NCBI GenBank assembly: GCA_921293015.1
Contig: OV121096.1
Span: 11,225,000-11,288,999 of the forward strand
Origin: Phorcus lineatus
Lineage: Eukaryota > Mollusca > Gastropoda > Trochida > Trochidae
Reading direction: 5' to 3'
DNA: 64,000 nt
Below, piece by piece: positions 1 to 64,000 of the stretch. Positions within the stretch are counted from its first letter, which is position 1; every line of letters starts with the position of its first letter. The position numbers and the translations under genes were made by a program. The notes under the pieces were generated by a model. The model worked only from the letters and a program-made list of their open reading frames with translations, was not told where the DNA came from and searched no databases.

Positions 1-429
1 GATTGCATATGCATTCGAAATAGCCAGTTTTGACGCGAATAAACAAGCTGACTAAAGACACCATGAATGTAACATTTTCGCGAAAAAATTAAAGTATTTA
101 AAATAAAGCATCAGTATCATATGAACTTAAAAGGTACGTACCGAAAACATCGCAAAAATCATTTATCGTCAATCCTAACCACGCGGTTACGGTTAGCTGG
201 CGTTCGATAACGTTAAGGGATATACTTGTGTTTCAAAAGGTGGTATAGGTCCCACGCTACTTTTTTCCCCGCTTCGGACAATGTGAGTTACTTTCTTACT
301 TACTTTCTACTACTTTGTTCAAAATATAGAATCCGTTTCATTGTATCACTCTATATTTAATTCTTTTGTATTTATAAGTCACTATCATAAATAAAAAATA
401 CTGCTAATCTTAATAATTTCTCCTGCCTG

Positions 430-542
430 GGGGTTGTTGCACGAAACACCTTAGCAGAAAGTTTAACCTAAGTTCCATCCTTTAACATTACGCCAAGGCT
501 TGGCATGGTGACTTAAGGTCACCTTCTTGTGCAACAGGTCCC
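430..542. repeat. Small MITE-like element with imperfect inverted ends
   Basis: The left end GGTTGTTGCACGAAACACC and the reverse complement of the right end CCTGTTGCACAAGAAGGTG are imperfect inverted repeats about 110 bp apart. No coding capacity. Confidence 0.4.
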
Positions 543-1139
543 TGATCAATGATTTTGTACAATGGCACTGTTCTCATCTTAAGTGCAGCCCGATGTTAAG
601 AATAAATCAACTACCAAACTAGCTGTCTCTGGAACAATTCGACCTGAGTTCTAAGATTAGGAAAGCGAACCGACAGTTGTTCATTCTGAAAGATAGTACT
701 AGGGTTGTTTGTAACACGAACAGAAGACCTAATTCCTTTGACAGCAAGTTTGCCCCTATATGTATTGAGTGTAATATCATAATGTGACATTATATTATAT
801 AAATCTTATTTATTTGAATATAAGAAATTATCATAAAGATTTAATGTAACATTCAATTTAGATGGGTTAAGAACTATAACAAGTTGAATGATATTGAGAT
901 TATCTACGACAAGAAATGGTTAAATCGGCAGTGGATGATTTCTATAACGAAATTGTTTCACTTGTTGGAGGTATATTATAAATAGAAATAAGCCTCTTAA
1001 AATTCAACAAAATGGACAAGGTGTATGAATGTTTGAGAAGAATAAATTTTTGCAGATTATACAACTACAATATCATTTGAAGTGCTAATAAAGGTCTCAG
1101 TGCAATTAAGTCCAACCGTAACGATACACCATCAAATAT

Positions 1140-1236
1140 TGGGAACCCAGTGTTGCCAGAGAACTGGGAGCCAATGCGACAAAATAAGAGATGAACTTAC
1201 AGGAAAAATACCACCCTGTGTCCATCTTCCCATATG
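1140..1236 (+). other. Possible degenerate CCP-like coding fragment
   Basis: One frame reads GTQCCQRTGSQCD and then GKIPPC, loosely like the end of a CCP, followed by a GTAATA. It could be a remnant of the missing first CCP of gene A, but the match rests on cysteine spacing only and may be chance. Confidence 0.2.
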
Positions 1237-1806
1237 GGTAATATAATTCTATATAAATCCAATTGTGGTTGAATGATTGATTGATGGGGTTATTAAGTTA
1301 CAAAAGTTGATGTATGATCTATAGATGGGATAGATCTGGAAATTATTTATTATACATTTTTGCTAGAAGGTCCTACATTGTATAAAACTCGAACAAATAT
1401 TTATTGCAGCACTAACTAAAACAGAAGGATATTTGATATTGTAATCAACCTCATGAATATTTTAGGTCTGCAACAGTTCTCCTCCAGGACTGCTGCGCTA
1501 CTAATACCTAAAATGATGTTGTGAGGTACATTGTACGTACATTGTAAGGGATTAGAGTTGTTTTAATCTTGAATCCCCAAACCCTCACCCCATCTTCCTC
1601 TCAAATATATGTAGTGCTAAAATTGACACAGGTTGCTCATAATTTTAGAACATTATCTTCGTTACATAGCCTATAAAGTTTGTAGACCACTCTCCATTTC
1701 GAATCTAGGCATAACAGGGTGTGAATCCTCAAATCTTTCGTTTCTTCTATAGAAATCCTTAGCATAGAGGATCTCGAATAGTGAGGCTTTCTCTATCAGC
1801 TAAACT

Positions 1807-1995
1807 TCAAGTTTTGGACACACTCACATTCATAGAATCAATGCTGGATAGAATCAGTTTATTACGAAATTCGCATAATTTAGATTTTGAATATCCCATT
1901 ATGTATAGTCGGGTATTGGTTGGTAGGATATCGTATAGGATTTTGTATTGCAACCATTGTAAAAGTGTATGGATATTGTATTTAAAAGGTATCAT
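1807..1995 (-). mobile_element. LINE (non-LTR retrotransposon) fragment
   Basis: The minus strand encodes LLQWLQYKILYDILPTNTRL then YIMGYSKSKLCEF. The pattern W.QY.I...ILPTN.......C is the segment upstream of the zinc knuckle after the reverse transcriptase in many LINEs, and matches FRWLQYGIINRILPT at the 33-kb fragment. The rest is missing or decayed. Confidence 0.5.
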
Positions 1996-4715
1996 GTAAT
2001 GTTTATACCATGTTTAAACAGGAATAATACATCGCAGTTTTCCCTTAAGAAGTAATTGATTGATCATTAGGACCTAGATCCTTTGTTTCTTACAGAACTT
2101 TTTATATAAAGAGGAAAAGTTGGTAATTCTTATTCATAGTTGGTTATTAGTGGGATATTTAGGTTCCTTTCATTAACATTATGATGATGATAACATATTA
2201 AGTAACATCTATGCATCTACAAGTATTTCACAGCATTTAATGTATGACCTTTCTTCAGCATTATCAAAAAGGGTTGGTGTTACTGTACACGTAGGGGGAC
2301 ACGTAGCCAAATGATGAACACTTACTTGGGTGTGGATGACGTTTATTGCTGACGTTTCCATATCTTGGTTTTAACACCCTGAAACCTTTTATATAACAAA
2401 AAGTACACATAACCAAAAGGCATGAAATGACTTCCAGGTCATACCAAAGAATATGGGTATTTACTCAATTACTTGCCACTAAATACCATTACTATTACAA
2501 CATTAGTTATTAACTTTACCTTAATTCACGTAAACTTTAGTTATAAGTTTAGGGTTAAATATATAAGATTTATGCCATACTATTTAATATAGAACACTAA
2601 CCTTTATCTTTGTTCTGTAAGTCTAGTCTGTGCTGTGTCTTAGAGAGAGGCAAGCTACATGATAGTCAGTCATGCATTAGAAAAGACAATAGATCGAGGG
2701 AAGACAATAGAAAAAATTGCCCGAGCAATAACCTTACCCTTGAAGTGAACAAACCCTCTAAATGCAGGCACTTGAAATTGACAAGCCTGCTATGTACAAC
2801 AAATTAGAACACCTTAAAATGCTATATACCATGAGAACGCTGGATTGAAAAAAATCTAACAAACACATGCCCAATAGATGTGTATAACTTATTGAACATG
2901 ATTTTAAAAAATAAAACATGCACAGTGAAATATGTGACTATCAAATTACGAATAGTTTTTTCAATTTTAATTAAATATCTACAAAACTTACAATGGGTTA
3001 ATTCGATAGCTTTACAATAGTGCGTACCTTATATTTCACCTCCATAACACAGGGTAAGTGGTATCATAAAATACATAATTGTCAATCAATCTGTAGAATT
3101 AATGCCTGCAAGTTTTCTTTGGAAAATTCCAAGTGAGAATATTGTTCTTTAGTTTGCGATGCGAGGTAAGATCTTAGCACTACTTCTGGCTTCTCTAGGA
3201 GTAAAAAGAGTCCAATGTCCTTATAAAATGACACTAAAATTAAAAATACTGCTGAAATATTATCAGCAAATAAAAGAGAACACATATTCTAATAGATGAA
3301 GAAGTTGTAATACTTTTACATCTATGAAAATAATAAATATCTTGGGGCTCTAAACAAAGCCATGTGGAGAACCGATCTTACATAAAACACTTTTTGAAAT
3401 TCCTTTGGATGTCCTGGAGTATCAATGGCCTTAACAAAATCAACAAAGACACAATAAAATATATGCAAAAGATCAGACCCAAATACAACTGAGATGTTAT
3501 TTCAAAATGCAATTAGCGACTTGCAACTTTTTTTTAAAGATGGGAATCAGCATTACACTAAAAAAAGTACTTCATGGTGAATTCGTAGCATGCATAGTTT
3601 AGCTATTATTGCTTTATTTCACTTTTTGATATTTCCGAACTCCATGCACCTTTGAGAAACTTCTCTGAAGGTACTTGCAATTAGGAGGTGAAACTTGCCT
3701 AAGTTGTACCTGCAGCCTTGGGTAGTGACGTGATTTTTCGAAATTTGGAAATTTCATAAAACTTTTTTTACCAGCAGGCCTTCAAAGAAGGATGTGGCCA
3801 TATTCAAAATTGCACCATTTTTAAGGAATTTACGACAAGTATGTAAACTTTACAAATCAATATAAACATCGGACGCAAACAGTCACAATGAACGATCAAA
3901 ATCGGGAAAAATACTTTAAAAAAAGTAATATGTGCTAATTTTTCAAAATGAACTTAGATACTTGAAACTTTTTTGACAGATGCCTAATAACAGTACACAT
4001 AAAAAAGTAAATTACGCCGAAAACATAAGTGTAATAGTTTTTTCGCATTATCAACTCCTTTGGAATAATCAGAGTTTTTAATAGGAGATTAGGTTAGCTA
4101 AAACATGCTGTTTAAGCTTACGGCATCATCCAATTTTCATGGAACTTCCACGAAAGATTGCTAACATCACAATGTTTTTACTGATGATATTTTGAATGCG
4201 GCTGTATTCTTTTGTATTATTTTATTCCTCACTTTACTATGACTTCAGGAACCTTTGCCCACTGTCTAATAGACATTCACCTCACTACTTCGAACCATAA
4301 AACATATATGTTGTAAGAAACAGTAGAAGTCGTGTAAGTTACCTAACATTGATTATGAGAAAATATTAGCTGTCTTAATGAAACGTTTTAACATATATAG
4401 TATTTCAAATCAAGGATCATTTTGAAACACATATCTAGGACACATTAAATGTCATGACACACTGTCTATTCTTTTAATAGGAGATATAATCAGTTGAGAA
4501 CGAAGCACTTTCTGATTGAAACTTTTTAAGATATATAGCATTCCATATGTGAATAAAACCAATTTTTATCAAGCAGCTGTATTATGACTGAAACTTGGAA
4601 AGCTATGAAAGATGTTTCCATGATTCACGCACGTGTATCAGGCAAGCTGTTTAGCTATATTTCACAAATTCAAAGTTGCATTGTAAGATTGTGACTGTGT
4701 TGTTATCTATTTAAG

Positions 4716-4837
4716 ACCACATCGCACTGGAACTGGTCCAGGAAACATGTTCGAAGAAGGTGACCATATGACTACTTATTATGTAAGCGACAATAAGGGA
4801 GCCGCTTCGTCTTGTCATGTTACCATCGACGTCAAAG
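4716..4837 (+). CDS. Gene A: HYR domain 1, C-terminal half
   Basis: 122 bp, RTGTGPGNMFEEGDHMTTYY then VSDNKGAASSCHVTIDVK, the closing half of a HYR domain. Same length and phases as gene B 54606-54727. The preceding exon, which must end in phase 2, was not found between 1 and 4715. Confidence 0.82.
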
Positions 4838-4869
4838 GTAGGAGCACGAAAATCTCCTTGAAATGCGAG

Positions 4870-4871
<2 letters not shown>

Positions 4872-4905
<34 letters not shown>
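4872..4905. repeat. (AT)n microsatellite
   Basis: Perfect AT dinucleotides just after a gene A donor. Read-through gives spurious YIYIYI open frames on both strands. Confidence 0.9.
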
Positions 4906-4907
<2 letters not shown>

Positions 4908-4936
4908 ATATTTGAAAAAGAGTTCACAAGTATACA

Positions 4937-5171
4937 GTATTATATATTCAAAGAAAAAAAATGACACATGGCCAACATTGCCCCAAAATGTTTCCTTTCT
5001 TCTAGGCATTGTGTCTTCTTGTATACCGTTAATATATACACAATATTTGAAAAAGAGTTTTCTTGTAGGCATTGTGTCAACATGTTGATAATAAAACATG
5101 TTGAGTAATAAAACATGTTGGGGCAATGTTGGCGATGTGTCATTTTTTTTCTTTGAATATATAATACTGTT
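4937..5171. repeat. Hairpin (foldback) element
   Basis: The left arm (about 4937-4996, TATATTCAAAGAAAAAAAAT then GACACATGGCCAACATTGCC) is reverse-complementary to the right arm (about 5108-5171). The spacer has a further direct repeat, CAATATTTGAAAAAGAGTT, at about 4906 and 5041. Confidence 0.7.
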
Positions 5172-5261
5172 GAAAAGACTTGTTATCAAGTCGAAATGCG
5201 ACGCATCCAGTCATCATTAAAATGATATCTACACCAAGTGTCGTCTGAAGTATTTTATTTT

Positions 5262-5263
<2 letters not shown>

Positions 5264-5329
<66 letters not shown>
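5264..5329. repeat. (AT)n microsatellite
   Basis: About 32 AT units. Such palindromic tracts are unstable and can seed rearrangement. Confidence 0.9.
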
Positions 5330-5330
<1 letters not shown>

Positions 5331-6062
5331 TTCATAGTTAAAGTAATAAAATTAATTAATAGATAAATAAATATGTTAGCCACAAGTTTCCTTTGGGTGT
5401 TATACTCACTAATTATGAACTGACATATTTTTCGATTATTTGAAGCCGTCAAACTACTCGCCGTTATTAGCTGTCAAAGAAGTGAATATTATAGAATATC
5501 GCTTCTCGGGGTAAAATAGAACAACCGAAATTTTATCTTAACCTTAATTTTGAAACAAATACTATGTATAGTGTCAGAATCGACCGGTGATTCGGATTTT
5601 GAACTCCCTTTGGGAGAGCCTATGAGGCAACGTAAAAAAGGTCCGTGCCAAATGTATGAGTGCCGAAAGCATTGCCATAGCATGACATGTTCGTGAGATT
5701 GTTTTCAAGGGTTGTAAGTGTTCTCACAGTTTTTACGAATCATAATGTAAGTAGGCATAGTGTGAGCGAGTGAGTTAGGGTTTAACGTGCTTTGAACAAT
5801 ATTTCAGTTATCAAACACGTGGATGACAAGCATCCAAAAGAGAGTGGACAGATAAGGGAGAAAGGGATCGAAAGGTTGAGGGAAAAGACGGAAAGAAAGG
5901 CATATAGTGAGAGATAGACAACAGGTTTTAGAAGGACTCAAATTTAGTCTGGCTTCTACCTGTCGACCTGTCCAGCTTGGATGTCCATACAAGGAGCATG
6001 AAAGCTCCAGCTGGCATAGCTCGTGGGGTCTTTGAAGCACGCAAACCACCACACCACGTTAA

Positions 6063-8958
6063 GGATGTTCGCTCCTCACCTACTGCGCATGACCAAATTG
6101 TCAACTTACAAGTCAAAGTTGCAAAACCTAAAAAGCCTGAAATCATAATGTTCTTATATTATAAACCAAAATGAAGCGGTAATTTCTCAATTTTGATGAT
6201 GTCTGATTAAATATTCATCAAAATTAACAAACGTAGTATTTTTACGACAACCGAAATGAAGTTACGGAAAGTGGTTATTTCGGCCGATTGCGCATAGTCA
6301 GTGAACAGTGGAAATAAACAGAGGCGGCCCAGTCTCATGTTACAGTCGCATGTGTTTACATTCGCCCTCAAGTTTAGTTCCCGGTGTATACAAGTGTTGA
6401 AACACAAGATATCAAGTCACCAAATTGAGGTTATGAAGCTGCCTAAAGTGTGTAATGAATTTACAAACCCCGCGCGAAGCAATGACCAATGTACCATTTC
6501 TCCGAGGCAAACATGGCTAGACAAAACACCACCAAATCTCGACACTTTACATGGATTTTCTCGATTTATTTGTTGAAGGTGATGAGGGAAATAATCAAGC
6601 TTTCCCTATTATATACTGCCCGACAGTGACAGGAAAAAATTCGACTAAAACCGCTGCCACTGAAAACTAAGAGTAACAGTAAACACATGTCATGCTTGTC
6701 GGCTGATAGTACCCTGTTGAAATTAGGTCATGCTTGTCAGCTGATTCCGATGCGAGCGACAGGGCGAGGCCAACAAAAAACAACAAATCACTGGCACCGG
6801 TATGTAAAATGTATTATGAACTCTAAATCTTCTTACTTTTCTGTCAACATCATTTCAATTTATGATTTAACTTATCTAATTTCATTTCATAGTGATTAAT
6901 TATCTATTTCTGTATCTTATTGTAATTAAATAACCTACTCTCTTGCTGAAACAAATCAAATAATACTTATATATTTTTTGTGAATTTTAGCAATGGGTCA
7001 TGACATTTATCTGTCACATTTTTCTTGAATTTACATTTACATTGAATGCACTGTAGACATTATTGTAGACTTAATATTCATTATTCTTGTCATTTAGAAC
7101 CTGAGATCACCACTGAAAAAGATGCTGTCAGCTAAAGCTGCAGAAATTGAGGTAATAAATTGATAATTATCAAATATATAAAGCAAATAAACACTTTTGA
7201 TTCACTGATTGTATTTGATTTATTCTGATCATTGAAAAAATCATCATTGATGAGAATATATTATTGAACTGAATACTTATATATGTTGTTGCTGCAAAAA
7301 GTAGAATGTATAAGCAGAAATGATGAATATTAAAAAAAGTTTTTATAATTATTTGGCGGCCAATGACTGAAATATTGCCTACGCCCTAGCAGCATTAGAC
7401 AGCCTACTCATTTGAATAATTAATTCATTACATAACAATAAGTTATATTGTTTTTAGGTCACAATTATATATATGTTTGAAGAATCATACTAATTATGAC
7501 AAATCAAGAAGGAAAAATCCTAATTGACCATTGTCAAGAATTAATTACTTTCATCATAGGTATTTTTTGTAATAATAAAACCTTTGTATATTTCTGTGTT
7601 CATGAATGATCATGTAATATTAACCTAATGAGAGAAGAAAGGTCAAAAAGGTCTTTCAGACTAGACATAATCAAATTTTTAAAAAATTAATTCCCCTTAA
7701 ATTCATAAAATATTGTTGGGAAGTTTTTTTAGGCTAGTGATTATGTTATGTGAGGTGTACAATGTTCTTTAAAACAAGATGACATTGAAAGTCACATCTT
7801 TCCTACAAGCTTGTTGCTCTTATTCCAAAGGCCAAATTATCAATTATGTTTATCATTGTATAAACTGTAATGGATTTTTAAAAAGATATGACAATATTGG
7901 CTGTTTGCCATTATGAAATGAAAAGGAATAAATTCTAATGAGTGTAGTTAACAAACTTATTCATCTTTTCAGGTAGATGTGAACTTTCATCCGATGCAGA
8001 GTAGAGGATAAACCGTTCTAATGGATGCTGTGACATACAGATCATACAAACCTATGATTTCCCAGTGTGTCTGTGAATCTCAGTTGGAGAATAATGACTT
8101 GATACATTCCTTTTTGGACAACATACAATAAACAAGGATTTATAGTTTCTGGTTGAGTTAAATTAATATTTTGTGTACCTGACAAGACACATTTCTCTAG
8201 GTATTTTATGTGCGCTTCAAGTTGACCAGTTGCTTCCCTTTATGATTTTTTGATTTTCTGTACCATTTGAAATGTGGTGTGAGAAAAGAAATAAATTTTA
8301 TTTTTGTGTTATTTCTACTGTTTTGTATTTTCTTCATTTTGATTTATTATAAATCAAAGACATATGGTGTGTTTAAAGGGAAAAAACGTGTCTGATGTAT
8401 TTTGAATTAATTCATAATTTTGCTGACTCATCAATTTTCAATTGTAACTATCATTTAAGCCAGTTTTATTTACTGTTTATCTTAGCAAGTAGATGTTGTT
8501 GAATGAATATGATTTGTATGTATGCATTCAGTTAGATTTTTAGATAATGAGTGGAGGAAAGCATGTTTTTAGTACAAAAATAGCTTGAATGTTGTTTATT
8601 TAATTGAAATGTTTCAATACATGTTGCGCCGTAGTGGCTAAAAACCCACACTACCATACATATTTTTTACCTTTTTCTGGAAGAAAATTATGTTAACTCT
8701 AACATATTTTCATATTAAAAAAAGTTTAATACAGGAAATAATTAAAATTTAAGATTTCTCAAAAAAGGTCAAGATTTCTCCATAGACTCCCATGTTAAAA
8801 CTGTGACTCACAAAGGGATCTTTGTCTTAGAATATTTCGAAAAAACCCACACTAACCCCTATTTTTTGGGGTTCATATTTCAAGCAAATACACTTAACTT
8901 TTGAAAAATACAAGTTAGAAAAAAAGTTTAATACTTTAAATTTGAGGAGCGAACATCC
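6063..8958. mobile_element. TTAA-flanked element with inverted ends (piggyBac-like non-autonomous?)
   Basis: GGATGTTCGCTCCTCA at 6063-6078 is perfectly inverted at 8943-8958, and TTAA flanks both ends (6059-6062, 8959-8962), as for piggyBac-type target duplications. I see no transposase in the 2.9 kb. An exon-like piece at 7096-7149 (AACCTGAGATCACC... followed by GTAATA) and an AATAAA near 8290 hint at captured transcribed sequence. It could instead be two unrelated solo ends. Confidence 0.45.
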
Positions 8959-9071
8959 TTAAGGTATTGAGTCCAGTGGTGGCATATGTAGGCATAACAA
9001 CTTGGGAACTGTCTGAGTTGCGTCTATACATCAAGTGCATTTGTAATTAATTTTGGCTGTGATAGATTTAC

Positions 9072-9245
9072 CTTGACATGCGCCTAGATGACTGTATTCT
9101 CCATTTTTGTTACAGGTTGTTACTAAATTCCCTTGTAGGTGAAAACCTTCATTGCAACTGAGGAAGCAAGGCCTTCCAAACACCGTTCCTTCCGGACAGA
9201 TAAGTTTCCCATTACTAATGACGGGCTCGGGTTCACAAGATTTAG
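9072..9245 (-). CDS. CCP/sushi exon in inverted orientation inside gene A (second of two)
   Basis: 174-bp minus-strand exon: KSCEPEPVISNGKLICPEGT, then GRPCFLSCNEGFHLQGN and TCNKNGEYSHLGAC. It has AG/GT borders and phase 1 at both ends, and joins in frame to the exon at 9415-9588. It resembles gene B exon 7 (C.PEP...G...C) but points against gene A. Confidence 0.82.
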
Positions 9246-9414
9246 CTGCAAGGCAATGGCCAATAGGTAACTTTCCTTTAAAACTCAAGTTTTATGACTC
9301 ATGATTTCAGATTCAAAAGACGTATGCGTATTTACAAATAAATACTAATAAAATAATATGTCTTACGACGGATTCAATTATGTTTATAATTGATCGTTTA
9401 TTTAAACTACTTAC

Positions 9415-9588
9415 GTTGACAATCCCCTAACGTCTCACTCCAGGTTTCCTTGTCGCAGGTGACAGAACTACTGCCTTTTACTTCAAATCCATCGTCACAC
9501 TCGACTGAACATTGTGACCCAGATACGATCCCGTTGGTACAGGATCTTCTTCCATTTTTAGGCCACGGTAGATCGATACAGCGGTAGG
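9415..9588 (-). CDS. CCP/sushi exon in inverted orientation inside gene A (first of two)
   Basis: 174-bp minus-strand exon: YRCIDLPWPKNGRRSCTNGI, GSQCSVECDDGFEVKGSS and CDKETWSETLGDC. GTAAGT donor, phase 1-1. It is the likely match of gene B exon 6. As no other minus-strand coding exon is seen nearby, the pair looks like an inverted piece of gene A rather than a separate gene. Confidence 0.8.
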
Positions 9589-9669
9589 CTTAAAAAAACT
9601 TCGTTTGTCAGTTTTCCATTTATTAACTTTTTTCGCTGTTTCTGTCAGTTTATACATTAGATAGAACTT

Positions 9670-9771
9670 GACCTGTGGGCATTATCACAAAAGTAAGCCC
9701 TCCGCCCTCGTGAATTGCCGTGGGCATTTCCCGGTGGCATCGGGCATACGTTTTTATAATGCCCGCGGGTC
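9670..9771. repeat. Short palindromic element
   Basis: GACCTGTGGGCATTAT at the left is inverted with two mismatches as ATAATGCCCGCGGGTC at the right, about 100 bp in all. It lies next to the inverted CCP exon. Confidence 0.55.
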
Positions 9772-10293
9772 ATGTCTTATCCTACACTTAAATACGCCGA
9801 CCTCCCTTTAATAATCCATATAACTTACAAAAGCTTAGATTTGAATATTTTATCTGCATTAAGGATGTAAGGATGTTTGTTTTATGTCAGTTTGAACAAT
9901 TTGGACCTAATTTAAACAGGCCGGTTGCAATCAGATTACATGCTGAATTTTAAAAGACTTTCGATGAACTTTCAGTTAATTTCCAAACAAAATATTTGCG
10001 GAAGAGGCAAATATTATTATTTTGAAGGTTTGAGTGCTTGAAAACAAAGCTTCAAATGCTCATTACTCACAAATTCAATGTTTAGGCTCTGATAATAGTT
10101 TCCCCTCAATCTAGGAGCTGTTATTTAAGGGTAATAGGTTTTAAAACATTTATTGAAAAAAAATGTGCACTGATGTGGGCAATAAGACACTGATGTTACA
10201 TCAAGGACAAATACAGTTATAGAAGGATTGTTGATAAACTATGGTCGAAGTCCAAATCAAAAAATTGTTCGCCTGAAATGGCAAAGTCAACTA

Positions 10294-10295
<2 letters not shown>

Positions 10296-10341
<46 letters not shown>
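10296..10341. repeat. (AT)n microsatellite
   Basis: About 22 perfect AT units, on the far side of the inverted CCP exons from the AT tracts at 4872 and 5264. Confidence 0.9.
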
Positions 10342-10344
<3 letters not shown>

Positions 10345-12370
10345 AAATAAGTAAATAGAAAATGCAAAAATTATCCCCCGCTACAGAAGGTAAAGAATAA
10401 ATATATTTGCATGCGAAAATAAGATGTCTCGGCCTAATATGAACCAGTTCGTGGACATTAAGAGCGGATTTAGCATTATTTGCAGACGAATATGTCGTGG
10501 CTACCTTTTCAGAGCACTGCGGTCATTCAAAAAGAGTGAGATGAGTTTAATTTAATTCTTTCCGGGTTTACAACTTAACTAAAAAACTCTCAAGTTTGTT
10601 GTATCAAGAAAATGATAAGGGTGATAGATTCCTGACTTGGCCCAAATTATGTACATCGCCTTCAGCTTCTACTCGACCGCTTCCTTGTATGACACATTCT
10701 CTCCCAACAGAGGTATCTCCGTCATAAGTTTCTATAAAACCTCTGCCTTAATACGAAGATTTCACGGGCTTCCGGCAGTATACCCTACCGGCACAATATC
10801 GCAGCTTTAACTACTTGGCAATATTTCAGCCAATGAAAACAACGAATGCATGATTAACATATTTGTTGTCACGCAGGTCTGTGCAATGACACAGTCGCAA
10901 AATGAGACGTTTGTGTTCTCAAGATGACTAAAAGTGCAAGGTACATATTCGAATAATGTTTACCTTTTGGAAAGCTTAATGAAATAACTTGAACGATTTA
11001 GATAAGTTTTGAAACGGCGTCGCTGATTGCACAACTAACTTTGATTGCATCCAATCAGCTATCAAATTTCTAGACCGAGACACCTTTGTATCAAACAGGG
11101 GTTGTAAAGGAATTTATGACGTTAGGGGGGATTATCTGTGTCAGTGACATAATTAGAGTTAGATCAACTAAATAATTGTCTTGCTCTCTCTATGAGCGGC
11201 GGATTGTCTGAATTTTGTCATGGCACACCCCTTGACCATACAAATGTATCTTTAATTTGAAGGAATCTTGTTTCAAAGTGCATTTAAATCCTTCTGCAAA
11301 CGCCATAAATGTGTTTAAAAGAAAGAGAGGGTTGGCTGCTTTTCATCACACAAAAGCGTGTTTGTCTTCAATGGTGTGCATTTTGCTCTTACTAACGAGC
11401 TTAATGGACATGTCTTTATGATTCGTAGCTGATATCTATTTTTAAAAATAAAACTCAGATGAAATCTTGAAAGAATTGTTTCTAGGTTTTTGTGCCTAAA
11501 GTCTGAACGATTTTACAAGCTGATGATGAAATATTTTCCATATGGTCATTTCATTGAACGTCACTGAACCATGTAAATCCTAAATGAATTTCAACAGTTT
11601 CTATTATGATACTGTTATAAAGAGGAAGAAAATGATATGTCTGAAAGGTATGCTCTTGTTTTTTGAGGGATTAAGAGCAACAATAAAATCTTTTTTTGCC
11701 CATTTTCGAGATTTATCAAAAATTTGTTAACGCTTTCTTCAATTGTCTTCAAATATCAGACGCTGAGGATCAAATGCAAGTGTCATCGGCAAATAACGTG
11801 ATACAATTTGTAGTTCAGCATTATGTCATTGATATAAATAAGTAATGAAAAGGACGAACGAATGAGCCTTTAGGTACTCATGCATTTAATTTACATTTTC
11901 TTTATTGACTTCCTTTCCTATCACCTTTGGCATAACATTTTGATGTTTCCATTTTGATGACAAGCTACCCCGTTCAACAAACAGAGAGGTTATGCAGTTG
12001 AAAGTGATAGTAGTACTCAATGATTTATGTTATCTGGTTCACTGGTTTTGTTCACAAGTACATAAGATGAGTTTGTTCACAAGGTTCGGTAATTGCATGG
12101 AATAGTTAATCATCGCACGATCCTATTGTTAGGTGTCCAAGTTATATCCAGTAATTTATGATATTTTCGTTCACTTGCTTCGCCAGTATTTCATATTAAT
12201 TTGAATGAAACGCAGCTTTTTCTTTTTCTGCTCCCTGCTCTCCACAGTGACAGTTCGGCTTGCAATGCAAAGCTTGATAGCTTCTGGTCAGCGATGACCA
12301 GCAAATAGGAGTGTGTACCCCTTATCACGTGCCAACTGGAACATTTACATTGTATCAAATTGGATTACAG

Positions 12371-12619
12371 ATACAACCCCACCTGTCTTCCTATATGGAT
12401 GTTCCCTTGGTAGAAATCGTTATTATGCCGAGAAGCAGAACCAGCCTAAATCGGTGACTTGGCCGCTACCTGAAGTAACTGATAATACAATCAACGTGAC
12501 GGTTACTAGCAATCCTGCCAATGGGTCTCTGTTTGAGCCTGGAGTAACTTCAGTAACATTGACAGCAACTGATAATGCCGGAAACATTGCAAACTGCTAC
12601 TTTTGGATAGAAATATACA
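12371..12619 (+). CDS. Gene A: HYR domain 2
   Basis: 249 bp: DTTPPVFLYGCSLGRNRYY, VTWPLPEVTDNTINVTVTSN, then GVTSVTLTATDNAGNIANCY, a complete HYR with the T.TATD.AGN..C ending. Phase 1 at its start, so it can splice directly from 4837 if the inverted CCP exons are skipped. Donor GTAAGT. Confidence 0.9.
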
Positions 12620-14277
12620 GTAAGTAGACATGTAGCTTGTAGCAATAATGAATCATTATTTGACATGCGTTTGTCAAAGGGGAACACAAGGGTTACGTTG
12701 CAGTAAGAATACTCCTTAAGCACTAACTATTATGGATGGATTATTTGAATTAAGTACAATCAATAGAAAAATGCTTCAGCCCTAAAAGAATACCAAACGG
12801 TTAATCAGTTCTTTTATGTTATAAGTTATAAATTATAGGATATCGCAGTTAACGCATAGGAATAACTGAAATGAAGTTCTTAACAAATTTCCTAACCATA
12901 CATATGGATTGTATTACAGAAATACAAAAATGGACATTTTTATAATAATGTGCTTCAGCTTGTCCATTAATGAATAACGTGAAATGTAAGCAATGTCACA
13001 CTGTATTGGGCTCTGTTGCTATATGAAAATATTCATTTGTATTACTACTTGACATTCCAAATGGGTATTCACAGTTACTGAATGAATATGTGTTATTCAT
13101 ATGAATTATTCATTTCCAGCCCTGCAATGCCCTGAGCCTGACCTTGGAGATGAAAGGCTGATGTACAATTGTTCTGAAGGATATGGGTATGGCTATTCTT
13201 GTTCACTTATGTGCGAGGGCAACGCTCCACAGGAAGGATCCTCAACAATCTTGTGTGAGATAGATGAATCGGCCCATCCTCCAAAAGCAATGTGGACATG
13301 GCCAGATGACGCCAAGAAACCTTTCTGCAAAAGTGAGAGGACAAGTTTTGAATTTTGAAAAATATATTTTATTTTTGGAAACAAAGAATTTAGCAAAATT
13401 TTGCAAGTCTGATAGCAAATTATAAACTTTTACCTCATACCAGGATATTCCCTTTAGGATATTTCCATTAGAATCGAAAAATGCCCCCAGTCACGCTAGC
13501 CATTGAATATTGAAATAACAGTTTATCAACAATCAACAAAGAGTTAAAAGTCAATGCAGGTAATGCATTTTAAAATATTTTACAATAGGGTAACAAAGAT
13601 GTTATATACCAAAGTCTTTGGTTAAGCTGCAGTTCATAAGATGAGTCTTATCATGATGAATCTGGCTGGTTAATGCAAAAAGTTAGAGAAAAATAGCACA
13701 GCAGAATTATCGTAAAGACAAATGTAGAAACCAGAAAGCTAAATGTGTCGAAGCCAGCTCTATGGGTAACTATGTTTCAATGTCTTTCCAATTTCAAAAA
13801 ATCTCAAAGCAATCGAATAATGCATGGGAAGGACGGACATTTCTAGATAGAAAGTGCTATGTGGAAAATTCTATACTAAGCTTGCTTGCATAATCAAAAC
13901 TAAGTGTCGGACCCATTAAACAGTGAAACGGAGTTACATTGTGTTCACCTTGTAAACAATAATATTTTCATAAAACCTGATCACGTTTTTATTTTGACTC
14001 CGCTTTCTAAGCAAACTCTCAATGAAGATATTTTTGTACCAAATAGGTAAATTGGTTACATGAAACATGAATAAACACAGTGACATAAAATACTTTTTTT
14101 TTAGACTAAAACACATTTAAGTCATTTTAGCATCTTATACTAGTCGATAAGAATATATGATATGCACTTGATTTAGATAATTCACATTAAAACTAGATTT
14201 TATCATTTAAATCTCTCCTCTTTGTGCGTTTAGAAAAAGTTGTATTAATGGGAGTACCAAATTTTCTCGTGTCACAG
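12620..14277. other. Gene A introns either side of the CCP exon 13120-13332
   Basis: 500 and 945 bp of AT-rich intron apart from the exon itself. I see no repeat or regulatory signal. Confidence 0.4.
13120..13332 (+). CDS. Gene A: CCP/sushi domain
   Basis: 213 bp: LQCPEPDLGDERLMYNCSEG, YGYSCSLMCEGNAPQEGSS and MWTWPDDAKKPFC. Canonical CCP cysteines; pairs with gene B exon 9. Acceptor ATTTCCAG, donor GTGAGA. Confidence 0.88.
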
Positions 14278-14472
14278 GTTATAACTGCCCCGATTTACCG
14301 GCTCCCGAAAATGGCGCCCTGGCATGCGATGAATGGTTTGACGGACCCATGTGTGTTATGTCGTGCAATGAAAAATATGATATCCCACAGAATTCCCCTG
14401 ACAACGACATCTATACGTGCGGGAAACAAACTGGATTATGGTTTCCAAATGATAAGGTTTATGGGTGCACAG
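14278..14472 (+). CDS. Gene A: CCP/sushi domain
   Basis: 195 bp: YNCPDLPAPENGALACDEWF, DGPMCVMSCNEKYDI and CGKQTGLWFPNDKVYGC. Same length as gene B exon 10, with which it shares NGALACD.W.DG. Donor GTATGT. Confidence 0.9.
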
Positions 14473-14534
14473 GTATGTACTTTCATTTCATGAAGGGTAA
14501 AAAAAAGATCGAACAATTAGTTACTGTTTATTCA

Positions 14535-14855
14535 GTGAGGTGAGTTGAGATGGTGTTTAACGCCGCTTTCAAGATTATCTAACTTATATCGCGGCTGCTA
14601 GTATTATGGCAGGGAGAAAGCCTGCAACACCATCGTGGCTATGCATTACGGTGAAACCTGCGAGCATCGGCTGTAATTAGCGAACCATGGGTGGTACTGC
14701 GCTGAAATTCAGTGTAACATTGCACCCAAACCTGACTGCGTGTAGAACAGTTCCCTACTGCAAGCAAGGTTGCCGAGCCCCTGGCGGGATTCGAACCACG
14801 GACCTCTTGATCCGAAGCCGAACGCGCGAACCACTGCGCTATCCCGCCCCCTGTT
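14535..14855 (-). mobile_element. tRNA-derived SINE in gene A intron
   Basis: Reading the minus strand, a tRNA-like head carries an A box (TAGCGCAGTGG, 14841-14831) and a B box (GGTTCGAATCC, 14797-14787), followed by a body extending toward about 14535. The tail boundary is not clear. Pol III promoter boxes with a non-tRNA body mark a SINE rather than a tRNA gene. Confidence 0.7.
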
Positions 14856-15235
14856 CTATACAGCAGATGTCATTCAAAACTCATTCCTAATAATCAATAT
14901 AGGTAAAGCTTTTGAAAAGATTGTAGTATAACTGTTTGGTATTTTCAGTTCTTTTTCTATTAAACATGGGTTAATAACGTAATTAAGATTGTTGATATTC
15001 TTTTCATAACTTAACAGATATAGAAAAGTATGACTTGAATATTGATCAATATTGATTTAATTTGATGTGTTTTTAATTTTCGTCATTCGCCATGAATATC
15101 TTTTGTTAAAAAGAACTTATTATATCGAGGGGTAAGTTAGGACGTGTATATGTGTTAAAATGATTTTGTTAGACGCATAAACAGTTTCTAATAGTAGAGT
15201 TTGTTATCTTTAAAATGATTACTATTCACATGCAG

Positions 15236-15715
15236 AGATGAGAAGACCGGGGCAAATGGAGTTGAAAAACGAGTTATACTACTTTGCGGGGTTATGTATG
15301 GATGAAGCCACGCTGCAAAATATTTCAGAAAACTTTGTTCACATCCTCATCACCAACCAAAAATTCAAAGGCATCTGCGGAGAGTTTGGTTCGGACTGCC
15401 AAGCCAAGTCTGTTGATGTGACATGTGGAGAAACCAGCAACAGGAAACGCAGACATGTCAACAAAAGAGAATCCCATATGGTTATCATCGAGTTCAGTGT
15501 CTACTATGAGTTGTCTGGAGATGATTTCTCTAGTGCGAGTTCTGCAGCGAGGGAAAACTTAAACAGCCTCATCGATGTTGTCTATGAACTATTGGACAAT
15601 GGAGAACTGGATATGACTGAGATGGGACTGACTGTGCAATCAGACTCATATTTACCTGGCTATCCGACATATCGCTGTGAAAATGGTGTTGTTGACATAG
15701 AAAAAGGGTCATGCC
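15236..15715 (+). CDS. Gene A: middle domain 1 in a single exon
   Basis: 480 bp: ELYYFAGLCMDEATLQN, VDVTCGETSNRKRRHVNKR, MVIIEFSVYYELSGDDFSSA, then a helix and YPTYRCENGVV, ending C. The basic cluster R-K-R-R is followed by a strand, as in gene B. There the same domain is cut by an intron just before VTCG. It aligns over its length with gene B exons 11 and 12. Confidence 0.85.
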
Positions 15716-15876
15716 GTAAGTTTGAACCAACTGAAATATACTACATGTCAATGCTATGAAAAATCATTATGATAATACATCATAAATTTTAGTTAACACA
15801 ATCTATTAACGTTCTTTTCTGCTAATGATTGCAATTTCGATTGTATGATTGATTGTTCGAGTGTTCGCTGGATCAG

Positions 15877-16035
15877 GTGGATGTCCCAAAGGGACCTTCA
15901 CAAGTGGATCTGAGGGTTGTGTGGACTGCCCTGTAGGCAAATACAATGACGTCGACTTTGCCAGCAGTTGTACTAGTTGTGATGAAGGATTCTCCACCAA
16001 GTCCACAGGATCAACGTCATCCGACTACTGTATTG
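15877..16035 (+). CDS. Gene A: GCC2/GCC3 repeat
   Basis: 159 bp: GGCPKGTFTSGSEGCVDCPV, GKYNDVDFASSCTSCDEGFS and SSDYC. Canonical GCC2/GCC3 repeat, same length and phase as gene B exon 13. Confidence 0.9.
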
Positions 16036-16450
16036 GTAAGTGAAACAATATAGATTTTCTTTCGTAAGTTGTTTCTTAGATAAAAGAAACCTCTACTTAG
16101 TTCCATTCTCTTGGGCAATTTGACAATTGTTGAAATCGAGGTGTCAGTAACGAAGCAGTTGCATGAAGCAATGGTTTTAGTGCTGGTTCTTTTCTTCGTC
16201 GTAAGGTGGTCAATGTCAGGTGGCGGTTGTGTGAGTAAAGTAGGCGATTGTGGTAACGGTGATGGTAATTGTCGTCATACATTCAGTCTTGTTGATTTTC
16301 CAACACAATAACTGTTACTATGTAAAAATAATTGGACACTGTCTCATGCGTCTTGCACCACAAAACTAAATTGTAATGAGAAGATATTAAACATTTACAA
16401 AGTTGTGTTTGTAAGGGAATGGTTGTATCATTTCTATATTTTCTTCTCAG

Positions 16451-16609
16451 CCAAGTGTCCTACCGGTTCCTACTCATCTGACGGTATTGAGCCCTGCATC
16501 CTCTGTGATTCGGGAACGTTTGCTGACTCTATCGGATCAACCTCGTGCTCACCGTGCTCTGAGACTGAGACGTCCTTGCACGGAGCAACCAGCTCAAGTG
16601 ATTGTGTAG
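16451..16609 (+). CDS. Gene A: GCC2/GCC3 repeat
   Basis: 159 bp: KCPTGSYSSDGIEPCILCDS, GTFADSIGSTSCSPC and SSSDC. Acceptor TTCTCAG, donor GTCAGT. Pairs with gene B exon 14. Confidence 0.9.
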   Translation, partial: PSVLPVPTHLTVLSPASSVIRERLLTLSDQPRAHRALRLRRPCTEQPAQVIV

Positions 16610-16847
16610 GTCAGTGTGAACTGGAATACTGAACACCAATATTGATTCATCCAATATCCCAATTTTAAAAATTCAACTTAAAAATTCAATATGTTTTGCC
16701 ATATCAACAGTAACCAGATATCTTATTTTGTACTTGTCGGATGTAAAATATTTACTTCAGAAAAAAACAAACTACAAATAAATTTTTCAGTTGTTTTCAT
16801 CATGTAAAGCAGTTATCATTTTTATCATTGCTTTTTTTATGTTGTAG

Positions 16848-17031
16848 CTTATGACCTCAGAATCGAACCTGGAACAGAAACCATGATTGCAGAAGTGACC
16901 ACAAACTTAACCTCAGCTACCTTGGCCTTCTGGTTCCGTGCCAACACAAGTGCTGGTCACACTCTCTTAAAGTTAAAAAACTCAAATGTGGTTGTAACTA
17001 CCATGGACAGCCTTTCTGTTGATGTCAGTGG
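16848..17031 (+). CDS. Gene A: laminin-G/pentraxin-like domain, part 1
   Basis: 184 bp: YDLRIEPGTETMIAEVTTNL, TSATLAFWFRANTSAGHTLL and SLSVDVSG. The A.FWFR..... pattern is typical of this fold. Ends in phase 2 at GTAAGT and continues in frame at 17153. Confidence 0.82.
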
Positions 17032-17152
17032 GTAAGTATAAGTGTTTGTAAAGCCAAGAATATAAATTCCACATATTCATGTTTTGGTGTTTTAAAGATT
17101 TCAGATCTCGGAAAGTGTCATATTCACATTCGTGCATATTTACCCACTTCAG

Positions 17153-17350
17153 AAGTTCAGTGGACACGGGAGCTCGACCATTCAGCAATCAATGGCAACA
17201 TGTTGCCCTGACACTAGATGGCAGCACTAAAGAAATGGCGGTGTTTTTGATGGGACAGGAAGTGTACAGAGACACTCATGCATCACTTGGAACCCCAGTT
17301 ATTCCAGAGACAAGTTCCATGACATCGACTGCTGTCACCGATGATGGCGA
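17153..17350 (+). CDS. Gene A: laminin-G/pentraxin-like domain, part 2 (donor ambiguous, 17346 or 17350)
   Basis: It encodes SSVDTGARPFSNQWQHVALT, LDGSTKEMAVFLMGQEVY and TAVTDDG. Two donors compete. A GC donor (G|GCGAGT) after 17346 keeps the homologous frame into the next exon but leads to stops. A weak GT donor (GTCTTT) after 17350 ends in phase 2 and keeps the next exon open to its end. Gene B uses an ordinary GT donor here. Confidence 0.7.
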
Positions 17351-17551
17351 GTCTTTATTTATCCCACATTTGTCTCCATAATTTAAGGCTTAATGTTACT
17401 AATCTAAATTCAATTTTTTTAACTCTATAAGAAGAACCGCTCGTATTAAGATTGACCAATACCAATATTGTTCAAATATAGGTTAAGTCATATATCTACA
17501 TGTACTTCTTGGCATTTACTTTGCACAATAACAATAGTTATTTCTCCAAAG

Positions 17552-17676
17552 GTATCTTGTTGAGTGGAATAACCATTGCCAGCCGAGTTGTCTCCACTAC
17601 AGAACTACAGTCCATGGCGAAATCATGCCTTTCATCGTTTGTGGGAAGATATTAGTAACACCAAGTCTCTGTGATT
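17552..17676 (+). CDS. Gene A: laminin-G/pentraxin-like domain, part 3, shortened
   Basis: 125 bp against 177 bp in gene B. The first part is homologous in one frame (ILLSGITIASRVVSTTELQ, SMAKSC), the end in another (ILVTPSLCD, matching PSLCD of gene B). The homologous frame meets TAG at 17653-17655. Read from the donor at 17350 the exon is open throughout, giving an unrelated sequence (YLVEWNNHCQPSC) until PSLCD. A net 52-nt deletion or an assembly error would explain this. Confidence 0.6.
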
Positions 17677-17783
17677 GTAAGTAATATATATTTTGAGCAT
17701 TATATTTCATAAACAAAACTTCTTTTTGAACATTGTTATGTTAAAGTTCTTGGAACAACATTTTAACTGTTTTCTATCCACAG

Positions 17784-18014
17784 CTGAAGATGGATGTAAA
17801 GAAGACCCGTGTGGTTCCCATCCCTGTCAGGACACGTTAGGCAGTTTCCATTGTGACTGCCAAGATGGCTGGACCGGATCAACTTGTGAAATCCCTCCTG
17901 AATTCTGTGCTAATATCGAATGTCAGAACAACGCAATCTGTAAGAATGAGCTTACTGATTTTGCTTGTATGTGTCCTCAAGGTTTCAAAGGGGATTTATG
18001 CGAGATCCCAATAG
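17784..18014 (+). CDS. Gene A: two EGF-like domains
   Basis: 231 bp: EDGCKEDPCGSHPCQDTLGS, CDCQDGWTGSTC, EFCANIECQNNAIC and CMCPQGFKGDLC. Two complete EGF modules with the C.C..G..G..C endings. Same length as gene B exon 18. Donor GTGAGT. Confidence 0.92.
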
Positions 18015-19280
18015 GTGAGTGTTACAGGGGGAAGTATCTTTGCTTCCATTAAAATACCACATTTCCCATACCTAATTTACAGTTTCGAAGACAGAATAAC
18101 TTATTTGTACAAGGGGTACTGTTCTCTGCTTGATACAAAATACCTGTTTGAATCATATGCAACATTGTTGTTAATGAGAAACTCAGGTTCTTATGCTTCA
18201 TCTGTAAAACACAAATATGTCAAATGCTTAGATGTACTAACGTCTGGTACAACAGAACGTTTTACTAAAATCAAGAAACCATTTGCATTTAGCCTCGGAG
18301 AAACACTCATTCCTTTCGGCTTCAACAAACTCGTCGGATACTCACAATACTCATCCTGGCATGGCTGTATCCCTGGCTATTTGCGATAACACTCATATAC
18401 CCTGGGATATACCTATGGACTATCTAAAAATAGTCAACCAATAGCAGCGCTTGATATGCAAGTCGACAAATCAAGATTGCACAGCCTTATTCGCAGATTT
18501 CCGTTTGTGTTCTTTTCGGTTTATCAACGTGGAACTCATAGGTTCTCAAAACATTCTTTTCAAATATATACCACACATACTTTGATTTTATTCGAATAAT
18601 GACTGTGGTAAGGGAAGGCTCTCTTTAATTGGCGGCAATTTTATTGTGAACCACCGCGATAAAATGTTTTATTGACTGGATCAAAGGTTCAGTGGGGTTA
18701 TATCCAAGAGTATATGACTGGAGCGAGAGCGAATGATTTTTCCTCTTTTGACAGGATGAGTTGGCGTTTGAACTGTGGTAGTTAGTTTTTCAAAACTAAC
18801 TTAACTTATCTCGCTACCTATGGTTGATTCCTCTGGCTGTTTTTAGAATATGTGATGACACAAGTGACCACAGACGATATTTATATGTGATAAAGCATGC
18901 ATTCCTGCAGTGAGAATACAGAATTAAATCTATCGAAGTAGTGTTTATAATGCTACTGTGTTTTCGGATGGTCAATCCCCTCTATTTAAAATGTGGAATA
19001 TGTACGGGAAGGATTGCAAAATTAATTTGAAAACAATGTTTACTACAACACACACTCAAACGATCCCCACCCTTAAATATATGCACAAGAGAAAACATTG
19101 ACAAATTGAAGGCATATTTCCTTTACATGACAAATGTCTCCGTAAATATGTTTACCTATATCTAAAATACATAAATCATATGAAATTCTCAAAGAATTGA
19201 AAGTTTTTATCAATAGGAGAAGCATTTATAGAGCATGTCTCCATCTAAAACAACATCATTTGTTGACAAATATCTCCCAG
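18015..19280. other. Gene A intron
   Basis: 1.27 kb between EGF and TSP1 exons. An open frame at 18015-18389 lacks any recognisable domain and runs through the intron donor; I see nothing else. Confidence 0.4.
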
Positions 19281-19451
19281 TGAACGGGAAGTGGTCTGAG
19301 TGGACCTCCTGGACAGCTTGTAGCAAGACGTGTGACGGGGGAGTTCGAGAAAGGTCACGTGCATGTGACAGTCCACCACCGGACGTTGATGGTGATGACT
19401 GCGAAGGGGAGGCAGAGGAACTTGAAGAATGTGGTGAAGAAAAGTGCAAAG
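19281..19451 (+). CDS. Gene A: thrombospondin type 1 repeat
   Basis: 171 bp: NGKWSEWTSWTACSKTCDGG, VRERSRACDSPPPDVDGDDC and ECGEEKC. W..W..W..CS.TC.GG is canonical TSP1. Same length as gene B exon 19. The acidic insert (EGEAEELEE) is specific to this copy. Confidence 0.92.
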
Positions 19452-22111
19452 GTGATAAAAGAAATAGGTTTAGAATCTGAAAAATCTTATCCCCCGTGAA
19501 GTAATGAAAACTGATGAACAGATTATGTTATAGCGCAATGCATAGAATAAATGTAAGTGTAATAAATTAGGAAAATTATAAAGATTTAGCTGCTTTATGG
19601 AAAGATTGTTAAACTTGTCCACATTGTTTGTAATATACTAAAAAGGTTAACCCTTTGAATTAAAATCACTGATTCAGAGCTTTTATGAAATTAAACTTTC
19701 ATAAAACATTTTATTATAATAATCCAGTTCAATGTCTCAACTTGACTTTGAAATAATATTCGTTGCGTTCCTGAAGGATTAGGCGTGATGAATGTCTTAA
19801 TTTTCCGTTATTTGCAACGAATTCTTTTTAAAGATGAACATATTTCAACTTTCAAATTATCAAATTAGAGTTCAAGATAAACAGCCTTATTGCCTATGTT
19901 ATTCGAAATCGTTAAGAAACGCAAGGAAAAAAGAAACGCAGCAAGGAGAAAAAGAAACGCAAGGAGAAAAAGTCTGCTTATAGAAATTAATTCAAGATTG
20001 CATTTATGCGACATAAAAATAGCGTTATTGGTTGGAGGCCCCACCGGCCTCCAACCATCTTAACAGCTGAAATTCTCTCTATATTACAGGTGGAATTTTC
20101 AAATTAACTTTCAACCAATCATATTTAGCCTCTTTGTATTTCGGCAATATCGTAAACCAATGAACACATCTGTATCAAATTTAGAACCACGTGACCATGT
20201 GGGTATTCCGAAATAATTGGCAACCTTTAATACGGAAAACGATTGTCTCTGCAAATCTCAAAATTTAAAGGGAACAGTGGTGTTAAAGAATAAAAAAGAG
20301 AGTACAATTCTTCATGACCGCACGTGTACTAAATTAGACGCGTTAATGTCGCATGAAAGGTTAGAAAACTCTATTCCATGTTAGTAAAAACCCCTCCTTT
20401 ACAACGGCACACGCGAGAAACAAGTGGCTACAAGTCGATAAGTAGAGAATGTCATAAAGGCGAGTCAATTTGTGGGATATCGCTTCGTGACAGACAAAGA
20501 TAGAGGTAGTGAACTATGCTTTAGACTTTAATTTAATATATCTTGTACTGGCAATCTTTGAGAGTTGAGAAACAATTGGTGATACATATGGATTTATGAA
20601 TTTGCAAAAGAGTCGAACACTTTGTGCGGTGCTGAACGCTATCAATTGTGACCTATATTCTAAAAATAGATCTATTTCCAAGGGATAAATCGGTGACTGT
20701 TGTTTAAAACAGAACTGTATAGATCTATTTATAACTGCAAGTTTGCCTGACTATTCTATTATTTGATGCTATGAACAAATAATTGTATAACTTTCTCTAA
20801 ATAAAAGATAAAATGAAGGTCTTTTGTTCTATTAATGCTGTAATGAAAATCCTATCCTATTTGTACCCTATGATTTCGCAGTATTTCCTAGCCTAAAAAG
20901 GGTGCCTCCAACTTAGCCTTTTTAAAGGCTTTTCTTGTATATTTAACTTTTGTATTCAAATCCTGGTTAACAGTAACACAATACTCCAGTTAATCAATAC
21001 AAGTAATGAGAGAAGTTTAAAAATTGAAATGGTATCAACATTCTGTCACCTAAATATTTTCTGATCATAAGTAGTCCTTTAGGTAGAAAGCCATTCTAGG
21101 AACAAACGAATGTCAGGATGTTACTGCTGATTTGCTGATGCCCCAATTAAGCAGTTTTAAATTTTGTGATGGTATCGCTTACAGATTAAGTGCTCGATTA
21201 AGTCAAGCGGATGTTCCCAACAAGCATATATAAACAGTCAATGTAAATTTGTCTATTCCACCTTAAATAGTTTGCTGAGCTAGAGATTAAACATATTTAA
21301 CAAAGGAACCGATTTCAAGAAAGAACAAAATAATGAGAGGAACAGAGAAACATGGTATGGGTTGCAAAAAATCGCCGATGCCATTTGAGATGCGTGACAT
21401 TTTTTAAAAATTCATTCTGTTACAACACTTCAAACAATTTGTTTTTGATGAAAGAAATTGACCAATTGGATATAAGAGCTTCGTTAATATCTAAATTTCT
21501 TAATGGGATGAAAAAATATTTCATTCGCTAAGAAATTAAGCAGCTTTCAAAACTTTTTTTTTGTTAATCTGAATCCTGCTTCATCCTGGTCTTTAACTAA
21601 AGGAAGTAGAAATATTCAATTATATGTGAAAGACACAGTGGCAACTCGTCAATTAAAGACTGGTAAAGTAAACAGCCTGGATAAGTAATGACTCTTTTCA
21701 AGTCATGTCATTTCTTTAGTAACAGACTTAACGTTTGATGAATAGAGGATACGAAACGATCTTCCATTTAATACAATTTTATTAATCGAGATAATGATTT
21801 TGTATTAAACGAGCGAAAGCGAGTTTGATACATAATCATTCACGAGTTTAATAAATATAGTTTTGAATAGAAGGATGTTTAGTATTCTGTTTATTACTCG
21901 GCTACATAAAACACATATAAGCTACGCTACGCGTTCCGTTTCATTTCAAAATTTACTCGCTATCAAGCCACTATGAAAAATCTTTGATTTTCAAACTCCA
22001 GGTTTATCTCCTAAATATTAATGAAAATATGTTGTCGTTATTACGTTGTAAGATATATATATAATTCATATATTGAGTTCATACGTTAATGATTTCTATG
22101 TGTATTTTAAG
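19452..22111. other. Gene A intron
   Basis: 2.7 kb, with a short purine-rich tandem repeat (about 19915-19972, unit like AAACGCAAGGAGAAAAAG) and a perfect GC-rich palindrome at 20030-20056. No exon found. Confidence 0.4.
20030..20056. repeat. Perfect 11-bp stem palindrome
   Basis: GGTTGGAGGCC, loop CCACC, GGCCTCCAACC. Unusually GC-rich for this intron. Confidence 0.7.
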
Positions 22112-22321
22112 AGTGCTCTCTTCTGAAGCTTTCATTTGGAAATAAAAAGACATGTTGGGAGGAGGACAATCTACAGAAGTGTAATGTCACCTGTAAAACT
22201 GGGATGGTGTTCACTGATAAGTCGAAGCTGCTCGAAGAGTACGTTTGTGGGGCTGTAACCAACTTCGTGTGGAACCACCAAGAGGTCGATGGGGACAGGG
22301 CTCGACCACCTCCCTGTACAG
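22112..22321 (+). CDS. Gene A: CCP/sushi domain
   Basis: 210 bp: ECSLLKLSFGNKKTCWEEDN, LQKCNVTCKTGMVF, YVCGAVTNFVW and RPPPC. I placed the acceptor at TTTTAAG so the first cysteine is included; a second AG lies at 22127. Pairs with gene B exon 20. Donor GTAGGT. Confidence 0.82.
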
Positions 22322-23575
22322 GTAGGTATCGCGTATAATATACAAACAAAAATGTTTGTTAAAAGGATAACAACGCTGATTTTATTATACATGATTAAAC
22401 CTTAGCCTCATAATGCAGGTCATAATCACTGTAATGAATCTTCCCAGAGGATAATGTTGAGGGAAGGAACTCGCGATCGGCGTTGTTTTTCGTTTTACAA
22501 TCGTTGAATATATGCTGAAATCTGTACATTCGCTATCAACCTGAAAGCACGCACTTACTATGTCCATTTGAATGGTGCCATATCAACATACTTTAGAATG
22601 CTCATGACTGTATAGTTAAAGGAAAACTGCAGCAGGTCTACAAGTCTCTTTTAGTATATCTTGAAGAGATGGATCTTCAGTGAGGATTTGAATGAGTCAA
22701 GGTTAGTTTGTGATTTGATTGCTATGAAATGAATAAATTACTTCTGAAGACAGTCGGTACCATTGTCTTTGTCCTATCCTTGTGAATCTAGTTTCTTTGT
22801 AGCTGTCTATGTTTTGTTCATGCGGATCCATTTACTTTCTTTTTATGCACATTAGAAGTTGTAGTTGGTGGTAAGTTTGTCAGCTAAGTTAGGCGCTGTA
22901 ATCGGCAGCTTGGGTTGGACAAGGGTAATAATGAAGGGAGCGCACTAAACATGCATTCGATGTGGATATGTGTGCTATACAAATATCCAAATTATTGATT
23001 ATTATAAAATTAAACTTTGCAATCGGATGTTTTTTTAAGTCTAGATGATGAGTCAATCTGAAGACTTATATTACTCCGACCCATACAAATTTATTAAGTG
23101 TGAAGAACAACTCAAAAGTATCACAATTTGATGAAAGAAGTAACGACCACCCATCACTACCAACGGGATTCGTTAACGATACAGTTCGATCATGTGCATC
23201 TAAGGGCAAGACTTTTTAAAGTTCACTTAAAACTAAGAAAATCATAACCTTATATTAAGATATGGTAATCATGCCTATCTCAATGCTAAGAGAGCCTCGA
23301 AATGAATATATATTAATGACCATTTGAATATGTTTGTTTATTATTAGATTTTGCAATCGGAGAAAACTTGTTGGTTTTTTTTTTGATAAACGTATTCTTC
23401 CATATGTTAATACTGGTCATGCTGGTCATAAACAACCGTTCTTCACTTCACGGGAAACATCATAAATCATAGATATTCGCCTCGTCAACAAGAGTCATGA
23501 TCTTTATTTTGAAGGCAGTATACTCATCTTCATAAGTATTCTTAAAAAACATCAATTAATGAAATTGTATTTCAG
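22322..23575. other. Gene A intron
   Basis: 1.25 kb. At about 22905-23010 a sequence ending GTGCTATACAAATATCCAAA resembles the 3' tail of a SINE. Otherwise nothing recognised. Confidence 0.35.
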
Positions 23576-23872
23576 AAGCAGAAGGTGCTGTATCATACTC
23601 GGCTGTCACTCAAGTCAACTACCCTGAACTCCCGTGTACGACTGGCGAGCAGGAGAAAGAAGAGATTATCACCCAGATATCAGAGAGCATCAGTGATCTC
23701 CACTGTGTCAAGGACAACACCTGTTCAGCAGAAGCTAAGCAAGATACTTGTGGACAGGCATCCACCCTTCGGAAAAGAGACATCACACCAACAGTGATAT
23801 CAGTCACCATGACAACGGAAATGACGCTCGACATATCAGATGACTTGGAGGCGTATGCTAGCGACGGAACTG
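23576..23872 (+). CDS. Gene A: middle domain 2, first part
   Basis: 297 bp: VTQVNYPELPCTTGEQEKEE, IITQISESISDLHCVKDNTC, STLRKRDITPTVISVTMTTE. It shares LPC, a helix, C.(K/N)DNTC and a K-R-D site before a strand with gene B exon 21, and is 17 codons longer. The donor is followed at once by an AT microsatellite. Confidence 0.82.
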
Positions 23873-23873
23873 G

Positions 23874-23896
23874 TATATATATATATATATATATAT
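23874..23896. repeat. (AT)n microsatellite at a donor site
   Basis: Ten AT units start within the donor of exon 23576-23872 (GTATATAT). Confidence 0.85.
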
Positions 23897-23998
23897 CCGT
23901 TTCATTTCCTAATTTCAACGTCCATACTGTTTTACGTTAATACTATTGAATATCTAAGGTGTTCCTTGACTGATTCGTCTCTTATTCATCTGTTTCAG

Positions 23999-24193
23999 TC
24001 TCCGAAGTACTGGAAAACTACATACAACAAGTTCTTGATGCCGACATGACACTTCAGCAGATGGTGAACGACAGTGATACTTTCTTCCGCCTGAGTCTTA
24101 ATGGCGTACTGTACAATATCGACCAAGATACCATCACAACGGAATCCTTTATTAACTGTCGAGCAGGAACAGTGCCGACAGATGGAATATGTG
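23999..24193 (+). CDS. Gene A: middle domain 2, second part
   Basis: 195 bp: VSEVLENYIQQVLDADMTLQ, DTFFRLSLNGVLYNID and INCRAGTVPTDGICG. Homologous to gene B exon 22. Phase 1 at the end; it joins in frame to the GCC2 exon at 31973 across a 7.8-kb intron holding the foldback element. Confidence 0.8.
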
Positions 24194-24679
24194 GTAAATA
24201 ATATTCAATTTGTGTTGTCTCACATTGTCAAATGCATAACAAATGAAAGTTGACAAAGCTATCGCTCTGCATCAATCACGACCGCTTCCATACCAGGAAT
24301 AAACATTTGTTTTTAAAAAGTAAATCGGTAGCTGTTCAACATAAGAAGTAATTTAATAAATCTAATGCCAAAAACCACAAAGAGAGTTCAGAATCGAGGT
24401 CAGTGTCGAATGTCGCCCAATTACTACAAGCTTGGTGAAGTTTCGCAGATGATTCATAACATTTGATCTTCTCACAATCTGGCAAACTCATTGAAATTCG
24501 TTGCTCAAAATGAATGTCATTGTTCACCTACACAATTGCATCTTGTAATTGAATTCAGATATTGTTTATGTGTAATTTGTTGAAAGAATCTTTAATTCCA
24601 TAAACGTTTGCTTATTTGAAGATTTACCTGATTTGAGTTTACTGGTTACTTGATAATTCCTGTCACACCCACGGCCACA

Positions 24680-24985
24680 TAATGATAATAATAATAATAA
24701 TTATAATTATAGTGATAATAATAATGATAATAATGGTTATTTTTAACGCCTAATATCCAATCCAGGACTGCTCAGTGGCGGAACAATGTACATTATTACC
24801 CTGAGAGAATTGAACTTTCGAGGCAGCTATAGAGTGCTCCGGGCGACCAATTAGGTCCGTACATCCATTCAAGTACCCATTTGTACAGCTGGGTGAACTG
24901 AGTGCGATGTAAATGAAGTGCCTTGCCAAAGGACATAACACAGTATAAAGCCCAGGTCAGCAATTTGTGGTGTCTCTGTTCCATG
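24680..24985 (-). mobile_element. SINE body and tail, 3' portion, cut by foldback element
   Basis: Reading the minus strand, the body ends in an ATT/ATC microsatellite tail (24735-24680). It includes the plus-strand motif GTGCCTTGCCAAAGGACATA, a sequence common in bodies of invertebrate tRNA-derived SINEs. It stops at 24985 where the foldback begins; a matching tRNA-like head resumes at 30396 in the same orientation. Confidence 0.6.
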
Positions 24986-25219
24986 CAATCTGGGAATGAT
25001 CACAATCTGCAGATTGTTCGCTCACAATCTGCAGATTGTTCGAACAATCTAGGAATATTTTTCATTCCTAGATTGTTTAAACAATCTGCAGATTGTGAGA
25101 CCTGAACAATCTGGGAATGATCACAATCTGGGAATTTGCTTGTTTGTAGAATATTTTGCATTGTAAAATGAGCTTATTTAGGTTTTTATTTTTGTTTATT
25201 AGATTGTGACAGGTTCATA

Positions 25220-27010
25220 GCTCGCCTTTATGTCAAATTGAGGGAGTATAGGGGTCGATTCCTAGATTGTGAAGGGCTAACATATTGTCGTTATGTCAAA
25301 CTGTGAGGGTGTATGGGTCGATTCTCAGATTGTGAAGGGCTTACAGCTCGCCTATATAACATACTGAGGGAGTATTGGGATCGATTCCTTGATTGTGAAG
25401 GGCTCACAGATCGCCTATGTGTCAACCTGAGGGAGTATAGGGGGTATAGGGATCTATTCTCGGATTGTGAAGGGCTCACAGCTCGCCTATATGTTAAACT
25501 GAGGTAGTATATAGATCGATTCCTAGATTGTGTAGGCCTCATAGTTCACCTTTATTCAAACTTAGAGGGAGGGTATAGGAGTCGATTCTCAGATTGTGAA
25601 GGGCTCACAGCTCGCCTTTATGTCAAACTGAGGAGAAGAGGGGTCGATTCTCAGATTGTGAAGGGCTCATAGCTCGCCTTTATGTCAAACTGCGGGAGTA
25701 TTCGGGTCGATTCCTAGACTGTGAAGGGGTTACAGATCGTTATTTTGTCAAACGGAGAGGATAGAGGGGTCGATTCTCAGATTGTGAAGGGCTCACAGCT
25801 CGCCTTTATGTCAAACTGCGGGAGTATTCGGGTCGATTCCTAGATTGTGAAGGGCTCTCAGCTCGTCATTTTGTCAAACGGAGAGGATAGAGGGGTCGAT
25901 TCTCAGATTGTGAAGGGCTCACAGCTCGTCTTTATGTCAAACTGAGGAGAAGAGGGGTCGATACTCAGATTGTGAAGGGCTCAAAGCTCGTCATTTTGTC
26001 AAACGGAGAGGGTAGAGGGGTCGATTCTCAGATTGTGAAGGGCTCACAGCTTGCCTTTATGTCAAACTGAGGAGAAGAGGGGTCGATTCTCAGATTGTGA
26101 AGGGCTCATAGCTCGCCTTTATGTCAAACTGCGGGAGTATTCGGGTCGATTCCTAGACTGTGAAGGGGTTACAGATCGTTATTTTGTCAAACGGAGAGGA
26201 TAGAGGGGTCGATTCTCAGATTGTGAAGGGCTCACAGCTCGCCTTTATGTCAAACTGCGGGAGTATTCGGGTCGATTCCTAGATTGTGAATGGCTCTCAG
26301 CTCGTCATTTTGTCAAACGGAGAGGATAGAGGGGTCGATTCTCAGATTGTGAAGGGCTCACAGCTCGTCTTTATGTCAAACTGAGGAGAAGAGGGGTCGA
26401 TACTCAGATTGTGAAGGGCTCATAGCTCGTCATTTTGTCAAACGGAGAGGGTAGAGGGGTCGATTCTCAGATTGTGAAGGGCTCACAGCTTGCCTTTATG
26501 TCAAACTGAGGAGAAGAGGGGTCGATTCTCAGATTGTGAAGGGCTCACAGCTCGCCTTTATGTCAAACTGCGGGAGTAAATGGGTCTCTTTTCAGATTGT
26601 GAAGGGCTCACAGCTCTCATTTATTTGAACTGAGGGAGTATAGGAGTCGATTCCTAGATTGTTAAGCGCTCACAGCTCTCCTATATGTTAAACTGAGGTA
26701 GTATGTGGATTGATTCCTACTTTGTGAAGGCCTCATAGCTCATCTTTATGTCAAACTGAGAATGTAAAGGAGTCGATTCTCAAATTGTGAAGGGGTTAAA
26801 GCCCACCTATATGTCAAACCGAGGGAGTATACGGGTCGATTCCTAGATTGTGAAGCTCTCATAGTTTGCCTTTTTTCAAACTGGGAGGCTATTGGAGCGC
26901 GTCTGTATGTCAAACTGAGGGAGTATAGGGGTCTATTCTAAGATTGTGAAGGGCTCAGATATCGCCATTATGTGAAACTGAGGGAGTATAGGAGTCGATT
27001 CCTAGATTGT
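25220..27010 (+). repeat. 62-bp satellite array, left arm
   Basis: About 29 diverged copies of a unit containing AGATTGTGAAGGGCTCACAG, then CTCGCCTTTATGTCAAACTG. A block of about seven units repeats with a period near 439 bp (TGCGGGAGTATTCGGG at 25691 and 26130), so there is a higher-order structure. Confidence 0.9.
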
Positions 27011-28104
27011 GAAGGGCATTGCGCTTGTCTTTGTTTGTTGATTTCGCTTGTATGGGGTTCAATTCACATATTGTGAATATGTGGAGGTAGAAAACTAAAT
27101 TTGTATGTCGATTCTGCGATTTTAGATTTTCATTAATCATAGTTTGCAGTGACCCGTATAACACTGTCTGGAGGGTGTTACTATTTATGTAGAAGTAAGA
27201 ATTAGTTCTTATATGTGTAAAAAGTTTGCGTATGGAAATCAATAAATAACAATTCATTATGAAAAGTAAACTTATTATCTGAAAAGTTAATTACACTGAA
27301 ATTTAATTCTTCACTCTCGCTTATTCAACTTAAGTTAGGTTAATTGAGCATAATTATACTATCTGTATCATCACAAAACACTAATCTCCTTTGGTATGAA
27401 TTACTTGCATAGACACTTACACTTACAGGGTACAATGAAGGAAATAGTCTCGTGATGCTAAAAAGAGTTTCAAACATCAAAGACAACAAATTCTGATTCT
27501 TATATTTATTGTTCATTATGGAAACTTGATAACTGTTACCTTTTCCCCTAATTTTCTTCCTGGATCGTGAGATTGAAAGTTTTTTATACGAAAGATGCAA
27601 AAATCGGAAAGTTACTTAATCTTTTGAGTTTGTATATAAACAGCTTTTAAATATATGAATTTATAAAATTTATAATACTCGAACAGTTAGCATTTTGTGT
27701 TGTCGTGAATAATGAGCCCAGATGTCTAGCTGGGTCTGCTTATCAAAGCAACGTGTCACTGTGTCGCGTCACTACTCAGACATGCGCGTAAATTTGCGTA
27801 CAATCACATTAACTTCCTCTCTATAATTTGATGTTTATCATGGGGCAAATACTTATGCAATAATGAATTGTCTGGAGTAAAATGTTTAATTGCTCTTCGG
27901 TCACACTATGGTCAACATTTTGACACATATTTTTCTTTAACGTTTTTAATAGTTTCCGTTATATCGGTTTGTGAATTTTACAAAGAAATGTTTTATTTGA
28001 TTTATTTGTTATCTGTTCATGATTCAATATTGTAAGAAAAAATAAAATAAAATCCATATTAAGCATTCTCTACCTTTGAATTTGGTACAGATGTAATTAA
28101 AAAG

Positions 28105-28458
28105 CTATAAAAATCGGTTGGGATTATTTATGAAATGATACACAGATATTATTAGGGATTCGTTAGCACTCTGTGACAAGGATTTGTCGCCGCTCAAGGT
28201 AGATTTTAATATTATATCGTTTTTTAAAAAGTATTGATTTGATCGGAATCTATCATATAGTGGGCATTCAAAGAAATAATGAAAGGGATCCTCCCGAATG
28301 TTTCCACAAGAACAGGCGGGATTTACTAACAACAGTAAGTGGACTTGCTTTGCGTAGTATATTTTCAATATGATGCTGCCATTTTCCATTTTCATCTGTG
28401 TAAACATGTTTTTATACCCCCGTATATCACGTAAAGTCGACCTATGAGCCCTTAACAA
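28105..28458 (-). mobile_element. LINE 3' ORF fragment in the centre of the foldback
   Basis: 117-residue frame with HLLLLVNPACSCGNIREDPF then HYFFECPLYDRFRSNQYF. C.CG...E...H....C is the zinc knuckle that follows the reverse transcriptase in Jockey/CR1-like LINEs; the typical C.P.Y...R follows. The frame enters the satellite arm at its start, so it is a truncated piece, not a full element. Confidence 0.7.
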
Positions 28459-30165
28459 TCTGCGAATAGACTCTTATACCCTCTCAGTTTGATAAATAGC
28501 CAGCTATGAGCCCTTCCCAATCTGAGACTCCTCTACCCTCTCAGTTTCATATATAGGCGAGCTATAAGCCATTCATAATCTAAGAATTGACTCCTATACC
28601 CTCTCAGTCTAAATATAGATTAACTGTTAGCCCTTCACAATCTGGGAATCAACACCTATACCCCCTCAGTTTGACATATAAGCGAGTTGTGAGCTCTTCA
28701 CAATCTGAGAATCGACCTCTATATACTCCGTCAGTTTGATTTGTAGGCGAGCTATGAGCCCTTCACAATCTGAGAATCGGCCCCTATACTCCCTCAGTTT
28801 GGCATAAAGACAAGCTATGAGCCCTTCACAATCTGAGAATCGATCCCTATACTCCGTCAGTTTGACATATAGGCGAGTTGTGAGCCCTTCACAATCTAGG
28901 AATCGGCCCCTATACTCCCTCAGTTTGACATAAAGACGAGCTAGGAGCCCTTCACAATCTGAGAAACGATCCCCATACTCCGTCAGTTTGACATATAGGC
29001 GAGTTGTGAGCCCTTTACAATCTGAGAATTGATCCCCATACTCCGTCAGTTTGACATAAAGACGAGCTAGGAGCCCTTCACAATCTGAGAAACGATCCCC
29101 ATGCTCCGTCAGTTTGACATATAGGCGAGTTGTGAGCCCTTCACAATCTGAGAATCGACTGCTATACTCTCTCAGTTTAAATAAAGGTGAGCTGTGAGCC
29201 CTTCACAATCTGGGAATCGACCCCTATACCCCCTCAGTTTGACATGAAGACGAGCTATAAGCCCTTCAAAATCTGAGAATCGATCCCTATACTCCGTCAG
29301 TGTGACATATAGGCGAGTTGTGAGCCCTTCACAATCCGAGAATTGACCCATATGCCCCCTCAGTTTGACGAAAAGACGAGCTAGGAGCCCTTCACAATCT
29401 GAGAATCGATCCCTATACTCCGTCAGTTTGACATATAGGCGAGTTGTGAACCCTTCACAATCTGAGAATCGACTGCTATACCCTCTCAGTTTAAATAAAG
29501 GTGAGTTGTGAGCCCTTCACCATCTGGGAATCGACCCCTATACCCCCTCAGTTTGACATAAAGACGAGCTATGAGCCCTTCATAATCTGAGAATCGATCC
29601 CTATACTCCGTCAGTTTGACATATAGGCAAAATGTGAGCCCTTCACAATCTGAGAATCGACTCCTAGATACCCTCTCAGTTTCATATATAGGTGAGCTGT
29701 AAGCCCTTCACAATCTGAGAATTGACCCCTATGCTACCTCAGTTGGACATAAAGCCGATCTGTGGGCCTTTCACAATCTGAGAATCGACGGCTATACCCT
29801 CTCAGTTTAAAAAAAGGTGAGCCGTGAGCCCTTCATAATCTGGGAATCGGCCCCTATACCAGCTCATTTTGACATAAAGACGAGCTATGAGCCCTTCACA
29901 AACTGAGAATCGATCCCGATACTCCGTCAGTTTGACATGTAGGCGAAATGTGAGCCCTTCACAATCTGAGAATCGACTCCTATATACCCTCTCGGTTTAA
30001 ATAAAGGTGAGCTATGAGCCCTTCACAATCTAGGAGTCAACCCTTACATCCACTAAGCTTGACATAAAGACGAGCTGAATGTCCTTCACAATCTGGGAAT
30101 CGGCCCCCATACCCCCTCATTTTGAGAAAGAGACAAGCTGATTGCTCATCACAATCTAGGAATCG
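28447..30165 (-). repeat. 62-bp satellite array, right arm (inverted)
   Basis: About 28 copies of the same unit in reverse complement (GAGCCCTTCACAATCTGAGA). Here units alternate between ACTCCGTCAGTTTGACATAT and CCCTCAGTTTGACATAAAGA types, a dimer-like order different from the left arm. Confidence 0.9.
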
Positions 30166-30395
30166 ATCTAGGAATCGCTAAATAGAAAAACCTTAATAAG
30201 CTAAATAATTCCCATTCTATAATGATGAAAATACTAATAAAACACACATTCCCAGATTGTGATCATTCCCAGATTGTTCAGGTCGCACAATCTGCAGATT
30301 GTTTAAACAATCTAGGAATTCCTAGATTGTGAGCAAACAATCTGCAGATTGTTCGAACAATCTGCAGATTGTGATATACCCCAGATTGTTCGTAA

Positions 30396-30480
30396 CATCT
30401 CCACCTGGATTCGAACCCGGGTCATTGACCAAAGAGGCTAGCGCGCTTACCATTACACCACCCTGCTCCACAATACCGAA
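30396..30480 (-). mobile_element. tRNA-like SINE head beyond the foldback
   Basis: Minus strand: an A-box region GGTGTAATGGTAAG (30460-30447) and B box GGGTTCGAATCC (30417-30406) 30 bp apart. It is followed toward lower coordinates by the foldback end. It probably belongs to the same SINE as 24680-24985. Confidence 0.65.
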
Positions 30481-30900
30481 AGTTTGCTCACATGCCTGTG
30501 TATCTTTGTGCAAATATCATGTAACTTGGAATGTCTTTGAGACGACACAGCATGACGAAAAATAAACGGTTATTTTGAATTTTCAATGCAGAAGTGAAGA
30601 TCCATTTCAAGTAACTTGATATCGTGTCTAACGGTTAACCATAGCAGTTTTGGCAGGTCTCTAAAGTGACTAAGGTTCAAAATTCCGAAAACACTAATTT
30701 TCATTTTTCGCTACAAAATCAAATTTAAATGATCAATAGCTTTAAATTCAAGTTATGTTTGTTCCCATGCACCAAGTCAATGTGTATGTCCTGATTGTTC
30801 TCTCAGAGACTGTAACTGGAATATTTGAATCGAAATTTCAGGAAATCAGAATTTTAAAAATAAGAAGCCTTCTGTCTAATGTCCAAAATTAGAGTTTAAA
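30461..30900. repeat. Dispersed repeat shared with gene B intron
   Basis: CCTGTGTATCT..G.GCAAATATC.TGTAA near 30495 recurs near 54958, and both are followed by a similar CAAAATTCCGA segment (30680, 55127). It is a low-copy or decayed element; its ends are not defined. Confidence 0.45.
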
Positions 30901-30940
30901 AAGTAAGTAAAAGAATGGCTATTTAACACATGGACAATTA

Positions 30941-31545
30941 CGGAAGCATCCTAGTGCCACAGTCAAAACTTTGTTATCCCCTAATTAGGATATACCATCA
31001 CCTAATTAGGACTTAATCATCGCTTAATTAGGACATAGCTATCACCTAATTAGGAGATTAGAAGTAGTTTAGTATTGATAGTATCTCCAAATTAGGAGAT
31101 AGTTTCTCGTAATTAGGTGATAGTTATGTCCTAAGTAGGACTTAGTTATGTCCTAAGTAGGACTTAGTTATCTCCTAATTAGGTGATAGTTATGTCCTAA
31201 GTAGGACTTAGTTATCTCCTAATTAGGTCTTAACTAAGTCCTAATTATGGGTTACTTATCTCTTAATTAGGAATTACTATCTCCTAATTAGGAGATACTA
31301 TCACCTAATTAGGAGATTAGAAGTAGTATAGTATAGATAGTATCTCCTAATTAGGAGATAGTTTCTCGTAATTAGGTGATAGTTATGTCCTAAGTAGGAC
31401 TTAGTTATCTCCTAATTAGGTCTTTACTAAGTCCTAATTATGGGCTACTTATCTCCTAATTTGGTGTTACTATCTCCTAATTAGGAATTACTATCTCCTA
31501 ATTAGGAGATAAAATTTTTTTGACTGTGGCACTAGGATGCTTCCG
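30941..31545. mobile_element. TA-flanked MITE with palindromic core
   Basis: The ends CGGAAGCATCCTAGTGCCAC (continuing AGTCAAAA) are perfect 28-bp inverted repeats, flanked by TA on both sides as for Tc1/mariner-type insertions. The interior is almost entirely variants of the palindrome TCCTAATTAGGA and of TCCTAAGTAGGAC. No ORF. Confidence 0.85.
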
Positions 31546-31972
31546 TAGACAATAGATAATACATTGTCAGTTTTGCTGAAGTTATTTAATTGACGTCCAA
31601 ACAAGACCAAAATTACATGATTTTTGAACTACAATACAGTGGTATGTGAATTTTTTTTATAGGAAGCTGTACACATCTTCGTACTTGAATTGTAGGCGAT
31701 CCTAACCAAACATATAAATATCAATAATTTATTTGCAAACTCACTCCAAAGTAAATTTACCTTTTTTCGAAAACAATAACTTTTGTTGTCAAATTAAAAA
31801 TGTCAAGGTGACCGCAGAATGGACAATTGACGCCAAATTATGCTTTTGGTCAACCGTTAAGGTGACATTATATATGTTTGTTTCATTTAAACGTTCAATC
31901 ACTGCTCTTCAAGAAATTATTCAGAAACCTTATTTATTAAATCGTGACATATCGGTTTCTTTTTTTGTCAAG

Positions 31973-32134
31973 CCGGATGTCCTCCGGGGACAAAAGGGCA
32001 AGCCGGAAGCTGTGTGTTGTGTGAAACCGGACGTTACCAGGATCTGCCAGCCAGCACCGAATGTAAACCTTGTCCTAAGGGGAAGACAACTCATGATACA
32101 GGATCCCTTGATGTCTCGGAGTGCTCGGTTTATG
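31973..32134 (+). CDS. Gene A: last GCC2/GCC3 repeat
   Basis: 162 bp: AGCPPGTKGQAGSCVLCETG, RYQDLPASTECKPCPKGKTT and LDVSEC. The donor GTAGTT after 32134 gives phase 1, matching the microexon; GTTTAT after 32127 would not. Pairs with gene B exon 23. Confidence 0.85.
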
Positions 32135-32415
32135 GTAGTTTTCGGACATTGATTTGAAATGTTGAAAGTTTGCAAGGCGTCAGTTTCTTTCAAAAATTCT
32201 AAGTTGTTGAAGTATGCCTTCCATTTGCGTGCTTATAGGTAACTTGAATCTATAATCTACACAACATTTTGTTTTGACTTTTTTAAAATTTTAATTAAGA
32301 ACTTTTTCCTGATCTTGATTATTTATTATTCAGTCCGCAGTTTAATATGGATAGATGAGCACGTTTTGAATTACCAGTAATACCCTCTTATAATGTAATG
32401 CTGTCTTATTTTCAG

Positions 32416-32439
32416 TTACCATTCCCGAGGAAAAAGATA
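32416..32439 (+). CDS. Gene A: 24-nt juxtamembrane microexon
   Basis: TTTTCAG acceptor, GTAAGT donor, 24 nt, phase 1-1, encoding VTIPEEKD between the last GCC2 and the membrane segment. Equivalent to the 15-nt exon of gene B. Confidence 0.75.
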
Positions 32440-33814
32440 GTAAGTTATTACTCTTATTTTTTATCTAACTTTTTTTTCCAAATATACAAACAGGATGAGA
32501 TACATTGCGACACATAAGGGCACATATCACCCGATATACATGTGCAGAATAATGAATAAATACATAATTTATCATATAGAAAAGGTATCAAGTGTATATT
32601 CGTTGGTTCTAAATAAAATATGTAAAATAGACCACAACTTCAGAAAATATGCTTCCTGGCTTTGGTTAATGTAAATACCTTTTGTGATATTTTAATACTG
32701 CGTCATTTGTCTTTTGATAAATGTGATATTTGGGGTAAATCTTTTCTTACTACAGTGATATATCATATTTTTTACTAACATGATCATAGCACTTGAAGCA
32801 TAGTTATTTATCCTTTCATACCAAATTAAACCTGGGGAATTGTAAAACGAATTTGTACATCCACATTGTTGAGCCACAATTAAAACTCCCGCCATATAGT
32901 TGCACCTTGCTACACTCCCAGAATAAATGATAAATGGTTTCGTCAGATTGGTTACAAAATGTACATTCTGAGGGGTCAACGTATTTTATTCATAAAAAAA
33001 TATGTAGTTGGCAGTATTCTGTTGATGATTCCATACTGTAGCCATCTGAAATCAATACTAGGAGTACTTTTGTTTGCAATCATACTAAAACATTCCCAAA
33101 CTCAGTCAGTAAAGCGCAAACCAGTGACCTGTTCCCATTTATCATAGCAAGGGAGTCGAGGAACATAGCATATAGTTCCGATGACTTTTATCAACCCAAC
33201 GTCTGTTAAAAGTACTCTTATTTGGATTTTAAATTAAACATTTTACTATGTTTTCAATATATGTTAAGTCTGAAATCCAAAAAAAATATGCATTAGTAAA
33301 TCTTCCTACTTCGGTTATCTTCCTTGTAATTTATAACTTCTTTTAACATTTGCGAAGATATAACATTTTTAATAATAGGAACTTTAAGACCCCATGCTCC
33401 GGATTAAGCATAACGTTATCCCTTTAAACTTTGTCTGGTTACCTTATTTAAACTTTAACTTACCTTTATTTAAAAAGGTAAGTTATGGTTATCAACTGAA
33501 GAACTAAGAACACTCCTGATGTTCATCAATGTTCCTAGTGTACATTACAGTGACTGTCTATTCCCTAATTTCACAAAATCCCCTTTGTTCAAAGTGTGCC
33601 CTTCACCCATAGTTATAAAATTCTGTTACAGTCACCTTAATCCAAGGTAGCTCTATGAAAGTTGGTAAAGAGAGATGACTTATCATGTTCTGCATATTTT
33701 GTTTCACTAAACAAACTAGACCACCCTAGTTGTTAAGCCACCTTAAGGAAAAACGATATCAAAGAAAAAAGATGATTTGTGTATTTCTTTGTAATATATG
33801 CATTGTGTTTTCAG
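32440..33814. other. Gene A intron before the TM exon
   Basis: 1.4 kb; about 32692-33130 is a LINE remnant on the opposite strand. The rest shows nothing recognisable. Confidence 0.5.
32692..33130 (-). mobile_element. LINE 3' fragment, frame-shifted
   Basis: In the minus strand, FRWLQYGIINRILPTTYFF is followed in another frame by ECTFCNQSDETIYHLFWEC. W.QY.I...ILP and C..C...DETI.HLFW.C are the connector and zinc knuckle of a non-LTR retrotransposon polyprotein. Frame changes show it is dead. Confidence 0.65.
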
Positions 33815-33902
33815 ATCTGGTTCTGAAGATCGTGTTACCCTGTGTCATTGTGACGTCATTAATAGTGGGCGTAATGGTGTCCTTCTTTGCATGGAAGAAG
33901 TG
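33815..33902 (+). CDS. Gene A: transmembrane segment
   Basis: 88 bp: NLVLKIVLPCVIVTSLIVGV then MVSFFAWKK. About 22 hydrophobic residues followed by KK, a stop-transfer signature. Same length and phase as the gene B TM exon. Confidence 0.85.
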
Positions 33903-34116
33903 GTGAGTCATGCAGTATTAGCAGTCAGCGTACCAGTCCGTCAAACGTTTTGTTTGGCTCTTAAGTCTGACATTCAGTATTGAATGTTACGAAACTAACG
34001 TATTGTAATCAATATGATATGCAGAAGAGTCTGTTGTATTGTCCACTCCCTCATGTCCATAGTTCCGTTATTTACTAAATTAATATTATAGTATTAACAT
34101 TTTATTTTTCTTTCAG

Positions 34117-34150
34117 TGCAGGGATGAAAATACGATATGATAGTCTTTAG
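34117..34150 (+). CDS. Gene A: short cytoplasmic tail and stop
   Basis: TTTCAG acceptor, then CAGMKIRYDSL and TAG. With the preceding KKW the cytosolic part is about 14 residues, against about 56 in gene B. Acceptor, phase and stop are all consistent. Confidence 0.72.
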
Positions 34151-34470
34151 GACTCATTTAAAGCATGGTTTGTTCAGGATATTTTGTATGCATTTTATTG
34201 TATTTATAATATATGTACGGATATAAAACACAATAATACCTGCACAGCCAATGCTAGTAACCCAGTTGTAATCTCGAATTTCGTTTTTAAGTCTTTATTT
34301 AACTATCAAATCATCACTATTTCAGTAGCAAACGAACAAAGAGACAAAACAGTGTTCACTCGCTTCGCCAGATCAGCCTTCATGGAATGAAGATCTGTGA
34401 TTCCTCTTGGAGCCTTGCTTCTACCCCTCACCCATACTCTGAAGACATTGGGGCACCGTGATCTGCCTCC

Positions 34471-34476
34471 AATAAA
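34471..34476 (+). promoter_or_regulatory. Candidate polyadenylation signal of gene A
   Basis: AATAAA about 320 nt after the stop codon; the first perfect one after 34150 that I noted. Usage is unknown. Confidence 0.3.
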
Positions 34477-37400
34477 ATTCAATGTACAAATTTGGTTGGA
34501 CCCATCGTGTAGTGTTTCCATATAATCAAACTCGAGGCATTAACAGCCGCCTTTTCAACAATAAGTATAATACCAATGTTTGAGACTTTCCTTTCTACAA
34601 CAATATATAGATTTGTTATTTCTATTCCATTATTTCAATAGCGGCTTTTTACTAAGACTTTTTATCCTCCGACTTGACGATTGTTTACAGTTATATGAAA
34701 TGACCTTCGTGTATGTTTGTCTATAGTTAGTTTGTCGCCGTTCAGTGGCATCATATCCTAGAAAATTGTATCCCAACATGAACTAAAAAACCTAATATAT
34801 CCAACTCGAAGAGAGTAATACTTTGTGTGTGGAAGATCGTCGTGTGAAGATGTGGCTTTCTAAGTATAAAACGTTTTCCTGCTTAAATTTCCTTCTTTAG
34901 AAACACAAAGAATAAATTTCATGACTTACCTGAATAAAATTTGGAAATTTCATCTAGTAACAAGAGTAACACTTTTCAGATTATGAATGTCATTACAATC
35001 TATGCTGTCATGGAGAAGATAATTGGAATATTGCATTACGGTGGCGACATGAAAAACGTAATTTGTTGCTCAAACAAACTTTAAATGTGAAACTGTTGCC
35101 ATATGAAGATTTTGGTTTTCAATACGGACTATATTTTGGGAGCTTTCCATGAAAATTCAGTTAAGATTTGTTTCAAGGCCGGAACTAAAGACTACATACA
35201 TCTAATATGTCAAATTAAAGTCAATAAAAATTTGAAAAGGTTATCAGCTTGCAATTGTATTTTTTAACTGGTTGCTGTTTCCATAAAAACACAACTTACA
35301 TTTTCGTAAAGAGAACCTAAATTGAAAACGCTAATGCTTAGCTCAATAACATTTTGGGTGTGGAACAAACAACTGGTTTATGATAAACATATCACCAATA
35401 ACTTGAGTACCTCTCAACTAAATGATACATAAATGACAATTACTTGTTTTTTAAGAGAACAAACTTATCATTGACGCAGCCGAAATCACACGTTCTTATG
35501 TCATGAATACCAGTTGAATGATATGTCAAACACCTTCAACTCCTATCTGTTCTTCGGTTTGCTTTAGGTATGTTATCAAAAGGACTTTGAATTGACTGAC
35601 GCGTGTCATTGACTGCTTTAGATCAAAAGGCACCTTTATGCATTCATATTGTACTTAAACGGGTTGCTTTTAATTAACAGCAAGTCTTTCTCAATAAATT
35701 TAAATTCGATATAGTTTGGCATAAATGCTTCCAAAAACTAGTTACTTTCACTGAGTTGACGTTGAGCAACAGTCTCAAATATTTTCAGGATCCTGTCTGT
35801 CCAATTACATGAATACTAGTTATATGACTAGTTTTAATTTATTTTTTTTTGTATGCTATAGATTAGTTTCCAAAACTAGGTGGGGTCTGTCTGGCTCGTT
35901 ATATTGTCTGGTGTTCGATAAAAAAATAACAACTAGAAATTACATCTTGATATTTATGTATATAATTTTGCATTTATGACTTTTAGCAATAATTATGCTT
36001 TTAGACAAAATGTTCGAAATAACAGGGGTGTTCCATTGGTACCTAACCTCAAATAGAAAACGATACAATTGTAGCTGTGATACTTTAGTTGTACTGCCAC
36101 TAAACTGAGTAACAAAAGAATTGCACCTCATTTTCAACAGAGAAGAAAACAATATTCTGCTGCCAGAGAATGGCGACTCTGAATGTTTGAGATAGGCATA
36201 TGTTTTGTGAAGAGGTGCTCACAATTCCATTCATCAGAGTAAAAGTTTTATTTTATAACTGTTCAAATACACTATTGGTCCTGAAATCTTTTAAATGTTT
36301 TTTTCGCCAGACTGTTCTAAATTAAAGTTTAAAAATTATGAAATGCAAAAATTTAGTTTATAACAGATGTTATCGACAAATATGACTTTAACTGACTAAC
36401 GCATTTTTACTGTAGCACGCAAAAAAAACCGACCTGAAATTCCCTTCACTCCTATCTCGTCTAGTTACAGAAATACCAAACGACGATTACTTTAGGTGCA
36501 CTATTCAGCAACATGAACAGATGTTGTATTATTATTCTAAATTTAGTTCAGTTGAATTCTGAAGACAAGGTATATCTCATTTTCAGTAGCATTCATTACT
36601 CGTGGATTGAGATATAAATACTTTGTATGGTGACTTTTTTTTGTTACTCAGTTTATCTTTCAACCTTCAGGATCTTTTCTGTTATTTTCAATATCACAAT
36701 CCCCAAATGTTTGACCTCTTATATAGGTTCCAACAAAACCGTTTAAATCATCAATAAAACATTTGGAAACAAACTATTTATGTATGTTTTGAGTGTATGA
36801 GATAGGTTTATACTCTGTCCACCTATAAAGCTTCTACCCTTCTTCTTACCAAATGAGTTTTTAGCAAGACATTGCATATAAAATTGAAATGAATTAGCGT
36901 GAATGGGCGTGTCCTTCATTAAAGCCCCCAAAAATTAAGCAATCCAAATGTTTGGTTATTATTCATGTCTTGAAACATATTAATGATAACAAATTATAAA
37001 AGCTTCAATTTGGGAGATACAGGTCGTTTCTTGTTGAATTTTACAGTATGACAACTCTCTCCAAGAGAACATAATCAAGATATATGAAAATATCTTTGCA
37101 CGAGTTATGGATCCCTAAAAAGAAATGAAAATATTTAAAATAAAGAGAGCAAACGACAAAGAGAACATAGGTTCATGAAGGCAATTACTAATTGAACACC
37201 TCTTGTAATTAACTCCTACAATAACAAGAGAATGATAGAAAAAGCTTTGTTCGAAGAAATAAGAAATTGTAGCCCCTTTCATGCCTAATTGACATTAAAT
37301 ATGATATTGACGACTTTTTATGCCCATCGACCGGAAAAGTGATTGTTGCGTGTTGTAGATGATAAGGGCAATCAAAGATGAGATCGAACAACGAAGTAGA

Positions 37401-39115
37401 TTGCACAGTGTCGTGTTAACAAGATGTAAACAAATAAACACAGCTGCAATTGTTTTCATAATGTCACTTAAGAAACAACGAAAAATTTTTCCAAACACTG
37501 AACAATCAAAAAGTTTTATATTTTACGTATCAATTTTGCAATTCAAGATTTCAAAGTCAGTAGCGCAAAACGTAACACACTCTCATGTTACTACTGTGTT
37601 ACTATTTGGATTTGCATTTCAACGAGATATATTCGTTTCATTGCTTACTGCATACAAAGGTTTAAAGGGGCTGTAGCCCATTTTTAAAAACACTAATTTC
37701 TTCAAATTTTCTCGCAATAATCATTAGATATGCCAAATGTATTATCTACAGAGGGTCAAACATCTCATTACTCAACGCAATTATCGTAGAAGAAATTATC
37801 AAGTATCAAGCAAACTTCATTGGTTGCCATTTTCGTATGAACGTCTTTGAATCATTTCAGGTAGGAAAATAGATTCGCATAGTATAATTTTGCATTTTAG
37901 ATTACTTCCTTTGATTTAAACTGAGTTGTCTTTTTTGTGTTTAATGACTTATTTATGAAAATAAAGTGCTACTGCCCACTTATACTTATTAAAAAAAATC
38001 TGAAATGCTCCACTAAGATACTCGAATAGACCTCACCAGGCCCCGTTACGCGAACCGACAGGTTAGTCTGCGAACAAATTCTTCTTAGCCAACCAGCGAG
38101 TTTGTCCCGTATTTATTACTGTAAGGTGCAGGCGAATATATATCGCTTGTACGCGAATAATCTTCAGCACTCGGAAAACGAACATTTCCTACTGTTTTCC
38201 GAATGTCGAGCTGCCTAAATATCCGAATTAAGTATTGTACGTTGCCTTCAGTGTATCCTGGCTCGGGTAAAATTTTATGGAGTTATCTTTCGTTAAACAT
38301 ATTCTGCGCACATATTCATTCTAGAACGTAATGTTCTAGTAGACGGGTCCAATCAAAAATGATATTTCTGGAAACAGATACGTTGAATCAACGTTTTGTA
38401 TGTTGGTTTGTAATATTCCCTGAATATTCTTTATATTCGTGAAAAGAAATTACCGTAAACATGTTCATAAAAGAAGAATACCAAAACAGACACAACTACC
38501 AATAAGAGGTTTATTGTTAATCATATGTCAGTAATATTCGATGTACATTTGCTAATGAGATTGGACCCGTGTTCCTTAGAGAACGAGATGCTATAATTTA
38601 TTCTGTCCTCTCTTTGATGAATTAAAGGACATATGCAAATTACTTCAACATTTTCTTTGAAAAATGGAAAGATTATATGACTTGCATCGTCGATATACGA
38701 AAGTACTTTTAATGTTGTTGAAGACCGTCGATTGACGCGCATTGCGATTGCTTGAAGATATCTGCACCAAGCCAATGTGATCAAGAGGCCAAAATGAACC
38801 TGACGGCTTGAGCAAACGGACTTGAGAGAGCTATAATCTGCGTAGCGTAGTGCAGCAATATTAGAGTGTAATTTAATAAGATGGAACAAGGTACAGGTGA
38901 CGTCGTTCTTGCGACCTTGAATTGCCTCCGCTTTACAGTCTACAAACTCAAACAACGTTCGAAGTCAGAATGACAACACAGCAACCAAACCATAGTGAAC
39001 ACGCCCATCAAAGACCATCTCGGTATAATTCACATTTGAAACTTCAGTATACAAACAGTGGACAGTAATTATTCCAGAATTATTTCAACGTTGCATTAAG
39101 CTGCCCCTTTGTCAA

Positions 39116-39121
39116 TTTATT
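39116..39121 (-). promoter_or_regulatory. Candidate polyadenylation signal of gene B
   Basis: AATAAA on the minus strand about 510 nt after the stop. Another lies near 38515-38510. AT-rich sequence makes such hexamers common. Confidence 0.25.
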
Positions 39122-39630
39122 TGTCATAAGCGATCCAAGCAATACTTACAAAGTTACCTATGGTAAGCAATCTAAACAAACAATGTAATGTTTGAATGAA
39201 AGGGACAAATTCAAATTGCAAGCTGTAATTGCTATTCTAGACGTAGATACGCGGAATAAATGTTTTCAGTTGATTTGTAATATTAATTTGTTGTTTACTC
39301 GTTGATCCAAATCCTTTAAATGAAATACTCACCATGATGAACCAAAAGTAAGACCAGAACTTACGGAAATACTAAAATAGATTTCATGTCGATTTGTTCA
39401 CAGACATATTCAAAATAAATATGCAAAATCCTTTGCAACAAATGTAACTGGATCAATTAAATTACTGATCCTTGAGAAATGACGAACTAGTACAACATGT
39501 AATTTGTTTCCGAAAAATAACCTTTTCCTTTATACGTAATAACACTTGAGTATATTGAATCACATGTTACACAAGTTTATCGGGAAAAGTTTTGCAGTGT
39601 AAACAAAGTTGGATTGTGTTCGTGGACTTG

Positions 39631-39802
39631 TCAGTATTTCATTGCCTTCTTCATTTCAAACACACTTCCATCACGGTTGGTTCGTTTTGGTCCCCGTGCT
39701 TCTGGCACATTGTGAACCCTCTTGGTTTTCTTCCTGTTCAGAACATTCATAGGTTTTAAGTCTACTGAATTAGAAATGAAAGCGCCATTCAGGCGAGATG
39801 AG
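39631..39802 (-). CDS. Gene B exon 26: cytoplasmic tail and stop codon
   Basis: It encodes SSRLNGAFISNSVDLKPMN, then VLNRKKTKRVHNVPEARGPK, ending FEMKKAMKY and stop. The 56-residue tail is rich in K and R (RKKTKR, PKRTNR) with no recognised signalling motif. The gene A tail is only about 14 residues and has no such clusters. Confidence 0.78.
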
Positions 39803-39928
39803 CTAAAACAGAAACAAATACATTCCATTTAACCCTTTCACATTTTCACCAGAGCAACGACTTTCAAGTGAATAGGAATAACAAACGAGAGTTCAAATAT
39901 ATATGGCTAATACAAAAATTGCACAAAC

Positions 39929-40016
39929 CATTTGCAATAGAAGTAGACGGCAATTCCAAGTGCAAGGGCTGGTACTGGAATAAGTGCAGCACACAGGATA
40001 ACCATCAGGGGCACCC
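39929..40016 (-). CDS. Gene B exon 25: transmembrane segment
   Basis: 88 bp encoding GVPLMVILCAALIPVPALAL then GIAVYFYCK: about 23 hydrophobic residues followed by a basic residue, as expected for a stop-transfer membrane anchor of a type I protein. Identical length to gene A 33815-33902 and in the same phase. Confidence 0.82.
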
Positions 40017-40108
40017 CTGTTAACACAACTAACCTATTGAAAAATATGTGTTTGACATGGATAGTTTTTGAAAGCAACCTTTAATATTCACACCTTTGTA
40101 TATGGAAA

Positions 40109-40173
40109 TTATATTATATTATATTATATTATATTATATTATATTATATTATATTATATTATATTATATTATA
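40109..40173. repeat. (ATATT)n microsatellite
   Basis: About 13 units of ATATT between the TM exon and the microexon of gene B. Confidence 0.9.
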
Positions 40174-40352
40174 TATGAAAATAAACATGTTTCAGTTTCC
40201 CTTTACTTCCTGTTTTTATGTTGATAACTTAATTTAAGACCCCATCGAATATGATCTATTGAGCAATTATCCTCTTGTAATACGTCAAACTATTTCATTT
40301 ATGTCCTTCGTACTACATATTTGCATACATGTATGTAATAAGCACCACTCAC

Positions 40353-40367
40353 CTGACGATATGTCAA
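40353..40367 (-). CDS. Gene B exon 24: 15-nt juxtamembrane microexon
   Basis: Fifteen nucleotides flanked by TTGCAG and GTGAGT give IDISSG when joined to their neighbours in phase 1, linking the last GCC2 to the transmembrane exon. Gene A has a 24-nt microexon in the same position (32416-32439), which supports it. Confidence 0.7.
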
Positions 40368-42255
40368 CTGCAATGAGAAAAAATATATGTGAGTTTAGGA
40401 TATTGCATAAGGACTTTTACTATTTTAGGAACATTTAGAGGAAATTGCATGTTTGTACACGAAACATATAAACTTTTATCAATATTACAGTCAATTTCTG
40501 TTTCTAAATCTAATAAACACTTAAATATCACTGGCAACAGTCCTCCTTACTATAAAATCCACATAAACGTTAGCGAGGTCATATTTTTCGTATGAGTGTA
40601 TATCATTCAAGCAAGGCACGCGCAAGAAATCACATATGACTATAGCAGGCAGTGACTGGAGAATTTGACCGTGTTCTAGCTCCTGAAAAGCCAATTGAGA
40701 AACCTTCTCTTCTAAAAATCTTACCTCTCTCTGTAATAGGCAATCTTATCTACATTTGTATATTTCAAAAGATACCATGCGTCAAAATATCACCTTGTCA
40801 TACGATATACAGCATCATAGGTGGTGCTTTGTTTTTACATTTTTTCTACGACGCTAACTTAGCCACGGAAAATATCCAGTATATGATTGCGTTAACAAAT
40901 AAGTCTTAATCACCTATGTCCTGCTTTATTTCCAACACTCGCTCTCGCTCGGGAAACAACAACATTAAGGCACTCGTGTCTTACAAATTAGCTATACAGT
41001 ATGGCAACATGACTAATAAAATGTTTGTATTTTCGTAAATCGTCAATATAACCGTATCCTTTCTACTGTACTCACTTGTGCATTCCTCGGGACCCAGAGA
41101 TCCTTTCCCGGGTGTGGATGTTCCTTCAGGGCAGGGTTCACAGGACGAGACAGCTGTCTTCTTGTTGTAGCGACCAATACCACACAACTCACAATACCCG
41201 TTTATGTAAAAAGTCCCTGGTCCACACGGCACTACAAAACTCAAAGAACATAGCATCACTTTGTCATTTCCTATTTAGCTGCTGAAGGATTAAGTTACGG
41301 ATCCACATATTACTTAATTTATTTTGTTATTATTTCAATTTTGTTGACAAAAGGGGACTCGTAAATTAGTTTTTCATTTGTTTCGTTGTTTACTGTTTTC
41401 TTCAATGAAACTTCAGTTCAGTTCTTTACAACTCTTTTCTTGAGCTTTGTTATATAATCCGTTGTAACATTTTCTTTAGACAATGACTTTCGACTTCTAT
41501 TTAGTACGATTTCCACTATTTTTTAAAACCAAATACCTGAGTTTTAAACGCAATGAATGACAATTGGGCGATAATTCAGTCAGATGAAAATTGCCACGTT
41601 GTGCCGAAAGACACAATTACAAGACATAACCTATACAATGATAAGAACTCGTTTTCTGGTTTCCTCTGCACTAGGTCTGGGAAAATTCAGTGTAACTGTA
41701 TGTTCTGACGTTAGTTCATTTTATCTATCACAGGGCTATCGACGACACCCTTCAGTGCGTTTTCACGCCAACCATCTTTTTTCTGTGATTGTCGCCTTTA
41801 CGGGGTATTGTAAGACCGTGTGGGGAGAGAACCACAGGACGAGTTCGTATCCCGTTAAGAACAAATATTTTAAACCATTGATTAAATTATTCTTTCATGA
41901 TATAATAACAGAGTGAGTATTTTTTATACGTCGCACTCATTTAGAGTTGATGATCACTTTAACTAGTTTTAAAAAATGATTGCAATTTTTTGTTAAAACC
42001 TTGTTAGTTTTTTTTAAAACGTCACATTCATTAAAAGCTGACGTCCGATCACTATAACAAGTTTTCTTAGTAATAATAATCCTGCACATTAGCAATGACT
42101 TATTAAATTTTGTTATGAAATAGTTTAAGGGTTGACCTTGCTAGTAAAGAAATTTATTTGGAATATAATAGCATTAAAGTTTACAACATTGGTTGACATA
42201 TCTAATATTTGTTTTGCAATGATTCGGTGCATAATGGTGTAGGAATAACCCTCAC
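40368..42255. other. Gene B introns around GCC2 exon 41076-41231
   Basis: Two introns of 0.7 and 1.0 kb flank the exon. Open frames here (for example 40652-40909 and 41584-41916, plus) show no domain. Confidence 0.4.
41076..41231 (-). CDS. Gene B exon 23: GCC2/GCC3 repeat
   Basis: 156 bp, PCGPGTFYINGYCELCGIGR, then YNKKTAVSSCEPCPEGTSTP and GPEEC. Canonical GCC2/GCC3 pattern. It is the last extracellular domain and pairs with gene A 31973-32134. Confidence 0.88.
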
Positions 42256-42435
42256 CGCAGTAATAATTGACGTCAGCATATCCAACTGGACACGTGACGT
42301 GTCCAACCATATCCGGTTCAGAAGTCAAATGGTATTCAGACCCCTCCACGGTGACAGCAAAGTTCCCATCGATAGCAGAAGAGTTCAGTTGCACGATCGC
42401 ATCACTCAGCGCCGTCAAACTTTTTTGAGTGCCCA
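42256..42435 (-). CDS. Gene B exon 22: middle domain 2, second part
   Basis: 180 bp with GTQKSLTALSDAIVQLNSSA, IDGNFAVTVEGSEYHL and VTCPVGYADVNYYC. It matches gene A 23999-24193 (195 bp). The terminal cysteines lead straight into the GCC2 exon. Acceptor GCACTGTAG, donor GTGAGG, phase 1. Confidence 0.75.
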
Positions 42436-42570
42436 CTACAGTGCAAAAAATCCCGACGTGTCTATGTATGCTTCCGTAAATACAGAAAACAAATGAGAAA
42501 TTGTTTAATTGGGTTCCCATTCTTTTAGAAAATTTTATCCTGGAAATGTGATTTCATTGATACCGATGTT

Positions 42571-42717
42571 TCTCTAAGATAATTCTATGCTATAAAAATA
42601 TTCAATGCTCTAAGATTATTCAATGCTCTAAGATTATTCTATACTCTAAGATTATTCAATGGTCTAAGATTATTCAATGTTCTTAGATTATTCAATGCTT
42701 TAAGATTATTCAATGCG
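42571..42717. repeat. 18-bp tandem repeat
   Basis: About eight copies of a unit like CTCTAAGATTATTCAATG in the intron between the two middle-domain-2 exons of gene B. Confidence 0.85.
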
Positions 42718-42832
42718 GTATTCGAAAATGTCTTGTTTTAGTAAGAATATCACAAATGGCCTTCTTTCATTTGTCAGTTAACACAATGTACCAACTTCTT
42801 GATCAAACTATGGTAGATTATAAAACCCTGAC

Positions 42833-43078
42833 CGCTGATAGGCTGGCTGGCTATCGTGATGACAAAGCTTTCAAAGACGATATCTCTTTTCTGCCTGTCG
42901 TTGTCACACTTGTTGATGTCGATACTCTTGATGTAGCATGTGTTGTCATTGATGCAGCTTATTCTTTCAATCTCTTCCGTCACCCGTTTTTCTACTTGAT
43001 CTTTGTTCAGGGGATTACATGGTAAATCTACGTAGGCTGCTTCGTAATCAACTTCCAGGACACTCGCTGGGTCTATTG
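42833..43078 (-). CDS. Gene B exon 21: middle domain 2, first part
   Basis: It encodes DPASVLEVDYEAAYVDLPC, VEKRVTEEIERISCINDNTC, then NDRQKRDIVFESFVITIAS. Like middle domain 1 it has a helix with acidic/basic residues, a CINDNTC motif and an R-Q-K-R site followed by a strand. The donor could be GTCAGG after 42833 or GTTTTA seven codon-bases later; both keep phase 1. Confidence 0.75.
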
Positions 43079-43643
43079 CTAAAAATTCAAACACAACATC
43101 CAACTAAAACAATGCAATTCATGAATTTCTTCAAAGGCATTTAGAAGTTGGTGTGATAATACTAGAAAATTCTGATGGATAACAACTTCTTTATTTGATA
43201 TCTCACGACGTTTCTGGGCTACTTCTTGCCCCTTCTTCAGGTGACTGTTGATATGATACAAAGTATGGTATATATACATATATTACATGAAGCCAGATAG
43301 GTATTTAGCTATAAGATAATTCATATCTAGAGTGTATTGTCATATTTTCCCTTAAACCTATTCACTAGAAAAATAACTACATCATTTGCGATCAAACTCA
43401 TATTATTCAATATGATTTTATTTCAAAGACCAAGGCATGTTCGAAAATCGTTTTCTTGTTTCCGTTGTAACTTTTGATTTTTTAAAATATAGTAAGTAAT
43501 GTATAAAGATACCAAGATCCTAAAGCAAATATTTGCAGGAACAAAAAATAGCGTCCAATTGTAACATAAATAACGAGGAAAGATATGAGTTCAATCGCCT
43601 CTCGTAAGAAATAATACAATTAATAAATCATATTTTTACTTAC
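43079..43643. other. Gene B intron with retroelement-like motif
   Basis: At 43203-43243 the minus strand reads CCTGAAGAAGGGGCAAGAAG then TAGCCCAGAAACGTCG, resembling a sequence often seen near ends of Penelope-like and other retroelements. Confidence 0.35.
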
Positions 43644-43847
43644 GCATGCAGTTGGGAAGGTTTCCGTTCGGGTTATCCTTGGTGATTTGGCTCCATGTGT
43701 ACCCAGTTTCTGTTCCACATTTGTATTCAGTTAAAGGTTCTCGATCAAAGTCATACCCATCGTTACATACCATCTTGCATCGCTGTATTCCGACCTCATC
43801 TTCACAGCGCAGAGCTCCATTTGCCGGAGTTTTAAGAACTGCGCAAA
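43644..43847 (-). CDS. Gene B exon 20: CCP/sushi domain
   Basis: 204 bp, VCAVLKTPANGALRCEDEVG, then QRCKMVCNDGYDF and YKCGTETGYTWS, ending NLPNC. The acceptor was placed upstream of the first cysteine. It precedes the second middle domain and pairs with gene A 22112-22321 (210 bp). Confidence 0.85.
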
Positions 43848-44256
43848 CTGGAACCAGGGACCAATAACAAATGGTGAATACAAGTAAAAGCGTCCCACAG
43901 GTTGTTGCTTAAGTACGAACCATATCATAGGTCCCGAGTTTGATACAATCGTCTCCTTAAACTTATACCATTATCTCTAAAATCCCAAATTATATTTCAA
44001 GGTGTTGATGATAATTTAGAAAACGGCCATATAAATATTAAGAATCGGAAATTATGCGTCCAATTTATATGATAATTAGTTAAATAACCTATTTGCCGTT
44101 ATTATTCGATCATTAATCACTACTTTTAATTTGTTTATTATCATTTTACTGAACGGATACGAATTCAGATGGTCATTTTCAAAAATGACTATTACCTCTA
44201 GATGAAATAATACCATTTATAAAGTTTAACATATTTGACTCTGTGCTCCTTGTTAC

Positions 44257-44427
44257 CAGGGCAATCGCGGTCGTTGCAGACCCCGGTTTCATTCTGGGGA
44301 CCTGCACAGGCACTTCCTCCATTTTGTGGTAGTGGATCGTCACAAAGGCGCACGCGCTGTCTTTGACCTTGGCCACACGTTGCGGAACACGAGGACCAGT
44401 TGCCCCACGGACCCCAGTTGCCATGCA
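44257..44427 (-). CDS. Gene B exon 19: thrombospondin type 1 repeat
   Basis: 171 bp encoding HGNWGPWGNWSSCSATCGQG, then QRQRVRLCDDPLPQNGGSAC and CNDRDC. It shows W..W..W..CS.TCG.G...R.R.C, the canonical TSP1 motif with potential C-mannosylation (W..W) and O-fucosylation (CS.TCG) sites. Same length as gene A 19281-19451. Confidence 0.92.
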
Positions 44428-46332
44428 CTGGAAGGGAATATATATTAATATCAGTGCATGAGCTACATCTACATCTACATCTCCTACTTCACAAACAACG
44501 TCGCTGATAATCTTAACAATACAAAAAGTTAACAGTCGTTGATGGTAGGCACATCTCGAATACCTCGTTTATTAATTTACTTTATAATTTACACTTTTAT
44601 TTAATGAATTAACACTTTTAGATATTTTCTTTTATTCTGATTGGATGTAACAGATCATGTGACCGGTATTCAATACCATAATCCCAAAATATGATTTTAT
44701 TAAGTGTAACCCCTATATTTTTTCTTTTACTGAAAATGAACTTCAAGAATACTTTTTCAATGAAGCATTGCACAGCCATGTCACTACATTAGATATGTTG
44801 TTTTCAGATATGTCCATAAAAATTTAGTTAAAAATTTAATTGAGACAATTAATGAAAAATTTACTTATATACTTTGATTTTCTTTTTTTTATGTGAATAA
44901 AGTATTGTTCGTGATGTTGCATGAGTTCAAGTTAACTGCTGTATTAAAACCATATCAGTTGAACATGAATATTTCAAACCTATCATAGGCCAGTGAATAA
45001 ACACATTATGAAATCGTTTTCGTAATAAGGGCAAGGTAATGCAAATGATATTCTACATTCGCTTTTCACGACAAAAATTTCATTACATGATATTTATAAG
45101 GTAATTAGTGAAAAATTGCGATTTAGCTTATGTAAATCTAGAAGAAGGTATATATCTACCAAGGATTGAATCGCAGTACTTCCCAGTGTGGTCGGGCGTG
45201 CACATGCACGTGTAGGTTGAAATCCCGTCGAGACAGGTAGCACCATTATTACAGAGGTTGACATGACAGTCATCGATGTTTTCATCACAGTTATCGCCCT
45301 GATATCCTTCATTACACTCGCACGAGTAGTCATTCAGGAGGTCGTGGCATATTCCAAACTGGCAGGGACTTGATTCACATTCGTTTGTGTCTAAACACAC
45401 CAATACGTTCTACATAGTCATTTCAAAGGGGATGTGGCTGTTTTTTGTTGAGATTTTTAAAAAATCCACAAATAAACATTAGTTAATGCCAAATGCATTC
45501 AGAGGGTAAACCACATGGTCCATTCGTTTCAGAACTGCTTCTTTTAATGAAAACATTTGTCTCGGCATCGGTAACTTTTATTTCGCTTTTGCTCGACAAC
45601 TTTTTTTCATCTAAAAAAGTGACAATGTCCCTTTAAGCAACATGCATTCTGACATTTTAAAGTGAATGGTAACTAAATGAACAATCAAATTATTAAGCTT
45701 ACATTTTTCTGTAAGAATAGCACATACCACTCCAATAACCTTTTAAAAGTTTCCTGGTAACTTATCAAACAGTTCATGTCAACAAAATGGGCTTAAGGGG
45801 TAACTCCTATACTTGAATAAGAAACAAAAACATCGAAAATTAAATTGCATATCGTCTGATACAAGATTTACAAAATATATGAGAATATCGAATTTTACAA
45901 TTAAACTTTGCAAAAATTCCTACTTTTATTATAGAATAATCAGTTTAGAAGACATTTGATTTCTAAATACCATCTTAAAGAAAATCATTTAGAATCACAC
46001 TATTAAACGTGTTTATTTACACTACATACATGTATACAAAGGACAGATAAATTGTTTAACCAATAGAGAAAAAGATTTCAAGTGTAAATGTAACTTAATT
46101 TTCCAATTAAAAAAATCAAATACATCCTGAAATAATTTCAACAATTAATGTAAGAATTGATTTCTTTTACGATAAATCGTATGCTGTTGTTCTAGATTAT
46201 TTCAAAATGACAACTTATAACGTACTCTGCATAGTTTCAATTTACCAACAGCGGTCGATAAATTATCCAATGTGTTCATGTGGTACCATCAGTAAAATTC
46301 TTAAGTATGTGATAAGAATATGCTGTACTAAC
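44428..46332. other. Gene B introns either side of the EGF exon
   Basis: 0.73 and 0.94 kb of AT-rich intron around 45160-45390. Nothing recognised. Confidence 0.4.
45160..45390 (-). CDS. Gene B exon 18: two EGF-like domains
   Basis: 231 bp with TNECESSPCQFGICHDLLND and CECNEGYQGDNCDENIDDC, then NLCNNGATCLDG and CMCTPDHTGKYC. Both modules have six cysteines; D/N-E-N-I-D-D-C suggests calcium binding in the second. Exactly the length of gene A 17784-18014. Confidence 0.9.
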
Positions 46333-46509
46333 CGTCACACAAACTAGGAATCTGGAGGAAAGCGTCAGTCAGGTAGGAGGTTATGAACATGCCCCATGCA
46401 ACAATGTCTCCCTCCTTTTCAGAGAAACAAGAAAGGCCAGAGGGCGACGTGTCCATTGTTCCAGTGCTCCAAATGTTCAACTGTGATATGCTGCTTTGTA
46501 GGTCACTAC
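46333..46509 (-). CDS. Gene B exon 17: laminin-G/pentraxin-like domain, part 3
   Basis: 177 bp, encoding GSDLQSSISQLNIWSTGTMD, then GLSCFSEKEGDIVAWG and the end FLQIPSLCD. This is the closing strand and C-terminus of the pentraxin-like domain. It is fully open. The gene A equivalent is 52 bp shorter yet keeps the terminal PSLCD, which makes this exon the reference for the disruption discussed there. Confidence 0.8.
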
Positions 46510-46829
46510 CTGAGCAATGAGGAATATCATGAAAACATATTGTAAATCTTGACAAAGGCATTGCAGAATGAAATGAATAAGAGAAACTTTTCTGGATTTT
46601 GTTATTGTGCTTATACTGTACGTTTATGTCTATCCTGACATAATTTTGTGAGACAGGCTCGTGAATCCGTTTCGTTCGAGAAATAAATTAAATGACAACT
46701 TGATGATTGGACCAATGACAAAAATCCAATTTCTTAATGCATTTGGGTCACGCTTAATCCGTAATTATTGCTGTATAAAAGGACATGTCCGTTTAAAACA
46801 TTAAACATGAGCATCTTCGGGAACTGTAC

Positions 46830-46999
46830 CTCCGACGATCACAGATAGCGACGACACTGTTGTCCACTTTGGTTCCGACCACGTGTCCTGAAAGACCTTG
46901 TTGTTTCCCACATATATGGTCAAAGTAGAAGAATGGAAAGCAATCTGCACTAGGTACCATTTGTCCCTCTCGAGTGATGTGTCCACAACAAGATTTGAC
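46830..46999 (-). CDS. Gene B exon 16: laminin-G/pentraxin-like domain, part 2
   Basis: It encodes SNLVVDTSLERDKWYLVQIA, then FHSSTLTIYVGNNKVFQDTW, the W..V...F....L..YV.G segment typical of laminin-G/pentraxin folds (compare NQWQHVALTLDG in gene A). It ends in phase 1 at a GTACAG donor. Confidence 0.78.
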
Positions 47000-47351
47000 C
47001 TGTCACAGAATGTTACTCGACGGATTTATACTTGTATTCATTCAGTTCTTATGTTCTTGTAATTGCTTTGTACCGCACTATCAAAATTACTTCAAGCCTC
47101 CTCATGGGCCCAACGGAGACAAACAGTGGACTTGCTGCAGGGTACTTATTGAATAACATTCAGGGCCTCCTTTCACAAAGCCTTAGGTGATCGTAAGTCT
47201 TTAACCTTCAACTTCATTGCATAGGAGTTAGGGTTAATTCAAGTAAACGTTGCTTTGGGAAATGAGGCACAGGTAAAAAAAAATTAACGTTCCAGCTTAA
47301 TAAATTTGATCATTGAAAATGATTTGATGCAAAGCAGAGTAGAATTTTTAC

Positions 47352-47559
47352 CCTTCAGTTGCGAAATTTATTTGGAGGTCGTCATCAGCCCACAGAGTCA
47401 GGAGAAGTGAGTCCAATGTTGTCAAAGTCAATATGTCGCCTCCTCCAGTCAACGTCAGCCACAACTTCATTCTGAACCCCGAGTTGAGGTCAACGTTTAT
47501 TGAAGACACGTTCAATTCGACCTTGGAATTTTCAGAAGGGGAAAGCGCAACGTCAAAAT
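47352..47559 (-). CDS. Gene B exon 15: laminin-G/pentraxin-like domain, part 1
   Basis: It encodes FDVALSPSENSKVELNVSSI, then GFRMKLWLTLTGGGDILTL. The strand pattern with FRM.LWL fits a concanavalin-like laminin-G/pentraxin fold. 208 bp against 184 bp in gene A (16848-17031), eight codons longer. Confidence 0.75.
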
Positions 47560-48234
47560 CTGAAAATTTTAACAATTTGTCAAAATATTTTCTCCCCAAA
47601 CCTTGAACGAGCCGTGTAAAATGCTGAGTTAGTACTTCATGAAGCATTACAGGTTATTCTAAAGATATCAAATATTGTTGTAATTCAGTACGTAAACTAA
47701 TTCTCCTTTGTTGTGAGTTATTGGTTCTACTACTGTAACGTATATTACGTTGGTTGATGTCATATAAGGAGTAAATGACTTCTTAAAATTACGTTTTTGA
47801 CAAGAACTGAAATAGGAACGTTTTCAATTTTGGTTTTGCACTTCCTTTTGGGACACAATTTTCAAACTATTTACTAAAGAAATTTAGATAAAGCATGGAT
47901 TTTCAAAATTGCCGGAAACTTACAATGCAGGAAGAAAACATGACATTCACAGAGATGAGTTACCAAATCAAAAATTCATTATCTAATTAATCTAAAATCT
48001 ACTTTGAAAATAAACTGCTTTCTAGGCATTCGGTTTTGTCTCGATAAGGAGACGAAAGTTGGGCTTTCGCACGTTAGCCAAGCGACTCTAATAAGAGTCA
48101 TGGATTCACACACTCCTAAAATTAGTAGGCCGATGGGCAGGGTGTAGCGTAAGATAGATACAAATGCATAAGTGTCTCCGAATGAACGCTTTATATTCTC
48201 AGAAGGTTGTAACAAATAAAAGTATAGAACCTAC
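47560..48234. other. Gene B intron
   Basis: 0.67 kb with no recognised feature; a 78-codon open frame at 47979-48215 lacks a domain. Confidence 0.35.
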
Positions 48235-48396
48235 GCTTGCAATATTCCGATCCACTGGAACCTTGTTGTACAGTTGCCATGGAAACTGGACACTTTTTGC
48301 AAGTTAATGAACCCATCTGATCTGCATATTCTGCTATGTCACAGGGTGTGCAAGGTTCAACTCCATTGGCGGAGAAATGGCCCAGTGAACACAGCG
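48235..48396 (-). CDS. Gene B exon 14: GCC2/GCC3 repeat
   Basis: 162 bp, encoding LCSLGHFSANGVEPCTPC, then DIAEYADQMGSLTCKKC and GSSGSEYC. It pairs with gene A 16451-16609 (159 bp), which has the same S.DG.EPC..C. Phase 1-1, donor GTAGGT. Confidence 0.86.
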
Positions 48397-48689
48397 CTGT
48401 AACATGGAAGAGTATTTGACGACTTTAAAATCATTCCGAAGTATCATCACACACTAAATACAAAACAAACAATGATAAGATTTCTTTTTGGTATTTTTTG
48501 TTTTCAGTGCTCTTTTTCATAAGAAACCGTACTACGGCGCCTTTAAATTAGATTTCAGCATCAATTAAGTCAACACACGTGCGTGTAGATTAAAAAATGC
48601 TGTCTTTTAATCTTAAGCTCAATAAACCATAATTATTCTCGGATCAATCCTTCGAAGTTTTATCGTCCTTACTCGACGTGTACACTCAC

Positions 48690-48848
48690 GTAGACAGTCT
48701 TCATATCTTTGTGACTTCGTTTGTAACGTCGTCTTTCCTTTTGGACATTGAACACACTCAAGCTGGCCAGATTTAGGTTGATAATATCCGATGGGACAGG
48801 CTTCACATGTACCTTCCTGTGTAAAGTAGGTACCCGGAGAACACCCAA
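48690..48848 (-). CDS. Gene B exon 13: GCC2/GCC3 (ephrin-receptor-like) repeat
   Basis: 159 bp, encoding GCSPGTYFTQEGTCEACPIG, then YYQPKSGQLECVQCPKGKTT and YEDC. The pattern C.PG.Y....C..CP.G.YQ...G...C..CP.G is the GCC2/GCC3 signature. Length and phase equal gene A exon 15877-16035. Confidence 0.88.
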
Positions 48849-49789
48849 CTATCGTAAAAAGCCAAACATGTTGAATTATTTTCAACAAAGTGTTATTTCT
48901 CTTTTTTAAACTGTTAATGTAAAAAATCAGCAATGCTTGCATTTATCATTAATCTGTTGTTTATAGAACACCCTATTTTGATCTATATAACATCGACATC
49001 ACCAGCTCAGTCTGTAAATACAGAAAAAATCCGGTATACTCTAATAATGTATGAAAATGACTACAAAAATAACTCATTTTCATTTAATATTCAGTTATCT
49101 CCAATAGTTTTTAAGAATTTAAGACATTTACTCGTTTTCACTGAGCAAATGCTATGTATTTGTTCAAATCTTAAATCTACGTCCAAACTATATGGGTTTT
49201 ATAAATTTGACCTATCCAACACTTCTAGCCCGTAGTTTAATTTGGTCTGATGTAGATAAATTTCAAAATAACGTTTACAGTATTAATGTGCGCTTGTCTC
49301 TGTACAATATGCACAAGAAGAATCTGGACTTACTTATATTAACCATCATACTTATATTAACCAAATAGCATCAAAATGGTTATTTTCTCATATTTATAGT
49401 TTATAGATTGCTATTGTGTTTAAACGTCGATGTCAATTTCCATAAGGCTTTCTTTTAGACATGAACATTCCTGTCCGCTGAAGTAACCATGTAGTGAACA
49501 AATATGTGGAAAAAATTGCAAGATGGAAAGTAAAATCAATAGGTCTTCTAGTCGACGTTTTGAGGACCTATTTATAGTAAGTGGGTGCTAAATTATTATC
49601 ATTTTTATTATCATTATCATTATTATTATCATTATCATTATTAATAATATTATTATCATTATTAATATTAGTATGTATCATTTTATTGTTATTATTATTA
49701 TTATTATCATTGTTGTTGTTGTTGTTGTTGTTATTGTTATTATTAAAATCATCATCATCATTTAATTACTAATCACATGACCCACTCAC
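48849..49789. other. Gene B intron
   Basis: 0.94 kb; its last part is the ATT/ATC microsatellite, 30 bp from the donor of exon 12. Confidence 0.5.
49594..49760. repeat. (ATT)n/(ATC)n/(GTT)n compound microsatellite
   Basis: Interrupted trinucleotide array giving a spurious leucine/serine-rich open frame. Confidence 0.85.
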
Positions 49790-50081
49790 CACAACCGTAA
49801 CTTGTGTATACTGGTAGTGTCCCCTGCTGGCAGTGAAGCTCGACCGGTTTATTTAGGATCTGTGTCTCTGATCTTGAACTCATCGGCATATCTAGAAGCT
49901 TGGAGTCATCCTTCATTACATCTTCTTTAACCGATTGTAGCAGTTCAAATGAACGTTGTTCTGCATCTTTGAACGCACTTTTCGACTGTGCCTCTGTCAT
50001 AGTGGCGACGATTTCAAAGTGAACTTTTACTTGGTTGGTATCGCTGATACTACGCTTATTACGAACTGCCCCGCAGGTAAC
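49790..50081 (-). CDS. Gene B exon 12: middle domain 1, second part
   Basis: It continues with VTCGAVRNKRSISDTNQ, then VKVHFEIVATMTEAQS and a helical segment, ending QQGTLPVYTSYGCG. R-N-K-R fits a furin-type site placed just before the strand VKVHFEIV. Exons 11 and 12 total 465 bp against 480 bp for the single gene A exon, a difference of five codons. Donor GTGAGT. Confidence 0.8.
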
Positions 50082-50270
50082 CTGCAGGAAACGTTTATCG
50101 CACATTTAAAGTCACCTTTCGCTGGCAGCAGTTTTTTAAAAATACTCTGTTGAAATGTGGAGATGGTTTTTTTACTCAGTTTATGCAAAATATTTATTTC
50201 TCATCAGTAACGCTGTTTAACTCACATATACGTATTATGTTGAAATTTGAACAATGAAATCATTTCTTAC

Positions 50271-50443
50271 CTCAACATTCTCTACCACCACGTCAGAGGT
50301 TAGAACGAACATGTTGAAGGGACTCGACCGAAAAGCAGCCAGAAAATTCTCTTTGATATTCCGGATGGTGTCATCGTTGGTGCAAATCCCGTCAAAATAG
50401 TAAATATCGGCCTTCATTCGTGTTTCAAGTGTCCGTCTGGTTT
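50271..50443 (-). CDS. Gene B exon 11: middle domain 1, first part
   Basis: It encodes ETRRTLETRMKADIYYFDGI, then CTNDDTIRNIKENFLAAFRS and the hydrophobic V.TSDVVVENVE. It aligns with gene A LKNELYYFAGLCMDEATLQN at 15236 onward. The region corresponds to the stretch between CCP and GCC2/GCC3 repeats in SVEP1-type proteins; I know no separate accepted name for it. In gene A the whole domain is one exon, here it is two. Confidence 0.78.
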
Positions 50444-51092
50444 CTTTGCAAAAACAACGGTCAGAAATGATTATCACAAAAGGTTGTCTTTCAAATTATT
50501 CAATATCATATTTTAGTATTTTCACTGATGAAATTACACATTTGGAGAAAAGATGAGATAAAGATGATTAAGTTTTGTGTAAGGTACGTTGAATAGACAT
50601 CAAATGTTTAATGTAAATTTGCTCATTGATAACGATTCCTTTAAAGGGACCATTCGAGCGGCTTTCATCCGCCATCTTGAAAAGTTAGCATTGCGAGAAA
50701 TTAAATGTGCTGTATTATGCTTATTCATTGACAAAATGAAGAATAACCAATAGATTGATAGAAGAGGGGCATATTTACAAATAATTCATTATAAAAGTTG
50801 TCAGTTACGACAATGTTTTGTCGTAGTAATGCATTCCACATTCGTAGCTCCGATGATTGGCTTCATTTCACGAAGTTTTTCTTTTTTGATCGATACACTT
50901 ATTCTTTGTCAAATTGTTAAATCTTGAACGACTGAAATGTTAACCTCATGTACATATTTGAAATTAAGTGTGAAAAGAATCATGTAATAATCATATATTT
51001 TTGTTAACAGGAAAGTCCTCCTCAATTTCGTTTCCACAAAAGATACCCCGCTCGAATGATTCCTTTATAAATGATGACCATTACAATCTTAC

Positions 51093-51287
51093 CGACACAT
51101 GGTGGAATGTAACCCTCGAAATTCCATTTCCCTGACTTTAAACACACAAAGAGTTCCCAGGAATGAAAGTCAGGCCCAATGTCGGTTCCCACCATGCATT
51201 GCATCTGACAGAAACTTCCGTCCAACCAAAGGTCACAGGCGAGAGCGCCATTGTCCGGAGGGGTCAAGGTAGGGCATGTGGTCAGTG
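51093..51287 (-). CDS. Gene B exon 10: CCP/sushi domain
   Basis: A 195-bp exon with TCPTLTPPDNGALACDLWLD, GSFCQMQC and FVCLKSGKWNFEGYIPPC. It is identical in length to the gene A exon 14278-14472, which shares the signature P.NGALACD.W.DG. It directly precedes the first middle domain, the same order as CCP exon 16 before the second one. Confidence 0.88.
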
Positions 51288-51781
51288 CTTAAAGGAATTT
51301 ACTTTTATAAGTCAACTTTAAAACAGTTGTGATCATAGAGAAATTGAAAACCTGTTCATGTATTTATTTTAAGCATCTGTGTACAGAAACCGAATTGTTT
51401 TATAAATGTGAAATATGTATAAACAAATGTGAATGTAATGTACTATAGCCCTGAGGCCTTCGGAGTACTGAAAAAAGATTGATTGATTGATTAATTGAAG
51501 TCAACTTTTTTTCAACATGTTCAATCAAGATTCATGTTTTTCTTCTATATGTACAAATAAAATTATACATTGTTCCTATAATTAATTAACAATTACTCTC
51601 TTGGACAATGACAATAGTTTCAAGACATATATATCACCATATAGTTAATGTCAGTGTACGCAGTGTTTTTTTTCTCTGCTAATGTATAAAACATTTCGTT
51701 TGAGAGTTGCATTGATGTTGATCAGATTACCGAGGAAAATATCTATGGCTTGACTACGAATTTTCTTCAGACTTTAAGTAC

Positions 51782-51979
51782 CTTTACAGGATGGTTGTTG
51801 GTCAATTTTCCAGAAGGCATACGGAGAGTTTGTGTTGGACTTTTCACACACTGACATTGAGGAGCCATCGAGAGAGTAGCCAGACTCACAGCTGAAGTCG
51901 CACAGAGCACCGTATTTGTACCCATTTGGACAACTCACTTTCATGTAGGGAAGAGGATGCTGGGCAAAGCACTTCAGTT
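51782..51979 (-). CDS. Gene B exon 9: CCP/sushi domain
   Basis: The 198-bp exon encodes LKCFAQHPLPYMKVSCPNGY, then ALCDFSCESGYSLDGSS, then AFWKIDQQPSC. It is a CCP with the C.F.C spacing and the W.....P.C end, phase 1-1. It pairs with plus-strand 13120-13332 (213 bp, five codons longer). Confidence 0.85.
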
Positions 51980-52576
51980 CTAAATAAACAGAAATTACCC
52001 GCTAAGGTACATTACCATTTAAGAAAGAAGTCCAGGTTAAACAGACCTTAATGACTGCCTTTGACATTGCTGTCAAGTTGTTATGTAGTTGTATTTGATA
52101 CAAAAATTATCAAAAATCAAGTTAAAATGTCTTTTAAGGGACATTATTTCAAAGTGGAACTTGCAATTAAGGGACAATATATTTTAGGGTTGTGATAATA
52201 AATCGACTACGACTTTGAACTTGCACCCGATTTCGTATTATAACACGCATGTTGAAGATGAGTCTATAATGTTATGACACATAGTGTAATGACATCAAGT
52301 GCCTACCGATTGGTGTGTCGTCATAATTGTTAAGGTTAGAAGTCATAGTGTTGGTGGCGCGGGCATAATGGTCATGTCAGCTACTTTCTTGCGAATGTTA
52401 ATGCGATAAATCCAGCAAGTAACAAATGCAATATGGCAATAAAGTCCCTTAAGATAACTTTTATATGAAACTCGCTCGTTCTGTAACAAACCAACCACTC
52501 GCTCCAGAAATATATTTATACAATGTTATACGGGATGTCATTTTACATTCTCTATATTTTGTAGGATGGTTGTTAC

Positions 52577-52831
52577 CTTTCACTACGACTTTAAACTTGC
52601 ATTGTTTGGCCTTGTTTCCAGCTTCATCCACTGCATCGTATGAGACGTCATACACACCAGCTGGGTGATATGCGTTGTTCTCTAAACCGGAAGTCTGGGA
52701 GACAATGATGCTGGTTCCACTGTTGTCAGAAGCCTGTGGCTTAGTCCAAGAAACAAGACCTTGGGACGAGTTTTTTCCCGCGAAATACGTCAAAACTCGG
52801 GGACAGTCAGTAAACATCGGGGGTTCAGAAT
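52577..52831 (-). CDS. Gene B exon 8: HYR domain 2
   Basis: A single 255-bp exon holds the whole second HYR domain: DSEPPMFTDCPRVLTYFAG, VSWTKPQASDNSG, and YDVSYDAVDEAGNKAKQC followed by KFKVVVK. Unlike HYR-1, this domain has no internal intron. The gene A counterpart 12371-12619 is 249 bp, two codons shorter. Confidence 0.88.
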
Positions 52832-52997
52832 CTTGATGAACATATCAGTGATATTTTATGTCAGCATTGTTATTATCAACAACTGATTATTCATAATGTT
52901 TTTTGTTTGTAAATATGCTATTTACCAAGGGAAATAGTATTAAGCTCATACTTTTATCATGTAATGATTTGCTATGAAGTCTCTGAAAGTACTAAAC

Positions 52998-53180
52998 CTA
53001 TACACTCTGGAAGGTCTCCACGCCATGCTCCATCGAAGGCACAAACCCGGACACGTGATTTTCCTCGTTTGACGTCATATCCGGCTCTACATAGGTAGCT
53101 GCAAGCACTTTTAAAGTTGTACCCATTTGTGCATTCAAACGTTCCGTCCGGAATAGGTTCGGGGGCAGGGCAGGTGACAA
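52998..53180 (-). CDS. Gene B exon 7: CCP/sushi domain
   Basis: The 183-bp phase 1-1 exon reads VVTCPAPEPIPDGTFEC, then SACSYLCRAGYDVKRG, then RVCAFDGAWRGDLPEC, a complete CCP. Its likely gene A equivalent is the inverted exon 9072-9245, which has the same C.PEP...G...C opening. Confidence 0.88.
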   Translation of the reverse strand: MSPALPPNLFRTERLNAQMGTTLKVLAATYVEPDMTSNEENHVSGFVPSMEHGVETFQSV

Positions 53181-54009
53181 CTGAAAACATTATCAAGTTT
53201 GATCAGAGAGTAAGCAGATTTTATTTCTTAAATGATGTAACAGTAAAATGGTAGAAATTATTAAGCTCAATTATTGCCTTTAAAAATTCCAATCCATACA
53301 ACTTTACAACATTCCCTTTCTGACTGTACACAATAATTTCTTAGCATATAAAGATAAAAACCAACAAATTAACTTTCATATCACTTTGAAGGCCTACTTG
53401 AGCTAAAACGAGTTGCATTTTCAATGTCTATGTTTCAGTAATTCCCAGTCAAAGTGAATAAAGTTTCAACCCTTTGCCCTTGTAAACATCCGAAAAAATA
53501 TTGGTGCGTGGGTTTGAACTGACGTGGGCGAACACAAGAACAGATTATTTTTCAGGCCTTAACTGGCTTTGTCCGCACAATAGGTTGAGGACAACTCAAA
53601 ATGGGTTGAGAATTCCGCACGTTAGACTCGACTGCATATCATAATTTTATCTGACCAAAAGTAAAAATCATTTACATAGCATCGTCAAACGAGCCAGATG
53701 TGCTGCCCGAACATCCTTGGTTACCTAGGGCTAAATTTCTCGTAAATTTGTGCTGAAAATAATCGCCCTTGATTTGTATTAGCCAATGAAACTGCGACGT
53801 CGATAGCACTTGCGAAGCTCTCAGCAGACGTTTTGCAATAAGCTGTTTGGTCATGCGTTTTCGAAATTGGCATGCAATCGGGTACTGGGTATACAAGATG
53901 ATTCAATTTGTAAATTTTTGACCGTTAATTTTCTGAAAACTACGGTTTTGAGATGAGTCTCTTGACTTGTACTTGAAAAAAGCCTAGTAATTACGAAAGG
54001 TTACTGTAC
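53181..54009. other. Gene B intron with an uncharacterised open frame
   Basis: A minus-strand frame at 53721-53906 (VPDCMPISKTHDQTAYCKTS, then FASAIDVAVSLANTNQGR) has exon-like codon use and could be a decayed exon. It is not needed for the gene B reading frame. Confidence 0.3.
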
Positions 54010-54198
54010 CTTCACAATGGGGTTCAACAGAGGACCACATTCCGGATATGTCACACTCTCTCCTTCTCTGACCGGCTAGTTTGTAACCATAGTAACAGCC
54101 GTAGTTACACGTTGTGCCATAGACAAAATCACTGCTTGGATGACACGTGTAGTAACCATTTCGAAACGTCGGACTCGGACCAGGTGAACATCGTATCA
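54010..54198 (-). CDS. Gene B exon 6: CCP/sushi domain
   Basis: One phase 1-1 exon of 189 bp encodes a whole CCP module: IRCSPGPSPTFRNGYYTC, then TTCNYGCYYGYKLAG, then RECDISGMWSSVEPHC. The cysteines and the W...P.C ending are canonical. The equivalent exon in gene A appears at 9415-9588 in inverted orientation. Confidence 0.88.
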
Positions 54199-54605
54199 CT
54201 GTGTAAGTAAAATAGGTGTTAGTTGGTTGAGTGTGTTTTCAACAATGTCACATGTGGATAAAAAATCATCGCATTGAATGAAAATGGGGGAACATACGGA
54301 TAGAAAGGCACCTTTTCATAAAAAGAGAAACTTGTAAAGATTTTACAATTACTAAAAAGGATTTCTTTGCTAGTGCGTATTGTAAAGTGTTAAGTTAACC
54401 TTTAAAGGGCTGAAAAAGAAACACGATATCCAAAAATTTACGGGTGGATTAAATGAGGAAGGAAGAATAGACGCCGTGTCATAAGCTCGATGTGCTATAT
54501 ATATTTCTATGGGAAGCACGTCCCTGTTAGGAAAACGTACAGCTAGAGACGAGAATGAATTACGTTTACAGTTAATTGTTGTTTCTAAGAAATCAATGGC
54601 AATAC

Positions 54606-54727
54606 CTTCAACTGTGACGGTCATCTTGCAGGAACCAGAATTACCGGAATTGTCCCTTGCATGGTAGTAGATGTAGGTCACTCCTGAAAACACGAAGTTT
54701 GGTCCCTTCCAACTTGACCGCTTTGCT
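54606..54727 (-). CDS. Gene B exon 5: HYR domain 1, C-terminal half
   Basis: It encodes SSWKGPNFVFSGVTYIYYHA, then RDNSGNSGSCKMTVTVE, the classical HYR ending (G.T.V.Y.A.D..GN...C.F.V.V). At 122 bp with 5' phase 2 and 3' phase 1 it is exactly the same length and phase as the plus-strand exon 4716-4837, the strongest single support for both exons. Confidence 0.88.
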
Positions 54728-56359
54728 CTGAATCAAAAACGTGTGTATCATTTTGCTTCAGCAAGACCTCTCAAGTCGTTGGATGTCTTCACAAAAATGG
54801 GCTCATTGCAAGGCTGTTCCCATGTCCACTAAGACAGGTGTCAACCAAGCTTTATTCAAGAACGTAAACCTTTGCTTTTACATCATATACAGAGGCCTAT
54901 ACACTTCACATTACGCGGCATGGCAAACAAGCTGCAAACCAAACGTTTGTTCATCCACCTGTGTATCTCAGGGCAAATATCGTGTAATTTTGATTACGTT
55001 ACGACGTCATTTTATTTGTTTAACTTACAATGTATCCGTGTGTAACATGGTCATCATTTAACTTATCATTGAATCGACAGTTTGATCTAACAATATTTCG
55101 AATTTTGGCACAAAAAAAGGCCAGATTTCAAAATTCCGATGTTGAAATAAAATTGCTCTTATGCAATGAAACAAATGTTACCATAAGTACATTGGAGAAG
55201 TATAAGTTAGACTTCATTTATAATGAGTGACGCTGTTGGAAACCTATTTGAGACTATACAAGGGACAGTTATATTTTGAACCCTGGTCACTCCACGAGCT
55301 GCCTGAACTGTAACAGTTAACTGTGAGGTTTGGTATTTAATCATATAATGGAACATCCAAACGTCACTTCCGGTCTGAAAACACACCATTGACGGTATTA
55401 AAGTCTTTCAAAATATGCACACCCAAAGTCATAGGTGCAATTGACTCTTTCATTACCATCAATTGTTTACGACTGTAATTGTTGATTAATATACTTTAGC
55501 CGTAAAAATTCAAAATTGATGTCCAGTAACCTACTCTAGTTGCGACATGTAATAGTAATTTGTATTCAATAGGAAGCTATGAAACCAGTATTGTACTATT
55601 ATATTGATGTAATTTGCAACCCGAAGTATTGGAATATGTTTTCATACATAAATATAACATAGATGGTGATGAAGTTTATTGGTCACAATATCAAACGGTA
55701 ATGGAACGTCCCTAAAGACTATTGGAAAACGCTTGTACAGGAGCACCGTCAATACTTACTTTATGCATAACTGTTGCACATACATATTCCAATATCAGTT
55801 TCATTTCTTAACATGTCATAGATTCAAATCTCAAATAAAGGTTCTATTCACTGCAGAATTGGTAAAGTTTCCCTTCACATAAAAGTATCTTTTAAGACAA
55901 TCTTAACAAATTTAGACCGGCAGACCTATGAAATGTTAATTGAATGTAAAAACTGTTATTGAAAATTGACACTGACTAAGATTGACTCATTAAGATCTTG
56001 GGTTCAGAATGTGTAAAAAAAAATTAAACTAACGGGATACAAACTCTGTCGTTTTGTTCGTCTCCACACGATCGGACCACGGCCCGCTAAGGCACATGTT
56101 CTGTTACCAGGATTGTGTAAACAATCAATCGCTAAGAAAAAGCATAATGCGTAGTAGTTACTAGTCCCTAAATTCGGATACTGATAATATTCACCGGATT
56201 GGTTAAACAACAGAACATGCGATTAGACGGCCTGTTCTCAGACCGATTGATTCCAGTAGAGACTAATTTAGAATTTCATGTCCTCGTTTTTAACCCGACT
56301 GTTATACGGAAAGGTAGTTACATGTTTTAGGAAGGGTTAAGTTTGTGCATCTAACTTAC
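54728..56359. other. Gene B intron within HYR-1
   Basis: 1.6 kb between the two halves of HYR-1, with a dispersed repeat at about 54920-55230 related to 30461-30900. No further exon is needed by phase. Confidence 0.45.
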
Positions 56360-56489
56360 CTAACCTCTCCGTCGCTATCATCCACAGCAGACACTACCGA
56401 CTCGTTCCATGTCACCCTGGCATTTACCTGAACTGGGTCTGCATACTGATGAATATCGGGGGGACAGGTTACAGATGGGGGTGTCCGAT
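56360..56489 (-). CDS. Gene B exon 4: HYR domain 1, N-terminal half
   Basis: The translation reads DRTPPSVTCPPDIHQYAD, then PVQVNARVTWNESVVSAVDD, typical of the start of a HYR domain (PP.V.CP.DI, then V.W..P.A.D). The exon is 130 bp, acceptor TTTTCAG, donor GTAAGT, ends in phase 2 and joins in frame to the next exon, which supplies the second half of the immunoglobulin-like HYR fold. The plus-strand counterpart was not found upstream of 4716. Confidence 0.85.
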
Positions 56490-57253
56490 CTGAAAACAGC
56501 AAGAACATTCACTTTAACGACACGTCTTTCTGTGCTCGTTTTTATCCTATTTAAGTTTCCTTGTATTTAAATGTTAGTAACGCCGACTCAATAGAGTTCA
56601 GACCTTGATGATTCACAGGGATATGCTATGTCGAAAACAAAAGTCATGAAAACAGTAGATGTCGCCAATCAAGAACACATAACCATGAGTAACCATAAGT
56701 AGAAGGATGAAATGATCCCCCAGAATGTTATCGTAACTAAGTCCTTTAATAGGAAACTTCATCATGAGGATTCAAGCACTTGTCCCTAGACAATGAGTGA
56801 ACAGAAGAGTGCCTTTAAAGAGTTTCTATCGGCAATCGGTCCGCCATGTTGTTTTTTCAGGAAAGGGCATGATAAAATGCGATGTACTTATTTTAAAACA
56901 TTACAACACTAAAGTATATGAATTGATATAATAATAACATATATTAGCCATATATTAATAAAGGATTTATGATTAGACTTATCAACAATGCCTTGTAATG
57001 CCGCAACAATGGCTTTAATTTTCATTGTTGTTTTCTTTTACCGATGTTTCGCTCTTATTTTTCAAGTTGTAAAATCTAAATCAACCAAAAGGTACCGTCA
57101 GTAAAATGTTTCAGTGGAGATGTGTTATAATCATGTATACGTGACATATACATGAATAAACAGGTATTTCCTCATGAATTTCAACAAACAGTACCCCGAT
57201 AGGACTGTCCTTTTAAGATTTATTGGAATAATAAGCTCTATGTTAAGAAAAAA

Positions 57254-57577
57254 TTGTTGAGAGCATCTTGGTGTATCGTTTTAAAGGAACATTTGTCGAT
57301 AAAAATTGAATTAAAAACCGGAATCAACTTAGAACCGAATATAACCCATATCATATTTGGTTACAAGGAAAAGAGAAATGATGTACTCAACTTGATATTT
57401 ATTGTTACTAAACACTATATTTATACCTGCAAATGCCATAATAAAAAGCCTCATATTAATGGCCTTAAATCAATTTTAAAAGAAACTTACACCGTTAGCA
57501 AGCAGCGTCTCTACACTGATTGTAGATACGAGAAATTCATATCCTTCTGGTCCTCATGCCACAGCCTTTTTACATAA
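57254..57577 (+). mobile_element. LINE 3' ORF fragment
   Basis: A 107-codon frame with GYKEKRNDVLNLIFIVTKHY then IYTCKCHNKKPHINGLKSIL and FISFWSS. LN.......K.YIY.......P...GL...L followed by ....F...W is the C-terminal end of many LINE polyproteins. It sits in a gene B intron in antisense orientation. Confidence 0.6.
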
Positions 57578-58738
57578 TGTTTTTTTTGTTGTTTTTTTTT
57601 GCCACTAATATGCAATATTGAAATGAATTTATATGCCTAAAACTGAAAATGTCCTATCGATTTGACAACTATATCTCTGTACTCTGTATATCAAAAAAGA
57701 AATAAAGTGATAAAAAACAAACATTTGTCGATAACAATTCAAAAGCAATTTTCGTATAGACTGAGGATTTTGACTTCGTTTCAACCTTGTATTTTTTTTA
57801 ATGCGCCAGCTGTTTTCAAAAGGAATTTTTTCGACTAAAACATCCTGGTGGTTCATGTGGTGAGTCTCTTCACATTGTAACCGTCATTTCTCAATTTTGA
57901 TAATCTAAAATCTTTGCTGAAATCAATCTTTCGAGAAGAGTCAAATATCCACATCGCATGCGTTATTTCCCAAATCATTTCGTAATTACAAATAAAACAA
58001 TGCATGTTGTGAGTCGTGACTGTCTTCTTAGATGTGTTTCTAAATATCTACATTTTTTCTAACAAATATTGTCTTACGTGCGGTACTACAAGCTGAAACG
58101 ACATACCATTGTTAAGACATACATGTAATAACATGTTTGGATTAGTAATAATGAGCTCTAATGAACAATATGCACAGTCATTGTGTAACAAGTTAAAGAA
58201 TATCAGCTTTCGTTCTATGCTTGGCGTATTGCCGACTTATACACAACTGAGCGCCTATTTATTGTCCTTGTTTAATGAAAGCTGCGAATGTTGCGCTAGA
58301 AGGTCAAGACAATCTTCGCCTGGTACTGAATGTACTTCAGGTTGAAGCGATCGCGAGGCACGTATTGAATAAAGTTTTTGTCTCTAATGACAAAAGATAG
58401 GTCTCCACTAGCGTCTCAGTTTACGACAGGGGTCTCAGATTTCCCAACCATTGCAGAACACTTATCGCGATCATCTCAGATATGCTATATTATCAAGTCA
58501 GTGAAGTCAGTGCGTTACCTCATGCGTTCGGCTGATAAATATCAAATCTCAAACAATATTCGCAATGCGTATTGTTTCAAGTTTATTTTGTGAAAGCAAA
58601 CTATTATTTCTATAACTATATTTAGTTCATATTAAATTATCAATTCTGATTATAAATGATTTTGCGTTCATTACCATCTGTGTCTAATATATTTACATCA
58701 TATTCAAAATCATTGGTCACTTTCTTGACGAATAATGT

Positions 58739-59044
58739 CATCCTGCTACATCGGCGTATTTGTCTCCGCCTAGCTCAATCATATACCCTGATATCCTTCG
58801 GCCTAAAACGTTCGTATCCCTTAATATAACAAGTAGTAATAGTATCGTTTACGGCTGGTTACACATGGCTATTTATAGCCTACATTGACATTTGTTTAAA
58901 TTATCATCCGGGTGGTGCCGCTATTGCTGAATGCTAGTCATTTCATTGGTTTGCTATATTTGGCGATACAAGCGTTTTAGGCCGAAGGATATTAGGGTAT
59001 ATGATGGAGCTAGGCGGAGACAAATACGCTGATGTAGCAGGATG
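58739..59044. mobile_element. MITE with long terminal inverted repeats, copy 1
   Basis: The ends CATCCTGCTACATCGGCGTA continue as near-perfect inverted repeats for about 80 bp (through CCTTCGGCCTAAAACG). The centre has ATGGCTATTTATAGCCTACA. About 305 bp, no ORF. Confidence 0.8.
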
Positions 59045-59140
59045 GAATCATGTATGACAATTATGTTATGATGCTGCACAATGTTCTCAAGATGTTTCAA
59101 ATTGAAATATATTATTTTTCCCAAAAATTTTCTTACTAAC

Positions 59141-59245
59141 CTGACGATCCGCCCGATCTACCACTGAAAAGGCCTCCAATGATTAAACTGCCAATTATCC
59201 ATCCAATAAAACGTTTTTCTCTATGAAGTGGCTTATCAACATCAA
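59141..59245 (-). CDS. Gene B exon 3: dibasic cleavage site and glycine-rich hydrophobic segment
   Basis: This 105-bp phase 1-1 exon encodes about 35 residues: VDVDKPLH, then REKR, then FIGWIIGSLIIGGLF, then SGRSGGSSG. R-E-K-R fits the proprotein-convertase consensus R-X-K/R-R. The hydrophobic stretch is about 15 residues, rich in G and I, and ends in a flexible serine/glycine linker before the HYR domain. I do not recognise a named domain. It could be an internal hydrophobic segment exposed by cleavage, or a second membrane segment; the splice sites and phase show that it belongs to the gene. Confidence 0.7.
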
Positions 59246-59629
59246 CTGAAAGAAAAATATGAACTAAAAGGATTATATCAAATTGAAATATCAGAATGCT
59301 CTCGAATTTAAAATACAAAGTCATTAGCATGTAGAATGATTTAAAAAACTAATTTTCCACATCTATAGAGATAAGCGACTTTTTCTTTAAGAATTACTTT
59401 CTTTTGCAAGTATGTTATTTTATGTTGTTTTAAAAAATAGAATTCTAACTGAAAACAAATCGACTTTTTAACGTCGTTAGTTTGCATGTAACGTCAACTT
59501 CATAATTACAGTCTCCTTTCTGAAAAAAAGGGCAAAAAATAGTACAACTAAGTCTTCCTTGTAAGTATATATATGTGACTGGTTGAAAACGAAATTCGCA
59601 AGATCTTCATTGATAAAACTGAGAAGTAC

Positions 59630-59828
59630 CTGAACAAGGAAATGGTGACATCGACCATTCACCGGAAGTACAAAACGCGGTACGTGGACTCCCATGTCCG
59701 AAACAGGTGACATCGCAGGCGGTGCCATTTATCACATCCGGTTTGCTGTCGTGGAGAACGTCCGATCCCTCTGCGCCCTTGCATGTCTTTACCTCGGCGT
59801 CGATCGTAGATAACTGACATCTGCTTGT
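59630..59828 (-). CDS. Gene B exon 2: N-terminal CCP (sushi)-like domain
   Basis: Translation starts TSRCQLST, contains GTACDVTC, then CTSGEWSMSPFPC. The spacing of cysteines and the conserved tryptophan before the last cysteine match the end of a CCP module. The exon is 199 bp, starts in phase 0 after the signal-peptide exon and ends in phase 1 at a GTACTT donor. Its low side abuts an intron; its high side is preceded by a TTAAATCTAG acceptor and, further out, by a long ATT microsatellite. Confidence 0.75.
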
Positions 59829-59855
59829 CTAGATTTAACAGGGGGAAGTCAGTTA

Positions 59856-59856
59856 T

Positions 59857-59936
<80 letters not shown>

Positions 59937-59937
59937 T

Positions 59938-59989
<52 letters not shown>

Positions 59990-60003
59990 ATAACAATAAT
60001 AAC

Positions 60004-60066
<63 letters not shown>
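59856..60066. repeat. (AAT)n microsatellite
   Basis: About 210 bp of AAT units with few interruptions, 28 bp upstream of gene B exon 2. It generates poly-isoleucine and poly-leucine open frames that are not genes. Confidence 0.95.
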
Positions 60067-60068
<2 letters not shown>

Positions 60069-61418
60069 ATGAATCAATTATTTTCACATTTGTTTAATAG
60101 AGATGGTAAATTTTATGTTTGGAATGAAAGATGTACGGGCTCTCTTAGTTTTCAATACTGCACTTTTGTAGCCGCAGTCTGAGGAGAGAAGGTGATATTC
60201 CGAATGTAAGTAGTGAGTTGTGTCAGATATAATTCTAACAGCTTGATTTACCATCTGCCGCTCATATATATCAGTTAAACAGTCAAACTTGACACCATCT
60301 TACCCGCAATGTTTACAATTTTGTTAACTTTTGATTTCAATTGAACAGAGAGAGACCCGTACCAACAGTGGAATGAGAATGTTAAAATATTTTGTAATAA
60401 ATATCAACATCAACTGATATTGTCCTAGTTTTTTTACAAAAGCTGCGAGCCCCAGCGCTAAAAGGTCAACACAATATTCAGGGTATACAATGGTGCCTTT
60501 AATAACAACTGAATGAAATGAAGGAAATGCCAACGTTAAGCATACAAATGTAATTTTATTATTTATTTGTAAAACAGTTATTTTGACAGACTAAAAAATG
60601 TGGTAAAATAAGAGTGAGTAATGGTGTTTCTCGTACCTTCAACCAAATATAAGAAATTCTCCAACACTCATCTTTTTTGTCATTGATAATATAAAGGACC
60701 TCTAATGACATTACGATGTCAGTTACCATCTTTCTGAAATGTTTTCCTTTTTAGAATTAGAGTACAAAGCCCATATGCCTTATGCAACGGTGAATTAATT
60801 TCGCATGAATTACGACATCGCCATTGTTCAATTATAAGGGCAAAACTGCAGCCGCTGTGATTAAAGAAACAACAGTGATATTTTGTGTTTAATGTATTTA
60901 TCCTATGTTGTTGATTTGTGTTTCGGGTACATTTCCTGTATAAAAATTCCGCAAAAAAGAGCCCGAGACGTGTCGGTCCAAGAGTTATTTCCCTTGCCAA
61001 AAATATCTACGTCTGACCAAATACACCTGAATCGTGAAGAGGGTATTCGACAAAGAAGGCAATTTTTCGCCTCTGTTTTGAGCAACTTTTAGGTTGAACT
61101 TTTTGCCAATAATTAATTCAATCCATAAATTCGGCGTGCATTTCGATGTCAGACTCGGACGCTTCATCCATCAAAGGTGGGGAAAAAGGACAAACGAATT
61201 GCGTTGCAAATTGCAGCAATTTTCGGTTTTGACTTTCACGCCTGCTTGTGAACTATTGAGATGTAACACAAAACAAACAAGACGTTTAAGCTGACTCTAT
61301 ACACATGTAGATTTTCTCGTTAGTACCACTGAAATCAAATGATATTTTTGCTCTAAACATAAACAAACATTTCTTTGAAAAAATGGCTTATAGTTACATC
61401 TTTCTTTTTTTAAAGAGT

Positions 61419-61646
61419 ATAGCCTGATATCCCTCGGCCTAAAACGCTCGTATCGCTAAATATAGCAAGCCAATGAAATGACTCGCATTCAGCAATAGCG
61501 GTACCACCCGAATGAGAGTTCAAACAAATGTCAATGTAGGCTATAAATAGCCATGGGTAACCAGTCGTAAGCGATACGAGCGTTTTAGTCCGAAGGATAT
61601 CAGGCTATATGATGGAGCTAGGCAAATACGCTGATGTAGCAGGATG
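61419..61646. mobile_element. MITE with long terminal inverted repeats, copy 2, inverted and truncated
   Basis: The core (TGTCAATGTAGGCTATAAAT and flanking GCGGTACCACCCG) is the reverse complement of copy 1. The right end is complete (GATGTAGCAGGAT); the left lacks the outer 40 bp. Confidence 0.75.
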
Positions 61647-62354
61647 AGCTGTCTCTGGATATTGAATCTCTTTTTCATGTATAATATATTCTGAATTTGA
61701 CGATATGTTTAGAAACATACTTTAGAGGGACATCTGCTATGTTTTGACAATTAAAATAAACGCGAATCGAACGTTTTCGCAAATCAAACCCGCGGCCTTC
61801 ATTGCCATCTTTTGAAAATGCATCGATTTATTTCATAACAGGGAAACGTTTTTTACTTTAATTATCAAATATTAAGATATGTAAAATATTGAATTATTAA
61901 AAGTGAAGTAAATAGTAAAGCCTTTAACATCGCGAAAAACCTAAAATCTGAACGTAATTCAATATATTGTTAATAATCAATTAATTTTCTGACCCATTCG
62001 AGTAAATGGACTAATAAAAAAGTGTTAATAAATACAAATTTAAATAATTGTAAAATTCAATGTATCTTAGAACATTGAGCCCAAACGTCGCTATTAAACC
62101 TTAAAATAATAATCAGATCTGTATGCCACTTCTGAGTAATGTTAATGTTAATCTAAGAAATGTCAATACACGACAGGCACTGTTTTTACAGAGAAAGATA
62201 ATTCGATCCACAAAATTAAGAAGAGCTGTTTAAAAGACCTTGTAAACAACGTAAAACTTTATGATCATCAACATTACATTATTGTGAATAACAGTTGTGA
62301 CGATAGCTGTATATGTTAAAACTGGTTCCAAGGAAAAAAGAAGCGCTCACTCAC

Positions 62355-62429
62355 AGCGGTGACGTCACGAAGAGATAACGCCAGTCCAAACAGGAAGCTT
62401 AAACAGACGAGACAACACTCGCCCGTCAT
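62355..62429 (-). CDS. Gene B exon 1: start codon and signal peptide
   Basis: The 25 codons begin MTGECC and continue with a hydrophobic core (LVCLSFLFGLALSL), then RDVTA, and end exactly at a GTGAGT donor in phase 0. A hydrophobic run after a short N-terminus at the 5' end of an extracellular multidomain protein fits a cleavable signal peptide. The next exon also starts in phase 0, the only phase-0 junction in the gene, as often seen when a signal-peptide exon is joined to phase-1 modules. I chose this ATG because no other in-frame ATG precedes the donor in this stretch; the 5' UTR is not defined. Confidence 0.7.
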
Positions 62430-64000
62430 TCTCCGAGTAGCGGTGCTATTGCTGACGATTGTGTCTCTATATCCTTATACAGTGCACGTGGTTCGAGTAA
62501 TGCGCACTGTAAAAATGGGAGGTGACCGACTTTAGATTGACAGATTGGATAAACTTACTGTTGTTATTCTTATTGTTTGTTTCTGTAAAGCTTCACAGCG
62601 AAAATGTCATTACTAGCTATTAAACCTAATACAGAGACTGAGAAGACACACGATTTTGCTCGGTTCAACGTTCAACATCCTTCTTGATTAAAGGAACAGT
62701 AGTACGTTTTGTAGATAAAAGAAAAGTGATTTCACCAATACCAAAATAATTGATTCCAATTGCAGGACAATGTCTTTTAATGAAATGGTGCAGTTGATAT
62801 GCACGTAACATTACGTGCCACGGGACCCATTTCCCACGTCAGATGATTGAAAGGTGTTCACACCAAAATAGCTCCCAGTTGTTTTTGCTTGATTTTAGAT
62901 TATTGTTTACGGCTACCGATGATCGGGTTGATTATATGATATATGACCATGGTATGATGATACAACTCGAAATCTTTAAAAAAAAATGTGACATTGCCCC
63001 ATAAACTCTTTTCGCTATATTTAATGCATTTTACGTCATACAATGAACATCCCGATGCCTTGGATACATACATAGCTTAGATCAATATCGAATACGGTTG
63101 GGGTCTGGTCAAGTTATACAAAGCCTTCCCTTGCTCCTGTTCAAAGTCAAAATAAAACCATCGCTGGTGAAAAGACCACAGAAACATTTCCTTCTTACTG
63201 CGTGAACCATATTTTAAAAAACACATTTGGTCTGGTTCTCACGTCTGATGCGAAATGTTCATGTAGAGTTTGGTCTATAAGAACCCTGGAAAGAATTTGT
63301 AATGAGGATTTAAGTGCTTGTTTGGTAAACGTCATAGTGTATTTCACTGCCTTATATTATCTAAGACTGAGAAATTGATATGCTTTGTAGAATTGACTTC
63401 ACAAAAGCAATCTTATTTAACTAGCTGTAATGATAAACGTCCACCATTGGATCTAGGGAATTACTGGATGAAATCTTGTTTTGTATCTTTGTCGCTCTTT
63501 GACCGAGCAATAAAATGAAAGAACACAGTCAGTCTTCAACCAATCAAAGACGTGTACGTGTTCACTTGGCATATTGGCTACAAATAACAATAATGAGGAT
63601 AATAACATTACGCTCGAAGCGCCACTTACATCCTTACCGCTTTGTATGGATAGTCATGATTATGTTTTTAATTCTTAACTCTGTAGACGTAGTCTAAAAC
63701 ATGCTTTCATTTGTCCAATTTGTCCAATTGGTTTTATTTATACTTACAACTTTATTTTTGATTGTTTGACTATAATTGTTAATTCCCTGTTGTACAATTG
63801 GATAAATACACAACATTCAGTCAAATTCATCATCTAGTTCTTTTTATCTTTTTCAACATAATTATCAACGGTTATGGTTAAGTTAGATTTTGTAATAGAA
63901 ATGTTAAAGAGAGGGCAAAACTTTTGAATTGTCCTGTGATTCAAAGTTCTTGACCAACTCTGTTATGATTGGTTAACTTCATGTTTGCGCTAATTGATGA
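62430..64000. other. Upstream flank of gene B
   Basis: Contains the putative promoter. Short open frames at 63318-63697 show no domain. No neighbouring gene is recognised. Confidence 0.45.
62473..62490 (-). promoter_or_regulatory. Possible core promoter of gene B (TATA-like plus E-box)
   Basis: On the minus strand TATAAGG lies at 62479-62473, about 45 nt upstream of the ATG, and a CACGTG E-box lies at 62485-62490 just upstream of it. If the TATA-like element is used, the 5' UTR would be only about 20 nt. Both motifs are short and could occur by chance. Confidence 0.25.

Follow-up and report, generated by a model that had tools for sequence, protein, structure and literature searches.

Genes A, B and C and the module order of gene A

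The window analysed here, a stretch of 64,000 nucleotides from Phorcus lineatus (C37:11225000-11288999), contains two converging genes, gene A on the plus strand and its paralogue gene B on the minus strand. Profiles derived from exons of the window itself gave the order of gene A as HYR1b, two CCPs lying on the minus strand, HYR2, CCP3 and CCP4, and the same profile scans found an unknown module, two cysteine-rich modules, EGF-like modules and more exons after CCP4. The features of gene A are listed below; gene C, to which several are compared, is a close relative outside the window.

4718..4837, plus strand: HYR1b exon, the second half of the first HYR domain, with a phase-1 donor; PF02494, 26.0 bits; matches gene C
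9072..9245, minus strand: inverted CCP2 exon; PF00084, 35.5 bits; 77% identical to gene C CCP2
9246..9414, minus strand: intron between the inverted exons; 36 nt at the CCP2 acceptor side still align to gene C
9415..9588, minus strand: inverted CCP1 exon; PF00084, 34.9 bits; 78% identical to gene C CCP1
12371..12619, plus strand: HYR2 exon with a phase-1 acceptor; PF02494, 49.0 bits
13113..13337, plus strand: CCP3 exon region; 89% identical to gene C
14254..14488, plus strand: CCP4 exon region; 75% identical to gene C
15242..15736, plus strand: unknown-module exon; no Pfam match
15879..16646, plus strand: two cysteine-rich exons, presumably GCC2/GCC3-like; home-made profile
17777..18025, plus strand: two modules that we take to be EGF-like; home-made profile

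Against the curated cut-offs of 21.7 bits for PF02494 and 20.7 bits for PF00084, HYR1b and HYR2 of gene A (26.0 and 49.0 bits) belong to the HYR domain and both inverted exons (34.9 and 35.5 bits) to the Sushi/CCP family, while a Laminin_G_3 match in gene A reached 21.7 bits, short of the 27.6-bit cut-off for that profile. Extracellular proteins of the SVEP1/polydom type combine CCP, HYR, cysteine-rich and EGF modules with von Willebrand A and pentraxin domains. Gene A has the CCP, HYR, cysteine-rich and EGF modules in common with them, but the module order differs in its partial protein. A literature search, which was not aimed at the organism, found no report of this gene. The exons at 15242-15736 and 23569-23896 are conserved between genes A and C and contain short basic stretches.

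Gene A looks alive, since comparison with gene C gave a dN/dS of 0.257 over 799 codons in 11 forward exon pieces (dN 0.131, dS 0.510; the LamG exon and two upstream exons excluded from the totals), and since these two exons upstream of the window (w-5064 and w-3612 in window coordinates) match a paralogue at 28.5 Mb in the forward sense.

The inverted CCP pair and its forward counterparts

The two CCP exons between HYR1b and HYR2 run opposite to their host gene. Each is 174 nt long (2 nt, 57 codons and 1 nt, phase 1-1), with an open frame on the minus strand and an AG acceptor and GT donor on its own strand. No plus-strand CCP was found between HYR1b and HYR2 in a six-frame scan of the window with the own-exon CCP profile, which covered matches to E = 5. 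The preliminary description of this DNA had placed two minus-strand CCP exons between 4837 and 12371 and held that they keep their order, their AG/GT borders and a phase-1 join on their own strand. Both coordinates and strand were confirmed, the exons passed the Pfam Sushi profile, and borders and 1-1 phases were verified directly; each inverted exon also pairs with its positional counterpart in gene C, so the order is kept as well.

To place the pair among its relatives, we searched the whole genome (958 Mb, 74 contigs) with HYR2, which returned five matches at E ≤1e-5, including gene A itself. The closest relative of gene A HYR2 was gene C, located on the same strand ~80 kb away and 73% identical; the other three matches showed 51, 45 and 41% identity. 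Gene C has the order HYR1b, CCP1, CCP2, HYR2, all forward. In all four of the other A-type paralogues fetched (gene C, C37:28.5 Mb, C37:25.75 Mb and C39:4.19 Mb), two CCPs adjoin HYR2 on its strand, the second CCP at C39:4.19 Mb being a weak match of 15.5 bits. HYR1b lies on the HYR2 strand at gene C, at 28.5 Mb and on C39, and none was seen at 25.75 Mb. Both CCPs also run in the sense of the HYR exons in the two B-type genes, gene B and a copy at 28.5 Mb. The preliminary description had used gene B as its comparator, with CCPs at 54010-54198 and 52998-53180 in gene B's own sense; they were found so, but gene C is a much closer comparator. Orientation of CCP and HYR exons was thus uniform in 6/6 other blocks and flipped in gene A only. 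Because gene C and three more distant paralogues carry the CCP pair on the HYR2 strand, the forward orientation is most likely ancestral and that of gene A derived, which both supports and polarises the local inversion proposed in the earlier description.

Genes A, B and C cluster with a third related gene, D (w76.7-78.9k, minus strand), across window positions 1-64000 and C37:11289000-11348999. Similar groupings occur at C37:28.53-28.56 Mb, with A-, D- and B-type genes, and at C39:4.19-4.20 Mb, with A- and D-type genes.

We take the inverted pair to be gene A's own missing exons, because its best matches are CCP1 and CCP2 of gene C (78 and 77% DNA identity). When 8964-9860 was searched against the genome (best 40 of 154 candidates), the only matches over the two exons, apart from the sequence itself, were gene C CCP2 and CCP1 on the opposite strand; the 51 rows among the matches listed comprised one self match, the two gene C exons and 48 copies of a short dispersed repeat. 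In a tree of 28 CCPs, CCP4 was grouped (96/93) and CCP1, CCP2 and CCP3 did not form single groups, with CCP1 and CCP2 groups present in 0% of 200 bootstrap trees; orthology therefore rests on pairwise identity and position.

As a genome-wide control, 150 scored Sushi matches out of 633 candidates gave 87 neighbouring pairs within ≤15 kb, whose strands agreed in 85 and differed in 2. A Sushi match flanked on both sides by opposite-strand matches was found in 0 of 28 clusters, 14 of which have at least three matches by hand count and could show it. This control misses weak exons elsewhere, as both inverted exons score below the 150 listed.

Preservation of the inverted exons and their flanks

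Comparison of the inverted exons between genes A and C over 114 codons yielded a dN of 0.209, a dS of 0.728 and a dN/dS of 0.287, with no sign of decay: there were no stops, gaps or indels, and 12/12 cysteines were kept. Measured against the 28.5-Mb outgroup, private amino-acid changes in the inverted exons numbered 9 in A and 11 in C (CCP1, 2 vs 8; CCP2, 7 vs 3). The three forward exons had 21 in A vs 9 in C (P 0.04), mostly from HYR2, and inverted and forward exons did not differ significantly (Fisher P 0.09). In neutral simulations (2000 runs per step, indels not modelled), the probability of acquiring no stop and keeping 12 cysteines was 0.134 at 0.05 changes per site and 0.021 at 0.10. 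Judged by these comparisons, selection can have been lifted from the inverted exons during no more than a minor part of gene A's life, because the A-C dS is 0.73, half of which was put on the A branch by assumption. Since the exons have not decayed, either the flip is recent compared with the A-C duplication, or selection still acts on the exons (through polymorphism or another use), or, less likely, the assembly is in error. Exons that remain in use, or an inversion that is polymorphic, would predict the absence of decay equally well.

Two further observations concern the forward exons. HYR2 (12371-12619) has 12 A-private changes vs 1 C-private change and an A-C dN/dS of 0.69, an excess compatible with a changed protein neighbour in gene A, for one exon of five chosen post hoc. 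The A-C dS is 0.28 in HYR2 and 0.22 in CCP3, compared to 0.60-1.39 in HYR1b, CCP1, CCP2 and CCP4, and this much lower divergence suggests gene conversion between A and C at 12371-13337.

The inverted segment spans at least 9067-9591 and at most 4838-12370, placing the left breakpoint within 4838-9066 and the right one within 9592-12370. The breakpoints are bounded only, because the introns of A and C no longer align: beyond the exon edges, the one clear alignment was a 36-nt stretch upstream of CCP2 (E 9.5e-5), and other A-C intron matches reached a best E of 0.007 vs 0.01 for the best shuffled control (10 shuffles per intron). The interval between HYR1b and HYR2 contains the following features in addition to the exons.

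4872..4905: (AT)n tract, left of the inverted block
4934..5170: fold-back (MITE-like) element with arms of 67 nt, 93% complementary; a 60-nt part recurs near gene C
5265..5328: (AT)n tract, inferred candidate for the left breakpoint
5762..6058: interspersed repeat R1, left part; resumes after the nested element, from 8963 to ~8982
6059..8962: DNA element nested in R1, with 16-nt inverted ends beside TTAA
9628..9792: dispersed short repeat, ~40 nt from CCP1; accounts for 48 of the 51 match rows listed
10297..10340: (AT)n tract, inferred candidate for the right breakpoint
10695..11121: dispersed MITE-like repeat, 84-86% identical in at least 39 other places (best 40 of 3876 candidates)

R1 is 84% identical to w109392-109684 on the minus strand near gene C, where the copy is uninterrupted. 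The nested element is 2.9 kb long, lacks any stop-to-stop frame of at least 100 codons, and is presumably piggyBac-like. A breakpoint at this TTAA element was ruled out by eye, as R1 continues past it as in the uninterrupted copy. From this comparison, no breakpoint would lie inside R1 or the nested element, unless the insertion came later.

A self-comparison masked for low complexity revealed no related inverted element pair flanking the block, and the opposed related elements expected at the ends of an inversion mediated by retrotransposon recombination were not found. Among the 25 longest of 184 inverted pairs counted, those spanning the block are AT tracts. Tracts of (AT)≥12 occur three times in 164 kb, all in the HYR1b-HYR2 interval, two of them to the left of the block and one to its right, an arrangement with a probability of ~1e-4 if the tracts were randomly placed; an 8-nt inverted match (P 0.012) lies at the borders of the 5265 and 10297 tracts. 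The idea of breakage at such tracts was formed after they had been seen, and three other loci contained 1, 0 and 2 tracts in 40, 20 and 20 kb, respectively. The AT tracts are the best candidates for the breakpoints, on evidence that is suggestive. Elsewhere in the window, between genes A and B, lie two mutually opposite repeat arrays with ~63-nt steps (24986-27077 and 28413-30388), the latter holding minus-strand open frames of 178 and 114 codons.

Probable origin of the inversion and its likely consequence for gene A

Small inversions that carry exons have precedents. Such inversions, some of them polymorphic, are described between human and chimpanzee in PMC2603318, and there, as in gene A, a small inversion within a gene turns exons round; in the cases it describes, the inversions arose via inverted L1 or Alu pairs and were identified against an orthologue, whereas in gene A no such pair was seen and the comparison is with paralogues. 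According to PMC8794474, some ARY copies on the Drosophila simulans Y carry inverted exons 1 and 2, which resembles gene A in that a duplicated gene has two exons turned round in some of its copies, but ARY as described is Y-linked and multicopy with similarly expressed copies, while gene A involves an internal domain pair of symmetric phase. The cited part of PMC1779558 counts 143 microinversions between D. melanogaster and D. pseudoobscura, of which 0 overlap an exon of the host gene and 7 overlap exons of nested or overlapping genes; these share with gene A a small inversion within a gene, located in long introns, but the gene A inversion carries two host exons.

Taken together, the exon arrangement makes it probable that, after genes A and C split, a local inversion in the HYR1b-HYR2 interval of gene A reversed CCP1, the intron and CCP2, and that gene A now skips them. 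Genes A and C are nearby duplicates, and the inversion would have followed their split, in the long HYR1b-HYR2 interval of gene A, most likely when DNA broke or recombined at the (AT)n tracts around 5.3 and 10.3 kb, a route that is suggestive only. The gene A transcript would then join HYR1b directly to HYR2. That 4837 can splice to 12371 in frame, as the preliminary description had claimed, was verified by joining the exons in silico (...TIDVK-D-TTPPVF...). Gene A thus probably splices past the CCP pair and makes a protein without the two CCPs, and the flipped exons would be well-preserved relics of a flip that is young relative to the duplication.

The preliminary description had named exon loss by inversion, a new antisense transcript unit and an assembly error as its three readings. 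The good preservation of the exons could be accounted for in other ways. The inversion might be unfixed or reversible, with the forward arrangement persisting in the population or restored by flipping back at the AT tracts, and the exons selected there; the undecayed state of the exons, the self-complementary AT tracts on both sides of the block and the polymorphic exon-carrying inversions reported in humans (PMC2603318) would all fit. However, the assembly contains one copy of the block (best 40 of 154 candidates) with no sign of a second arrangement, and a fixed inversion that is young accounts for these data too, so we regard this reading as unlikely. A block that is forward in the animal and flipped by the assembly would likewise have kept its exons, but the 164 kb surrounding the site contain no N, which is evidence against a scaffolding gap, and no long inverted repeat pair was seen, AT tracts aside. 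The largest possible interval, 7.5 kb, would be spanned by typical long reads. The 12 A-private vs 1 C-private changes in HYR2, as might follow a real change of protein neighbour, also argue against such an error, and we consider it very unlikely.

Less likely still, the exons might form or join a working minus-strand transcript, as their intact splice borders and frame and a constraint like that of the forward exons would allow. Between gene B and a point 30 kb upstream of the window, no further minus-strand match to the CCP, HYR, cysteine-rich or EGF-like profiles reached E ≤0.05, only weaker ones being listed there, and a stop lies 13 codons past the CCP2 donor. Hydrophobic start exons with a phase-1 donor numbered 0 in 9589-12370 and 0 on the other strand, a search of little power given a mean of 0.05 in shuffles. 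The most doubtful of the readings is a living switchable cassette, in which the AT tracts would flip the block so that individuals or cells make a long protein form with CCP1-CCP2 or a short form; if true, it would account for the absence of decay in the inverted exons.

Exon shuffling classically relies on symmetric 1-1 exons. Small flips that carry exons were already known, and gene A is a clear new example, in which a local inversion seemingly removed a module pair from the protein by turning it round instead of deleting it, with the frame unharmed. With both exons still undamaged, this locus offers a way to learn whether a flip of this sort removes exons for good or can be undone.
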